Shown: positions 1 through 45,807 of the stretch, piece by piece
Layout of the letters: each line of letters starts with the position of its first letter
How positions within the stretch are numbered: position 1 is the stretch's first letter
Origin: Rhodothermia bacterium
GTDB lineage: Bacteria > Bacteroidota > Rhodothermia > Rhodothermales > JAAAOL01
Length of the DNA: 45,807 bases
Assembly (NCBI GenBank): GCA_030428385.1
Contig: JAUIDY010000043.1
Coordinates: forward strand, 1-45,807
Direction: 5' to 3'
The notes under the pieces: generated by a model
What the model was told of the DNA's origin: nothing
The model's input: the letters and a program-made list of their open reading frames with translations, nothing else
Database searches by the model: none
Translations under genes and position numbers: made by a program

Positions 1-1
1 C

Positions 2-157
2 CGTAAGCTTGAACTGCGTCGAGAACGGTTAGAGCAACTGCAACAGGAACTGAATGAGCAGCGGGATCAGATTGAGACTCGCGAACAGGCCCGGCAGGAA
101 ATATTGGAACGACGCCTACGGGAACTGTTGGGAGAACCCGATGAACTCAAATGGTAA
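2..157 (+). CDS. C-terminal fragment of a coiled-coil protein (5' end outside window)
   Basis: An open frame enters from the left edge and ends at TAA 155-157, giving 51 visible residues. They are almost entirely charged and glutamine-rich (repeats of R, E, Q, L), with the heptad-like spacing of a coiled coil, and finish with a short tail ending in DELKW. No catalytic motif is visible in this fragment, so no function can be assigned. A strong rho-independent terminator follows 24 bases after the stop, which supports this being the true end of a gene and of its transcription unit. Confidence 0.75.
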   Translation, partial: RKLELRRERLEQLQQELNEQRDQIETREQARQEILERRLRELLGEPDELKW

Positions 158-180
158 CCCCACCCCTTCTTTTTGAAACA

Positions 181-220
181 AAAAAGCCCAGGTCAGTACG
201 AATGATCGGGGCTTTTTTTT
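181..220 (+). terminator. Rho-independent terminator after the coiled-coil gene
   Basis: AAAAAGCCC pairs with GGGGCTTTTT, and the inner GGTCA pairs with TGATC (one G-T pair). The loop is short and the hairpin ends in a run of eight T. It lies directly downstream of the partial gene that ends at 157. Confidence 0.85.
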
Positions 221-367
221 GGGAAGGGAGGTTAATTCTAGGCCCACTTTGCCCGATCCAAAACACGAGAGGCGAGAATTGGACTCCTGCTTGTGCTGTG
301 GTGCGATTTTTGCAGGTAATCATAAACTCTCCCTTCTCCATTCATCGTTAGTTGAAGTAGTCCACGC

Positions 368-1573
368 ATGAATCGTATCCGTTTACTACCGAGTCCGGTT
401 TTTTCGGTGTGGTTTTTTGTCCTCTTGGTCAGCGGGCCTCTGTTTCTTCATTCTGCGGCAGCCGACCCCATCGTCGAAAGCATTTCCTTCGAAACCGCCG
501 CTGATGGATTTGCGGTTCGTATTCACGCTAACGAACCGCTGGCGGCCTACAGCGAGCCGCGCTTGCTGGGTCAAAAATTGGAACTACTGGTTTTTAACGC
601 CGCCCTGTCCCCTGATTTTCATCGAGCCACTCCCGCAGGTCCTATCCAGGGTTTCACGGTGGTTCCAGAGGGAGAACATCTGATTTTTCAGTTTCAACTC
701 AATACGTCCGCTGGCATCAAAGCGCGTGCGCGTCGGGATTACCGGACCGATGATTTACTGCTGGGGCTCTCGTATCGCGACAACGTCCCGGTCCGTACGG
801 TGCGTAATGATGCCCCGGTGGTTACGTCCCAAGTCGGTAACCTGGGAGATGCGCGGCAGCGCTGGAAGCTCGACACCATCGTGATAGATGCCGGACACGG
901 GGGAGAGGATCACGGGGCAATTGGGCACAATGGCTTACGCGAGAAAGATGTCAACCTCGCTGTTGCCATGCGGCTCGGGCGTATGCTGGAGCAGGAACTC
1001 GGCGTTCATGTGGTATACACACGTGATTCGGATTTCTTCGTCACGTTGCGGAACCGTGGGAAAATTGCCAACCGCGTAGGCGGCAAGCTCTTTGTGTCGA
1101 TCCATTCCAACGCCTCGACCAACCGGCGGGCGTATGGAACCGAGACCTACTTTTTGGGACTGGGCAAAAGTGACGCCGCCCGGCAGGTGATGGAGCGTGA
1201 AAACGCCGTGGTCAAGATGGAGGCGAATCCCGAATTGTATGAGGAGTTCAGTGAGCAGGCGCTGATTCTGCAAACCCTGACCCAGAGTGCGTACCTCCGA
1301 AACAGCGAACAACTGGCTGGGCTCATCGAGCATCAATTCTCGACACAGGTGGGGCGTACGAGTCGCGGCGTGAAGCAGGCCCGCTTTTATGTATTATGGG
1401 GCGCTTCCATGCCGGCTGTCCTTGTTGAACTCGGGTTTGTGACAAATCCGCAAGAGGCTGCATTTCTTGCCTCGGAAAACGGGCAAGATTATATGGCAGC
1501 ATCTATCTTTAACGCCATCAGCGCCTTCAAGACCCGGTACGAAAAAGGCCTCGATTATGTAGAGGCCGACTAG
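368..1573 (+). CDS. Secreted N-acetylmuramoyl-L-alanine amidase (Amidase_3)
   Basis: This 401-aa zinc amidase would cut the bond between N-acetylmuramic acid and the stem peptide in peptidoglycan, acting in the periplasm during cell separation or wall turnover. The N-terminus is a signal peptide (hydrophobic residues about 12-30, cleavage likely after AAA). Residues about 35-140 form a beta-rich region in the position of an AMIN-type localisation domain. The catalytic domain starts near residue 168. Visible zinc and catalytic residues are H177 in DAGHGG, E192 in REKD, H246 in SIHSN and E354 in VELGF, the complete AmiA/B/C-type set. The ATG at 368 is used because the signal peptide begins there; no Shine-Dalgarno motif precedes it. 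It appears to be a single-gene unit after the terminator at 181-220, with apt 54 bases downstream. Confidence 0.93.
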   Translation: MNRIRLLPSPVFSVWFFVLLVSGPLFLHSAAADPIVESISFETAADGFAVRIHANEPLAAYSEPRLLGQKLELLVFNAALSPDFHRATPAGPIQGFTVVPEGEHLIFQFQLNTSAGIKARARRDYRTDDLLLGLSYRDNVPVRTVRNDAPVVTSQVGNLGDARQRWKLDTIVIDAGHGGEDHGAIGHNGLREKDVNLAVAMRLGRMLEQELGVHVVYTRDSDFFVTLRNRGKIANRVGGKLFVSIHSNASTNRRAYGTETYFLGLGKSDAARQVMERENAVVKMEANPELYEEFSEQALILQTLTQSAYLRNSEQLAGLIEHQFSTQVGRTSRGVKQARFYVLWGASMPAVLVELGFVTNPQEAAFLASENGQDYMAASIFNAISAFKTRYEKGLDYVEAD

Positions 1574-1627
1574 CAGGGTGCCATCCTTTGGCAGGCGTCG
1601 AAACCAACTCACCTTGCTCCTGCCTGT

Positions 1628-2155
1628 ATGGATTTACGCACTGAACTTGCTGCTCGTGTTCGAACAATTCCAGATTTCCCCAAACCAGGGATTTCGTTTA
1701 AGGACATCACCCCGCTCCTGGGTGACCCGGTCATGTTAAGGTATGCCGTGGATGCACTGGCGTGGCCTTTTCTCCATGACCGTATCTCCAAGGTTGTGGG
1801 CATCGAGTCGCGGGGATTTATTCTAGGTGCCATGCTGGCTCAACGTCTGGGCGCAGGGTTCGTCCCTGTTCGGAAGCCCGGAAAACTGCCCTTTACGTCG
1901 GTCAAAGAAGAATATGCGCTCGAATATGGGACCGATGTCATCGAGATGCACGTTGATGCTGTAGCCTCGCACGATCGTATTTTGATTCACGATGACGTGA
2001 TTGCCACAGGGGGAACGGCGGAAGCCACACACCGCCTGATTCAGCGAATTGGGGGCGAGGTGATTGGGTATGCGTTTCTTGCAGAACTCGAATTTCTCAA
2101 CGGTAGAGAGAAATTGGATCCTGCCTTACGCATCCATTCCGTCCTCGATTTTTAG
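1628..2155 (+). CDS. apt: Adenine phosphoribosyltransferase
   Basis: The enzyme converts adenine and PRPP to AMP plus pyrophosphate (purine salvage, cytoplasm). At 175 aa it has the normal family length. The N-terminal part carries the family signature (IPDFPKPGISFKDITPLL), followed by GIESRGFILG and the FVPVRKPGKLP segment. The PRPP-binding motif is at about residues 118-130 (IHDDVIATGGTAEA; D122/D123). The usual hydrophobic residue before the two aspartates is His here, a mild variation. The start ATG at 1628 has no Shine-Dalgarno motif. It may be co-transcribed with the upstream amidase (54-base gap), but there is no functional link between the two. Confidence 0.96.
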   Translation: MDLRTELAARVRTIPDFPKPGISFKDITPLLGDPVMLRYAVDALAWPFLHDRISKVVGIESRGFILGAMLAQRLGAGFVPVRKPGKLPFTSVKEEYALEYGTDVIEMHVDAVASHDRILIHDDVIATGGTAEATHRLIQRIGGEVIGYAFLAELEFLNGREKLDPALRIHSVLDF

Positions 2156-2250
2156 TCGTCGGGGAACGCAAATCACCTTGGTTTTCTACCTGCCCTTGCC
2201 GTAACGTGTGCGAATAAGTCTTTCCCGTTACATCAACTCAGTAAATACAT

Positions 2251-2829
2251 ATGCGTCGAGAATTAACCCCAGCCATCCGCTCTCAGAAACGACTTGCCCT
2301 TTTGGTTTTGGTGGTGGTTGTGATGACCAGTACCTGGCTTGCCGGTTGCGACACCGTGGGCGATGGGACTGGAGAAAACATCATCCTCCCAACAAAAGAA
2401 GTGACGTTCCGCTATCGGTTTGAAACAACCATGGCGCAAGGAAACTCATTAACGGCGTCTGCTGACGAAACCTTTAGTCTGGACAACATCATCACGGAGG
2501 GTTTTTCTCGATCAGATGTGGTCCGTGTGGATGTGATCTCCGTCGAACTGGAACGGATTCAGCCGACAAATCAGTTTTTGAACGATTTCCTAACGCGGGC
2601 GAACTTCAACATGATCTCCAACAATGGGAGTGAACAGACCGTCGCGGCGGTAGGATCGTTTAGTGCAACCCGTAGTGCTGAACTGAACGTTTCCGCAGGA
2701 GATGTGACAGCTATTACAACCGGGCGAGACTTTACGAGCGAGTTGGAGATGTCGGTTCAGCAGATGACGTTCGACGAATACGTCATTGAAGTGACGGCTG
2801 AACTGCGGATCGAAGTGGCGGATATTTAG
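2251..2829 (+). CDS. Small lipoprotein of unknown function
   Basis: This 192-aa protein starts with a basic segment, then a hydrophobic stretch (residues about 16-31) ending in the lipobox LAGC with the lipidated cysteine near residue 33, so it is exported and membrane-anchored. The mature part is rich in Thr, Ser, Asp and Val and looks beta-stranded; I recognise no catalytic motif. The strand-rich pattern with alternating hydrophobics suggests a beta-sandwich such as an adhesin-like or structural surface domain, but that is inference. The gene faces the RidA gene tail-to-tail (6 bases between stops), and no terminator hairpin is visible between them. Confidence 0.75.
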   Translation: MRRELTPAIRSQKRLALLVLVVVVMTSTWLAGCDTVGDGTGENIILPTKEVTFRYRFETTMAQGNSLTASADETFSLDNIITEGFSRSDVVRVDVISVELERIQPTNQFLNDFLTRANFNMISNNGSEQTVAAVGSFSATRSAELNVSAGDVTAITTGRDFTSELEMSVQQMTFDEYVIEVTAELRIEVADI

Positions 2830-2835
2830 CAGCGG

Positions 2836-3216
2836 TTAAAAACGCACGGCAATGCACGAGATTTCCACCCGGGCGTTGCGAGGAAGTGCTGCAACCTGAA
2901 TGGCTTCGCGGGCGGGCGGGGATTCGTTAAAGTACCGGGAGTAGATCTCATTAACCTGCGCGTAATCGTTAATGTCCGACAGGAAAACCGTACATTGAAC
3001 GACATTGATGTAGGTCATCCCTGCCGCTTGCAGAACCCTCCCGATGTTTTCCAATACCTGTTCCGTTTCGGCCTCCAGGCTTTCCGTTACGAGGCTGCCC
3101 GTCTTCGGATTGATACCAATCTGTCCGGAGCAATACAGGGTATCGCCTGCCAGGATTCCTTGGTTATACGGGCCAATGGCTGCAGGAGCAAGGGGCGTTT
3201 TTATAACGGTGCGCAT
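2836..3216 (-). CDS. ridA: RidA family (YjgF/YER057c/UK114) enamine/imine deaminase
   Basis: RidA proteins hydrolyse reactive enamine/imine intermediates such as 2-aminoacrylate released by PLP enzymes, acting as cytosolic trimers. The 126-aa frame shows the family pattern in order: the N-terminal PAAIGPYNQG motif, LYCSGQIGI, the central T-x-Q-V-L-x-N-I helix, and the C-terminal PPAREAIQVAALPRNARVEI segment with the substrate-binding Arg. The reading frame stays open upstream to 3288 with possible starts at 3231 and 3288. I chose the ATG at 3216 because it gives the usual length and places MRTVI directly before the conserved motif. No Shine-Dalgarno sequence helps decide. Confidence 0.93.
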   Translation of the reverse strand: MRTVIKTPLAPAAIGPYNQGILAGDTLYCSGQIGINPKTGSLVTESLEAETEQVLENIGRVLQAAGMTYINVVQCTVFLSDINDYAQVNEIYSRYFNESPPAREAIQVAALPRNARVEISCIAVRF

Positions 3217-3307
3217 AGTAGGTACTGACATACGAACAAGTGGGAACTCAACTCGACCTAACTTGCCACTTGACATCTCGGAACTCAAACGAAAAATGAT
3301 CTAAGAC

Positions 3308-4117
3308 GTGGATTTGGGATTACAGGGTAAGGTGGCTCTGGTTGCTGGAGCTAGTAGTGGCTTGGGGCTCGCCGTGGCCCAACGGTTGGTCCGTGAAGGA
3401 TGCCAGGTCGCACTGCTCTCACGAAATGAAAGCCGTATTGAACAGGCTGCCCAACAGGTTAGAGAGGCGACGGGAGGCAAGCCGCGGGCAGTCCTTCCGC
3501 TTGTTGCCGACGTGACAGATGAAGAGGCGATAATCGTTGCTTGCCAAGAGACGGTCGCCTATTTCGGAGGCTTGCATATTCTTGTTACCAACGCGGGAGG
3601 ACCACCTGCTGGATACATTGCAGATTTTGATGCAGATGCCTGGCGGAAAGCCCTAGAATTGAACCTGCTGAGCACCATCAATTTGTGTCGACATGCGGTA
3701 CCTCACTTGCGGAAGGCGGCTCAGGAAGGCCTGGCACGGATCATAATGATCACGTCCATATCTGCCAAACAGCCGATCCCCAACCTCTACCTATCGAATA
3801 CAGCACGCGCCGGGGTGCAGGGCTTTGCGAAGAGTTTAGCGGAAGAGTTAGGTCCTGAAGGAATAACGGTTAACACCGTGCTTCCCGGTTTTACACGGAC
3901 AAAGCGGCTTCAAGAATTAGCCCTCTCGGCCCACGAACGAACAGGCCAACCGATTGAAGAGATTGAAGCGGGGTGGGCCGATGCCTGTGCATTAAAACGC
4001 ATTGGAACCCCCGACGAGTTTGCAGCAACCGTGGCTTTTTTGGCGAGTCAGTGGGGGGGGTACATCTCCGGCGTGGGGCTACCCATTGATGGAGGCCGCT
4101 CAAAACACTTGCTCTGA
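3308..4117 (+). CDS. SDR-fold protein of the BKR-like subgroup with altered active site
   Basis: This 269-aa protein has the short-chain dehydrogenase/reductase fold. The nucleotide-binding glycine motif GASSGLG lies near residues 15-21, the NAG motif near residue 96, and a C-terminal SGVGLPIDGG segment follows. The expected catalytic YxxxK is not there. Aligned on the following helix (GFAKSLAEELG), the Tyr position is Ser163 and the Lys position is Arg167. A Tyr161 is nearby but out of register. The segment PIPNLYLSN resembles the known FabG-like subgroup described as lacking a perfect catalytic tetrad. It is often annotated as 3-oxoacyl-ACP reductase, but true reductase activity is doubtful. 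The start is GTG 3308, 91 bases after the divergent ridA start. Confidence 0.85.
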   Translation: MDLGLQGKVALVAGASSGLGLAVAQRLVREGCQVALLSRNESRIEQAAQQVREATGGKPRAVLPLVADVTDEEAIIVACQETVAYFGGLHILVTNAGGPPAGYIADFDADAWRKALELNLLSTINLCRHAVPHLRKAAQEGLARIIMITSISAKQPIPNLYLSNTARAGVQGFAKSLAEELGPEGITVNTVLPGFTRTKRLQELALSAHERTGQPIEEIEAGWADACALKRIGTPDEFAATVAFLASQWGGYISGVGLPIDGGRSKHLL

Positions 4118-4162
4118 TTAAACACAGGCGCGTGGTCGCCCTTGTGAACGGCATCAGGATGT

Positions 4163-5425
4163 TCAGGTCGTCTCGTCGTCTGCTTCGGCTACCAACGCTT
4201 CTTCTTGTTCTTCGGGGACGTCGGAGTTCTCCTCAGACGCGGCTTCCGGTTTTGGTTTTTCTTCTACCTCCTCCGATGCTGCTTCGGTTTCAGGTTCACT
4301 AGCTTCCCCATTGGTGGAAGCCGCCTTGCTTTTAGTAGTTGCCTTTTTCTTTGGTTTCTTGGGAGCCTCTTCCTCAACAGCTTCAGCCGTTGTTTCTGGC
4401 AAATCCTCCTCATCGCCACGAGACTTACGAAGGATTTTAAGCAATTCGGCCCGGTCACCGTCGCCCATAATGGACCCCGGATCTTCGCCAGGGTCAGAAG
4501 CCGCAGGAGCAGGAGAGCTTACCAGAAGCTTGGGCGTTGGCTTCATCAAGTCCCGAGGATCGTATTGGGTTTCGTTCTCAATTTCAGGGATAATGGCCCC
4601 CGATTCCATAAACTTAACCGCCGCATCAATCACCCCTCGGCGCATCAACTCAGCCTGCTCGCGGCCATATTTCTTGTTCTTAGCCGCTTCCTGAATCTCT
4701 TCCAGAATGGGTAATTCTTTCGAGACAATGTCAATTCGCTGGGCAGGCTGTTCCGTGCGGTGAAAAATGACACGATCCCACAGGTCCAACACAACCCGTT
4801 TTAAGCGTTCGATGGCCGGGGCCGCGCCTACAAATTCAAACGATTTGTCTTCACCCGAATCACAGGTCACCACACTTAACCGTTCTTCCCCGACCCCTTC
4901 TAGTTCTGCACAAACGCCATACAATTTATCCACGCTCTGGAGGACCTTGGTCAGCCGCTCGGGGCTGGAAAACAGGTCATCTTCTTCAATCACCACAACC
5001 GTGACAACCTGATTAGCGCCGTACCGCTTCTCCAGCGACTTCACCCGGTCTGCTGCATTTTTCTCAAATAACGAGGCAATTTTGGGGAGGTAATGCTTAA
5101 CAATGAGTGACCGGCTCTGAAGTGTCTGAATATAACTTCGATATTCTGGTGCATTGGTGGTAAGGCCCATCACCAGCTTGCTCCACCGCGCCGGATCTTC
5201 CAAATCATCCAGGCCAAAGAGCCGGGTTAATTGCTTGGCCGTACCGCTGAAATGTTGGGCATGCAGCGAATACGCATTGAGTGCCTTGAGCACCATAGGA
5301 ACCAGGACGGTTGCTGGATCCTTCCCCTTGGGGTTTAGAATCTCGCCAAACGATTCAATCATGGTACTCGCTTCAAAGGCATCCTGAATCTGTCGAACAC
5401 CATCAAGCAGCTCAATACGTCTCAT
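4163..5425 (-). CDS. Conserved-looking protein of unknown function with acidic/Lys-rich tail
   Basis: I do not recognise this 420-aa protein. It has no signal peptide or membrane segment, so it is probably cytoplasmic. Residues 1-300 look globular, mostly helical with a beta-rich patch around residues 140-200 (VVTVVVIEEDDLF and a Cys-containing LSVVTCDSGED). From about residue 300 to the end the sequence is low complexity: Pro/Ala/Asp linkers, a lysine cluster (PKKPKKKATTKSKA) and then long Glu-rich runs, suggesting a disordered, highly charged tail. The start ATG at 5425 gives MRRIELL. The gene converges with the SDR gene (46-base gap) and leaves a 259-base AT-rich region before mnmA. Function is not inferred. 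Confidence 0.75.
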   Translation of the reverse strand: MRRIELLDGVRQIQDAFEASTMIESFGEILNPKGKDPATVLVPMVLKALNAYSLHAQHFSGTAKQLTRLFGLDDLEDPARWSKLVMGLTTNAPEYRSYIQTLQSRSLIVKHYLPKIASLFEKNAADRVKSLEKRYGANQVVTVVVIEEDDLFSSPERLTKVLQSVDKLYGVCAELEGVGEERLSVVTCDSGEDKSFEFVGAAPAIERLKRVVLDLWDRVIFHRTEQPAQRIDIVSKELPILEEIQEAAKNKKYGREQAELMRRGVIDAAVKFMESGAIIPEIENETQYDPRDLMKPTPKLLVSSPAPAASDPGEDPGSIMGDGDRAELLKILRKSRGDEEDLPETTAEAVEEEAPKKPKKKATTKSKAASTNGEASEPETEAASEEVEEKPKPEAASEENSDVPEEQEEALVAEADDETT

Positions 5426-5558
5426 GTTTACATCGGGGGAAGTGAGCGGGGTGAAAAATGCATAGTTGAGATCCTGCTAAATCTACAAACTCGCTACAGA
5501 AACTACCATCCAGTATCGGCTCAAAATAATGGAATCCTTTAATTAAAAGCGGGAATAA

Positions 5559-5571
5559 GGAAGCGCTTTCC
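5559..5571. promoter_or_regulatory. Palindrome with AAGCGCTT core (possible operator)
   Basis: GGAAGCGCTTTCC sits in the AT-rich region between two divergent genes, about 114 bases before the mnmA start. The core AAGCGCTT is a perfect palindrome and resembles the centre of LacI/CcpA-family operators. No such regulator is encoded in the window, so this is only a suggestion. Confidence 0.25.
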
Positions 5572-5684
5572 AAAAATTGATGGCGCACACCGCAGTACTT
5601 CTTTGTGATTTGTGGGTTTAGAGAATGGAACGGAGGGCATCAGCCCCCGTTGAAAGCGCGTTTTTTAGCATCCGGTTTGGGTAT

Positions 5685-6836
5685 ATGAGTACGCGTGGTC
5701 GTGTGTTGGTCGCCATGAGCGGCGGCGTTGATTCTTCTGTGACAGCAGCGCTTCTTCGGGAAGAAGGTTACGACGTGGTGGGTATCACCATGAAAACCTG
5801 GGACTATACGGGAAGCGGGGGACGTTCGGGAAAAGAGGTCGGCTGTTGTTCACTCGAATCGATGAATGACGCCCGGAGCATTGCCCTTACCTTCGAATTC
5901 CCTCATTTTATCGTAGACATTCGGGAGGAATTTGGTGATTGGGTGATTGAACGGTTTACGGAAGAATATCTCGCTGGCCGTACGCCCAACCCCTGTGTGC
6001 TGTGCAACACCCACATCAAATGGGCAGCCCTGCTGCGGCGTGCCGATGATCTCGACTGCGAGTTTATCGCCACGGGGCACTATGCGCAAGTGCGGCGCGA
6101 TGAGGAACTGGGGCGCTACGTTTTATCGAAGGGACTTGACACCCGTAAGGATCAGAGTTATGCCTTATGGGGGCTTCCTCAGGAACACCTCGCCCGGTCG
6201 ATTTTCCCCCTCGGCACGTTCACCAAACCCGAGATTCGGCAAATGGCTGCCGATTTTGGACTGCTACGCGTTGCCGCCAAGCCGGACTCCTACGAAATCT
6301 GTTTCATCCCGGACAATAACTACCGACGCTTTCTGAAAGATCGTGTGCAAGGGCTGGAGGAAGAGGTAGACGGCGGCAATTTTGTGTTAGAAGATGGCAC
6401 CGTGGTAGGGCATCATGAAGGGTATCCCTTTTACACCATCGGCCAGCGTCATGGGTTAGGGCTGGCCTTTGGCCATCCGATTTACGTTACCCATATTGAT
6501 GCTGCTACGAACACCATCACGGTGGGGGCGCGTGAGGAGCTCCTCAAACAAACGCTCATCGCACGCCAGCTAAACATGATCAAATACCCGGACCTCTCCG
6601 AAGAGCTTCCCGTGGTAGCCAAAGTGCGTTATAAAGATGAAGGCGGAGCCGGCATTGCCTGGCAAATCAACGATGCGCTGCATGTTGCCTTTGCGGAACC
6701 CCGGAGGGCCATCACCCCAGGGCAATCGGTGGTGCTTTATGAAGGCAATGATGTGCTGGCAGGGGGGTGGATCCATGAAGTGGGGACGCCTTCTGTCTCG
6801 CCGCAAGGTGCCTCTGCCTTGCTCTCTTCAAAATAG
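5685..6836 (+). CDS. mnmA: tRNA-specific 2-thiouridylase MnmA
   Basis: MnmA places sulfur on C2 of U34 in the tRNAs for Lys, Glu and Gln, using ATP and a sulfur relay, in the cytoplasm. The 383-aa product has the PP-loop ATP-binding motif SGGVDSS at residues 12-18. The catalytic cysteine pair is present: C107 in CVLCN (a second Cys, C104, is in the same motif) and C206 in EICFIPD. GHYAQV and DQSYAL, typical tRNA- and ATP-binding segments, lie between them. The frame is open upstream to 5625, but ATG 5685 places MSTRGRVLVAMSGG in the normal position, so the extra 20 residues are rejected. A terminator follows 37 bases after the stop. Confidence 0.96.
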   Translation: MSTRGRVLVAMSGGVDSSVTAALLREEGYDVVGITMKTWDYTGSGGRSGKEVGCCSLESMNDARSIALTFEFPHFIVDIREEFGDWVIERFTEEYLAGRTPNPCVLCNTHIKWAALLRRADDLDCEFIATGHYAQVRRDEELGRYVLSKGLDTRKDQSYALWGLPQEHLARSIFPLGTFTKPEIRQMAADFGLLRVAAKPDSYEICFIPDNNYRRFLKDRVQGLEEEVDGGNFVLEDGTVVGHHEGYPFYTIGQRHGLGLAFGHPIYVTHIDAATNTITVGAREELLKQTLIARQLNMIKYPDLSEELPVVAKVRYKDEGGAGIAWQINDALHVAFAEPRRAITPGQSVVLYEGNDVLAGGWIHEVGTPSVSPQGASALLSSK

Positions 6837-6872
6837 TGGGCATTCAGAACACGATTTTGTTACGAAAAGAGG

Positions 6873-6902
6873 GAGGCCCCTGAACGGTGTCGGCCTCTTT
6901 TT
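6873..6902 (+). terminator. Terminator after mnmA
   Basis: GAGGCC and GGCCTC form a perfect six-base-pair stem with a 13-base loop, followed by five T. The hairpin lies between mnmA and the next gene. It overlaps the upstream open extension of that gene's frame, which supports the later ATG at 6962 as the real start. Confidence 0.75.
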
Positions 6903-6961
6903 ATATTTTCGGGACGTTCCAACTCAGGCCTTTCCAAAGACAGTTCACTGAACATACTCCT

Positions 6962-8377
6962 ATGCAGGCAACGGAAAACACCTACAATTACGATTTACTG
7001 GTCATCGGATCCGGCCCCGCCGGGCACAAGGCAGCCATCGAGGCTGCGAAACACGATAAGCGCGTGGCTATGGTGGAGCGAAATCCGACGGTGGGTGGAA
7101 TCTGCTTGCAGGCCGGAACCATCCCCAGCAAAACCCTCCGCGAGTCAGCCGTTTATCTCTCTGGCTACCGGCAGCATAATGTGTATGGGAAGTCGTATGT
7201 CGTCAAGGAGAATATTACCATGGACGACCTGCTGTTTCGTACCGATTGGGTGATTCGACAGGAGTCAGACGTGATGCGGTACCAATTACGGCAAGAGCGC
7301 GTGGAAGTCATCCATGCAACGGCGAGTTTTCAGGATGCCCATACCCTGCGGCTCGACATGGCCGACGGGCAATCTTCACGCTTGGTGACAGCCCAAAATA
7401 TCGTTATCGCGGTGGGGAGCGTCGCCACCGAGGCGGATGGGATTCCGTTTGATGGCAAAAACATCTTCACCAGTGATGACATTCTGCAACTCGACGAAAT
7501 ACCCAGTACCCTGACGATTGTAGGGGGTGGGGTCATTGGGCTGGAATATGCCAGCATGTTTGCGGCCCTGGGGACACGGGTCACGGTCATTGACCGGCGG
7601 CAGCGTTTGTTGACGTTTGTGGACGAAGAAATCATCGATGCGCTGGTGTACCACATGCGGCAGTATCGGGCTACGTTTAGGCTCAATGAGGAAATAACGT
7701 CTATCGAACTGCTTGACGACATCCATGAGAGCGTGCGGCTACATACGGCGAGTGGGAAGCAAATTATCGCTGAAAAGGTGTTGTACAGTATTGGGCGAAC
7801 GGGCGCAACCAGTAGCCTCAACCTGGAGAAAGCCGGGCTGGAGTCTGATTCGCGAGGACGCATTAAGGTGAATACCAATTATCAAACGGCGATGGAGAAT
7901 ATCTACGCGGTTGGAGATGTGATAGGCTTTCCGGCCCTGGCCTCTGCGGCCATGGAGCAAGGACGCTTGGCAGCCCTGCACATGCTCGGCCAGGAGACGG
8001 GCGTCATCCGTGACCTGCTGCCGTACGGCATCTACAGCGTCCCAGAAATCTCCATGGTTGGGAAGACGGAGGAAGAACTAACGCAGGCAGGTATTCCCTA
8101 CGAAATTGGGAAAGCGCAGTATGACGAAGTGGCCCGTGGGCAAATTAATGGCTATGAGACCGGGTTGTTAAAACTCATCTTCCACCTAGAGACCCACGAC
8201 CTACTTGGGGTGCATATCATTGGCGAAAGCGCCAGCGACTTGATTCATATCGGGCAGGCTGTGCTCGCGTTTAACGGTACCATCGACTACTTCGTCAACA
8301 CTGTGTTTAATTATCCAACGATGGCCGAGTGTTATAAAATCGCCGCCTTGGACGGGTTGAGTCGCATCTCCGTGTAA
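6962..8377 (+). CDS. sthA: Si-specific NAD(P)+ transhydrogenase (soluble)
   Basis: A 471-aa flavoprotein of the pyridine nucleotide-disulfide oxidoreductase family that moves reducing equivalents between NADPH and NAD+ in the cytoplasm. Seen in order: the N-terminal FAD motif IGSGPAGHKAA, the segment CLQAGTIPSKTLRE, the second dinucleotide motif GGGVIGLEYA, the FAD-binding AVGDVIG, and the C-terminal dimerisation domain. In disulfide-using relatives (lipoamide dehydrogenase, glutathione reductase) the motif has two cysteines spaced C-x4-C. Here the second is Thr, the mark of SthA, so no redox disulfide is formed. The frame is open from 6887, but that start would fall within the mnmA terminator. 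It converges with zapE, with 10 bases between the stops. Confidence 0.92.
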   Translation: MQATENTYNYDLLVIGSGPAGHKAAIEAAKHDKRVAMVERNPTVGGICLQAGTIPSKTLRESAVYLSGYRQHNVYGKSYVVKENITMDDLLFRTDWVIRQESDVMRYQLRQERVEVIHATASFQDAHTLRLDMADGQSSRLVTAQNIVIAVGSVATEADGIPFDGKNIFTSDDILQLDEIPSTLTIVGGGVIGLEYASMFAALGTRVTVIDRRQRLLTFVDEEIIDALVYHMRQYRATFRLNEEITSIELLDDIHESVRLHTASGKQIIAEKVLYSIGRTGATSSLNLEKAGLESDSRGRIKVNTNYQTAMENIYAVGDVIGFPALASAAMEQGRLAALHMLGQETGVIRDLLPYGIYSVPEISMVGKTEEELTQAGIPYEIGKAQYDEVARGQINGYETGLLKLIFHLETHDLLGVHIIGESASDLIHIGQAVLAFNGTIDYFVNTVFNYPTMAECYKIAALDGLSRISV

Positions 8378-8387
8378 GCAGGCGCTT

Positions 8388-9392
8388 TTAGAGGGATACC
8401 TCTTCAATTTGACAGAGGGCGTGCAAGCGGGAGACGGTGCGTTTAAACTTTTCAGCGATGCCCTGCTCAAGCCCCTGACGCGCCGTTTCTGCTACGAACC
8501 ATTCATCTGGAGCCTTGCGAGCGCTGAAGTACAAGGTCGGAGGCTGTGGTTGCAGGTACAGATCATCAATCAGACGCAGAAGCCGCAAGGCGTCGTCGGT
8601 CGATGTAATTTCGATATCAGAAAGAAACAGATAGTCGGGCGAAGCAAGCTGCTCGACGAGGCGGGTGTGTTCGGTTTCGGTGGATGCCACCAGTAGCTCG
8701 TTGAACGTCAGGCGTCGTTTGGGTGTGGGTGCGGACTCGTAAGCGGCTTGCAGGTGGGCCTCGGTCTGAAGGGGATCACCGATCCAGGCGCGGCCTGTTT
8801 TGGGTAATCGTTTCCGGTAATCGTCACCGCCAATAAGTACCACTTTGTAATGGGAACGGAACTCTTCATTTAAAAACCGGCGAAACCGATCACCTCCAAA
8901 GGCCGCTGAAAGAAACCGTTCTGGTTCCACATTACTGGTTGCGAGAAGTATCACCCCTCGCTTTTCCAATGCCTTGAGGGTCAGGATCAGGCGGGCTTCA
9001 TTGGCTGCATCGTCCAGCTCTATTTCATCCAAGCAGAGGACGCGGTACCGATTCGCCAATTGTTGGGCATATTGTGGGGGCGGGGTTAGCGTTCTAAACA
9101 ACGCGCTGGAGTGAAGAAAGGCACATGGTACCTTGGGGTGAAGCGCATGGTACATGGCGGCAAGCAGATGCGTTTTGCCGGTTCCCACCGGGCCTACCAG
9201 GTAGAGCCCTTTCCACATGGGAACAGAGGGGCGGCGAATCTTCCGAGCCAGTCGATCTATCCAGCCGGCCGCATGCTCTGCTTGCAAATGCTTAACAAAT
9301 GATATAGCCTCATCTCGCGCGGCAAGTTGAGCGGGCGTTTCGGGACGATACGCATCGAATGATGCATCACTGAAACGATCAGGCGGTATCAT
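8388..9392 (-). CDS. zapE: AFG1/ZapE-family ATPase
   Basis: A 334-aa P-loop ATPase of the AFG1/ZapE family, associated with cell division in Gammaproteobacteria and with protein quality control in mitochondria; its role in this lineage is inferred. Walker A is GPVGTGKT at residues 67-74. Walker B is LCLDEIEL. An arginine-rich segment (GGDRFRRFLNEEF) and the ATSN sensor motif follow, as in the family. The C-terminal IAEKFKRTVSRL segment also fits. Upstream in-frame ATGs exist at 9437 and 9491, but they overlap the divergent response-regulator leader, and ATG 9392 (MIPPDRFSD) begins where the family usually begins. Confidence 0.88.
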   Translation of the reverse strand: MIPPDRFSDASFDAYRPETPAQLAARDEAISFVKHLQAEHAAGWIDRLARKIRRPSVPMWKGLYLVGPVGTGKTHLLAAMYHALHPKVPCAFLHSSALFRTLTPPPQYAQQLANRYRVLCLDEIELDDAANEARLILTLKALEKRGVILLATSNVEPERFLSAAFGGDRFRRFLNEEFRSHYKVVLIGGDDYRKRLPKTGRAWIGDPLQTEAHLQAAYESAPTPKRRLTFNELLVASTETEHTRLVEQLASPDYLFLSDIEITSTDDALRLLRLIDDLYLQPQPPTLYFSARKAPDEWFVAETARQGLEQGIAEKFKRTVSRLHALCQIEEVSL

Positions 9393-9543
9393 AGCGTGGG
9401 GTGGCAAACGTGGGCACCGTCTATGCCTCTGGCTCATGCAGGTTTCCAGCGAAGAAAAGCAATCATTGGACAAGTTTTTTCCGGTTGACAATCTCCAAAA
9501 ATCCTACACTACAGCCGTTCACTTGCCATTCGATGTGAAGAAA

Positions 9544-10257
9544 ATGATGGATTCTACGACGGAACGGGTTCTTCTCGTTGAGGACGACCCCCAGCTTGGA
9601 ACGGGGTTGACCTTGTACCTCGAGACCGAAGGTTTTGAGGCGGATTGGGCGTCTACGGGGGAGAAAGGGCTAGAAAAAGCAGAACAGTTGCCAGGATTTG
9701 ACCTAATTGTCTTGGATGCTCAGCTTCCGGGGCGAAGTGGTTTTGATGTACTTCGGGATCTTCGTGCTCGGGGTGTGAGAACTCCCGTGCTGATGCTCAC
9801 AGGACTAGGAAGCCACGAAGACCGAATGCGGGGGTTTGAACTAGGCGCTGACGATTATCTAACCAAGCCGTTCTCCACGGATGAACTACTCGCGCGAGTA
9901 CAAGCCATTTTACGACGAACCCAACGGTCGTCGAGCGCAATGGGCGTGTATGAAGTGGGAGGCATTGTGGTCAACCTTGAAAAAAAAGAAATCACGACGA
10001 CGCAGGGTGATCCTATCGTACTCACGGACCTTGAATATCAGCTACTCCGCTATCTAGTTATCCATCACGGACGTACCACCACCCGCGAGCAAATTCTGCG
10101 CGATGTGTGGAATTTGCCCAGCGATCTTGAGACCCGGACGATCGATCGGCATATCAATGCCATCAGGCGGGTGATGGAGGGAGAAGATGAGGAAACGTGG
10201 GCAATAAAAAGTGTCTATGGGATCGGATACAAACTGGTGGGTGTAAAGCAGCGTTAA
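9544..10257 (+). CDS. OmpR/PhoB-family response regulator (orphan)
   Basis: A 237-aa DNA-binding response regulator. The receiver domain (residues 8-125) has the acidic pair D14/D15, the phosphorylation site D58 in LIVLD, the switch T86 and K108 in LTKPF, so all key residues are present. The winged-helix DNA-binding domain (about 135-235) ends in SVYGIGYKLVG, typical of OmpR/PhoB. No histidine kinase gene lies next to it, so its sensor is elsewhere. The frame is open from 9436, but MMDSTTERVLLVEDD gives the normal N-terminus. ATG 9544 or 9547 are both possible; a weak GAAG lies upstream. The gene is divergent from zapE and 31 bases upstream of a secreted SnoaL-like protein. Confidence 0.93.
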   Translation: MMDSTTERVLLVEDDPQLGTGLTLYLETEGFEADWASTGEKGLEKAEQLPGFDLIVLDAQLPGRSGFDVLRDLRARGVRTPVLMLTGLGSHEDRMRGFELGADDYLTKPFSTDELLARVQAILRRTQRSSSAMGVYEVGGIVVNLEKKEITTTQGDPIVLTDLEYQLLRYLVIHHGRTTTREQILRDVWNLPSDLETRTIDRHINAIRRVMEGEDEETWAIKSVYGIGYKLVGVKQR

Positions 10258-10288
10258 CCCTTATTTATCTTACCAACCCTTGTCTTCG

Positions 10289-10741
10289 ATGATGCTTCGT
10301 TTTTGTCTTGGATGCGCTATTCTTGGTCTCTTGCTGATAGGCCAACCCCTTGTCGCACATGCCCAGGAAACTCCCGAGCAACACGAAAGCGTCAGCCTCC
10401 CTTCTGAATTGGACCGGGTCCTCCGCGACTATGAGCAAGGATGGCGAGCTGGCGATGCAGCCGGTTTAGCTTCGCTATTTACGCCAGATGGGTTTATTCT
10501 GCGGCCCCGCAATCAGCCGGTACGAGGTCGTGCCGCCATCGAGTCAGCCTACCAGAATGCAGGAGGAAATTTGCAACTTCGTGCGCTGGAATACGCCCAG
10601 TCCGATTCCATCGGGTACATCATCGGGGGGTATGGGTATCAGGCCGAGGGTCCCGATTCTGGTAAATTTATTCTTACGCTTCGCCTACTGGAGGATGGGA
10701 AATGGTACATATCCGCCGATATGGACAATTCCAACCGTTAG
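10289..10741 (+). CDS. Secreted SnoaL/DUF4440-like (NTF2-fold) protein
   Basis: The 150-aa product begins with a clear signal peptide (MMLRFCLGCAILGLLLIG, then cleavage likely after AHA) and continues as a compact domain with the SnoaL/NTF2-like pattern: a helix with DYEQGWRAGDAAGLASLFTPDG, then RGRAAIESAYQ, then alternating beta strands ending in DGKWYISADMD. Members of this superfamily are small cone-shaped domains with many functions, so the substrate cannot be told. Starts at ATG 10289 or 10292 are equivalent. The gene follows the response regulator by 31 bases on the same strand and may be co-transcribed. It converges with the gene ending at 10814. Confidence 0.8.
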   Translation: MMLRFCLGCAILGLLLIGQPLVAHAQETPEQHESVSLPSELDRVLRDYEQGWRAGDAAGLASLFTPDGFILRPRNQPVRGRAAIESAYQNAGGNLQLRALEYAQSDSIGYIIGGYGYQAEGPDSGKFILTLRLLEDGKWYISADMDNSNR

Positions 10742-10813
10742 ATAAATTGGTTAAAGCTTGAGGAGGATCGGGGCAGCAAATTGAACAGCGATGCCGAGTC
10801 AACACAAGCCTCC

Positions 10814-11404
10814 TCAGGCTGCTAGGGCGCTGATTTGAAATTCGTGATCAAGGTAGTCTGAAAAAGATTCAAACAGCGCCACTCCCTTGGATTCGGGTGA
10901 CGTCGGTGTTCCACCACGGACACGATATACAAACGATTTTTGCTCCAGTGCTGTGATCTCGTCCTTCAATTGAAGCGCCCGGATCCGCAATTCTAACAAT
11001 CGATTCGAATACTGATCTTGGTCGGTGTTTCCAACGCGGGGTGGAGGCGACTTTCGCCCACCGTTTTCCAGGTTGAGCAATAAGGAAATCTCGTGGTATA
11101 TATCCACATTCAGAGCGCCAGAGACCTGCATTCGCAGGATGTCTGCGGAGCCATTATTCAGCACGGTCAGCGTAATTTCGAGCGACAAATAGCGGGCTGA
11201 AACAGCGTTTTCGTACACATCCAACTCAAAATCAGCGTCCATGCCAAAATAGGAGAAAAACGTATTGAGGCACTCGTGTTGTACGTTGGCGATTTGTGAC
11301 AAAAAAAGACGTTCGCGATGGGCAGCAATTTCGTCGACTACTGTTTCCGCTTCTTCAATTTGCTTTCGAAGGTGGGCTAGCTGCTTCAGGGTTTCAATGC
11401 TCAT
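10814..11404 (-). CDS. Hypothetical protein with terminal coiled coils
   Basis: This 196-aa cytoplasmic-looking protein is not recognised. Residues 1-40 form a strong coiled coil (LKQLAHLRKQIEEAETVVDE). Residues about 45-115 alternate hydrophobics like a small beta domain, and residues about 135-160 form another heptad-like helix. A Gly/Pro-rich link (RKSPPPRVGN) separates the middle from the second coil. No signal peptide, membrane segment or catalytic motif is visible. ATG 11404 (MSIETLKQ) is chosen over the in-frame codon at 11422 because the coiled coil starts there. Its tail faces the SnoaL-like gene. Confidence 0.65.
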   Translation of the reverse strand: MSIETLKQLAHLRKQIEEAETVVDEIAAHRERLFLSQIANVQHECLNTFFSYFGMDADFELDVYENAVSARYLSLEITLTVLNNGSADILRMQVSGALNVDIYHEISLLLNLENGGRKSPPPRVGNTDQDQYSNRLLELRIRALQLKDEITALEQKSFVYRVRGGTPTSPESKGVALFESFSDYLDHEFQISALAA

Positions 11405-11496
11405 GGATGTAGGAACTACCAATATTAATGGTCTGGGTTACCCCTAATATCGGGTGTTTTCGAATATGCTAAAGTACAGTATTGGGAAAATTCAGT

Positions 11497-11530
11497 ACAA
11501 AAAAAGCCTGTGCATGGTCGCACAGGCTTT
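11497..11530 (-). terminator. Terminator of the HEAT-like gene (minus strand)
   Basis: AAAGCCTGTGC (11503-11513) and GCACAGGCTTT (11520-11530) form a perfect 11-base-pair stem with a six-base loop. Read on the minus strand the stem is followed by a run of T, so it terminates the gene ending at 11613. On the plus strand the T run is interrupted. Confidence 0.85.
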
Positions 11531-11612
11531 AGGGTAGAGATGAGGAAAGAGAACGTAGAACAGGGGGGAAGAAGAGGTTCAACACCTCGTGTTTCCCTGT
11601 CCTCAAACCTTG

Positions 11613-12059
11613 CTAGGGAGTGGAATTATGCTGGGCCCAAAGTACGGCTTCCATGGTTCGACGTACCAGGGCTGAGCGTTCGAACGCCAAAGAGCGAGTT
11701 AAGAAATCCAACGCCCAGGCATCCTCCATCGCACCAAGCGCCACCACGGCCATGCGTCGTACCCGTTCATTGTCGTGGTCGCGATACATGCGGACGATAT
11801 CAAACCGGGCAGCACTCACATCTACCGCTGTCCCATACTTAATTACCATCTGTAGTCCGGCTAGCTTCAGCCCTTCGTTGTCCGAAGTGATGGCTTGTAC
11901 CAGATTCTGGTTAAAGCTTTTCCATTGGGCGGAGGTGACATCCGTGGTAGTTGGAGGCACAAGTGAAAGGGGTTCATCATCAGTTGTTGCGAAAACGGCT
12001 ATGGGCAGGGTTGCCAAGACAAAGAAAAGCGCTAATAGAGAGAGGGTAAGTTTTTGCAT
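11613..12059 (-). CDS. Small secreted HEAT-repeat-like protein
   Basis: A 148-aa exported protein. The N-terminal signal peptide (MQKLTLSLLALFFVLATL, cleavage near AVFA) is followed by an acidic/Thr-rich linker and then helical repeats of HEAT type: GLKLAGLQMVIKYG, RVRRMAVVALGAMEDAWALDFL and LVRRTMEAVLWAQ, each a helix pair of about 35-40 residues. Such repeats usually mediate protein contacts in the envelope. ATG 12059 is chosen because the signal peptide begins there and GGAGG lies seven bases upstream, one of the few good Shine-Dalgarno motifs in this window. The frame is open to 12089. Its own terminator lies about 80 bases downstream. Confidence 0.78.
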   Translation of the reverse strand: MQKLTLSLLALFFVLATLPIAVFATTDDEPLSLVPPTTTDVTSAQWKSFNQNLVQAITSDNEGLKLAGLQMVIKYGTAVDVSAARFDIVRMYRDHDNERVRRMAVVALGAMEDAWALDFLTRSLAFERSALVRRTMEAVLWAQHNSTP

Positions 12060-12380
12060 GGAGGCCTCCGAACGAATGGATAGGTACAACGATATGGTGA
12101 CCTACGGCTTTGTTTTTATATAAGATACGGGCAGAACTGTGAATCAGGGTGAGTGGTATTTCTTCGCTCCGACTTGCTGGTTTTAAGGTGCAAATGGCAA
12201 TAGGAATACGGGAGATGTTCGATTGATAACAAATTGATTACTCCCCATTGGGGTACGCCTGTTAGGTTTCTGATTCGTCCGTTCCGGTCGAATATGCCTT
12301 TATTCAATTCTCGAATTGATTGGTGATTTGTCAGCAGGGATGAAACGAGCAGAAAAACGAAATTAATCTATTCATCGACC
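12060..12380. other. Intergenic region between divergent genes
   Basis: This 321-base AT-rich stretch separates the minus-strand HEAT-like gene from plus-strand ppk1 and must hold both promoters. TATATAA at 12117-12123 could serve as a -10-like element for the minus-strand gene. I see no repeat, RNA structure or convincing small gene in the rest. Confidence 0.4.
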
Positions 12381-14483
12381 ATGTCCGAAGAGCGTTTGTC
12401 CCCTTGGCAGAATCGGGAGTTAAGCTGGCTTTCTTTCAACGAGCGGGTGCTGCAAGAGGCACAAGACCCGACCGTTCCGATTTTCGAAAGACTCAAGTTT
12501 CTGGCCATTTATTCTTCTAACTCCGACGAATTCTTTCGTGTGCGAGTGGCTTCGCTGCGGAGCTTATTACGGCTAAAGAAAAAAACGACGAAAGCGCTTC
12601 AGTTTAATCCGTCGAAGTTGCTTCGGGAAATACATCGAATCGTCACTGCCCAGCAAGAACGCTTCGGCGAGATATTACGTCGACAGTTAATTCCCCAACT
12701 GGAAGAGTTGGGCATTCGGCTTATCAATGAGCAGAACGTTTCTGCTTCCCAAGCAGTGTTTCTCCGTTCTTATTTTGAGGCAGAAGTGCGGCCTCATCTT
12801 GAGTTGATCCTGCTGAAAGACACATCAGATCAGCAGGCGGAACACCTTTTTTTAAAAAACCAGAAAATCTATCTCATCGTTGAGCTTTGGGAAAAGGAAA
12901 CCCATGACCTTCTTCAGGCAGGGCCAACATTTGCACTACTAAATATTCCAAGTCCGCCGCTAGACCGGTTTATCTCGGTTCCGGCGGAGCATGGCCATCA
13001 AGCCGTCATTTTTCTAGATGACGTGATACGGCTTCATCTGGGGCTGCTTTTTCCAGAAATGGAGGTAGGCTTTGCGTATGCAGTGAAATTGTCACGCGAT
13101 GCCGACTTGTATTTGGAAGATGAGTTTTCTGGGGATGTAGTGGCAAAAATCCGACAGAGCTTACGCAAGAGAGAAACGGGACTTCCCAGTCGGTTTTTGT
13201 ATGACCTGCAAGCTCCCTATGCCTTGGTGGCCTATTTAAAGCAGGTTTTTAGCCTTCATGATGAGGATCTGGTTCCTGGTGGGCGCTATCACAACCTAAA
13301 CGACCTGATGGATTTTCCCCGGTTCGGGTTGACAGAACATAGTGACCCCAATCTACCCGTATTACCGCACCCACCATTTAATCAGGCATCTTCGATGTTT
13401 GAGGCGATTCGTGCGAAGGACCAGATGCTCCATTTCCCCTATCAGTCGTACGACTATGTGGTCCAATTTCTCGAACAGGCAGCAAACGATCCTTCCGTAC
13501 AGGAAATATGGATCACTTTGTATCGGGTGGCCCGCGATTCCTCAATTGTTCAGGCGTTAATCAAGGCAGCTAGGAAAGGCATACAAGTCACCGCATTTGT
13601 AGAGGTGAAGGCCCGGTTTGATGAAGCCCAAAACTTACATTGGGCTGACCAAATGGAAGCAGCGGGTGTGCGTACCTGTTACAGCATGCCTCATCTGAAA
13701 GTGCATGCCAAATTAGCATTGGTAGGACGCGGCGAAGAAGAAGGACTCCGCTATTATGCCTACTTAAGCACCGGGAATTTTAACGAAAAAACAGCTGCGC
13801 TATACACCGACCTCGGCTTGTTTACTGCCGATCCGAGGTTGGCTGAAGAAGTGCGTCAGGTCTTTGGGTATCTGGTTGGTGAGATGCCGGATCCCGTATT
13901 TGAGCACTTGCTCGTAGCGCCCTTTGAGATGCGCCAAGCCTTTTATGATCTGATTGCTTATGAGCAAACGCAGGCAATGGCAGGAGCGCCCAGTGGAATA
14001 ACGCTCAAAATGAACAGCCTGGAGGACCCTGAAATTATCAAGCGGCTGTATGAGGCCTCACAGGCTGGCGTACCAATGCGATTGCTGATACGTGGCATTT
14101 GTTGCCTGGTACCGGGTGTACATGGGTGGAGCGAGACGATTGAAGCACGCAGTATCGTAGATCGCTTTCTAGAACATGCACGGGTGTACCAGTTTCACGA
14201 CAACGGAAAACAGAAAGTATTCGTAGCCTCGGCAGACTGGATGACCCGGAATTTGAGCCGCCGGGTTGAGGTCGCGTTTCCGTTATACGACCCTGAGGTT
14301 AAACAGCAAGTGGTAGAAATGCTGGAAATGCAATGGGCCGACAATACCAAAGCCCGTCTCCTGGATGCGGCCCAATCGAATACATATGCGGAGCGAGCAG
14401 GAGATAATTTGCGGGCGCAGAAAGCTTGGTTTGAAGTCCTGAAGGAATTAACTGAGGAAGCAACAGCAGATCTATCTGCCTAG
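12381..14483 (+). CDS. ppk1: Polyphosphate kinase 1
   Basis: PPK1 reversibly transfers the gamma-phosphate of ATP onto inorganic polyphosphate. At 700 aa it matches the family. Seen in order: the N-terminal FLAIYSSNSDEFFRVRVASL segment, the head domain, FPYQSYDYVVQFLEQAA, the catalytic core with H442 in HLKVHAKL (equivalent to the autophosphorylated H435 of the E. coli enzyme), STGNFNEKTAALYTD, and H599 in FLEH (equivalent to E. coli H592). The offset of seven residues is the same for both histidines, which supports the alignment. ASADWMTRNLSRRVEV near the C-terminus is also characteristic. ATG 12381 is the natural start. A bidirectional terminator follows the stop by about 30 bases. Confidence 0.96.
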   Translation: MSEERLSPWQNRELSWLSFNERVLQEAQDPTVPIFERLKFLAIYSSNSDEFFRVRVASLRSLLRLKKKTTKALQFNPSKLLREIHRIVTAQQERFGEILRRQLIPQLEELGIRLINEQNVSASQAVFLRSYFEAEVRPHLELILLKDTSDQQAEHLFLKNQKIYLIVELWEKETHDLLQAGPTFALLNIPSPPLDRFISVPAEHGHQAVIFLDDVIRLHLGLLFPEMEVGFAYAVKLSRDADLYLEDEFSGDVVAKIRQSLRKRETGLPSRFLYDLQAPYALVAYLKQVFSLHDEDLVPGGRYHNLNDLMDFPRFGLTEHSDPNLPVLPHPPFNQASSMFEAIRAKDQMLHFPYQSYDYVVQFLEQAANDPSVQEIWITLYRVARDSSIVQALIKAARKGIQVTAFVEVKARFDEAQNLHWADQMEAAGVRTCYSMPHLKVHAKLALVGRGEEEGLRYYAYLSTGNFNEKTAALYTDLGLFTADPRLAEEVRQVFGYLVGEMPDPVFEHLLVAPFEMRQAFYDLIAYEQTQAMAGAPSGITLKMNSLEDPEIIKRLYEASQAGVPMRLLIRGICCLVPGVHGWSETIEARSIVDRFLEHARVYQFHDNGKQKVFVASADWMTRNLSRRVEVAFPLYDPEVKQQVVEMLEMQWADNTKARLLDAAQSNTYAERAGDNLRAQKAWFEVLKELTEEATADLSA

Positions 14484-14514
14484 CGAAGTATTCCATTTAT
14501 CAAAGTAACCCACC

Positions 14515-14550
14515 AAAAAAGGCAGCCCAGTTTTCACAAGGCTGCCTTTT
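14515..14550. terminator. Bidirectional terminator between ppk1 and the TPR gene
   Basis: AAAAGGCAGCC (14517-14527) and GGCTGCCTTTT (14540-14550) form an 11-base-pair stem with a 12-base loop. T runs follow on both strands (four on plus, six on minus), and the hairpin sits between two converging genes. Confidence 0.88.
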
Positions 14551-14572
14551 GAAGAGAACGCATTCGGTGGAC

Positions 14573-15913
14573 TTAGCCGCCCGCCCGTACGGTCGTGGTG
14601 CCACTGATGGTGAGGCCGCGGCACGAGTAGCTCGCCTGCGTGCTGCCACCCACGGTCCACTTGTCCGTGTAGAAGATGTCTTCGGCGTTAGGTGCGTATT
14701 GCAGGTACGTAGAAGCCTGAGAGCCCATACCCGCCGCCGAGAAGGCATCAGCGATAAGCCAGTACACCGCCTTCGATTCACGGTCGGAAACGCCACAAGA
14801 AACCACTGCCGTCACGTACAGGTTCGGGATGGCCTGTTTGGCGCGCGTGTAGTTCGGATCGACGTTTAATGCTTGCCGGAAGTACGTCCGTGCGGTGCCG
14901 TAATTCTCCGCATTCTGCTCCAGCGTCCCGAGGTTGTAATAGTCCTGCGCCTTGATCTCGGCACCCAACCCCTGCAGCTTCTGAAACGCATCCCGCGCCT
15001 CTTCCGTCTCTCCCGCTGCCACATACGCCGCGAGGGCCTGGCGGTAGAGGCTCGTCAGCAGTTCATCGTCAAACTGATCAGCGGCCTCTCCATTGGCTAG
15101 CCCCAGCAAGGTTTGCACGGTCTCTAGGGCTTCGTCTTCTTTGTCCAGATCGGTATACACCTGCAGGGCTTGCAAGAGCAGCGTCACATTGTTGGGATCA
15201 TCCTGAATCTGATCATAGAGCCACTCTTCCAACTCCTCCGGGAAATTATCCAAGATGTACTTCTTCGTCCGGTCCACAATTTCGGTGATCTTCGGATCTT
15301 CCCCACGCTTTTCGATGATGTCATCTAGTGTATCAAAGACGCCTCCAAAGTCGCGATCCCGCAACTGGCCGTTAACGAGCAAGCCAATGTAGTAGGGGTC
15401 GGTACGCATGGGATCCATCTCATACATGGCCCGATAGGCATCAAAAGCCTCATTTTCCCGATCAGCCAGGGCGTCGCGGCGTCCCTGGATAAAGCGCCCC
15501 TTGTCGCGGGTCCAGATGAAGGCGTCAATTTCAGCACCAACGGCTTCGAGGCGGGGTACAGCAGTGTCGAAGATTACGAGGGCAGAATCAAGCCAGGCGC
15601 GTTTCTGTTCGGGAGAGTCGGCGCGCACAGCAAGCGAGTCGTAGAGGTCGACGGCGCGCTCGAAGTTACGGTCAGAATTGTTGGGGTAACCGGGCGCGTG
15701 CTGGAGTATCCACTGGAGGTCGGGCAAGGCGTCGCTGTAGTTGCCGTTCTTAAAGTTCTCGTAGTAGAGACTGTAGTGGATGGCCTTGTCCTGGTCGCTC
15801 GGTTCGTCACCGTTGGTCTGGGCAAGGGCGGGTTGGACCAATCCTGCCATGAGCAGGATCAGTAGCGCAGCAGAATTTCGCATCGTCCGGTAAAAAAGTC
15901 CTTGGGCATTCAT
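14573..15913 (-). CDS. Secreted tetratricopeptide-repeat protein
   Basis: A 446-aa exported protein with a signal peptide (hydrophobic residues about 13-29, cleavage likely after ALA). The mature part is all helical with TPR-like units: YYENFKNGNYSDALPDLQW near the start, a central block around residues 200-300 with alternating helices, and the clearest unit AQDYYNLGTLEQNAENYGTARTYFRQAL near residue 340. The last 60 residues lose the repeat pattern and become beta-like with two cysteines, ending in SGTTTVRAGG. TPR proteins in the envelope usually scaffold complexes. It lies last in a minus-strand group after the barrel protein gene (58-base gap). ATG 15883 is an alternative start that leaves a shorter signal peptide. 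Confidence 0.83.
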   Translation of the reverse strand: MNAQGLFYRTMRNSAALLILLMAGLVQPALAQTNGDEPSDQDKAIHYSLYYENFKNGNYSDALPDLQWILQHAPGYPNNSDRNFERAVDLYDSLAVRADSPEQKRAWLDSALVIFDTAVPRLEAVGAEIDAFIWTRDKGRFIQGRRDALADRENEAFDAYRAMYEMDPMRTDPYYIGLLVNGQLRDRDFGGVFDTLDDIIEKRGEDPKITEIVDRTKKYILDNFPEELEEWLYDQIQDDPNNVTLLLQALQVYTDLDKEDEALETVQTLLGLANGEAADQFDDELLTSLYRQALAAYVAAGETEEARDAFQKLQGLGAEIKAQDYYNLGTLEQNAENYGTARTYFRQALNVDPNYTRAKQAIPNLYVTAVVSCGVSDRESKAVYWLIADAFSAAGMGSQASTYLQYAPNAEDIFYTDKWTVGGSTQASYSCRGLTISGTTTVRAGG

Positions 15914-15971
15914 GGTTGGGTGGGTTTTCTATGGGACCAAGGGGGCACGTCCTAGAATAGACACACACGCC

Positions 15972-17261
15972 TTAGCGTAGTTTCCGTCTTGTGAACCAGC
16001 GCTCGCCGATATTCAGCGTCGCCGAGAATCCCAGGAAGCGGTCGCGGACAAAAGACCCTTCGGCCGACCCCCGTGATCCTACCTCGAAATTAATATCAAG
16101 ATGCGTGCCAGCAAAGAGTGTGGGAATCCCCATTCCTACCGTGAGCGCTGAAGTTTTTAGGTCCAATTGTTCGCTCGGAGAAATGTAGGATTGGTCCACA
16201 TATCCTCCCAAACGATACGCAATACGCTGAAAAAAAGGCGCAGAGATATCTCGTCCCCCTGGAATAAACTCGATCCCACCTGACAAACGGAAGCGATCCT
16301 GAAATTGATTTAAGGACCCAGGACTATAGCCTGGAATAGACAACGACGCATCAAATTGACTCCACGGTTCATATCGGCCTCCCACCACCGCTGTCCAACG
16401 GTTGTCAGTTTTATAGGCCAAGCCAAACCGCAAACTCATCGGGATTTCAAGATCTCCTGTTATTTGAGATTGCAGGGTATCGCGGTCCAGGCTCTCGCCC
16501 AAGGTCAAGGCCCGTTCGCCATCCATCGTGAACGGAAGACTGATACTGGCCCCTACGCTGATATTATCCGCTTCTCGAAAGATGCGGGAATGTGTGTAGA
16601 GTGCCCCCACGGTTGCCGAAGCCCCGCGGTATTGGGTCGACGTGGCAAGGTTGGTTTCCGTAAATGATTGTGTCCCAAACGTCGTGCGCCGACCCTCTTC
16701 GATAATGCCAAAGATCAAATCTGCCGTAAGTCCTAGGGAAAGCCGGGGCGTCACCCGATACCCGGTTCCCACCGCGATCTTTTGAAGACCGCCCGAGCCT
16801 TCATAATTGATCGTGTAGGTGGAGGTTTCGCCGTTTATCGGATCGGTGACCAACTCCCCCGGCGTACGTACGCGGTAGCTTACCCGGGAATACGGAGAAA
16901 AAGAAGCACCAAACCCCCATTTGTTGGTTCGAAAGGGAAAGGTGAACTGGACCGATCCCAGGGAGCCTGAGCGGAGACTACTGCTCGTCTCATTGGCATC
17001 GCTAATCCATAGCCGCTGCATACGGGCATTTACATTGAGGCGGGTTAACGCTTGAAATCCCAAGGACCCCGGATTTTCGAAATTGGGATAGTTAAAGGAC
17101 CAGAGCGCCGCACTTTCGCCTCCTAATCCCTGCAGTTGCGAGGAGGAAAAGCTTTGCAATTCGCCCACCCCGAACCGAGAATACAAGGAGCCTGCATCCG
17201 TTGACTGGGCGAAGGCAGTAGGAGTGATCCAGAGGAGTAGGAACAGGAAGAGCAATCGCAT
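15972..17261 (-). CDS. Outer-membrane beta-barrel protein (FadL/PorV-like)
   Basis: The 429-aa product has a strong signal peptide (MRLLFLFLLLWITPTAFA, then Q). The rest has the alternating polar/hydrophobic strands, frequent aromatic girdle residues and terminal aromatic (ERWFTRRKLR) of an outer-membrane barrel. The N-terminal YSRFGVGE segment and the early Gly/Asn-rich turn (GLGGESAALW) resemble the FadL/PorV-like barrels common in Bacteroidota, but family assignment is by general resemblance only. The cargo or function is unknown. The frame is open to 17309; ATG 17261 is chosen because the signal peptide begins there. It starts 51 bases after the stop of the DUF4270-like lipoprotein gene and is probably in the same operon. 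Confidence 0.8.
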   Translation of the reverse strand: MRLLFLFLLLWITPTAFAQSTDAGSLYSRFGVGELQSFSSSQLQGLGGESAALWSFNYPNFENPGSLGFQALTRLNVNARMQRLWISDANETSSSLRSGSLGSVQFTFPFRTNKWGFGASFSPYSRVSYRVRTPGELVTDPINGETSTYTINYEGSGGLQKIAVGTGYRVTPRLSLGLTADLIFGIIEEGRRTTFGTQSFTETNLATSTQYRGASATVGALYTHSRIFREADNISVGASISLPFTMDGERALTLGESLDRDTLQSQITGDLEIPMSLRFGLAYKTDNRWTAVVGGRYEPWSQFDASLSIPGYSPGSLNQFQDRFRLSGGIEFIPGGRDISAPFFQRIAYRLGGYVDQSYISPSEQLDLKTSALTVGMGIPTLFAGTHLDINFEVGSRGSAEGSFVRDRFLGFSATLNIGERWFTRRKLR

Positions 17262-17311
17262 AGGAAAAAAAGGCGCGTACGAATGGGACTCTCGGATTGC
17301 AGCACACATTG

Positions 17312-18454
17312 TTAGCGCCCCGACGGTGATAAGGTAAGCAGGGCCTCGGGTTCTTTATCAGTACTGGTGGGGGTATGGATCAGCAGGGGGTTGATCGAGT
17401 TGGCATCGCCCGGAGGAAAAAGTCGAAAATGGTCGAACAGGTCGGGCTCAAAAAAAGCGCCCTGTAGCAGGGTCCGCATGGCGTTGGACGAAAAACGAAG
17501 GTTGCCGTGCTCATCCAGCGAGCCGCTAACACTTATCAGCACCACTTCTTCCCCTTCATCTGTGAGTGCCATGGCCTGCAAGAAGACATCTCTCAGGAGT
17601 GGGCGAACAAAATTGGCAGGCGTATCCTGGATCTGAGAGGAGTCAGCGAAAACGCGCACGTAAGCTCCATTAAGGGGTTCTTCCAGCACGTCAGTGAAGT
17701 CAAAGGCAAACTTCACGGAAGCACCTACGCCATCTTGAATAACCACCCGATCGGGGGGAAGTACAGGTTCATTGGAACGACTAATAGATGACAGTGACTT
17801 GGTAGCTGGATACAGGATCGTGTCAGTAGGGGTAATGAGCTGCAGATCGGCGCTTACGCGGCTGAATCCCACCACTGCACTGGATGCCATGGTCTGTAGT
17901 GCAAAGCCGTGAAACGCATCCGTGAAGGTAGCTCCCCGGATGTCTCCTTCGTATTGCGTAATCCAACTTTCGGGTAACGGAATGGTAAGCAGCGAGTCAG
18001 AAGCAGCAAAGTCGAAGGTGGTGAGCGGCATGGCTTCAATAGGAAGCGTGGTATCGGCCGTACCGCCTGCTTCGGCCCAGTCCTCCAGGACTTCCGTGAT
18101 CGAAAGAGATAGCGTTAACAATGTATCGCCATATACATAATTTGGCTGCAACAAAATATTGGCGGCAATGAGGGTGGAATCATCGGGCGAGCCGAAAGGG
18201 CCGGTGAAGTCCATATATCCAATTGCGGAAAGGGAGCCCAGCAAAGGATCGTCCACCGATCCTGCCAGCACCCGGCTTGTCCCGCCAGTCACATCTTCGA
18301 TTTGTTCGGTTTCGAAGCGGGACGTGATAAGGCGGGTCACCATCGGCTCCCCTTGTTCTCCCACAAGGTCCACACCTACCGTTGCCGCATCTTCGCACGC
18401 CATCAGGCCCACCATCAGCAAACAGGCCAATCCCACAAAAAGCAATCGATTCAT
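17312..18454 (-). CDS. DUF4270-like lipoprotein
   Basis: A 380-aa exported lipoprotein with lipobox LMAC (Cys at residue 20) after a hydrophobic signal. The mature part has features I associate with DUF4270 proteins of Bacteroidota: an early G-x-D-L motif (VGVDLVGE), the segment VLAGSVDDPLLGS, and an ITEVLEDWAE strand-turn. Length and surroundings also fit. The function of this family is not known; the N-terminal lipid anchor suggests an outer-membrane, possibly surface-exposed protein. ATG 18454 is chosen for the lipoprotein signal; the open frame to 18541 is ignored. Its partner genes are the short GT5-like gene upstream and the barrel gene 51 bases downstream. Confidence 0.68.
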   Translation of the reverse strand: MNRLLFVGLACLLMVGLMACEDAATVGVDLVGEQGEPMVTRLITSRFETEQIEDVTGGTSRVLAGSVDDPLLGSLSAIGYMDFTGPFGSPDDSTLIAANILLQPNYVYGDTLLTLSLSITEVLEDWAEAGGTADTTLPIEAMPLTTFDFAASDSLLTIPLPESWITQYEGDIRGATFTDAFHGFALQTMASSAVVGFSRVSADLQLITPTDTILYPATKSLSSISRSNEPVLPPDRVVIQDGVGASVKFAFDFTDVLEEPLNGAYVRVFADSSQIQDTPANFVRPLLRDVFLQAMALTDEGEEVVLISVSGSLDEHGNLRFSSNAMRTLLQGAFFEPDLFDHFRLFPPGDANSINPLLIHTPTSTDKEPEALLTLSPSGR

Positions 18455-18567
18455 TGAAGAAAAGTCGGTATCAGGAAAGTAATCAGTCCGTTGCATGCGC
18501 GACGGTCCCCGTGCAGCCAACAACGCCGAGCATGGGTACAATCGTATGTACCCGTGCCTTGATACAG

Positions 18568-18602
18568 CAAAAACCCCATGCGGCTTGGACCGCTGGGGTT
18601 TT
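18568..18602 (-). terminator. Terminator/attenuator between GT5-like and DUF4270-like genes
   Basis: AAAACCCCA and TGGGGTTTT, with an inner GCGG/CCGC pair, form a strong hairpin. On the minus strand it is followed by five T. It lies 73 bases after the stop of the GT5-like gene and before the DUF4270-like gene, so the latter may have its own promoter or depend on readthrough. Confidence 0.8.
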
Positions 18603-18674
18603 AAGGGGTGCCCTATATGCAGAGACTACCCCACAGGTTTCGAAGGGCTCGGATTCTACCCATTATGAACGATG

Positions 18675-19448
18675 CTACGCCAAGACATCGCTCAAGGTAT
18701 GGTCATACAAGGCAATGGCTTGCTCCGTTTGCTCCTCTTGCTCGGCGCTGAATTGCAGGTCGTCGGAAGAAGGGGAGACGGAAGGCGGATAGATAGCAAT
18801 ATCCGCAAAATGCAAGCCTACATGAGGCAACGAAAGCCCGGTTGCTTCACCATTTACCTGGAGGTCCAATGCCTCAACGTGGTCGTCGGTGAGGGTTGCC
18901 TTTGCATCTACCTCATCTGGCGTGAAGACCACCTTGGTATCAGCGAAGAGGGGATCGTCTGCATATTCGGTGGCGAGCAGCATAGGGATAAGGCCGCTGA
19001 TCCATCCAAAGGCATGGATCACGTCGGGGCTCCACATCAATTTTCGGAGGGTCTCAAGCACCGCGCGTCCAAAAAACAAGGCCCGCTCGGTATTATCATC
19101 GAACAAGGTGCCGCTTTTATCCGCATGGATGCCCTTGCGCTTGAAGTAGCGAACGTTATCCATGAAATACACCTGAAGGCGAATCCCGGGGATCGAAGCC
19201 ACTTTTACCTTTAACGTCTCAGTTTCACTGCCCATCGGCACCTCAGTGCCAGAGAGCCGGATGACTTCATGCAGCCGGTTCCGCCGCTCACTGATGATGC
19301 CGTATCGTGGCATCATAATCCGGGTATCAAAATCGCCGGCTTCAAGGAGTTGTTCGGGCAGGGCGCGTACCAAGGATGCCGTTTCCGAAATACTGGCAAA
19401 GGGTTCAACCTCTCCAGACACAAAAAGAATCCGCTTCGGATTTGCCAT
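18675..19448 (-). CDS. Truncated GT5-type 'glycogen/starch synthase' protein (Bacteroidota short form)
   Basis: This 257-aa protein corresponds to the N-terminal Rossmann half of glycogen/starch synthase (GT5): RILFVSGEVEPFAS, the TRIMMPRYGIISERRNRLHEVIRLSG segment, VYFMDNVRYFKRKG, and DVIHAFGW. It ends before the C-terminal half, where the catalytic and nucleotide-binding residues of GT5 enzymes lie. The ADP-glucose-binding K-x-G-G motif is also missing: at the matching point the protein has SISE. It is therefore unlikely to be an active glucan synthase, although databases usually give it that name. The same short form, next to DUF4270, is familiar from Bacteroidota genomes. ATG 19448 is preferred over the upstream TTG at 19457. 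A terminator hairpin follows the gene. Confidence 0.85.
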   Translation of the reverse strand: MANPKRILFVSGEVEPFASISETASLVRALPEQLLEAGDFDTRIMMPRYGIISERRNRLHEVIRLSGTEVPMGSETETLKVKVASIPGIRLQVYFMDNVRYFKRKGIHADKSGTLFDDNTERALFFGRAVLETLRKLMWSPDVIHAFGWISGLIPMLLATEYADDPLFADTKVVFTPDEVDAKATLTDDHVEALDLQVNGEATGLSLPHVGLHFADIAIYPPSVSPSSDDLQFSAEQEEQTEQAIALYDHTLSDVLA

Positions 19449-19671
19449 ACTGCTCAAGCGTTGGTTTAAAGGAAAAATGCCAATACTTCTCGATCCCAGG
19501 TCACATCAAAGTAGATGGGAAACAGCGTCGGCCCGCTGCGATTTGAGAAGACCACATGTGGATTTTTTCTGAATGGAACCGCTTCCTGCAGAGCCAAACA
19601 ATTCAATTAAATTAATAAAAATGTAACGCGAATTCAAGATCTGCGGGCCCGTGAACTGTCGAGTTTCAGCG

Positions 19672-19692
19672 AAAAGGACCCCTTTTGGGTCC
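19672..19692 (-). terminator. Terminator of the phosphodiester glycosidase gene
   Basis: GGACCC (19676-19681) and GGGTCC (19687-19692) form a perfect stem with a five-base loop. On the minus strand four T follow. It lies about 40 bases downstream of the stop at 19734. The remaining 223 bases up to the GT5-like gene start are AT-rich and show nothing further. Confidence 0.7.
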
Positions 19693-19733
19693 GCACTGCC
19701 AAAAATGTCACGTGTCGGCGCTGGCTTGGTCTC

Positions 19734-20504
19734 TCAGGGACGCGGTAAAGGAATCAGGACGGCTAGAATCCCAGCAAACTCCCCATCTTCCATTCGTCCC
19801 ATTTCGGGGGCAAGAAGTTTGGAAATACCTCCATCCAGGTAGAGCGCTTCCTCGACGCCCAGTTGATCCCGGAAATAAACGGCAAAGTCGTAGAAATTGA
19901 CGGAGCCATTCGAAATAACCAGATAAACGGAGCCGTCAGGCGAAACGCCGATGCCACTCCGCAAACGGCAGTTTCGAGACCCATCCGTAAAAGCGGGATG
20001 CACGCGGTTCATATTCAGCAACAGCGGTCCTGACTGGGTGGCATACACTACATCGGGTCGGGCCTCGGCATAACGAGATGCTTCATAAATCGAGGCACCT
20101 TGGTCATTGATAAAAAAGACGCCGTTCGGTTTTAAAAAGAAATTGCCGTAGCCATCCGCAAGATTGAGCGGGGAAAGTTCTTGCCCTGCTTCCACAAACA
20201 AGCCTGTTGGAATAAACCCGGGTTCGAAAATCCCCGCATTGGTAGCGGCGATAAGCTGGAAGTGATGCTCTTTGGCCCATTGTTGAATCTGCGACAGTGA
20301 ACCATATCGGTTGCCCGCATCGTCTTTCCAAAACAGTCGGATCTCAGCTTGGGCAAGATCAACGCGGATAACATCGTAGGGATGGGTCGGGTCAAGGGAG
20401 CAGTCCTCATTTTTTATCGATTGTACCAGGGATGCACAGCCTGTAAATAACGCAAGGCACAGGCAGAGCAAGAGGAGCAGCGTGCCTTGGCGGGGGCAGG
20501 GCAT
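19734..20504 (-). CDS. Phosphodiester glycosidase (NAGPA/DUF2233) lipoprotein
   Basis: A 256-aa lipoprotein with a signal ending in the lipobox FTGC, so anchored in the envelope. The mature domain matches the phosphodiester glycosidase family, related to the human mannose-6-phosphate uncovering enzyme: AATNAGIF near the start, SGPLLL in the middle, the RSGIGVSPDGSVYLVIS strand pair, and the signature LYLDGGISKLL near the C-terminus, where the family usually has LDGGGS. In bacteria the substrate is not established, but sugar phosphodiesters in the envelope are likely. The start is ATG 20504; the in-frame TTG at 20519 is less likely. It is divergent from the 5'-nucleotidase gene, with 158 bases between the starts. 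Confidence 0.88.
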   Translation of the reverse strand: MPCPRQGTLLLLLCLCLALFTGCASLVQSIKNEDCSLDPTHPYDVIRVDLAQAEIRLFWKDDAGNRYGSLSQIQQWAKEHHFQLIAATNAGIFEPGFIPTGLFVEAGQELSPLNLADGYGNFFLKPNGVFFINDQGASIYEASRYAEARPDVVYATQSGPLLLNMNRVHPAFTDGSRNCRLRSGIGVSPDGSVYLVISNGSVNFYDFAVYFRDQLGVEEALYLDGGISKLLAPEMGRMEDGEFAGILAVLIPLPRP

Positions 20505-20662
20505 AGGGCAGATCGCCAATGAGGTAAGAGGGTGGGAGGTATCGCGTTACGGAGAAAAGACACGCAACAGGCTCGATACTCCATCATCTATCGTTGCGTT
20601 TCGAGCAGTCTGCCTGTACCTTTTTGTCCCATTCATGCACCCGCTCCAACCCCCTTTGATCC

Positions 20663-22204
20663 ATGCGCCACCTTCTTTTCCGTCACGCCTTGCTTACCTG
20701 CCTGGTACTGTTGATTGGGTGTGGGGGGACTCCGACAACCATTCAGCCTTCCTCGGAGCCAATCCCTCCTGTGGTTCAAGAAGAACCGATCGATCGCACC
20801 ATTGAGGTGACCATTCTGCAGTTAAATGACGTCTATGAGATTACACCCGTAGAAGGAGGGAAACGTGGAGGACTCGCGCGCGTGGCGACCCTGAGGAACG
20901 AGTTGCTCGCTGAAAACCCGAATGTGATTACCGTTATTGCAGGAGACTTTTTTAGCCCTTCGGCGCTAGGGACGGCTCAGGTGGACGGGGAGCGGCTGGC
21001 AGGGAAACAGATGGTCGCAGTGCTCAATGCCTTGGGAATGGACCTGGCAGCGTTCGGAAACCACGAGTTTGACATCGATGAAGATGCCTTCCTGCAGCGA
21101 CTTGATGAATCTGAATTCCCCTACCTTTCCGGAAACGTATTTGATCGCGCAGGAAATCCTTTTCCAAACTCGGTACCGCATGTCGTCGAGACCATTCCGG
21201 GGCAACCGGGTGACACCCTGCGTTTGGGTTTTATCGGCACCACACTGACGAGCGGAGTGGCTGAGTACGTACGCTATTCCGATCCGATATTGGCAATAGA
21301 AGCGGAAGTTGAACGTATTGAAGATGATGTGGATGTGCTGATCGGTTTAACACATTTGTCCTTGGAGGAAGACATAGACGTTGCAACAACATTCACTAAC
21401 ATTGACCTGATTTTGGGGGGACACGAGCACGACAATATTCAGGTTTGGCGTGGTCCCAATCTTACCCCCATCGTGAAGGCAGATGCCAACGCCCGCACCG
21501 TTTATATCCATCGACTGCGCTTCGATCCAGAAACAGAAGACTTCTCGATTACTTCGAATCTTAAGGAAATAACAGATGCCATCCCTGATGATCCGGAGGT
21601 AGCAGAAGTCGTAGAGGCGTGGTTGGAGATAGGATTTGAAGGGTTTCGGGAAAACGGATTAGAGCCTGGATCGCCAGTGGCCGTTGTGCCTGTTTCACTG
21701 GATGGACGCGATAGCAGCGTTCGCGATCATCCCACCCGTCTGACAGCCTTGATTGCGGAGGCTATGTTGGCCGAAGCAGATACGCCGGAATTGGCTCTTT
21801 TTAACAGTGGCTCCATCCGGATCGATGACGTTATCCAGCCTGGTACGGTCATTCAGTATGACATTATCCGCGTGCTCCCCTTTGGTGGAGCCATCCTCAC
21901 CACTGAAATACAGGGAGACGTGCTTGTGCAGGTACTAACCCAGGGGGTGGCAAACCGAGGGACGGGAGGCTACCTGCAAACCGCCAACGTCGAAATCACG
22001 GACGAGGGATGGCAGGTTCAAGGCGAGGCCATTGATCCAGCACGCTGGTACCGTGTGGCGATTAATGATTTTTTGCTCACCGGGTATGAAACCAACCTCG
22101 GCTTCCTGACAGACGAAAATCCGGGCGTCCGCCGCCTCACCGAGCACGGAGACATCCGCCTCGCCGTTATAGCAGAAATGGAGCGCCGCTACCCCAATCC
22201 GTAG
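20663..22204 (+). CDS. 5'-nucleotidase/UshA-family lipoprotein
   Basis: A 513-aa lipoprotein (lipobox LIGC, Cys at residue 20) with an N-terminal metallophosphatase domain and a C-terminal 5'-nucleotidase substrate domain. Metallophosphatase motifs in order: LQLNDVYE, GDFFSPS, GNHEFD, the GLTHL segment and GGHEHDN. The C-terminal domain has FNSGSIR near residue 380, where relatives have NGGIR, and TGGYLQ. The first motif usually reads N-D-x-H; here the His is Tyr, a variation known from a subgroup related to Drosophila CG11883. Expected activity is dephosphorylation of nucleotides in the periplasm or at the surface, for phosphate and nucleoside scavenging; the exact substrate is unknown. ATG 20663 starts the signal. 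Confidence 0.88.
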   Translation: MRHLLFRHALLTCLVLLIGCGGTPTTIQPSSEPIPPVVQEEPIDRTIEVTILQLNDVYEITPVEGGKRGGLARVATLRNELLAENPNVITVIAGDFFSPSALGTAQVDGERLAGKQMVAVLNALGMDLAAFGNHEFDIDEDAFLQRLDESEFPYLSGNVFDRAGNPFPNSVPHVVETIPGQPGDTLRLGFIGTTLTSGVAEYVRYSDPILAIEAEVERIEDDVDVLIGLTHLSLEEDIDVATTFTNIDLILGGHEHDNIQVWRGPNLTPIVKADANARTVYIHRLRFDPETEDFSITSNLKEITDAIPDDPEVAEVVEAWLEIGFEGFRENGLEPGSPVAVVPVSLDGRDSSVRDHPTRLTALIAEAMLAEADTPELALFNSGSIRIDDVIQPGTVIQYDIIRVLPFGGAILTTEIQGDVLVQVLTQGVANRGTGGYLQTANVEITDEGWQVQGEAIDPARWYRVAINDFLLTGYETNLGFLTDENPGVRRLTEHGDIRLAVIAEMERRYPNP

Positions 22205-22273
22205 CAGATGACGGAAGGATGACAGAGGGGCGGCGTACATTGGAGGAAAAGGGTTCTTGCGTGCCGCGTTAAT

Positions 22274-22391
22274 CGTGAAACGTGAGAATGCCTAGGCGTA
22301 TCGTTTGAGTCGATCAAATGGTATGGTCAACGCTTGCAAGGTCTTGTCTTTCTGGCGTTCTTCGATCGACTGAATAATAACACGTTTCACG
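22274..22391. repeat. Inverted repeat upstream of mutS
   Basis: CGTGAAACGTG at 22274-22284 reappears inverted as CACGTTTCACG at 22381-22391, just before the mutS start. A second pair (GAGTCGATC and GATCGACT) lies between them, also inverted. The arms are 96 bases apart. It could form a large imperfect stem, or represent copies of a dispersed short palindromic repeat. Confidence 0.5.
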
Positions 22392-22402
22392 CATCACGAT
22401 AC

Positions 22403-25090
22403 ATGGGTAAGGGGAAGACGAAAAAGGCGCAGGGGCAGACCCCACTTATGCGGCAGTATTACAAGATCAAAGACCGTCATCCGCACGCGATCTTGCTTTT
22501 TCGCATGGGCGATTTCTACGAGACGTTTGACGCCGATGCAAAGACAGTGAGCCAGGTGCTAGGCATCACGCTGACGAAACGGGCCAATGGGAAGGCCCAA
22601 GACGTGCCGCTGGCCGGGTTTCCCCATCATGCCCTTGACAATTACCTGCCCAAACTGGTAACCGCCGGGCTGCGGGTGGCGATCTGTGAGCAGTTGGAAG
22701 ACCCCAAGATGGCGCGAACGATAGTCAAGCGCGGTGTCATCGAGGTTGTAACGCCCGGCATCTCCTTTCACGATCAATTGCTCAATCCCAAACGCGCCAA
22801 TTATCTTGCCGCGGTCTGCTGGGGCCGAGAACGCAGCGACAAAGGCTGGGCGGGCGTGGCGTTTTTGGATGCTTCTACGGGCGAGTTTTCCGTTACCGAG
22901 GTTCCAGCCGAGCAAGTGGATGCACTGCTTCAAACCATCGCACCTGCGGAAGTGCTGGTGGACAAACGCCAACGCGGGGAGGTGCAGGAACTGAGGTTTC
23001 AGGACTATTTGTTGTCGCCCCAAGAGGATTGGGTTTTTGGCTACGATTTCGCCTATGAAACGCTGCTTCGTCATTTTCAAACGCATTCCCTGAAAGGCTA
23101 TGGCGTAGAGGACCTGAAGCTCGGCCTCGTGGCTGCGGGCGCGGCGTTGTATTACGTCGGCGACACACAGAAAGGAAAGTTACCTCATATCCGTCGTATT
23201 CAGCGGTTCCGCAGCGACGACTTTATGGCGCTCGACCCGCAGACCAAGCGCAACCTCGAGCTCGTCGCCTCGATGCAGCATGGGGGGCAAGAGGGTACGC
23301 TCGTGCAAATCCTCGATGCCACACTCACGCCGATGGGGGGGCGGCTGCTTCGCAAGTGGCTCGTGCGCCCCCTGCGCACCGTAGATAATATTGAAAAGCG
23401 GCTGGAAGCTGTGGACGCGTTGGTGACCAGCCCACGAATGCGCGAACATCTGCGCACCGAACTCGGCGAAGTGGGTGACCTGGAGCGGCTGGCGGCGAAA
23501 GTAGCGACAAATCGGGCGATGCCTCGGGACATGGTCCACCTCAAACTGACGCTGAAGCAGATCCCCAAACTCAAGTCGCTTTTGCATGACGAAGCGTGTG
23601 ACACCCTCCGCAAACTGGGCGATAACTTGACATTGTGCACCGACGTGGTGGAGCGCATCGAACGAGCGCTGGTGGACGAGCCGCCTGCGTTGGTAGGGCA
23701 GGGGGGGCTGTTCCGAGAAGGGTACCATGATGCCCTCGACGAATTGCGCCACATCGCCACGTCGGCTAAGGATTGGGTGGCCCGGATGCAGCAGAAGGAA
23801 AGCGAGCGCACCGGCATCACCTCGCTTAAAGTGGGGTTTAACAAGGTCTTTGGCTATTACCTGGAGGTCACGAACGCACACAAAGACAAAGTGCCAGACG
23901 ACTTCATCCGCAAACAAACGCTGGTCAACTCGGAGCGCTACATCACCCCGGAACTGAAGGAATACGAGGAGAAAATCCTCACCGCCGAGGAGAAAATGGC
24001 CTCGCTGGAGCAGCAGTTGTTCGACGAGTTGCGTATGGCTGTGGCGGAAGAAACAACAGCGCTACAACTCAACGCCTCCTATCTGGCCATGTTGGACTGT
24101 CTTGCCAGTCTAGCCTATACGGCCGAGCGAAACCAATACGTCCGCCCCGAGGTGCACGACGGCACCGAGCTCTCTATTGAGGAGGGGCGGCATCCTGTGG
24201 TTGAGCAGACGCTTCCCGCAGGTGAGCCGTTTATTCCCAACAGCGTCAATCTTGACCCGGACGGGGAGCAAATTCTGGTCATCACGGGGCCGAATATGGC
24301 GGGCAAGAGCGTCGTTCTCCGGCAAACCGGGCTGATTGTCTTACTGGCACAGGTGGGATCGTTTGTCCCAGCAGCGAAGGCTCGTATCGGTGTTGTGGAC
24401 CGTATCTTCACCCGCGTGGGAGCGAGCGACAACCTGGCGGCGGGCGAAAGTACGTTTCTTGTGGAGATGAACGAGACGGCCAACATCCTCAACAACGCCA
24501 CTGCCAGGTCGCTCATTTTGCTTGACGAGGTAGGACGCGGCACGTCTACGTTTGACGGTCTTTCCATCGCGTGGGCCTTGGTTGAATACCTGCACGAAGC
24601 ACCCGAACTTGCTGCCCGGACGCTTTTTGCTACGCATTATCACGAATTAAACGAGTTGGCGAACCGGTACCCGCGTGTGCGCAACTACCGCATCCAGGTC
24701 CAAGAGCACGACGGAAAAGTTATCTTCCTGCGCAAACTTATCCCCGGCGGGGCCGACCACTCGTACGGCATCGAGGTGGCACGTATGGCGGGGCTTCCCG
24801 AACCAGTAATCCAACGAGCGAAAGAGGTGCTACGGCAGCTTGAAAGCCAACATTTGGTGGTGGAAGAAGCCAGTGATCCCGCCCACGGAGATGGCATCCC
24901 CAGCCGCTCTGCTCAGCCCGTCGCCGCCACGATTGACGAGCCCGATTTCCAGATGTCGCTTTTCACGGCGGCCCCAGATCCTGTAGCCGAGCAGCTCAAA
25001 GACACCCTTCGTAGCCTCGACCTCAACCGCATGACGCCCATCGAGGCGCTGATGAAGCTGGATGAACTGCGGCGGTTGGTGGAAGGATGA
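22403..25090 (+). CDS. mutS: DNA mismatch repair protein MutS
   Basis: The 895-aa MutS recognises base mismatches and small loops and starts repair with MutL. The mismatch-binding Phe-x-Glu is F38-Y39-E40 in GDFYETF. The connector, lever (KVGFNKVFGYYLEV) and clamp follow. The ATPase has Walker A GPNMAGKS at residues 629-636, the MSH motif region (AGESTFLVEMNETANIL) and Walker B LILLDEVGRGTSTFDG. Near the C-terminus QMSLF (residues 850-854) is a canonical beta-clamp binding motif, followed by the dimerisation helix-turn. The frame is open to 22334, but ATG 22403 (MGKGKTKK) gives the normal length. The stop overlaps the next small gene by four bases. Confidence 0.97.
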   Translation: MGKGKTKKAQGQTPLMRQYYKIKDRHPHAILLFRMGDFYETFDADAKTVSQVLGITLTKRANGKAQDVPLAGFPHHALDNYLPKLVTAGLRVAICEQLEDPKMARTIVKRGVIEVVTPGISFHDQLLNPKRANYLAAVCWGRERSDKGWAGVAFLDASTGEFSVTEVPAEQVDALLQTIAPAEVLVDKRQRGEVQELRFQDYLLSPQEDWVFGYDFAYETLLRHFQTHSLKGYGVEDLKLGLVAAGAALYYVGDTQKGKLPHIRRIQRFRSDDFMALDPQTKRNLELVASMQHGGQEGTLVQILDATLTPMGGRLLRKWLVRPLRTVDNIEKRLEAVDALVTSPRMREHLRTELGEVGDLERLAAKVATNRAMPRDMVHLKLTLKQIPKLKSLLHDEACDTLRKLGDNLTLCTDVVERIERALVDEPPALVGQGGLFREGYHDALDELRHIATSAKDWVARMQQKESERTGITSLKVGFNKVFGYYLEVTNAHKDKVPDDFIRKQTLVNSERYITPELKEYEEKILTAEEKMASLEQQLFDELRMAVAEETTALQLNASYLAMLDCLASLAYTAERNQYVRPEVHDGTELSIEEGRHPVVEQTLPAGEPFIPNSVNLDPDGEQILVITGPNMAGKSVVLRQTGLIVLLAQVGSFVPAAKARIGVVDRIFTRVGASDNLAAGESTFLVEMNETANILNNATARSLILLDEVGRGTSTFDGLSIAWALVEYLHEAPELAARTLFATHYHELNELANRYPRVRNYRIQVQEHDGKVIFLRKLIPGGADHSYGIEVARMAGLPEPVIQRAKEVLRQLESQHLVVEEASDPAHGDGIPSRSAQPVAATIDEPDFQMSLFTAAPDPVAEQLKDTLRSLDLNRMTPIEALMKLDELRRLVEG

Positions 25091-25308
25091 GGGCAGCCAT
25101 GCGTCATCTTCCGATGGTGATATTCATGGCCGCGCTGGCGTGTTTGGCTTTTGCCTATTGGGGATTGGAGACGCCGGGAGGTAGGCGTGCTTATGATGAA
25201 ATGGCGGGAATGATTCCATTAGGGGTGGGCGTGCTGGGTCTCTTCCTTCTTGCGCTTGCATGCGTCCTGTTGGCATGGCGGTGTTACCAAGGCAGGAAAC
25301 AAGAATAA
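25087..25308 (+). CDS. Small two-helix membrane protein overlapping mutS
   Basis: A 73-aa protein with two hydrophobic segments (about residues 6-24 and 42-66) separated by a short polar loop (GLETPGGRRAYDEM), and a basic C-terminus (RCYQGRKQE). It should sit in the inner membrane as a hairpin. It is not recognised. Its ATG overlaps the mutS TGA as ATGA, an arrangement typical of translational coupling, which supports that it is expressed. An internal ATG at 25099 would shorten it by four residues. Role unknown; nothing links it to mismatch repair except position. Confidence 0.6.
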   Translation: MRAAMRHLPMVIFMAALACLAFAYWGLETPGGRRAYDEMAGMIPLGVGVLGLFLLALACVLLAWRCYQGRKQE

Positions 25309-25540
25309 GGACGCGGATCAGTGCATCTTGGCCATGTGCATCGATAAAAAAAAGGGAGCACTTCTTACCACATGTGTAGCAAGGTATTCATTGGTTAGGA
25401 GCACGCCGAACGGGTTTGTATCTTTCGGGCGCCGGTTTAGTCACGAGTGTTTCACGCCGTGTGTAGTGCTTTCATGTTGCAACGAAGCACAACGGAAACA
25501 CCCCTACTCCCACTCGCCATCGATTCTATCTTTCACCTCC

Positions 25541-28500
25541 ATGCATAGGTGTCCCCGGTCCTTATTTTTTAGTCTCCTCTGGGGAGGAATAGGATTGGTG
25601 GGAGTGCTCGGGATCATACCGGGCGTATGGGCACAACAGACCTTGTACGCCCCGGAAGGGCTCCCCTTTATCCAACGCTGGCGCCCTGTCGACTACAATG
25701 CACATGGTCAAAACTGGTCCTTTGCACAGGATACCAGTGGCGTGCTGTATGTGGGGAATACATCGGGATTGCTGGAATACGATGGCGTCTCGTGGACGCT
25801 AACGCGAACTCCCCTTTCTTCTGCTGTTCGCTCGCTCGCCGTTCGGGGAGATGGCACGCTTTTCGTCGGGGCCCAGAATGAAATCGCCTACCGCACAACG
25901 GACGCGCGCGGACAAAGCGCCCTCATCTCACTGATGGAGCACGTCCCGGAGCGCATGCGCGACTTTAGCGATGTGTGGCGGACGTTTGTAGTGGATGACG
26001 TGGTTTACTTTCACACCCATGAGGCGCTGTTCGGGTGGGATGGCACCCAGATGCACGTATGGGAGCCACAGGGTCTTTTTCGCATGGCCTTTCTCATAGA
26101 AAACCAACTCTACCTCCGCGATACCGGACGCGGCCTGGTTCGAATGGAAGGTCAAGAAATTGTCCTGCTGCCGGGTACAGAGGAGTTTGCGGACCGCGTC
26201 GTCTTTGTGGTGTTGCCGTTGGGGGACGGGCGTATTTTAGTGGGCGGAGGCAGTCACCCGCTGATGGTGTACGACGGGGCCGCTGTAGAGCCGTTCGCCG
26301 CGCCGGAAGCACAAGCCTTCGCTACCGCATCGTTTGTGTATCACGGCAACCGGTTGAGCGATGGACGGCTGTTGCTCGGCAGCATTGGCAACGGGGCCAT
26401 CGTGATGGATCCTGATGGAACCTTGTCGCGCCGACTGACCCGGGCAGAGGGGCTCAATGACAACATCGTCATTTCCAGCTTCGAGGATCCCCAGGGCGGC
26501 GTGTGGATGGGGCATGAGAGCGGCCTGTCGCGGGTGGAGTTGCATTCTCCGTTTACCTATTTCGATCAAGACCGCTCGGGCCTGCCGGGGTCGCAGCGCG
26601 CGCTGGCGTGGCACAACGGGCGGCTGTATATGGCGAATCCGGGTGGGCTCTTTCGGCAACGGATCCCTGCGCCGGGGCATGCGCCGATGTTCGAACCCAT
26701 TACGGATCACGAAGCCCTCATCTACGACCTGTTGTCGTTCGATTCCCAACTCCTGATCGCTGCAGGCGATGCGATGTACAGCCGCCGGGGCGAGCGGTCG
26801 GTGGAGGTGCTGCCCGACAATTCGCTGACGCTCTTGCGCTCCCGCTCGGACTCCACCCGGGTATTTGTCGGGCTTCAAAACGCCCTCACCTCGATTCGGT
26901 GGGACGGAGCCGCATGGAATGACGAGGGACCGGTGCCGGGGCTTCAGGCCGAGGTGCGGTGGATCCAGGAAGACGACGAAGGGACAGTCTGGGCGGGGAC
27001 CACCTACGATGGCGTGTGGCGCATTTCATTTGGGGAGGGCGACAGGCAACAGCCTGTCGTGGAGCAATTTATGGACCGCGAGGGGCTGCCCGGTAATACG
27101 GTAAACGTATATCGCCTGGGCAGCGATCTGGTGTTTAGCGCCGAGGGCGATCTGTATCGCTACCGCGAGGACGCCGCGCCGGCGTTTGTACCCGACGACC
27201 GGTTTGCGATGGTCGAAGAAGCCAATATCGGCGGCGTCATCTGGGCGGTAGACGATCCTGTCGGGCGCTTCTGGCTGACTACATCGACGGAAATTAGTTA
27301 TCTGCAGCCTACGGATGCCTCCGATGCATTCATGTGGGAGCGCACGCCCTTGCGTCGCCTAGCTTCTTACCGCTTTGTGCAGACCGACTGGGGAGCCGAT
27401 GGGGCAGCGTGGATTTTTGCTAGCGATGCCGTCATTCGGTATGACCCATCGAAGCCCCACCAAGCATCGGCGATGGCTCCGTTTGCCACCATGCTCCGAA
27501 AGGCAACGGCGGGGGGCGACACCCTTTTTGCAGGCCAAATCCCGACGGACCTCCGGTCCACATCGCCGTCGCTCCCCATCGAAAAAAGCGGCCTTGTTTT
27601 TAGCTTTTCCGCGCCCCGGTACGACTTACCCCACGAGACGAGCTATCAGGTACGGCTGGACGGCTTCGATGACGCTTGGAGCGAATGGAGTCAAGCCACG
27701 ACCAAAGAATACACCGCGCTGCCCGAAGGGCGGTACACGTTCCGCGTGAAGGCACGAGACGTGTACGGCATCGAAGGCAAAGAGGCGTCGTTTGCCTTTG
27801 CCGTGCTTCCACCGTGGTACCGGACGTGGTGGGCGTATGGGCTGTACCTCGGGTTGCTCGGCGTGGCGGTGTATGGGGTGTCGCAGTGGCGGATTCGACG
27901 GTTGCAGGCACAAACGGTGGAACTGGAAGCCCTGGTGCAAGAACGCACACAAACCATCGAAACGCAGGCCGAGCGTCTGCGCGAGATGGACCGTATGAAG
28001 TCGCGGCTGTTCGCCAACATCTCGCACGAGTTCCGCACGCCGCTCACGCTCACCATCGGACCGCTGCGTGATCTTCAGCAGGAAGAGACACTCACAAACC
28101 ATGGCGCGCGCAAGGTAGACCTGGCCCTGCGTAATGCACGGCGGTTGTTGCGGCTGATCAACCAACTGCTCGACATCACCAAAATCGAGGCGGGGAGGAT
28201 GGAGGTGAAGCTGGAAGCAGGCGACTTTGCAGAGGAAGTACGCGGTCTGGTGCAGGCCTTTGCGGCCCTCGCCGAGCGCGAAAAAGTGGCCCTCACCTTC
28301 AAGGCCACGCCCCCCTTGCTTCCGGCCGCCTTCGACCCCGATATGCTCGAAAAAGTGGTCATCAACCTGCTCTCGAATGCGTTTAAGTTCACACCCTCGG
28401 AGGGTGCCGTGCGGGTGAGCGTCGTGCAGGACAACGACCAAGCGGTGCTGACCGTGCAAGACACCGGGATTGGCATTGCGGCCGAGAAGCTGCCGCATCT

Positions 28501-29602
28501 CTTCGACCGGTTTTATCAGGTGGAAGACACCAACACGCGGGGATACGAGGGGACGGGGATTGGACTGTCGCTGGTGAAGGAGTTGGTGGAGTTGCATGGC
28601 GGTACCGTCGCCATTGCGAGTGTGCTGGACGAAGGCACGACTTGTACCGTGCGGTGGCCGTTGGGCGCGCCCGGCGCAAATGGACAGGCCGCCGATGGGA
28701 AACAGGAATCCGCCGAAAGCGAAGGAAAAGGAATTCAGCGGGCCTTGGCGGCTGCCGCAGCGGGCAATCCAACTGCGTGGGAATCGGAAGAAAAAGTGCT
28801 GGATGCCGCTACGGATTCGCAAGATGTGACGACGGTGCTGATCGTGGACGACCATCCGGAGATCCGGGCGTACGTGCGAGAACACCTGCAAGCCAGCTAC
28901 CGCGTGCTCGAAGCCGCCGACGGAGTGGCAGGGCTGGAAACCGCGCACGATGCGCTACCGGATTTGATTATTTCGGATGTGATGATGCCCCGCCTGGATG
29001 GCTACGGTTTTTGCGCCGCCGTCAAAGCCGACCCCGTGCTTGACTGCATCCCGTTTATCCTGCTCACCGCCCGCGCCGAAGGGGAAGACAAGCTGGAGGG
29101 CCTGGGCACCGGCGCCGACGATTACGTGACGAAGCCATTCGACGTGCGCGAGTTGCGCCTTCGTGTCGATAACCAGATCGCCGCCCGTCTCCGGTTGCGC
29201 CAGCGCCTCGCCGACGAGCGCAGCCCGCTGCATGTCGTGGTGCCGAGCGAACCCGACGTGATTTCCGCAGACGAGGCCCTGCTCGAACAAGCCCGTGCCA
29301 TCGTAGAAGCCCACATCGACGACGAGGCGTTTTCGGTGGAAGCACTGGCGTCGGAGTTGGGGCTGAGCCGTTCGCAAATGCACCGTCGGCTCAAGGACCT
29401 GACGGGCCAGCCTGCCGGGGCGTTTTTGCGGGGGCTTCGGCTGGGCCGGGCCGCGCAGCTTTTGGAGGCAAACGCCGGGACGGTCAGCGAGGTGGCGTAT
29501 GCCGTTGGCTTCCGCAGCCTCTCGCATTTCTCCAAGTGTTTCCGTCAGCAGTACGGGGTGCTGCCCTCGGCGTTCGCGGCCTCACAGGAGGCGGGTTCCT
29601 AG
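25541..29602 (+). CDS. Hybrid two-component system regulator (propeller sensor, kinase, receiver, AraC)
   Basis: A 1353-aa HTCS protein that combines sensor and transcription factor. A signal peptide ends near residue 33 (GVWA then QQ). About 600 residues of two-component regulator propeller repeats follow (units such as GVLYVGNTSGLLEYDG and GGVWMGHESGLSRVE), then a Y_Y_Y domain (YQVRLDGFDDAWSEWS) and one membrane helix near residue 770. Cytoplasmic parts: a coiled segment, HisKA with H829 in ISHEFRTP, HATPase_c with N, G1 and G2 boxes (DTGIGI, GTGIGLSL), a receiver domain with D1146 in SDVMMPRLDG, and a C-terminal AraC-type HTH. Such proteins sense breakdown products outside the membrane and switch on nearby uptake or hydrolase genes. 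No SusC/SusD-like genes lie beside it. ATG 25541 starts the signal. Confidence 0.95.
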   Translation: MHRCPRSLFFSLLWGGIGLVGVLGIIPGVWAQQTLYAPEGLPFIQRWRPVDYNAHGQNWSFAQDTSGVLYVGNTSGLLEYDGVSWTLTRTPLSSAVRSLAVRGDGTLFVGAQNEIAYRTTDARGQSALISLMEHVPERMRDFSDVWRTFVVDDVVYFHTHEALFGWDGTQMHVWEPQGLFRMAFLIENQLYLRDTGRGLVRMEGQEIVLLPGTEEFADRVVFVVLPLGDGRILVGGGSHPLMVYDGAAVEPFAAPEAQAFATASFVYHGNRLSDGRLLLGSIGNGAIVMDPDGTLSRRLTRAEGLNDNIVISSFEDPQGGVWMGHESGLSRVELHSPFTYFDQDRSGLPGSQRALAWHNGRLYMANPGGLFRQRIPAPGHAPMFEPITDHEALIYDLLSFDSQLLIAAGDAMYSRRGERSVEVLPDNSLTLLRSRSDSTRVFVGLQNALTSIRWDGAAWNDEGPVPGLQAEVRWIQEDDEGTVWAGTTYDGVWRISFGEGDRQQPVVEQFMDREGLPGNTVNVYRLGSDLVFSAEGDLYRYREDAAPAFVPDDRFAMVEEANIGGVIWAVDDPVGRFWLTTSTEISYLQPTDASDAFMWERTPLRRLASYRFVQTDWGADGAAWIFASDAVIRYDPSKPHQASAMAPFATMLRKATAGGDTLFAGQIPTDLRSTSPSLPIEKSGLVFSFSAPRYDLPHETSYQVRLDGFDDAWSEWSQATTKEYTALPEGRYTFRVKARDVYGIEGKEASFAFAVLPPWYRTWWAYGLYLGLLGVAVYGVSQWRIRRLQAQTVELEALVQERTQTIETQAERLREMDRMKSRLFANISHEFRTPLTLTIGPLRDLQQEETLTNHGARKVDLALRNARRLLRLINQLLDITKIEAGRMEVKLEAGDFAEEVRGLVQAFAALAEREKVALTFKATPPLLPAAFDPDMLEKVVINLLSNAFKFTPSEGAVRVSVVQDNDQAVLTVQDTGIGIAAEKLPHLFDRFYQVEDTNTRGYEGTGIGLSLVKELVELHGGTVAIASVLDEGTTCTVRWPLGAPGANGQAADGKQESAESEGKGIQRALAAAAAGNPTAWESEEKVLDAATDSQDVTTVLIVDDHPEIRAYVREHLQASYRVLEAADGVAGLETAHDALPDLIISDVMMPRLDGYGFCAAVKADPVLDCIPFILLTARAEGEDKLEGLGTGADDYVTKPFDVRELRLRVDNQIAARLRLRQRLADERSPLHVVVPSEPDVISADEALLEQARAIVEAHIDDEAFSVEALASELGLSRSQMHRRLKDLTGQPAGAFLRGLRLGRAAQLLEANAGTVSEVAYAVGFRSLSHFSKCFRQQYGVLPSAFAASQEAGS

Positions 29603-29635
29603 TTCGTAAACAGGCCAATCCCAGCGTACAAAACG

Positions 29636-29669
29636 AAAGGGGCTCGCGCCAAAGCGAGTCCCTTTTTTT
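29636..29669 (+). terminator. Terminator of the HTCS gene
   Basis: AAAGGGGCTCGC pairs with GCGAGTCCCTTT (one mismatch position) over a six-base loop, followed by seven T. It lies 33 bases after the HTCS stop. Confidence 0.88.
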
Positions 29670-29845
29670 GTTGCGCCGTCATTTCCCGTGGCTGCGCCTT
29701 TTCGTCAAAAAACACGCGAAAGGGGCTGTATTTGCAGTAAATGACACAAAACCGCTAAAGAATGCAACGTGCACGTTAGCGCCATCGGGGCTCCGCCGGG
29801 CATCTTGTCCACCGACACAAAAACCCGCACCAGATCGCTGTTCCC
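29670..29845. other. Leader region before the small ORF and beta-helix gene
   Basis: Between the HTCS terminator and the possible small ORF at 29846 lie about 176 bases with no gene. It should contain the promoter for the beta-helix gene. I see no clear promoter motif, repeat or stable hairpin. Confidence 0.35.
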
Positions 29846-30022
29846 ATGCCCGATGACGACGCCCGTCGCACCCGCGAAAACCTGCGCCTCGAACTCGACA
29901 TCCTCACCTCCGAATTGCCCGATCGTCCTCGTTCAAAGACCATGGTCGGACGCAGGCCAGCGCCCGAACGGACGGAGGGGGACGCCGCACTTTCCGCGCC
30001 ATCTACCGCCTCCGAGTCTTAG
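29846..30022 (+). CDS. Possible 58-aa charged small protein
   Basis: An ATG-started frame of 58 codons lies between the HTCS and beta-helix genes. The first 30 residues are charged and helix-like (MPDDDARRTRENLRLELDIL), with the rest Pro/Ala/Ser-rich. Third codon positions are strongly G/C, as in the neighbouring genes, and the ATG follows CCC like other starts here. It has no recognisable domain and no signal peptide. It could equally be a remnant of a longer gene or chance, since GC-rich DNA produces such frames. Confidence 0.35.
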   Translation: MPDDDARRTRENLRLELDILTSELPDRPRSKTMVGRRPAPERTEGDAALSAPSTASES

Positions 30023-30074
30023 ATGACGCCTGCTTCTCGCTCGGTTCTTGTTTGACGCCCAACCCCGTACTGCC

Positions 30075-33000
30075 ATGAAAACCACCCGTCTCTTTTCCCT
30101 CCTCCTTCTGCTCGCGCTACTCACAACCACGGTCCACGCCCAAACCCGCTACTACGTGGATTGGGATGCGGAAGGAAGCGACACCGGCACCTCGTGGGCC
30201 AACGCCTATCTGAAACTCCAAACCGCCCTCGCGCTCGCCGTTGATGGCGACGAAATCTGGGTGGCGGCAGGCACCTACTACCCCGACGAAGGGACCGGGC
30301 AAACCGAGGACGATCTTTCCTCCAACTTCCAACTCATCACCGGCGTGTCAATCTACGGTGGCTTTTACGGCGACGAAACGACGCTCGACCAGCGCGACGT
30401 CATGGCGAACCCTTCGGTCCTCTCGGGCGACATCGACCAGGATGGCAGTACCAGTGGCAATGCCTACCATGTGGTGAGGGGCAACGGAGCCGACGCCACG
30501 GCCTTGCTCGATGGCTTTACCATCACCGCAGGCTATGCCTTTTTCGCCAGCAGCAGTCCCCGGCGCAGCGGCGGCGGGCTGTTCATTGTCTCGGGTAGCC
30601 CGACGCTGGCCCGGCTGACCATTACTGGCAACGCGGCCCAGAATGATGGGGGCGGGTTATTCTTGAACGACAGCCAGTCGGCCCTCATCGGCTGTACGAT
30701 TGCGGGCAACAGCGCCATGCGCGATGGCGGTGGGCTCTACGCGCTCAATAGCAACCCGACGCTCACGGGTACCACAGTTGACGAAAATACCTCGACCGAG
30801 AAAGGGGCAGGGCTTTACATCGACAGCGAAAGCAGCGTGGTGCTCACGGGCGCGACGATAACGCGCAACGCGGCCACGGGCAACGGCGGCGGTTTGTTCA
30901 ACCAGAGTAGTGGCACGAAGGTGCGCAGCACGATTCTGTCGGGCAACGCCGATGCCGGCGGTACGGACGCCTCGGCGCAACTGCACAACAACGGCGGAGC
31001 GACGCCGACGGTGCGCTACTCCATGCTGCGGGGCAGTGGCGGCAGCGGAGCGGCCTGGGATGCCAACCTGGGCACGGACGGCGGCGGCAACCTCGACGTA
31101 AATCCAGAACTCGGCGGGTTGGCCGATAACGGCGGTGCTACCGAGACGCGGCTTCCCACCCGCTTGTCGCTGCTCATTGACGCGGGTTCCTGCTTCTCCC
31201 AAAGCCAGGATCAGCGGGGGCTGCTGCGCCCGTATAACGCCAACGATAGTAATTTCCCGAATGCGGACGATGGCTGTGACATCGGAGCGGTGGAACTGCA
31301 AATGGGCGAAGTGTCCAACCTGGTCGTGTATGTGGATGCTGGAGCGATGGGTCTGGGAAATGGCACCTCGTGGGAAGATGCCTTTACCTCTTTGCAAGAT
31401 GCACGGGCCGAAGCACTCGCCGGAGAGGCAATCTGGGTGGCCGCGGGGACGTACTATCCTGACGAGGGGGCGGTACAGACGGATAATGACCGCACGGCCT
31501 CGTTTCGCCTAAAAAATGGGGTGGCAATCTATGGCGGTTTTGCCGGGGACGAGACGATGCTCGAGGCACGCGACGTTGTGGCGAACGAGACCATCCTCTC
31601 GGGCGACATCGATCAGGGCAGTGGGAATGATGGCAATTCCAACCACGTGGTCGATGGCACGGGAAGAGACCCTTCGGCGATTCTTGATGGCTTTACGATT
31701 AGGGCTGGCAACGCCAGTAGGAGCTTCGGTGATCCTCATTCACTAGCCAGGGGTGGGGGCGTTTATATCAATACGGGAAGCCCGACGCTGAGGAACAACA
31801 CCATCGAAAACAACAGGGCTTATGATTCGGTTGTGTCCCTTGAATTTTTTTTGGGTACTGGAGGTGGGGTCTATATTGGTTCTGGTAGCCCTGAATTGAC
31901 AGGCAACACCATTCGCAACAACACCAGTTCATATGGCGGCGGCGGGGTCATGATTGTCACGGGGAGCCCGACTCTGAGGCAGAATAGAATCACTCAGAAC
32001 AATTCTGATAGTCGTGGTGGAGGTATTTACAATGATTCAGGGAGCCCTGTCATCACGGAAAACCGCATCGCCAACAACACGGGCGTCGAGGGGGGTGGCA
32101 TCTACTCGGGGCAGGGCATCCCGGTGGTCACGAACAACACGATCACAGATAACAGAGCCCGTGGAAGCGGTGGCGGCCTTTATATTTATCATCGGGCAAC
32201 GCTTATCGGAAACACCATCACGAATAATGTAGCAAATTTTGGTAACGGTGGCGGCCTTTATCTGGTTGGAAATGTGACACTCATCAGCAACACCATCACC
32301 GGAAACAGGGCTCCCGGTATCGAGGCCGTCGACGCGTTTGGGGGTGGCATTTATAATCTCAATTCCAACACACAGATACGCGGTACCATCCTTTGGGGCA
32401 ATGAGGATAAAAATGGTGGCATCGACGCCTCGGCGCAGCTTCACAACCAGAGTGCGACGCCGAAAATAAGCTACTCCATCGTGCAGGGCAGCGGCGGCAG
32501 CGGGGCGGGCTGGGATGCTAGCCTGGGAGAGGATCAGGGTAACAACCTCGATGCCGATCCCATGCTCGGTCCACTCCAGGACAACGGAGGCCCCACTTTA
32601 ACCCAACTGCCTACCTCCCCCTTTAGCCCCACCGTCGATGCCATCCCTGTAGATGCCGCTGACAAAACCAGCGCCCTCGGTTGTGGGACTGACTCGATCA
32701 CCGACCAGCGCGGCCTGCCCCGCCCTGCCGACGGCAACGGCGATGGCATCGCTGCCTGCGATATTGGGGCCACCGAAGGCCAATCCCCCGACCTCTTGCC
32801 CGTCGAACTCGTTGCTTTCACCGCTACGCTCGACGGAACCACCGGACACCTGCGCTGGGAAACCGCCGCCGAGACCAACAACGCCGGGTTCGAGATCCAG
32901 CAGCGCGAGGCGAACACGAACACCAACTGGTCGGTGCTGGGCTTTGTGGACGGCATGGGCACCACCACCGTGCCGCAAGCCTATACGTTCGACGTGGCGG

Positions 33001-33365
33001 GGCTGACCGTGGGTACGCACGTCTTCCGGCTCAAGCAGGTGGACTACGATGGCACCTTCGCCCACAGCCCCGAAGTGGAAGTGACGGTGGGCATGGTCGG
33101 GTCGCATGAACTGTCGGCGGCCTACCCGAACCCGTTTAACCCGTCGACGCAGTTGCGTTTGGCAGTGGGGCGCACGCAGGAGGTACGCGTGGTGGTGTAC
33201 GACCTGCTGGGCCGCCAGGTGGCGCGTCTTTTTTCGGGATCGCTGGAGGCGGGGCGGACGCAGGTGTTGGCGTGGCAGGCCGGGGCGAGGGCGAGCGGAG
33301 TGTACGTTATCCGGGTAGAAGGGGAGACCTTCGCCGAGGTGCGCCTCGTTGTGTTGGCGAAGTAA
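30075..33365 (+). CDS. Secreted duplicated beta-helix protein with T9SS sorting domain
   Basis: A 1096-aa secreted protein. It has a signal peptide (residues 1-22), then two copies of one module (about residues 25-400 and 415-905). Each begins with Y-V-D and GTSW and continues with EIWVAAGTYYPDEG or AIWVAAGTYYPDEG, ends with DASAQLHN and GSGGSGA, and is followed by an anchor-type DQRGL/CDIGA segment. Between these ends lie right-handed beta-helix coils beginning GGG-hydrophobic-Y/F: about five in copy 1 and eight in copy 2. A fibronectin-like stretch (ELVAFTATLDGTTGHLRWE) follows, and the C-terminal 80 residues (YPNPFNPSTQLRL, VYDLLGRQVARL) are a type A T9SS sorting domain. It is probably a surface adhesin or polysaccharide-binding protein or lyase; no catalytic residues can be assigned. 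ATG 30075 is used, not the TTG at 30048. Confidence 0.92.
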   Translation: MKTTRLFSLLLLLALLTTTVHAQTRYYVDWDAEGSDTGTSWANAYLKLQTALALAVDGDEIWVAAGTYYPDEGTGQTEDDLSSNFQLITGVSIYGGFYGDETTLDQRDVMANPSVLSGDIDQDGSTSGNAYHVVRGNGADATALLDGFTITAGYAFFASSSPRRSGGGLFIVSGSPTLARLTITGNAAQNDGGGLFLNDSQSALIGCTIAGNSAMRDGGGLYALNSNPTLTGTTVDENTSTEKGAGLYIDSESSVVLTGATITRNAATGNGGGLFNQSSGTKVRSTILSGNADAGGTDASAQLHNNGGATPTVRYSMLRGSGGSGAAWDANLGTDGGGNLDVNPELGGLADNGGATETRLPTRLSLLIDAGSCFSQSQDQRGLLRPYNANDSNFPNADDGCDIGAVELQMGEVSNLVVYVDAGAMGLGNGTSWEDAFTSLQDARAEALAGEAIWVAAGTYYPDEGAVQTDNDRTASFRLKNGVAIYGGFAGDETMLEARDVVANETILSGDIDQGSGNDGNSNHVVDGTGRDPSAILDGFTIRAGNASRSFGDPHSLARGGGVYINTGSPTLRNNTIENNRAYDSVVSLEFFLGTGGGVYIGSGSPELTGNTIRNNTSSYGGGGVMIVTGSPTLRQNRITQNNSDSRGGGIYNDSGSPVITENRIANNTGVEGGGIYSGQGIPVVTNNTITDNRARGSGGGLYIYHRATLIGNTITNNVANFGNGGGLYLVGNVTLISNTITGNRAPGIEAVDAFGGGIYNLNSNTQIRGTILWGNEDKNGGIDASAQLHNQSATPKISYSIVQGSGGSGAGWDASLGEDQGNNLDADPMLGPLQDNGGPTLTQLPTSPFSPTVDAIPVDAADKTSALGCGTDSITDQRGLPRPADGNGDGIAACDIGATEGQSPDLLPVELVAFTATLDGTTGHLRWETAAETNNAGFEIQQREANTNTNWSVLGFVDGMGTTTVPQAYTFDVAGLTVGTHVFRLKQVDYDGTFAHSPEVEVTVGMVGSHELSAAYPNPFNPSTQLRLAVGRTQEVRVVVYDLLGRQVARLFSGSLEAGRTQVLAWQAGARASGVYVIRVEGETFAEVRLVVLAK

Positions 33366-33401
33366 ATCAACGATATCCCACCGAACGCCACAGCATATTC
33401 C

Positions 33402-34121
33402 TTATGGATCGACACAGGCCACATTGTGCCAGTTCGAGTCGATATACGACCCCGCAGCGTCCCAGGCACGGATGCGCACCCGACCGTCACCCTCAGCAGT
33501 GCACGTGAGTTGAAACGGGGTGTCATACATCGTCGGACCATTGGCATCTGTCGGTGGACCCTGAAAAACACCCGCCGCCTGAATGATCATCGACGCCGGA
33601 GCAAGCGGGCCGTTCGCTTCCACAAACAGGTAGTCGATACCGCTAGGCACCCCCAACATGCCCCCGGCAGCGGTGTCGGTCACATCGACAGTTACATCGA
33701 AGGCCGTACCGACCGGTTTGGTGGGAGCGTCTGCATCATCTCCGGGGATGTCGATCATCGCCGTAGGTTTCTTGGCGTCCCTTACGATCACGGCCTTTTT
33801 GGCGTCTTGGATTTTGGCGTTGCCCTTATTGTCTACATAGGCAAAATCACAGGCAATGGTGCCGCCTCGGGAGCGCCCGGTCACGGCAGGGGTGAAGGTG
33901 GTTTGCGCATATCCTCCTGCAGGAACGGCAACCACTGCCGGGGTAAAGGTGCCCTCAAGGTTGATTTCTTGAAACGTCATGGTGCCCGCCTGTGGGACCG
34001 ACGGGGTGCAACGGCTGGTGCGCGGTACGTTTTCTGAGGCATCAGAGATTGGTAGAATCATTTTCATGCCGCCGCACGCGCTTAGCAGGAGCAGTGAAAG
34101 AAGGAGGAGGAGCGGTTTCAT
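33402..34121 (-). CDS. Lipoprotein of unknown function with two domain halves
   Basis: A 239-aa lipoprotein with lipobox LSAC (Cys near residue 16) after a very hydrophobic signal (MKPLLLLLSLLLL). The mature part is beta-rich. About residues 30-110 include a repeated phrase, FTPAVVAVPAGG and FTPAVTGRSRGG. A second domain (about 125-239) carries several cysteines (in TIAC, QLTC and NVAC) and ends in AGSYIDSNWHNVACVDP, like an Ig-like or carbohydrate-binding fold. No known function. The frame is open upstream to 34292, giving a second lipobox-like LLAGC, but the ATG at 34121 gives a complete lipoprotein signal on its own. It converges with the beta-helix gene (36-base gap). Confidence 0.72.
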   Translation of the reverse strand: MKPLLLLLSLLLLSACGGMKMILPISDASENVPRTSRCTPSVPQAGTMTFQEINLEGTFTPAVVAVPAGGYAQTTFTPAVTGRSRGGTIACDFAYVDNKGNAKIQDAKKAVIVRDAKKPTAMIDIPGDDADAPTKPVGTAFDVTVDVTDTAAGGMLGVPSGIDYLFVEANGPLAPASMIIQAAGVFQGPPTDANGPTMYDTPFQLTCTAEGDGRVRIRAWDAAGSYIDSNWHNVACVDP

Positions 34122-34416
34122 AAATGTCACCAACTGATTTGAGAGTAGCGTTGATAGATTCGAATGGCAGCCCGCGAGCAAGGAGAAAAGCATGAAAGGA
34201 ACAACACTCGCCGAGAAGAGGGCCATTCGAAGGGACCATCGTGGATATAGACACGCCAACTTGACTGATATAACCTTTGGCCGGAAAAACACCTATCAAC
34301 CAACCGATTGCTTCTCAGGGAAGCGCCCCCTATTATCTCCCATCTTGCCAGATCGGCCTCCTCTCTTTGTGCGTGTGCCAGAAGGGTATGCACCCCGGAT
34401 CAAACCCATTTTTACG

Positions 34417-35196
34417 ATGAAATCCATTTATCTCGCACAGGGAGACCAACAATCGGGACCTTTTGAGGAAGCGAATGTGCGGAAAGAACTGGCCGAAGGG
34501 CTGCTTGAACCGGACACCTTGTGCTGGAAGGAAGGCATGGCGACCTGGGAGCCCGTAGGGAAGGTGTTAGGGATGTCACTGTCACCGAAAACCGCATCGT
34601 CACTACGCGCAGGAATGGGGGAGGAGGCACCGGCAGATCCCGTGGGACAGGTGAATACAGGTGTCCTGGCAGAAACTGAGCTGCAAACGCCTCTGTTTTT
34701 ATACATCCCCGTGAATCGGCTTATTGTGCTTTCCATCCTTTCCATGAGCATCTACGATGCCTACTGGATATACAAGAATTGGCGGTACCTGAAAGAACGA
34801 CAAGGGCTGCGGATACGTCCGTTCTGGCGTGGCTGGTTTGGCATCTTTTATTGCCACAGCCTGCTGAACAACATCCATGATGACGAAGAAGCACGCCAAT
34901 TTCAGGAACCGACGTTCTCGCCAGGCGCACTGGCGACTGGTTGGGTGCTGCTGCTTATCGTCTCCAATATCATTAGTCGATTACCCAGTATCGAAGCTAC
35001 CCTGATCGCTGCCGTTGTGCCGGGGTTTTTATGCCTGATGCCTGTCCAGAAGTACATCAACGCGGTGACGGAACAGCGCAACCCTCAGCAAACCTATTAC
35101 GGATGGTCGGCCGGGCATATCGTGTGCCTCGTTCTCGGTGGGCTAATCTGGGCCATTCTGCTTTTAGGATTGGTTGCTGAACAGTCTGGGTTTTAG
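34417..35196 (+). CDS. GYF-domain membrane protein with four helices
   Basis: A 259-aa protein. Residues 1-50 match a bacterial GYF_2-type domain: IYLAQGDQQSGPFEEANVRK, then LLEPDTLCWKEGMATWEPV. This small domain usually binds proline-rich segments. A linker follows, then four membrane segments (about residues 95-120, 165-185, 190-205 and 230-250), with conserved-looking W/Y/R residues (DAYWIYKNWRYLK) as in DUF4234-like membrane proteins. Role unknown. ATG 34417 starts the GYF domain; the open frame from 34192 is not supported. The 295 bases before it, shared with the divergent lipoprotein, show no other feature. Confidence 0.78.
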   Translation: MKSIYLAQGDQQSGPFEEANVRKELAEGLLEPDTLCWKEGMATWEPVGKVLGMSLSPKTASSLRAGMGEEAPADPVGQVNTGVLAETELQTPLFLYIPVNRLIVLSILSMSIYDAYWIYKNWRYLKERQGLRIRPFWRGWFGIFYCHSLLNNIHDDEEARQFQEPTFSPGALATGWVLLLIVSNIISRLPSIEATLIAAVVPGFLCLMPVQKYINAVTEQRNPQQTYYGWSAGHIVCLVLGGLIWAILLLGLVAEQSGF

Positions 35197-35286
35197 AGAG
35201 GAGCCTGCTCTTCAGCAACTATTCGGTGGTTGAACACCGGAAAGAGTAGAGGCGCGTTGAAGAATCTCTGCTGCACGTTCCCTATC

Positions 35287-37581
35287 ATGGCGGCGGTTTT
35301 GTCTTTCTTCCTTTGCTCAGTCCCCCCAATGATATTCTGTTTCTTGGTTGTTCTTTCCGGGTTTGTTGGAGGGCTCTTGCCTCCGCAAACGACAGCGCTT
35401 CATGCTCAGGGCGCAACGCTGAACGTAGACAATGACGCGATTCTCATCACGAAGGGAGAACGCACTCTTATTATGCTGGACGCCATCCGGTTTAACCATC
35501 TGAACGCCGAAGGATGGAACATCATAAGCGAAAACGAAGCAGAAGTGATCGTCCGTCTCACCTATCCGGCTGCGGTAGATCACAATAAGCCTGCGACCGA
35601 CGATACTCCACGTTCCGTCGATCTCACCATCAGCGTAATCAATGGTGGGTTTCGAATGTATGCCGCCCCACCTTGGGGCAACCAGACGACGCTCGAATTT
35701 GACCATTTGGACGACCATTTCTTCGGCCTTTCGGCGTTGCTTCAGCCCGACAACCGTCTCTCACCGGATCTAACGGGCACCGTGATTAATGTGGAGATTG
35801 ATAGCCGGGGGTCTTGGTTCAAGGAAAACTATGCGTCGGCGTATTCAGCGTTTTATATGAGTACGCACGGTTACGGCGCCTTTTTCGATACGTTTGCACG
35901 GGGGCGTTACGACTTTGGCATCAACGGCCGGAACCGCATCTATCACGAAACAGGCACCCTCGATTGGTACATTTTTATTGGAGAGAACGGTGCAGACATT
36001 CACCGCCACTACTATAACGTGATCGGAGCACCCAAAAAAGTACCCATGTGGGGCCTGGGACCAATTGGCTGGCGGGACCAGAACGACGGGGGGGCGGCAG
36101 AAATCTTGGATGATGTGGAGCGCATGAATGCCCTAGAGATCCCCTTCACCGGCTGGTTTGTGGACCGTCCGTACAGCGATGGGGCACACGCGTGGTCAGT
36201 GATGAATTTTAATGCCGACTTCCCCGACCCCTCGGGGTTTATTAGCCAGCTGAACAACTATGGTTTGGAGTTCATGACCTGGACCTCGGCAGCAACGTTT
36301 GGCGATGCTCGATTTGAAAAACATCTCGCGGGGGCATTTAGCTACATTGACCTGTCGCACCCCCCGTCCGTCGAGGCCTTTCAGCAAGCGCTTGTTACAC
36401 AGCAATACGTACACGGCGTGAAAGGGCATAAAATTGACCGCGCCGATGAGCTTGTACCAGCACATGAAGCATGGCACGACACATCAGTGCATACCGATGC
36501 GAGGCGCAACACGTATGTCTACCTTTCAGCCAAAGTCCATGACGATATCTTGCGCGAGCAGTGGGGCGACGACCAGTTCACCTTCGCCCGTGCAGCCATT
36601 CATCGGACGCAGCCGTACCTGAGCGCCATCTGGGCAGGCGATCCACGCTCGACGTGGGAAGGAATGCAGGCCAACTTCGCGAATGCGGCCCGTAGCGCGT
36701 TTATGGGTTTTCCGGTGTGGGGCACCGATGTAGGCGGCTACATCGGCGAAGGATATATCCCCGAAGATCTGTACATCCGTTGGATGCAAGCAGGTAGCAT
36801 GACGGGATTTTTTGAAATCAAGCTGGACGGAGCAGGTGGCTCCGGGCGTGATCGCATGCCCTGGCAATACGGCGAAGACCTGCAGGCGGCCTTTCGTTCG
36901 ATCAACCAGGACCGAATGCGCTTCTTGCCCTATCTGTATTCCCTTGCCACCACCAGTGAAACCACCGGGACGCTGATGCAGCCGCTAGCCTATCGTCACC
37001 TCGATGACGCGGCAACCTATTCCATCTGGGATCAGTTTTATCTCGGTGAGGCCCTCCTGATTGCCCCGGTATTTACCGCTGATACAAATCGCAACGTGTA
37101 TCTCCCTGAAGGAACTTGGCATGACCTTGAAGATCCTTCCGTTCGGTACGAAGGCCGCCAAGCTCTAAACCTGTCGGCCCCTCTAAACAAACTACCGCGC
37201 TTCGTTCGGACCAACAGCCTTTTCGTCACGGGAAACATCTTTTCAGGCAATGCGCACCTCTGGGATGATCAGCCCCAACACCTGGTGATTCATGCCACCC
37301 CTGGTGAAGAAGGCGACGTGACCCGGTTCACCTACGTAGACTACCTTGATGGAGACGCATCAAAAGAAATCACCCTGCGGCGAGATGAGGACGGAATCCA
37401 CCTGGAGGTACCCCCGCTTTCTACGCAGGTGACAGCCGAAATCATTGTTGATGCAATGAGCAATGGCCTTACCCTCAATGGGGATGGGGTAGAGGTAGCG
37501 TATGATGAAACCCGCAAGGTGCTGCGGGTGCGGTGGGGTGCCGGTCAGCCCGCCTCGCTTTTTGTGCCTGTGGCAGAATAG
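35287..37581 (+). CDS. Secreted glycoside hydrolase family 31
   Basis: A 764-aa alpha-glycosidase (alpha-glucosidase or alpha-xylosidase type). The N-terminal 40 residues contain two hydrophobic stretches ending near LHAQG, a long signal peptide. The N-terminal beta-sandwich carries NQTTLEFDHLDDHFFGLSAL. The (beta/alpha)8 barrel starts near PMWGLGPIGWRDQN. The nucleophile is D384 in HKIDRADE, the acid/base D452 in AGDPRSTWEG, and FPVWGTDVGGY follows. C-terminal beta domains follow (YLPEGTWHDLED). It would remove terminal alpha-linked sugars from oligosaccharides outside the cytoplasmic membrane. No other glycan genes are adjacent except, distantly, the HTCS. The start could also be TTG 35230, but ATG 35287 leaves a better signal. 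Confidence 0.93.
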   Translation: MAAVLSFFLCSVPPMIFCFLVVLSGFVGGLLPPQTTALHAQGATLNVDNDAILITKGERTLIMLDAIRFNHLNAEGWNIISENEAEVIVRLTYPAAVDHNKPATDDTPRSVDLTISVINGGFRMYAAPPWGNQTTLEFDHLDDHFFGLSALLQPDNRLSPDLTGTVINVEIDSRGSWFKENYASAYSAFYMSTHGYGAFFDTFARGRYDFGINGRNRIYHETGTLDWYIFIGENGADIHRHYYNVIGAPKKVPMWGLGPIGWRDQNDGGAAEILDDVERMNALEIPFTGWFVDRPYSDGAHAWSVMNFNADFPDPSGFISQLNNYGLEFMTWTSAATFGDARFEKHLAGAFSYIDLSHPPSVEAFQQALVTQQYVHGVKGHKIDRADELVPAHEAWHDTSVHTDARRNTYVYLSAKVHDDILREQWGDDQFTFARAAIHRTQPYLSAIWAGDPRSTWEGMQANFANAARSAFMGFPVWGTDVGGYIGEGYIPEDLYIRWMQAGSMTGFFEIKLDGAGGSGRDRMPWQYGEDLQAAFRSINQDRMRFLPYLYSLATTSETTGTLMQPLAYRHLDDAATYSIWDQFYLGEALLIAPVFTADTNRNVYLPEGTWHDLEDPSVRYEGRQALNLSAPLNKLPRFVRTNSLFVTGNIFSGNAHLWDDQPQHLVIHATPGEEGDVTRFTYVDYLDGDASKEITLRRDEDGIHLEVPPLSTQVTAEIIVDAMSNGLTLNGDGVEVAYDETRKVLRVRWGAGQPASLFVPVAE

Positions 37582-37648
37582 CTGAGTGGGGGCTGGATCC
37601 CGCAGCGAGATACAAGTTCGACATTTGCCATCAAAAAGCGATGCTAGC

Positions 37649-38203
37649 ATGGAACAGGAAATCATCCTTCGTGCAGAATTTAACCCCAGGGTGTGTACGT
37701 ATTGGTTGTTGTCAGGGGTCATCATACTCTTAGTCAGCATCGTAGGAATTCCATTGATACCGCTCTGGTTAATCGGCGGGATGGGAATTACGAGGCGCTA
37801 TTTATCGCGAATGGAATGTGTGTTGACTGCCAACACGCTAAAGGTGAGCAAAGGGATCTTGGTCCGGGTGGAGAAAACCATCCCGCTCGAGAAAATTACG
37901 GACTTGGGGATGGTCCAAGGGCCCATTATGCGCAAGATGGACCTCCACAAGCTGAGCATAGAAACGGCCGGACAATCCGGCACTGGTGCATTGGTTTCAC
38001 TCACCGGCATTAAAGAGGTGCGGGCCTTCCGAAAGGCCGTGTTGAATCAACGGGATGCTCTATCGTCAGCCAGCCTGCATGAATCTCTGCCTTCCCGCCC
38101 AAGCGGCGATTCTGTTAACGAGGCCCTATTGGTCGACATCCGCGATGCTCTAATTCGGATCGAAGCCTTGCTGAAACAAGGAAATGGCGACGGTTCGCAA
38201 TAA
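37649..38203 (+). CDS. Bacterial PH-domain (bPH_2/YdbS-like) membrane protein
   Basis: A 184-aa membrane protein. After a short N-terminus there are two adjacent membrane segments with a Pro-Leu-Trp junction (about residues 18-45: WLLSGVIILLVSIVGIPLIP). The bacterial PH-like domain follows: CVLTANTLKVSKGILVRVEKT, then PLEKITDLGMVQGPIMRKMDLHKLSIETAG, the classic YdbS/YdbT pattern. A C-terminal helix (ALLVDIRDALIRIEALLKQ) is coiled-coil-like and may drive oligomerisation. Role unknown; YdbS/YdbT homologs are linked to envelope stress. The frame is open to 37586, but ATG 37649 (MEQEIILRAEF) gives the normal start. It follows the GH31 gene by 67 bases. Confidence 0.85.
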   Translation: MEQEIILRAEFNPRVCTYWLLSGVIILLVSIVGIPLIPLWLIGGMGITRRYLSRMECVLTANTLKVSKGILVRVEKTIPLEKITDLGMVQGPIMRKMDLHKLSIETAGQSGTGALVSLTGIKEVRAFRKAVLNQRDALSSASLHESLPSRPSGDSVNEALLVDIRDALIRIEALLKQGNGDGSQ

Positions 38204-38367
38204 GGAGAAACAGGATAAAAAGGGAGGAAATATGAGGTTATTTCCCTCGCAATAGAAAAAATGGGGCACGCGTGAGCCACTTGCTTCCATTCTGACGCTG
38301 TAAGGGCGGAAATCATTCGGAAGGGTAGCCATTCCCTTCTGATCCCCCTAAACCAGCTTCCCTTCTC

Positions 38368-39048
38368 ATGCGTTTTCCACATCCAATCCTCTGGCTTTGC
38401 GGTTTATTTCTTCTACCCCTCTGCTTTTTGGGGGTGCCTACAACGCAGGCACAATCTCCAACCCTGTCTCTTCAAGTTGACAAGTCAGTCACCACTTCGC
38501 CTCCAACCAGCAGGGCCGATCTGAGAGAGCGGATTGCGAGCAACGGAACGATAAAAAACACTGGCAGCGAAGCAACCGACGTCACCATTGTTACTGCCGT
38601 GTATCAGGACGGCCAGCCGGTTGATATCCATGTGGCCGATCGTATGTCTCTGGAGCCTGGGGCCTCGGTTCCTGTGGGTGGTGGTCGGCTGCCAAGTGCC
38701 GACTTCTTTCCGACAGGAGACTCTGGGGCTGGTGCCATTCAAGAATGGGCCGATTGGCTAGCCTCATGGGCTCCTTGGAACTGGGGAAGTGAGACGCCAG
38801 CTCGTACCCCGGATTGCTCCTTGAATTCAGTTGATTACACCGGCTGCTCCGTCGAGCAGTGCGCCCTCTTACCCTCTCCCCAAAAAAATGCATGCTATGC
38901 AGCAGGTGGGTCGCTCATCGGAACAGCGGTACCGATTCCTTCAGCCGGAACCACGGTTGTCGTTGCCGTAGTTCCGTTGGCTGAGCCGGGCGCGAAATCA
39001 GGCTCGGGCAGCGTTCCGGTTCAAGGGATTATCCTGACTTCAGACTAA
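38368..39048 (+). CDS. Secreted protein of unknown function
   Basis: A 226-aa exported protein: signal peptide (hydrophobic residues about 7-25, cleavage likely after TQA), then a beta-rich region (TLSLQVDKSV, NGTIKNTGSEATDVTIVTAVYQDG) resembling an Ig-like domain, a Trp-rich stretch (EWADWLASWAPWNWG), a Cys-rich patch with four cysteines (CSLNSVDYTGCSVEQC and KNACYAAGG), and a Gly/Ser/Val-rich C-terminus. The Cys-rich part probably forms disulfides. I do not recognise the family. It is the first of three consecutive exported protein genes on the plus strand. Confidence 0.68.
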   Translation: MRFPHPILWLCGLFLLPLCFLGVPTTQAQSPTLSLQVDKSVTTSPPTSRADLRERIASNGTIKNTGSEATDVTIVTAVYQDGQPVDIHVADRMSLEPGASVPVGGGRLPSADFFPTGDSGAGAIQEWADWLASWAPWNWGSETPARTPDCSLNSVDYTGCSVEQCALLPSPQKNACYAAGGSLIGTAVPIPSAGTTVVVAVVPLAEPGAKSGSGSVPVQGIILTSD

Positions 39049-39105
39049 GCCGTGTTGACGACCACTTATACTTTTTTGCCTAAACCAGCGTTTACCAATA
39101 TCGCC

Positions 39106-40464
39106 ATGAAGAATCGCATTCTTACTCGCCTATTTTGCTTTTTGCTGCTCGCTGCTTTTGTGGTCCCCACAGCGGAAGCCCAACTCGGCTCGCGGATAAA
39201 AGACCGCATCAAGCGCAACACCGAGCGTCGCATCGAAAATGGGGCCGTGCGTGCCGCAGACCAGGCCATCGACGTGGTGGAAGATGCCATCGTTTGTTCT
39301 GTGACCGACGAGCGGTGTATCGAGGAAGCCCGTGCCCAGGGGCAGGAGCCAACAATTGTCGATGCCCAGGGCGAACCTGTTGCGGATGCTTCACCGCCTG
39401 CTACCGCGACCCCGGCCTCAACCAGCACCAATGGCAACGGTTCGTCGGCGCAAGATGACGATGTATGGGCCAATTATGACTTCGTGCCCGGAGACACCGT
39501 ACTGTATTTCCATGACTTCGAAGGTACACGAACGGGCAATTTCCCGTCTCGCCTTGATTATATAGCGGGAAACCTGGACGTGGTTCGGCTGGGAAGTGGG
39601 GAGGAAGCCAATAAAGTGCTCCGCATTGGCGAAGGCACCAGTGAGGGTGGCCCGGGCGGGAATGGTTGTTTTACCGTCTCCTTGCCGAAAACGCTTCCTG
39701 ATCGGTTCACACTGGAGTTTCGTCTTCAGACCACCGACCCGCTGCGCCGGGCGGAGATTCAAATTTTCTCCGACGGTAGCGATGACTCCCCGGATACACG
39801 GTGCAATTACCCGCCGAATCCACATATTTTTGTTAACCAGCACGAACAGGGATTGCAACTCCCCGGTGGCTATGGGGCCGGAAAAGCGGCAGGCAATGTG
39901 GGTATAGAAACGGGGAACTGGATGTCGGTGGCGCTTGGGTGCGACGGTGAATACTGCAAGATGTACGCTGATGGCGTGCGGGTGGCCAATGTGCCCCGGT
40001 ACGAATTCCCTCGTGCCGAGAAGCTGCACGTATTCATGAATGTGTACCGCTATTCATTATACCTCGATGACCTGCGTATCGCAGAAGGTGGTGTTCGCTC
40101 CCTCTACGACGACCTGGTCTCCAACGGCTTCTTTGCCACCACCGGGATCTTGTTTGACACCGGAAGCGCCACGCTTCGTCCTGAATCCAATGGCGTGCTC
40201 AACGAAGTGCTGATTCTGCTGGAAGACCATGGCGATGTCCGGCTGCGCGTAGAAGGCCACACCGACAACACAGGCTCTGATCAAGTGAACCTCCCCCTTT
40301 CCGAGGCCCGTGCCGAAGCCGTAAAAACGTGGCTCACCGACCACGGTGTCTCCGCAAGCCGTCTCGAAACAGCCGGGTTTGGGTCTACGCGCCCCGTGGT
40401 GGAAAACGACACGCCTGAAAATCGCCAGCAGAACCGCCGCAGCGAATTCCATTTGCTGGATTAG
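39106..40464 (+). CDS. OmpA-family outer-membrane protein with LamG-like middle
   Basis: A 452-aa exported protein: signal peptide (residues about 1-25), a coiled-coil/basic stretch (RIKDRIKRNTERRIEN), a Pro/Ala/Thr-rich linker, a middle beta domain (about residues 130-330) with four cysteines that looks like a concanavalin/LamG lectin fold (VLYFHDFEGTRTGNFP, ending LHVFMNVYRYSLYLDDLRI), and a C-terminal OmpA domain (about 345-452): FDTGSATLRPES, VEGHTDNTG, LSEARAEAVKTWL, GFGSTRPV and NRRSEF. The OmpA domain binds peptidoglycan. The combination suggests an anchored protein presenting a binding domain. ATG 39106 starts the signal peptide; the frame open from 39052 is rejected. Confidence 0.88.
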   Translation: MKNRILTRLFCFLLLAAFVVPTAEAQLGSRIKDRIKRNTERRIENGAVRAADQAIDVVEDAIVCSVTDERCIEEARAQGQEPTIVDAQGEPVADASPPATATPASTSTNGNGSSAQDDDVWANYDFVPGDTVLYFHDFEGTRTGNFPSRLDYIAGNLDVVRLGSGEEANKVLRIGEGTSEGGPGGNGCFTVSLPKTLPDRFTLEFRLQTTDPLRRAEIQIFSDGSDDSPDTRCNYPPNPHIFVNQHEQGLQLPGGYGAGKAAGNVGIETGNWMSVALGCDGEYCKMYADGVRVANVPRYEFPRAEKLHVFMNVYRYSLYLDDLRIAEGGVRSLYDDLVSNGFFATTGILFDTGSATLRPESNGVLNEVLILLEDHGDVRLRVEGHTDNTGSDQVNLPLSEARAEAVKTWLTDHGVSASRLETAGFGSTRPVVENDTPENRQQNRRSEFHLLD

Positions 40465-40550
40465 GAGACGGCTTGCGTGAGGAAGGTCTTCCTGCTACCT
40501 TGGGGCTTTGTCACTAGCGTGCATCTGCACAAGAGGCTCCTACAGTTATC

Positions 40551-41237
40551 GTGTCGATCCGTTATTTGTACTTGATCGGTGGGTTGCTCCTGCCGCTATT
40601 CTGGGTTACCCAGGTGTGGGGGCAGGAAATCCAACCGCTCGACTCGCTCCAGCAGCGGCGCTCAGGGTTTTCGCTTGGGCTGTCGGTAGGGCCCAACCTG
40701 ACAACGTTGGATGTTCAGATCGACTTCGACAACCGGGTGGTGAAGGATTACAACGTGGTGCTGGGGTATTACCTGAGTGTATATACGGGGGTGCGCCTCG
40801 GTCCGCTGCATATGCGCACCGGCGTGAGTTTTGTGAATGGCGGAGCCCTGTATAATGGCACGGAGTTTCTAGATGCCGACGAGGTCAAAATCAACTTCAT
40901 TACCATTCCGATAGACCTGCGGCTGAAACTACCGCTGGGCAAAGGTGCAGTGCCGTACCTCTTCATGGGGCCTCAATTTCGGTATCAGTACACACTGGAT
41001 GACTTCGATGCCGAATTCCGTGACGACATCCGACACCTCGCTACGACGGCATCTGTTGGGCTCGGCGTACGCCTTACGATCCCTGGGACAACCATTGCCT
41101 TTTCTCCCGAACTGCGATACGGCATAGATATAACCGGGCTGGTTGATGGAGAAGTCACCGTACAAGATGAAGTGTATCGGATCGGTGATGAGTTTAAGGC
41201 TGACATGGTTCAACTTGGAATTGTAATCGGCATGTAA
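40551..41237 (+). CDS. PorT-family outer-membrane beta-barrel protein
   Basis: A 228-aa barrel with a signal peptide (LYLIGGLLLPLFWVTQVWG, then Q), then strands typical of PorT/OMP_b-brl_2 proteins: SLGLSVGPNLTTLDV, LGYYLSVYTGVRL, LHMRTGVSFVNGG, NFITIPIDLRLKLPLG, VPYLFMGPQFRYQY and a strong final strand MVQLGIVIGM. Length fits an eight-stranded outer-membrane barrel. The start is GTG 40551, since no suitable ATG lies in frame before the signal. It is last in the plus-strand run of three exported protein genes. Role unknown; the family includes proteins implicated in gliding and secretion in Bacteroidota, but that is not shown here. Confidence 0.85.
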   Translation: MSIRYLYLIGGLLLPLFWVTQVWGQEIQPLDSLQQRRSGFSLGLSVGPNLTTLDVQIDFDNRVVKDYNVVLGYYLSVYTGVRLGPLHMRTGVSFVNGGALYNGTEFLDADEVKINFITIPIDLRLKLPLGKGAVPYLFMGPQFRYQYTLDDFDAEFRDDIRHLATTASVGLGVRLTIPGTTIAFSPELRYGIDITGLVDGEVTVQDEVYRIGDEFKADMVQLGIVIGM

Positions 41238-41415
41238 GGCGACGACCGAATTGAAGGAGGGGGGAATCCTGACAGCGCTGAGAGGCAATGGCATTTCTTT
41301 TCTCGAAGCGGCCTACTTCTTCATATTTCCAAATACCAGGGATCGGCATCAACGGTTTACTATCAGCAGCCACGCTACTTTGTGCGGTGTTTGTGCCAAC
41401 AAGCCTGATACAGTC

Positions 41416-42693
41416 ATGAAAATCGTTCCTATCGAAGAAGCCGTCTCGGTAATTGCCTCAGGACACCGCGTATTTATCCAGACGGCCGTTTCTGCGCCGC
41501 AACAACTTATAGCTGCCATGACCGCGCGCGCGAACGAATTGCGCGCTGTGGAGGTGGTACATCTGCATACAGAAGGTCCAGCTCCGTACGTGGATGCCGC
41601 TTACATCCAAAGTTTTCATACCAACGCCCTCTTTGTCGGAGCCAACGTCCGTGCCGCTGTAGCCGAAGGGGAGGCCGACTATATCCCCGTCTTCTTAAGT
41701 GAAGTACCGGCGCTGTTTCGACAGGGCATTTTGCCGCTGGATGTGGCATTGGTGAATGTGTCGCCGCCCGATCGCCATGGATTTTGCTCGTTAGGTGTAT
41801 CGGTTGATGTTGCGAGGGCCGCCGTGGAGACAGCACGCTATGTGGTGGCACAAATCAACCCCCGGGTGCCGCGTTCCCATGGAGACGGTGCCGTGCATGT
41901 CGATCAGATCACGCTAGCCGTAGAAGTAGATGAGCCGTTGGTGGAAATACCACGTCCACGACTGACCCCGGTAGAAGTCGCCATCGGGCGTTACTGTGCG
42001 GGGCTGGTGGAGGATGGAGCCACGCTGCAGATGGGCATCGGTGCTATCCCAGACGCCGTGCTTGCCGCGTTGACTTCCCATCGTGACTTAGGCGTGCATA
42101 CTGAAATGTTTTCTGATGGACTTATTTCGCTGGTAAAACAGGGCGTCATCACGGGAAGCAAAAAAATAAAGCACCCCGGGAAAATCGTCAGCAGTTTTGC
42201 GATGGGTACACAGGCGCTTTACGACTTCATCGATGACAACCCACAGGTGGCTATGCTTGATGTCGCCTATGTAAATGATACGGCCGTGATTCGACGCAAT
42301 CCCAGGGTGACAGCCATTAATAGTGCCATTGAAGTGGATGTAACGGGACAGGTAGTTGCCGATTCCATTGGGACGCGCATGTACTCCGGGGTGGGGGGGC
42401 AAATGGATTTCATCCGAGGAGCGTCGCTTTCGCGTGGGGGGAAACCCATCATTGCCCTGCCTTCCACCACCCGTCGGGGCGAGTCTCGCATTGTTCCTTT
42501 TCTAAAGCAAGGAGCAGGTGTTGTAACGACCCGGGCCCACGTCCACTATGTTGTCACCGAATACGGCGTGGCGAACCTGTATGGGAAAAACTTGCGCCAG
42601 CGGACGAAAGCGCTGCTCCACATTGCCCATCCGGATCATCGGGAATCGTTGGAGCGGGCAGCCTTCGAGCGTTTTCAAACGCTGGATGGATAA
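41416..42693 (+). CDS. Acetyl-CoA hydrolase/CoA-transferase family protein
   Basis: A 425-aa cytoplasmic enzyme of the acetyl-CoA hydrolase/CoA-transferase family. The catalytic Glu is E230 in HTEMFSDG. Other signatures are LQMGIGAIPDAV, VGGQMDFIRGA, and VVTEYGVANLYGKN near the C-terminus. The family includes 4-hydroxybutyrate CoA-transferase, acetate CoA-transferase and propionyl-CoA:succinate CoA-transferase; substrate cannot be told from sequence alone. ATG 41416 (MKIVPIEEAVSVI) is the likely start. The frame remains open to 41251 with 55 extra residues that show no domain and would include most of the intergenic space. Confidence 0.9.
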   Translation: MKIVPIEEAVSVIASGHRVFIQTAVSAPQQLIAAMTARANELRAVEVVHLHTEGPAPYVDAAYIQSFHTNALFVGANVRAAVAEGEADYIPVFLSEVPALFRQGILPLDVALVNVSPPDRHGFCSLGVSVDVARAAVETARYVVAQINPRVPRSHGDGAVHVDQITLAVEVDEPLVEIPRPRLTPVEVAIGRYCAGLVEDGATLQMGIGAIPDAVLAALTSHRDLGVHTEMFSDGLISLVKQGVITGSKKIKHPGKIVSSFAMGTQALYDFIDDNPQVAMLDVAYVNDTAVIRRNPRVTAINSAIEVDVTGQVVADSIGTRMYSGVGGQMDFIRGASLSRGGKPIIALPSTTRRGESRIVPFLKQGAGVVTTRAHVHYVVTEYGVANLYGKNLRQRTKALLHIAHPDHRESLERAAFERFQTLDG

Positions 42694-42867
42694 GCGCAAC
42701 CAATCGAGAAGAAAATGGTGCAGTCTGCCCAGCAAAACGAGCAACTCGCCTAATTCAAACAACCGTTCAGCAACAAAGCCCTGCCTGGGTTTCTTTGCGC
42801 AGTATCCCATCTATTCACGACGCGTAGTGATGAGCAAGAGGAAGTCTCATCATGGCTTAGGAAGAGA

Positions 42868-44271
42868 ATGGTTCGGTTGCTTCTTGGCGTGCTGCTGTTT
42901 ACAGGTTGGGGGAGCTCAGATTTGCTGGCTCAGTCCACGTCCGCTCTTTCGTACGGAACGCTCATTAAGCAGGTAACGACGCTGCACGACTCGACGCAGC
43001 GGTACGCCCTTTTTGTCCCGTCAGGGTATACACCCGATCAAAAATGGCCGTTGCTTTTGGCCTTCGATCCCTCTGGTCAAGGCGATGCGCCGGTTGCACT
43101 TTTTCAGTCTGTTGCGGAGGAGTTAGGGTACATTGTGGCTGGGACCTATAATTCTCGCAATGGACCGATGCAGCCGTCCTTACAGGCCGCGGCAGCGATG
43201 CAGCAAGATCTAAACCGTCGTTTTTCAATTGACCCGAATCGTGTATACACGACGGGGTTTTCGGGTGGCGCACGGGTGGCATCGCTTGTGGCCTATCGAT
43301 CCGCAGGAGGCGTTGCAGGTGTGATCGGTTGTGGGGCGGGTTTGGCATCGCAAGTTCCTGCCGGCGAAGGATTGCCCTTTGTGTATTTTAACACAATGGG
43401 GATTTACGACTACAACACCCCCGAATTGCGTGAATTGGAGCAGCAGTTCAAAGGAACCAGCACCGCTCATCGCTTTGTCCGCTTCGACGGCCGTCATCAG
43501 TGGCCGCCTGAAACGGTAGCTGCCGATGCACTACGGTGGATGGACCTTCAGGCGATGCGGACCGGCCACCTGTCCCGTGATCTTGAAAAGCTGCAACGGT
43601 GGATGATTCGTGATTTAGGCCACGCGGCCGAAGCCGAGGCCGCAGGCGATGCCTTTGAGGCTGCCCGCCGGTACCGGGCCATCGTCAGAGATTATGCGTA
43701 CACCCTTGATATCAGCGCCGCACAGGCCCATGTGACCCGATTGGAATCGGCCTTTCAGGAAGGACATGACGCTGAACGCGCCCAGGTACTTGCACAAATG
43801 GAACAGGCGCACGCGTTGTTCGACCTGGGACAACAATTTCTGGATCCGCAGCGCCGTTTTGATGCACGGATTACGCTCAACCGGGAAGTGAAGAAGCTCT
43901 GGAAACAGGCAGAAGAGGAGAAGGACGTGACCGAACGCCGCATTGCCCGGCGGGTGCTAAGTATGGCAAGTGCCTACTTCATCGAAGCAGCCACGATTCA
44001 TCATACGGACGACAGGGAGTTGGTACTGGCATACCTGGAAGTCGCTACTGAATTGAGTCCATCAAACCCCTTCACCTGGTTCCGCCTCTCGGTTGCCTAT
44101 GCCGAAGAGGGAAAGTCGAAAAAAGCGATCGGGGCTTTAGAGCGAGCGATAAATCATGGGTTGGGGGACCGCCCCGAGCAACGCCTTTGGGTCCTTCATC
44201 ATCCCGCCTTCTCGGCTATGCACAACAACAAGAAATACCAGGCTTTACTGGAGCGCATGGAATCGGTGTAA
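42868..44271 (+). CDS. Secreted esterase-like alpha/beta hydrolase fused to TPR helices
   Basis: A 467-aa exported protein. A signal peptide (residues about 1-21) is followed by an alpha/beta hydrolase domain (residues about 30-230) of the PHB depolymerase/feruloyl esterase type: YALFVPSGYTPDQKWPLLLAFDPSG, the nucleophile S132 in GFSGG, and a likely catalytic His in DGRHQWPPE. The C-terminal half (about 235-467) is helical with TPR-like character, the last unit being NPFTWFRLSVAYAEEGKSKK. This suggests an envelope hydrolase with a protein-binding arm. The substrate is unknown. ATG 42868 starts the signal. Confidence 0.8.
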   Translation: MVRLLLGVLLFTGWGSSDLLAQSTSALSYGTLIKQVTTLHDSTQRYALFVPSGYTPDQKWPLLLAFDPSGQGDAPVALFQSVAEELGYIVAGTYNSRNGPMQPSLQAAAAMQQDLNRRFSIDPNRVYTTGFSGGARVASLVAYRSAGGVAGVIGCGAGLASQVPAGEGLPFVYFNTMGIYDYNTPELRELEQQFKGTSTAHRFVRFDGRHQWPPETVAADALRWMDLQAMRTGHLSRDLEKLQRWMIRDLGHAAEAEAAGDAFEAARRYRAIVRDYAYTLDISAAQAHVTRLESAFQEGHDAERAQVLAQMEQAHALFDLGQQFLDPQRRFDARITLNREVKKLWKQAEEEKDVTERRIARRVLSMASAYFIEAATIHHTDDRELVLAYLEVATELSPSNPFTWFRLSVAYAEEGKSKKAIGALERAINHGLGDRPEQRLWVLHHPAFSAMHNNKKYQALLERMESV

Positions 44272-44302
44272 AAAGGCACAACAGTAGACTGGGCATCTGC
44301 TG

Positions 44303-45805
44303 TTAAACGTCGTACAATGCTCCGTACTTTTCGCGGATATAAGCCAGCCATGGGGCTGCGCTCAGTGTTGAATCCGTGACCCTCAGAAGAATCTCAGGCG
44401 CTTGTAATTTGCGCCCAAAACGGTGGATCTGTTCCTGGAGCCAACCCCGCAGCAAGAGGAACTGTCCGGCGCCAATCTGTTCGTCGAGATAGGGCAGGGC
44501 TTCTCGGGCGGCATTAAAGATTTGGACGGACATCAGATTACCCAGCGCATAGGTTGGGAAATATCCAATCGTACCGAGTGACCAGTGGATGTCCTGCAAG
44601 ACGCCGTTGGCATCACTGTCGGGACGGATGCCGAGGTATTCTTCCATCTTGGCATTCCAGATTTCAGGTAAGTCTGAAACCTGCAGGTGCTGTTCCAGCA
44701 TGGCGTTTTCCAACTCGAAGCGCAGCATGATATGCAAGTTATAGGTCACCTCATCGGCTTCCACGCGTATAGGTGAGGGTTTCACCCGATTAATGGCCCG
44801 ATAAAACTTCTCCCTCGGAATATCACTAAGCTGTTCTGGGAAATCAGATTGAAGGGTTGGATAATAGTGCTCCCAGAAAGGCACACTGCGTCCTACCAGG
44901 TTTTCCCACAACCGCGACTGCGATTCGTGCATGCCCAGGGAGGTGCCGTCTGCCAGCGGTGTCCGATCCAGCGACGGATCAATGCCTTGTTCATACAAGC
45001 CGTGCCCACATTCGTGCATCGTGCCGAATAACCCCGAGGGTAGAAACGATGGATTGATCCGCGTCGTCACGCGAACGTCCGAGATAGAAAACGAGGTGGT
45101 AAAGGGGTGAGCCGACAGGTCTTGCCGCCCTCGGTTAAAGTCGTAGCCGAAGTCCTGTAGCACCTGCATCCCGAAGTCCCACTGCTTTTGTTGATCAAAG
45201 GTGCGATGCAAAAACGAGGCATCGGGTTCGGGCTTGGCGGCAATGGCTTGGACGATCTCGGTGAGTTGGGTACGCAAGTCATTAAAAACCGACTCCACGA
45301 CGGCGGTTTTCATGCCGGGCTCAAACTGGTCGAGTAGAGCATCGTAGATCCGATCGGTGTACCCTAGTGCCTCAGCTTTCTGAATATTCAGATCTACGAT
45401 GCGGCTAAGGTGCGGGGCAAAAGTATCAAAGTTATTGGTTTCTCTCGCAGTCCGCCAAGCCACTTTGGCATGCGCAACGGCCTCGGCAAATTCAGCCACC
45501 AACGACGTAGGCAGTTTCAGCGCCTGCTCGAAGTCCCGTTTCGTCACACGGATGAGGCTGGCCGCGTCGGACAAGGGATCAAGATCGGCGGTTTCTCCAG
45601 TGAGTTGGTCCAACAGCACGCCCACTTCATCGTCCGTAAAATACTCGTGTGCCAGCGTAGTCAGGGTGGTGATTTGATGGGCCCGGGCTAGGGCCGCTCC
45701 ATCGGGCATATAGGTTTCCTGATCCCAGGACAGGATTTCTGCGGAAGCCGTGAGGTCCTGGACGCGGGCAAGGAGCGAACGGAGGCGGTCAAGCGATACG
45801 GACAT
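44303..45805 (-). CDS. M32 family metallocarboxypeptidase
   Basis: A 500-aa zinc carboxypeptidase of family M32 (thermostable carboxypeptidase Taq type) that removes C-terminal residues from peptides in the cytoplasm. The zinc motif is HECGH at residues 264-268, and the third ligand is E294 in MHESQSRLWEN. N-terminal LSWDQETYMPDGAALARA and C-terminal DIHWSLGTIGYFPTYALGNL are typical. The length is normal for the family. The start ATG (45803-45805) lies two bases from the window edge, so the gene may be complete, but the upstream region is not visible. Confidence 0.93.
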   Translation of the reverse strand: MSVSLDRLRSLLARVQDLTASAEILSWDQETYMPDGAALARAHQITTLTTLAHEYFTDDEVGVLLDQLTGETADLDPLSDAASLIRVTKRDFEQALKLPTSLVAEFAEAVAHAKVAWRTARETNNFDTFAPHLSRIVDLNIQKAEALGYTDRIYDALLDQFEPGMKTAVVESVFNDLRTQLTEIVQAIAAKPEPDASFLHRTFDQQKQWDFGMQVLQDFGYDFNRGRQDLSAHPFTTSFSISDVRVTTRINPSFLPSGLFGTMHECGHGLYEQGIDPSLDRTPLADGTSLGMHESQSRLWENLVGRSVPFWEHYYPTLQSDFPEQLSDIPREKFYRAINRVKPSPIRVEADEVTYNLHIMLRFELENAMLEQHLQVSDLPEIWNAKMEEYLGIRPDSDANGVLQDIHWSLGTIGYFPTYALGNLMSVQIFNAAREALPYLDEQIGAGQFLLLRGWLQEQIHRFGRKLQAPEILLRVTDSTLSAAPWLAYIREKYGALYDV

Positions 45806-45807
45806 AG

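Follow-up and report, generated by a model that had tools for sequence, protein, structure and literature searches.

The locus examined here raises the question of why a protein with one lobe of a starch- or glycogen-synthase-like enzyme (CAZy GT5) should be encoded at the head of a cluster of envelope genes. The window, i.e. the whole stretch of 45,807 nucleotides that was analysed, had been described in an earlier note, made from the sequence alone, as carrying four genes that would form a conserved unit in which a GT5 protein without synthase chemistry works with surface proteins in a role not yet described. The four genes do lie together on one strand, as that note had placed them (Table 1), but both surface proteins prove to have been described already, and the short GT5 does not depend on them everywhere it occurs.

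Table 1. Features of the cluster and of the short GT5, with the evidence for each
Feature	Position in window	Strand	Evidence or remark
TPR protein gene	14573..15913	-	PF00515 and other TPR models; signal peptide by eye
bamG (FadL-like barrel, BAM complex)	15972..17309	-	NF053685, 254 bits; family profile against solved chains
bamH (DUF4270 surface lipoprotein)	17312..18541	-	Family profile and AF2 fold against solved BamH chains
Short GT5 gene	18675..19457	-	Single-lobed, KxGG-less, starch-synthase-like, 260 aa; PF08323 6.6e-39
C-terminal helix, residues 238-259	18681..18746	-	At place of GlgA's last helix (model); low confidence, pLDDT 38-62
Residues 46-108 of short GT5	19134..19322	-	Holds 18 of 26 invariant positions
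SISE, residues 22-25	19383..19394	-	Replaces KTGG ADP-glucose loop; 81 GT5 rows aligned with E. coli GlgA

Sequence and fold together identify the lipoprotein, almost certainly, as BamH and the barrel as BamG, subunits of the Bacteroidota BAM complex described in 2025 (PMC12611786, PMC12578637). The window BamH matched PF14092 (DUF4270) weakly, at 15.4 bits and under the cut-off of 27, and no NCBIfam model matched it at 1e-5, including the curated NF053686, on which a Bacteroidia-like counterpart (L084) reaches 665 against a cut-off of 420; but the BamH family profile picks out 9hjm_G, a chain of P. gingivalis BAM (6.8e-16), and the best fold matches of the AF2 model are the BamH chains 9hjm_G (Z 22.9), 9n2d_C (21.6) and 9his_G (20.6). 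By eye, its lipobox reads LMAC followed by Glu-Asp, with the Cys codon at 18395-18397, and the ATG at 18454 appears a likelier start than 18541; the lipobox Cys is invariant in 13 of 13 BamH rows. BamG narrowly clears the NF053685 cut-off of 250 bits, which is a tight one, since it is passed in 11 of the order's 40 genomes and in 38 of 99 in the phylum sample, and the BamG family profile finds 9hiv_F (5.5e-62) and 9n2d_B, labelled "Bam G" (1.4e-56). The likeness to the BAM complex extends to profile matches, for BamG also to the curated family and for BamH to the fold, and the two proteins are predicted to belong to such a complex with BamA. The gene bamH is essential in F. johnsoniae (PMC12611786) and important, not essential, in B. 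thetaiotaomicron (PMC12578637). The repeats of the TPR protein in the earlier note are confirmed, and the TPR gene recurs beside bamG in the window's class (cluster cl6, 15 loci). The window cluster is the bamH-bamG locus of a Bacteroidota-type BAM complex, headed by the short GT5 gene, and a chance arrangement is disfavoured because gene layout is conserved over the phylum. No RNA element was found in window positions 11000-23000 with Rfam at gathering score, and a promoter and terminator scan of the window gave counts not above those of shuffles.

The short GT5 matched the N-domain model PF08323 at 134.5 bits (cut-off 22.7) over profile positions 1-185 of 239, Pfam found no C-lobe domain in its 260 residues, and its best NCBIfam match, NF010698, stands at 177 bits, far under the cut-off of 754. 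Its AF2 model (pLDDT 88.7, pTM 0.86) resembles starch synthase IV 6gne_A (VIA Z 26.4, rmsd 2.6, 238 aligned) and E. coli GlgA 2qzs (Z 23.6, rmsd 2.7, 235 aligned), and residues 8-260 superpose on GlgA 1-464; Y251, in the C-terminal helix, is present in 93% of 43 short rows. As modelled, the protein is a starch-synthase N-lobe with a closing C-terminal helix, so that the earlier description as the N-terminal half of a GT5 enzyme is right as to the lobe that is present and the one that is missing but overlooks the helix. The K-x-G-G loop and the HN pair, which we take to be functional GT5 motifs, read SISE, as had been noted before, and DE, and every catalytic position examined in the window protein is lost, in keeping with the earlier view that catalysis is unlikely. 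Among 44 short rows (L204 included), Lys15 and His161 are each retained in 5 and nothing corresponds to Arg300, Lys305 or Glu377; in the 77 other full-length rows, which take in E. coli GlgA and unlinked outgroups, these residues are found in 76, 77, 74, 77 and 77, respectively. GlgA and the starch synthases share the N-lobe fold and closing helix with the short GT5 and differ from it in having the C-lobe, KTGG and the R300/K305/E377 equivalents, all of which it lacks. Judged by its sequence, the short GT5 is very probably not a glycogen synthase.

All 40 genomes of the window's order, its own among them, have the short GT5, as do 95 of 99 in a Bacteroidia-like class, or 91 of 92 among the fairly complete ones of that class. 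Judged by Pfam alone, bamH lies directly downstream of it in 82 of these 95 (median 270 bp between matches), and DUF4270 lies within 2.5 kb of GT5 in 20 of the 23 Bacteroidia-like short-GT5 genomes outside the window's class in the phylum sample, which has 12 genomes in common with the class sample. The pairing that the earlier note had suggested does recur, therefore, and far beyond this genome; what is conserved over the phylum is the GT5-DUF4270 pair, whereas the four-gene layout belongs to the window's class. BamG is within 5 kb of GT5 in 24 of 25 window-class genomes (own included), where bamH and bamG are adjacent, but in 0 of the 23 Bacteroidia-like genomes. Downstream genes vary with lineage (glmS-like; GmhB-like phosphatase; bamG-TPR-eno), the gene after bamH being mostly glmS-like in Bacteroidia-like loci (cluster cl5, 16 of 20), and the neighbourhood thus points to no single pathway. 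Thirteen class-sample genomes had no PF14092 match directly downstream; a closer reading of ten of them gave bamH by profile or BLAST cluster in G083 (cluster cl4) and G220 (123 bits), weak bamH profile matches in G158 (20 bits) and G197 (23 bits), no bamH beside GT5 in G041, G045, G177, G185 and G207, and none at all in G164.

In Ignavibacteria-like genomes the place of the short GT5 is taken by a full-length one, whose motifs are often intact. Outside the window's class, 27 of 30 genomes with a full-length GT5 have BamG no more than 5 kb away, so that the linkage probably predates the truncation. Family f25 has full-length but degenerate GT5s and no BamG at E <= 1e-15, and the linkage is seen in 0 of 21 of its genomes. 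The GT5 of one f25 locus, L131, is full length and meets NF010698 (PRK14098, "starch synthase") at 935 bits; its protein falls in the same 51-row part of the tree as the short GT5 and like it lacks KTGG, and its genome too has no BamG at that threshold. Parsimony gave 7 changes of KTGG state over 133 rows, after 29 of 162 rows (partial or outgroup) were excluded from the tree. The short GT5 of L204, which has a GmhB-like frame, bamH and bamG after it, falls among Ignavibacteria rows and is possibly a second, independent truncation; one clade of L204 and the other short rows was not rejected by the AU test (p 0.24). The wider FCB phyla were scanned by named loci with the GT5 N-domain as query, BamG being judged too divergent for degenerate patterns. 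A BamG-profile match (E <= 1e-10) occurred in 11 of 14 genomes behind such loci, 7 at 168 bits or more and 4 weak. The Calditrichia locus L192 shows the linkage of GT5 to bamH/bamG, but neither bamH nor bamG was seen in the locus stretches, some of them short, of L184, L190, L193, L196, L209 and L225.

All 43 short GT5s share 26 invariant positions, and those within residues 46-108 are R46, P50, R58, L62, H63, V65, R67, L68, K85, V86, A87, Q95, V96, Y97, F98, D100, F105 and R107. V86 and A87 are replaced by Ser in 100% and 89% of 47 intact linked rows, a set that excludes f19, f30, f25 and the unlinked full-length rows. This conservation makes a binding surface at residues 46-108 possible, but 15 of the 26 positions reach 94% conservation or more in the 47 intact linked full-length rows too and may be structural, which makes them weaker evidence for a new surface. 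Median identity over 21 window-class loci was 46% for GT5, 38% for BamG and 27% for BamH, i.e. GT5 is better conserved than either in the window's class; over 18 Bacteroidia-like loci it was 44% for GT5 and 20% for BamH.

The explanation that we prefer, with a probability of about 0.5, is a bamH-bamG locus led by a non-enzymatic, cytoplasmic short GT5 acting as an adaptor or sensor. Taken singly, the non-catalytic adaptor or sensor role is proposed tentatively, and the tie to envelope growth with the same reserve. The short GT5 probably descends from a full-length starch/glycogen-synthase-like enzyme whose gene already stood upstream of bamH-bamG. In the lineage comprising the window's class and Bacteroidia, this protein would have lost its C-terminal Rossmann lobe and retained the closing helix; the catalytic positions of the N-lobe would have become free to vary, and other positions, mostly in residues 46-108 and many of them basic, would have stayed or become invariant. 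Through residues 46-108 the protein would most likely bind either a ligand, anionic or phosphorylated, or a partner protein, and it would most likely sense or adapt carbohydrate supply for envelope growth; it would probably be made together with BamH by co-transcription.

The reduced genome G164, of 0.49 Mb, retains a short GT5 with 21 of the 26 invariant residues, between eno (identified by BLAST) and a gyrB-like gene, and has no detectable BamA, BamG or BamH, so that the job of the short GT5 need not depend on BAM and an exclusive tie to it is unlikely. This survival, together with presence in 95 of 99 class genomes, speaks for an important housekeeping role. It also agrees with the doubtful possibility of a frozen ancestral neighbourhood, in which that role has nothing to do with BAM and the gene remains beside bamH only as carrier of the promoter. 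In F. johnsoniae, where bamH is Fjoh_0823, the 100 bp upstream of fjoh_0824, the next number and presumably the GT5 gene, served as native promoter (PMC12611786). However, GT5 and bamH have mostly stayed paired while panC, glmS, GmhB-like, bamG and eno neighbours differ. Were the short GT5 a dedicated cytoplasmic helper of BamH and nothing else, as chaperone, pilot or translational partner in export, the direct downstream position of DUF4270 in so many genomes would be expected, as would the persistence of the pair in Bacteroidia-like genomes with bamG elsewhere; but the gene is also kept where DUF4270 was detected elsewhere (7 of the 95 short-GT5 genomes of the class sample) and in G164, which makes this improbable and also tells against a protein working only with surface proteins. 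A protein that is still catalytic, either as a new enzyme built on the lone N-lobe or as one half of a split glycosyltransferase of the Alg13/Alg14 kind, is a poor candidate. Its Rossmann-type lobe does have invariant polar and charged residues, and many of the full-length relatives have the look of functioning enzymes, but most short rows are without KTGG, the HN pair and the HDW region. Nor did the separate C-lobe partner appear that the earlier note had thought fatal to its proposal: in 14 genomes the C-lobe profile (A10) matched 21 times at E <= 1e-5, never in a frame under 373 aa.

Our literature search found no paper on the function of the short GT5, and the main texts of PMC12611786 and PMC12578637 do not mention glycogen, synthase or glycosyltransferase. 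The "putative glycogen synthase" BT_4307 of B. thetaiotaomicron adjoins by number Bt4306, which is BamH, as expected of the short GT5, and from this numbering we infer that it is one; a passage of PMC10797578 still cites it as a potential glycogen synthase and sign of glycogen storage. A gene in nearly all sampled Bacteroidia-like genomes thus appears to be mislabelled "glycogen synthase". Its conservation, place upstream of bamH and survival in a tiny genome make its product a candidate essential protein of gut and oral commensals. It is conceivable, though we rate it as rather unlikely, that Bacteroidota have a near-universal, probably essential pseudo-glycosyltransferase of one lobe that couples sugar or nucleotide-sugar state to envelope building, repurposed from an active synthase linked to bamH-bamG, with decay in several lineages and a role outliving BAM in the 0.49-Mb genome. 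At this one locus, forms range from an intact enzyme to a single lobe, which makes it an instructive example of how an enzyme becomes what is probably a non-enzyme.

The lipoprotein and barrel encoded in the window are BamH and BamG, as identified from family profiles, the BamG cut-off and fold matches to solved chains. The lipoprotein scored 15.4 bits against Pfam DUF4270, below the cut-off of 27, and had no match among NCBIfam models; its family profile (A2, 13 rows) reached 6.8e-16 against 9hjm_G, the chain that represents DUF4270 in the BAM complex of P. gingivalis. The top three structural matches to its AlphaFold2 model (pLDDT 82.0) were solved BamH chains, at Z 22.9 (rmsd 5.8, 347 aligned), 21.6 (3.8, 331) and 20.6 (3.7, 328), and the best match after these was at Z 12.9. 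The barrel exceeded the BamG cut-off (254 vs 250), a threshold passed by just 11 of the 40 genomes from the order, and its family profile matched solved BamG chains at 5.5e-62 and 1.4e-56. Upstream of the cluster, the NAGPA-domain gene was a singleton among neighbourhood clusters.

Genes of the window in and beside the GT5-bam cluster
Feature	Position	Strand	Place
NAGPA-domain (phosphodiester glycosidase) lipoprotein-like gene	19734-20519	-	upstream of GT5
GT5 gene	19457-18675	-	first of four same-strand genes
Lipoprotein gene	18541-17312	-	second, after GT5
Barrel gene	17309-15972	-	third, after lipoprotein
TPR protein gene	15913-14573	-	fourth, after barrel

The only domain matched in the short GT5 of the window was the GT5 N-domain. 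Its AlphaFold2 model (pLDDT 88.7, pTM 0.86) is closest to starch synthases (6gne_A, Z 26.4, rmsd 2.6, 238 aligned), and residues 8-260 superpose on residues 1-464 of E. coli GlgA (2qzs, Z 23.6, rmsd 2.7, 235 aligned), so that the C-terminal helix coincides in the two proteins. As modeled, the C-terminal lobe is gone and the closing helix is retained, the latter at low confidence (pLDDT 38-62). A split enzyme with a separately encoded C-lobe was rejected: the C-lobe profile A10 matched 21 times across 14 genomes, in frames that were all at least 373 aa long, and further GT5 or C-lobe matches in the window genome were weak only (34.9 and 40.4 bits). Twenty-six positions did not vary in any of the 43 short rows, and residues 46-108 hold 18 of these positions. 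Part of this invariance may be structural, since 47 linked full-length rows with intact motifs share 15 of the 26 at 94% conservation or more. Two of the 26, V86 and A87, are switches: Ser occupies these positions in 100% and 89%, respectively, of the 47.

Short GT5 was present in nearly all genomes sampled, mostly beside bam genes. Every one of 40 genomes searched in the order, that of the window included, had a strong match (E <= 6.1e-69). Two further samples, one of the phylum and one of a Bacteroidia-like class, comprised 99 genomes each, with 12 common to both. Within the class sample short GT5 was found in 95 of 99 genomes at E <= 1e-30, in frames of 256-336 aa, and in 91 of the 92 genomes with completeness of 90% or more and contamination of 5% or less. 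DUF4270 lay directly downstream in 82 of the 95 and elsewhere in the genome in 7 (5 confirmed on re-reading), and a divergent bamH adjoined GT5 in four further genomes (G083, in cluster cl4; G220; and, weakly, G158 and G197). In the phylum sample, 24 of 25 genomes from the window's class (taken to be Rhodothermia) had BamG no more than 5 kb downstream of GT5. Of the 23 other short-GT5 genomes, 20 had DUF4270 no more than 2.5 kb downstream, and of the 30 other genomes with full-length GT5, all of which had BamG, 27 had it at most 5 kb downstream. Family f25 comprised 21 genomes with full-length GT5, in which BamG was absent at E <= 1e-15.

Gene order varied by lineage, with labels such as "Bacteroidia-like" inferred from gene order, tree and named neighbours. 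Among 20 Bacteroidia-like loci, a divergent panC-type gene flanked GT5 (cluster cl1, 19 loci) and GT5 was followed by bamH and then a glmS-type gene (cl5, 16 loci); at locus L084, models identified panC, panD, glmS and BamH_fj (665 bits, cut-off 420). The order in the window's class was GT5, bamH, bamG, TPR (cl6, 15 loci), with eno after TPR in 9 loci (cl9, identified as eno for L094). Ignavibacteria-like loci had full-length GT5, frequently a small gene, then bamH and bamG; the small gene was GmhB-like by eye in 7 of 10 gaps, and three that were scored reached 131-148 bits, below the cut-off of 178.

In the GT5 tree (133 rows), 43 short rows formed one clade (SH-aLRT 100), nested in a 51-row clade (SH-aLRT 95) with f25 and Thermochlorobacteriaceae-like rows, and many full-length GT5s upstream of bamH-bamG had intact-looking motifs. 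The simplest reading of these sequences is that GT5-bam linkage would be ancestral, with decay occurring later and more than once. The five rows of family f19 (L122, L127, L138, L139 and L185) are full-length, with Lys15 intact, and adjoin bamH-bamG. Their EPCG motif is changed (Cys379 to Ser; ETSA or ENSA in the four rows examined) with other residues retained, and they are possibly an intermediate stage of decay. Family f30 (3 rows) lacks the GG of KTGG, His161, Arg300 and Lys305, and f25 (4 rows, L131-L134) lacks KTGG, Arg300 and Lys305 and retains HN, Glu377 and Cys379. Despite these losses, L131 scores 935 bits on the curated "starch synthase" model, enough to pass it. In each of the 21 f25 genomes, the sole A1-profile match (E <= 1e-6) is full length. 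The functional residues Lys15, His161, Arg300, Lys305 and Glu377 are present in 76, 77, 74, 77 and 77, respectively, of the 77 other full-length rows; among 44 short rows, Lys15 of KTGG and His161 are each kept in 5, and C-lobe residues in none. Another short GT5 (288 aa, 6995-7861 of L204, from a named Bacteroidota MAG) occurs in an Ignavibacteria-like operon, before a GmhB-like frame, bamH and bamG, and has KTGC in place of KTGG, with HN lost. It is possibly an independent second truncation; a single origin with the other short GT5s did not reach rejection (AU test p 0.24).

A reduced genome, G164 (one contig of 489,825 bases with some runs of N, 22% GC, rated 93% complete), encodes a short GT5 of 284 aa (L232:8925-9779, minus strand) between eno and a gyrB-like gene, retaining 21 of the 26 invariant residues. 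Omp85/BamA was undetected there at 0.01, BamG at 0.001 and DUF4270 at 1e-6, and the bamH and bamG profiles had no match at E 1, although very divergent genes could escape profiles; GlmS and PanC were not detected either. Retention of short GT5 where BAM genes are undetected argues, from this one genome, that the protein would have a needed function even without BAM.

BamH and BamG are already known, as described in PMC12611786 and PMC12578637, and word searches of the main texts of both found none of the words glycogen, synthase and glycosyltransferase. No functional work on short GT5 was found in the literature searched, and text of PMC10797578 still regards BT_4307, expected to be the short GT5 of B. 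thetaiotaomicron, as a potential glycogen synthase. Leads on mechanism, as opposed to proof, come from three reported observations. A B12 photoprobe enriched BT_4307 ("putative glycogen synthase") in both screens (log2 2.61 and 1.05; PMC8941943, Table 1); BT_4307 is numbered beside Bt4306, given as BamH in PMC12578637; and in F. johnsoniae the 100 bp upstream of fjoh_0824, inferred to be short GT5, served as native promoter in PMC12611786, where BamH is Fjoh_0823. The best reading of short GT5 is as a protein of the cytoplasm that would bind or sense without catalysing, be made together with BamH and work through its invariant part instead of the former active site.
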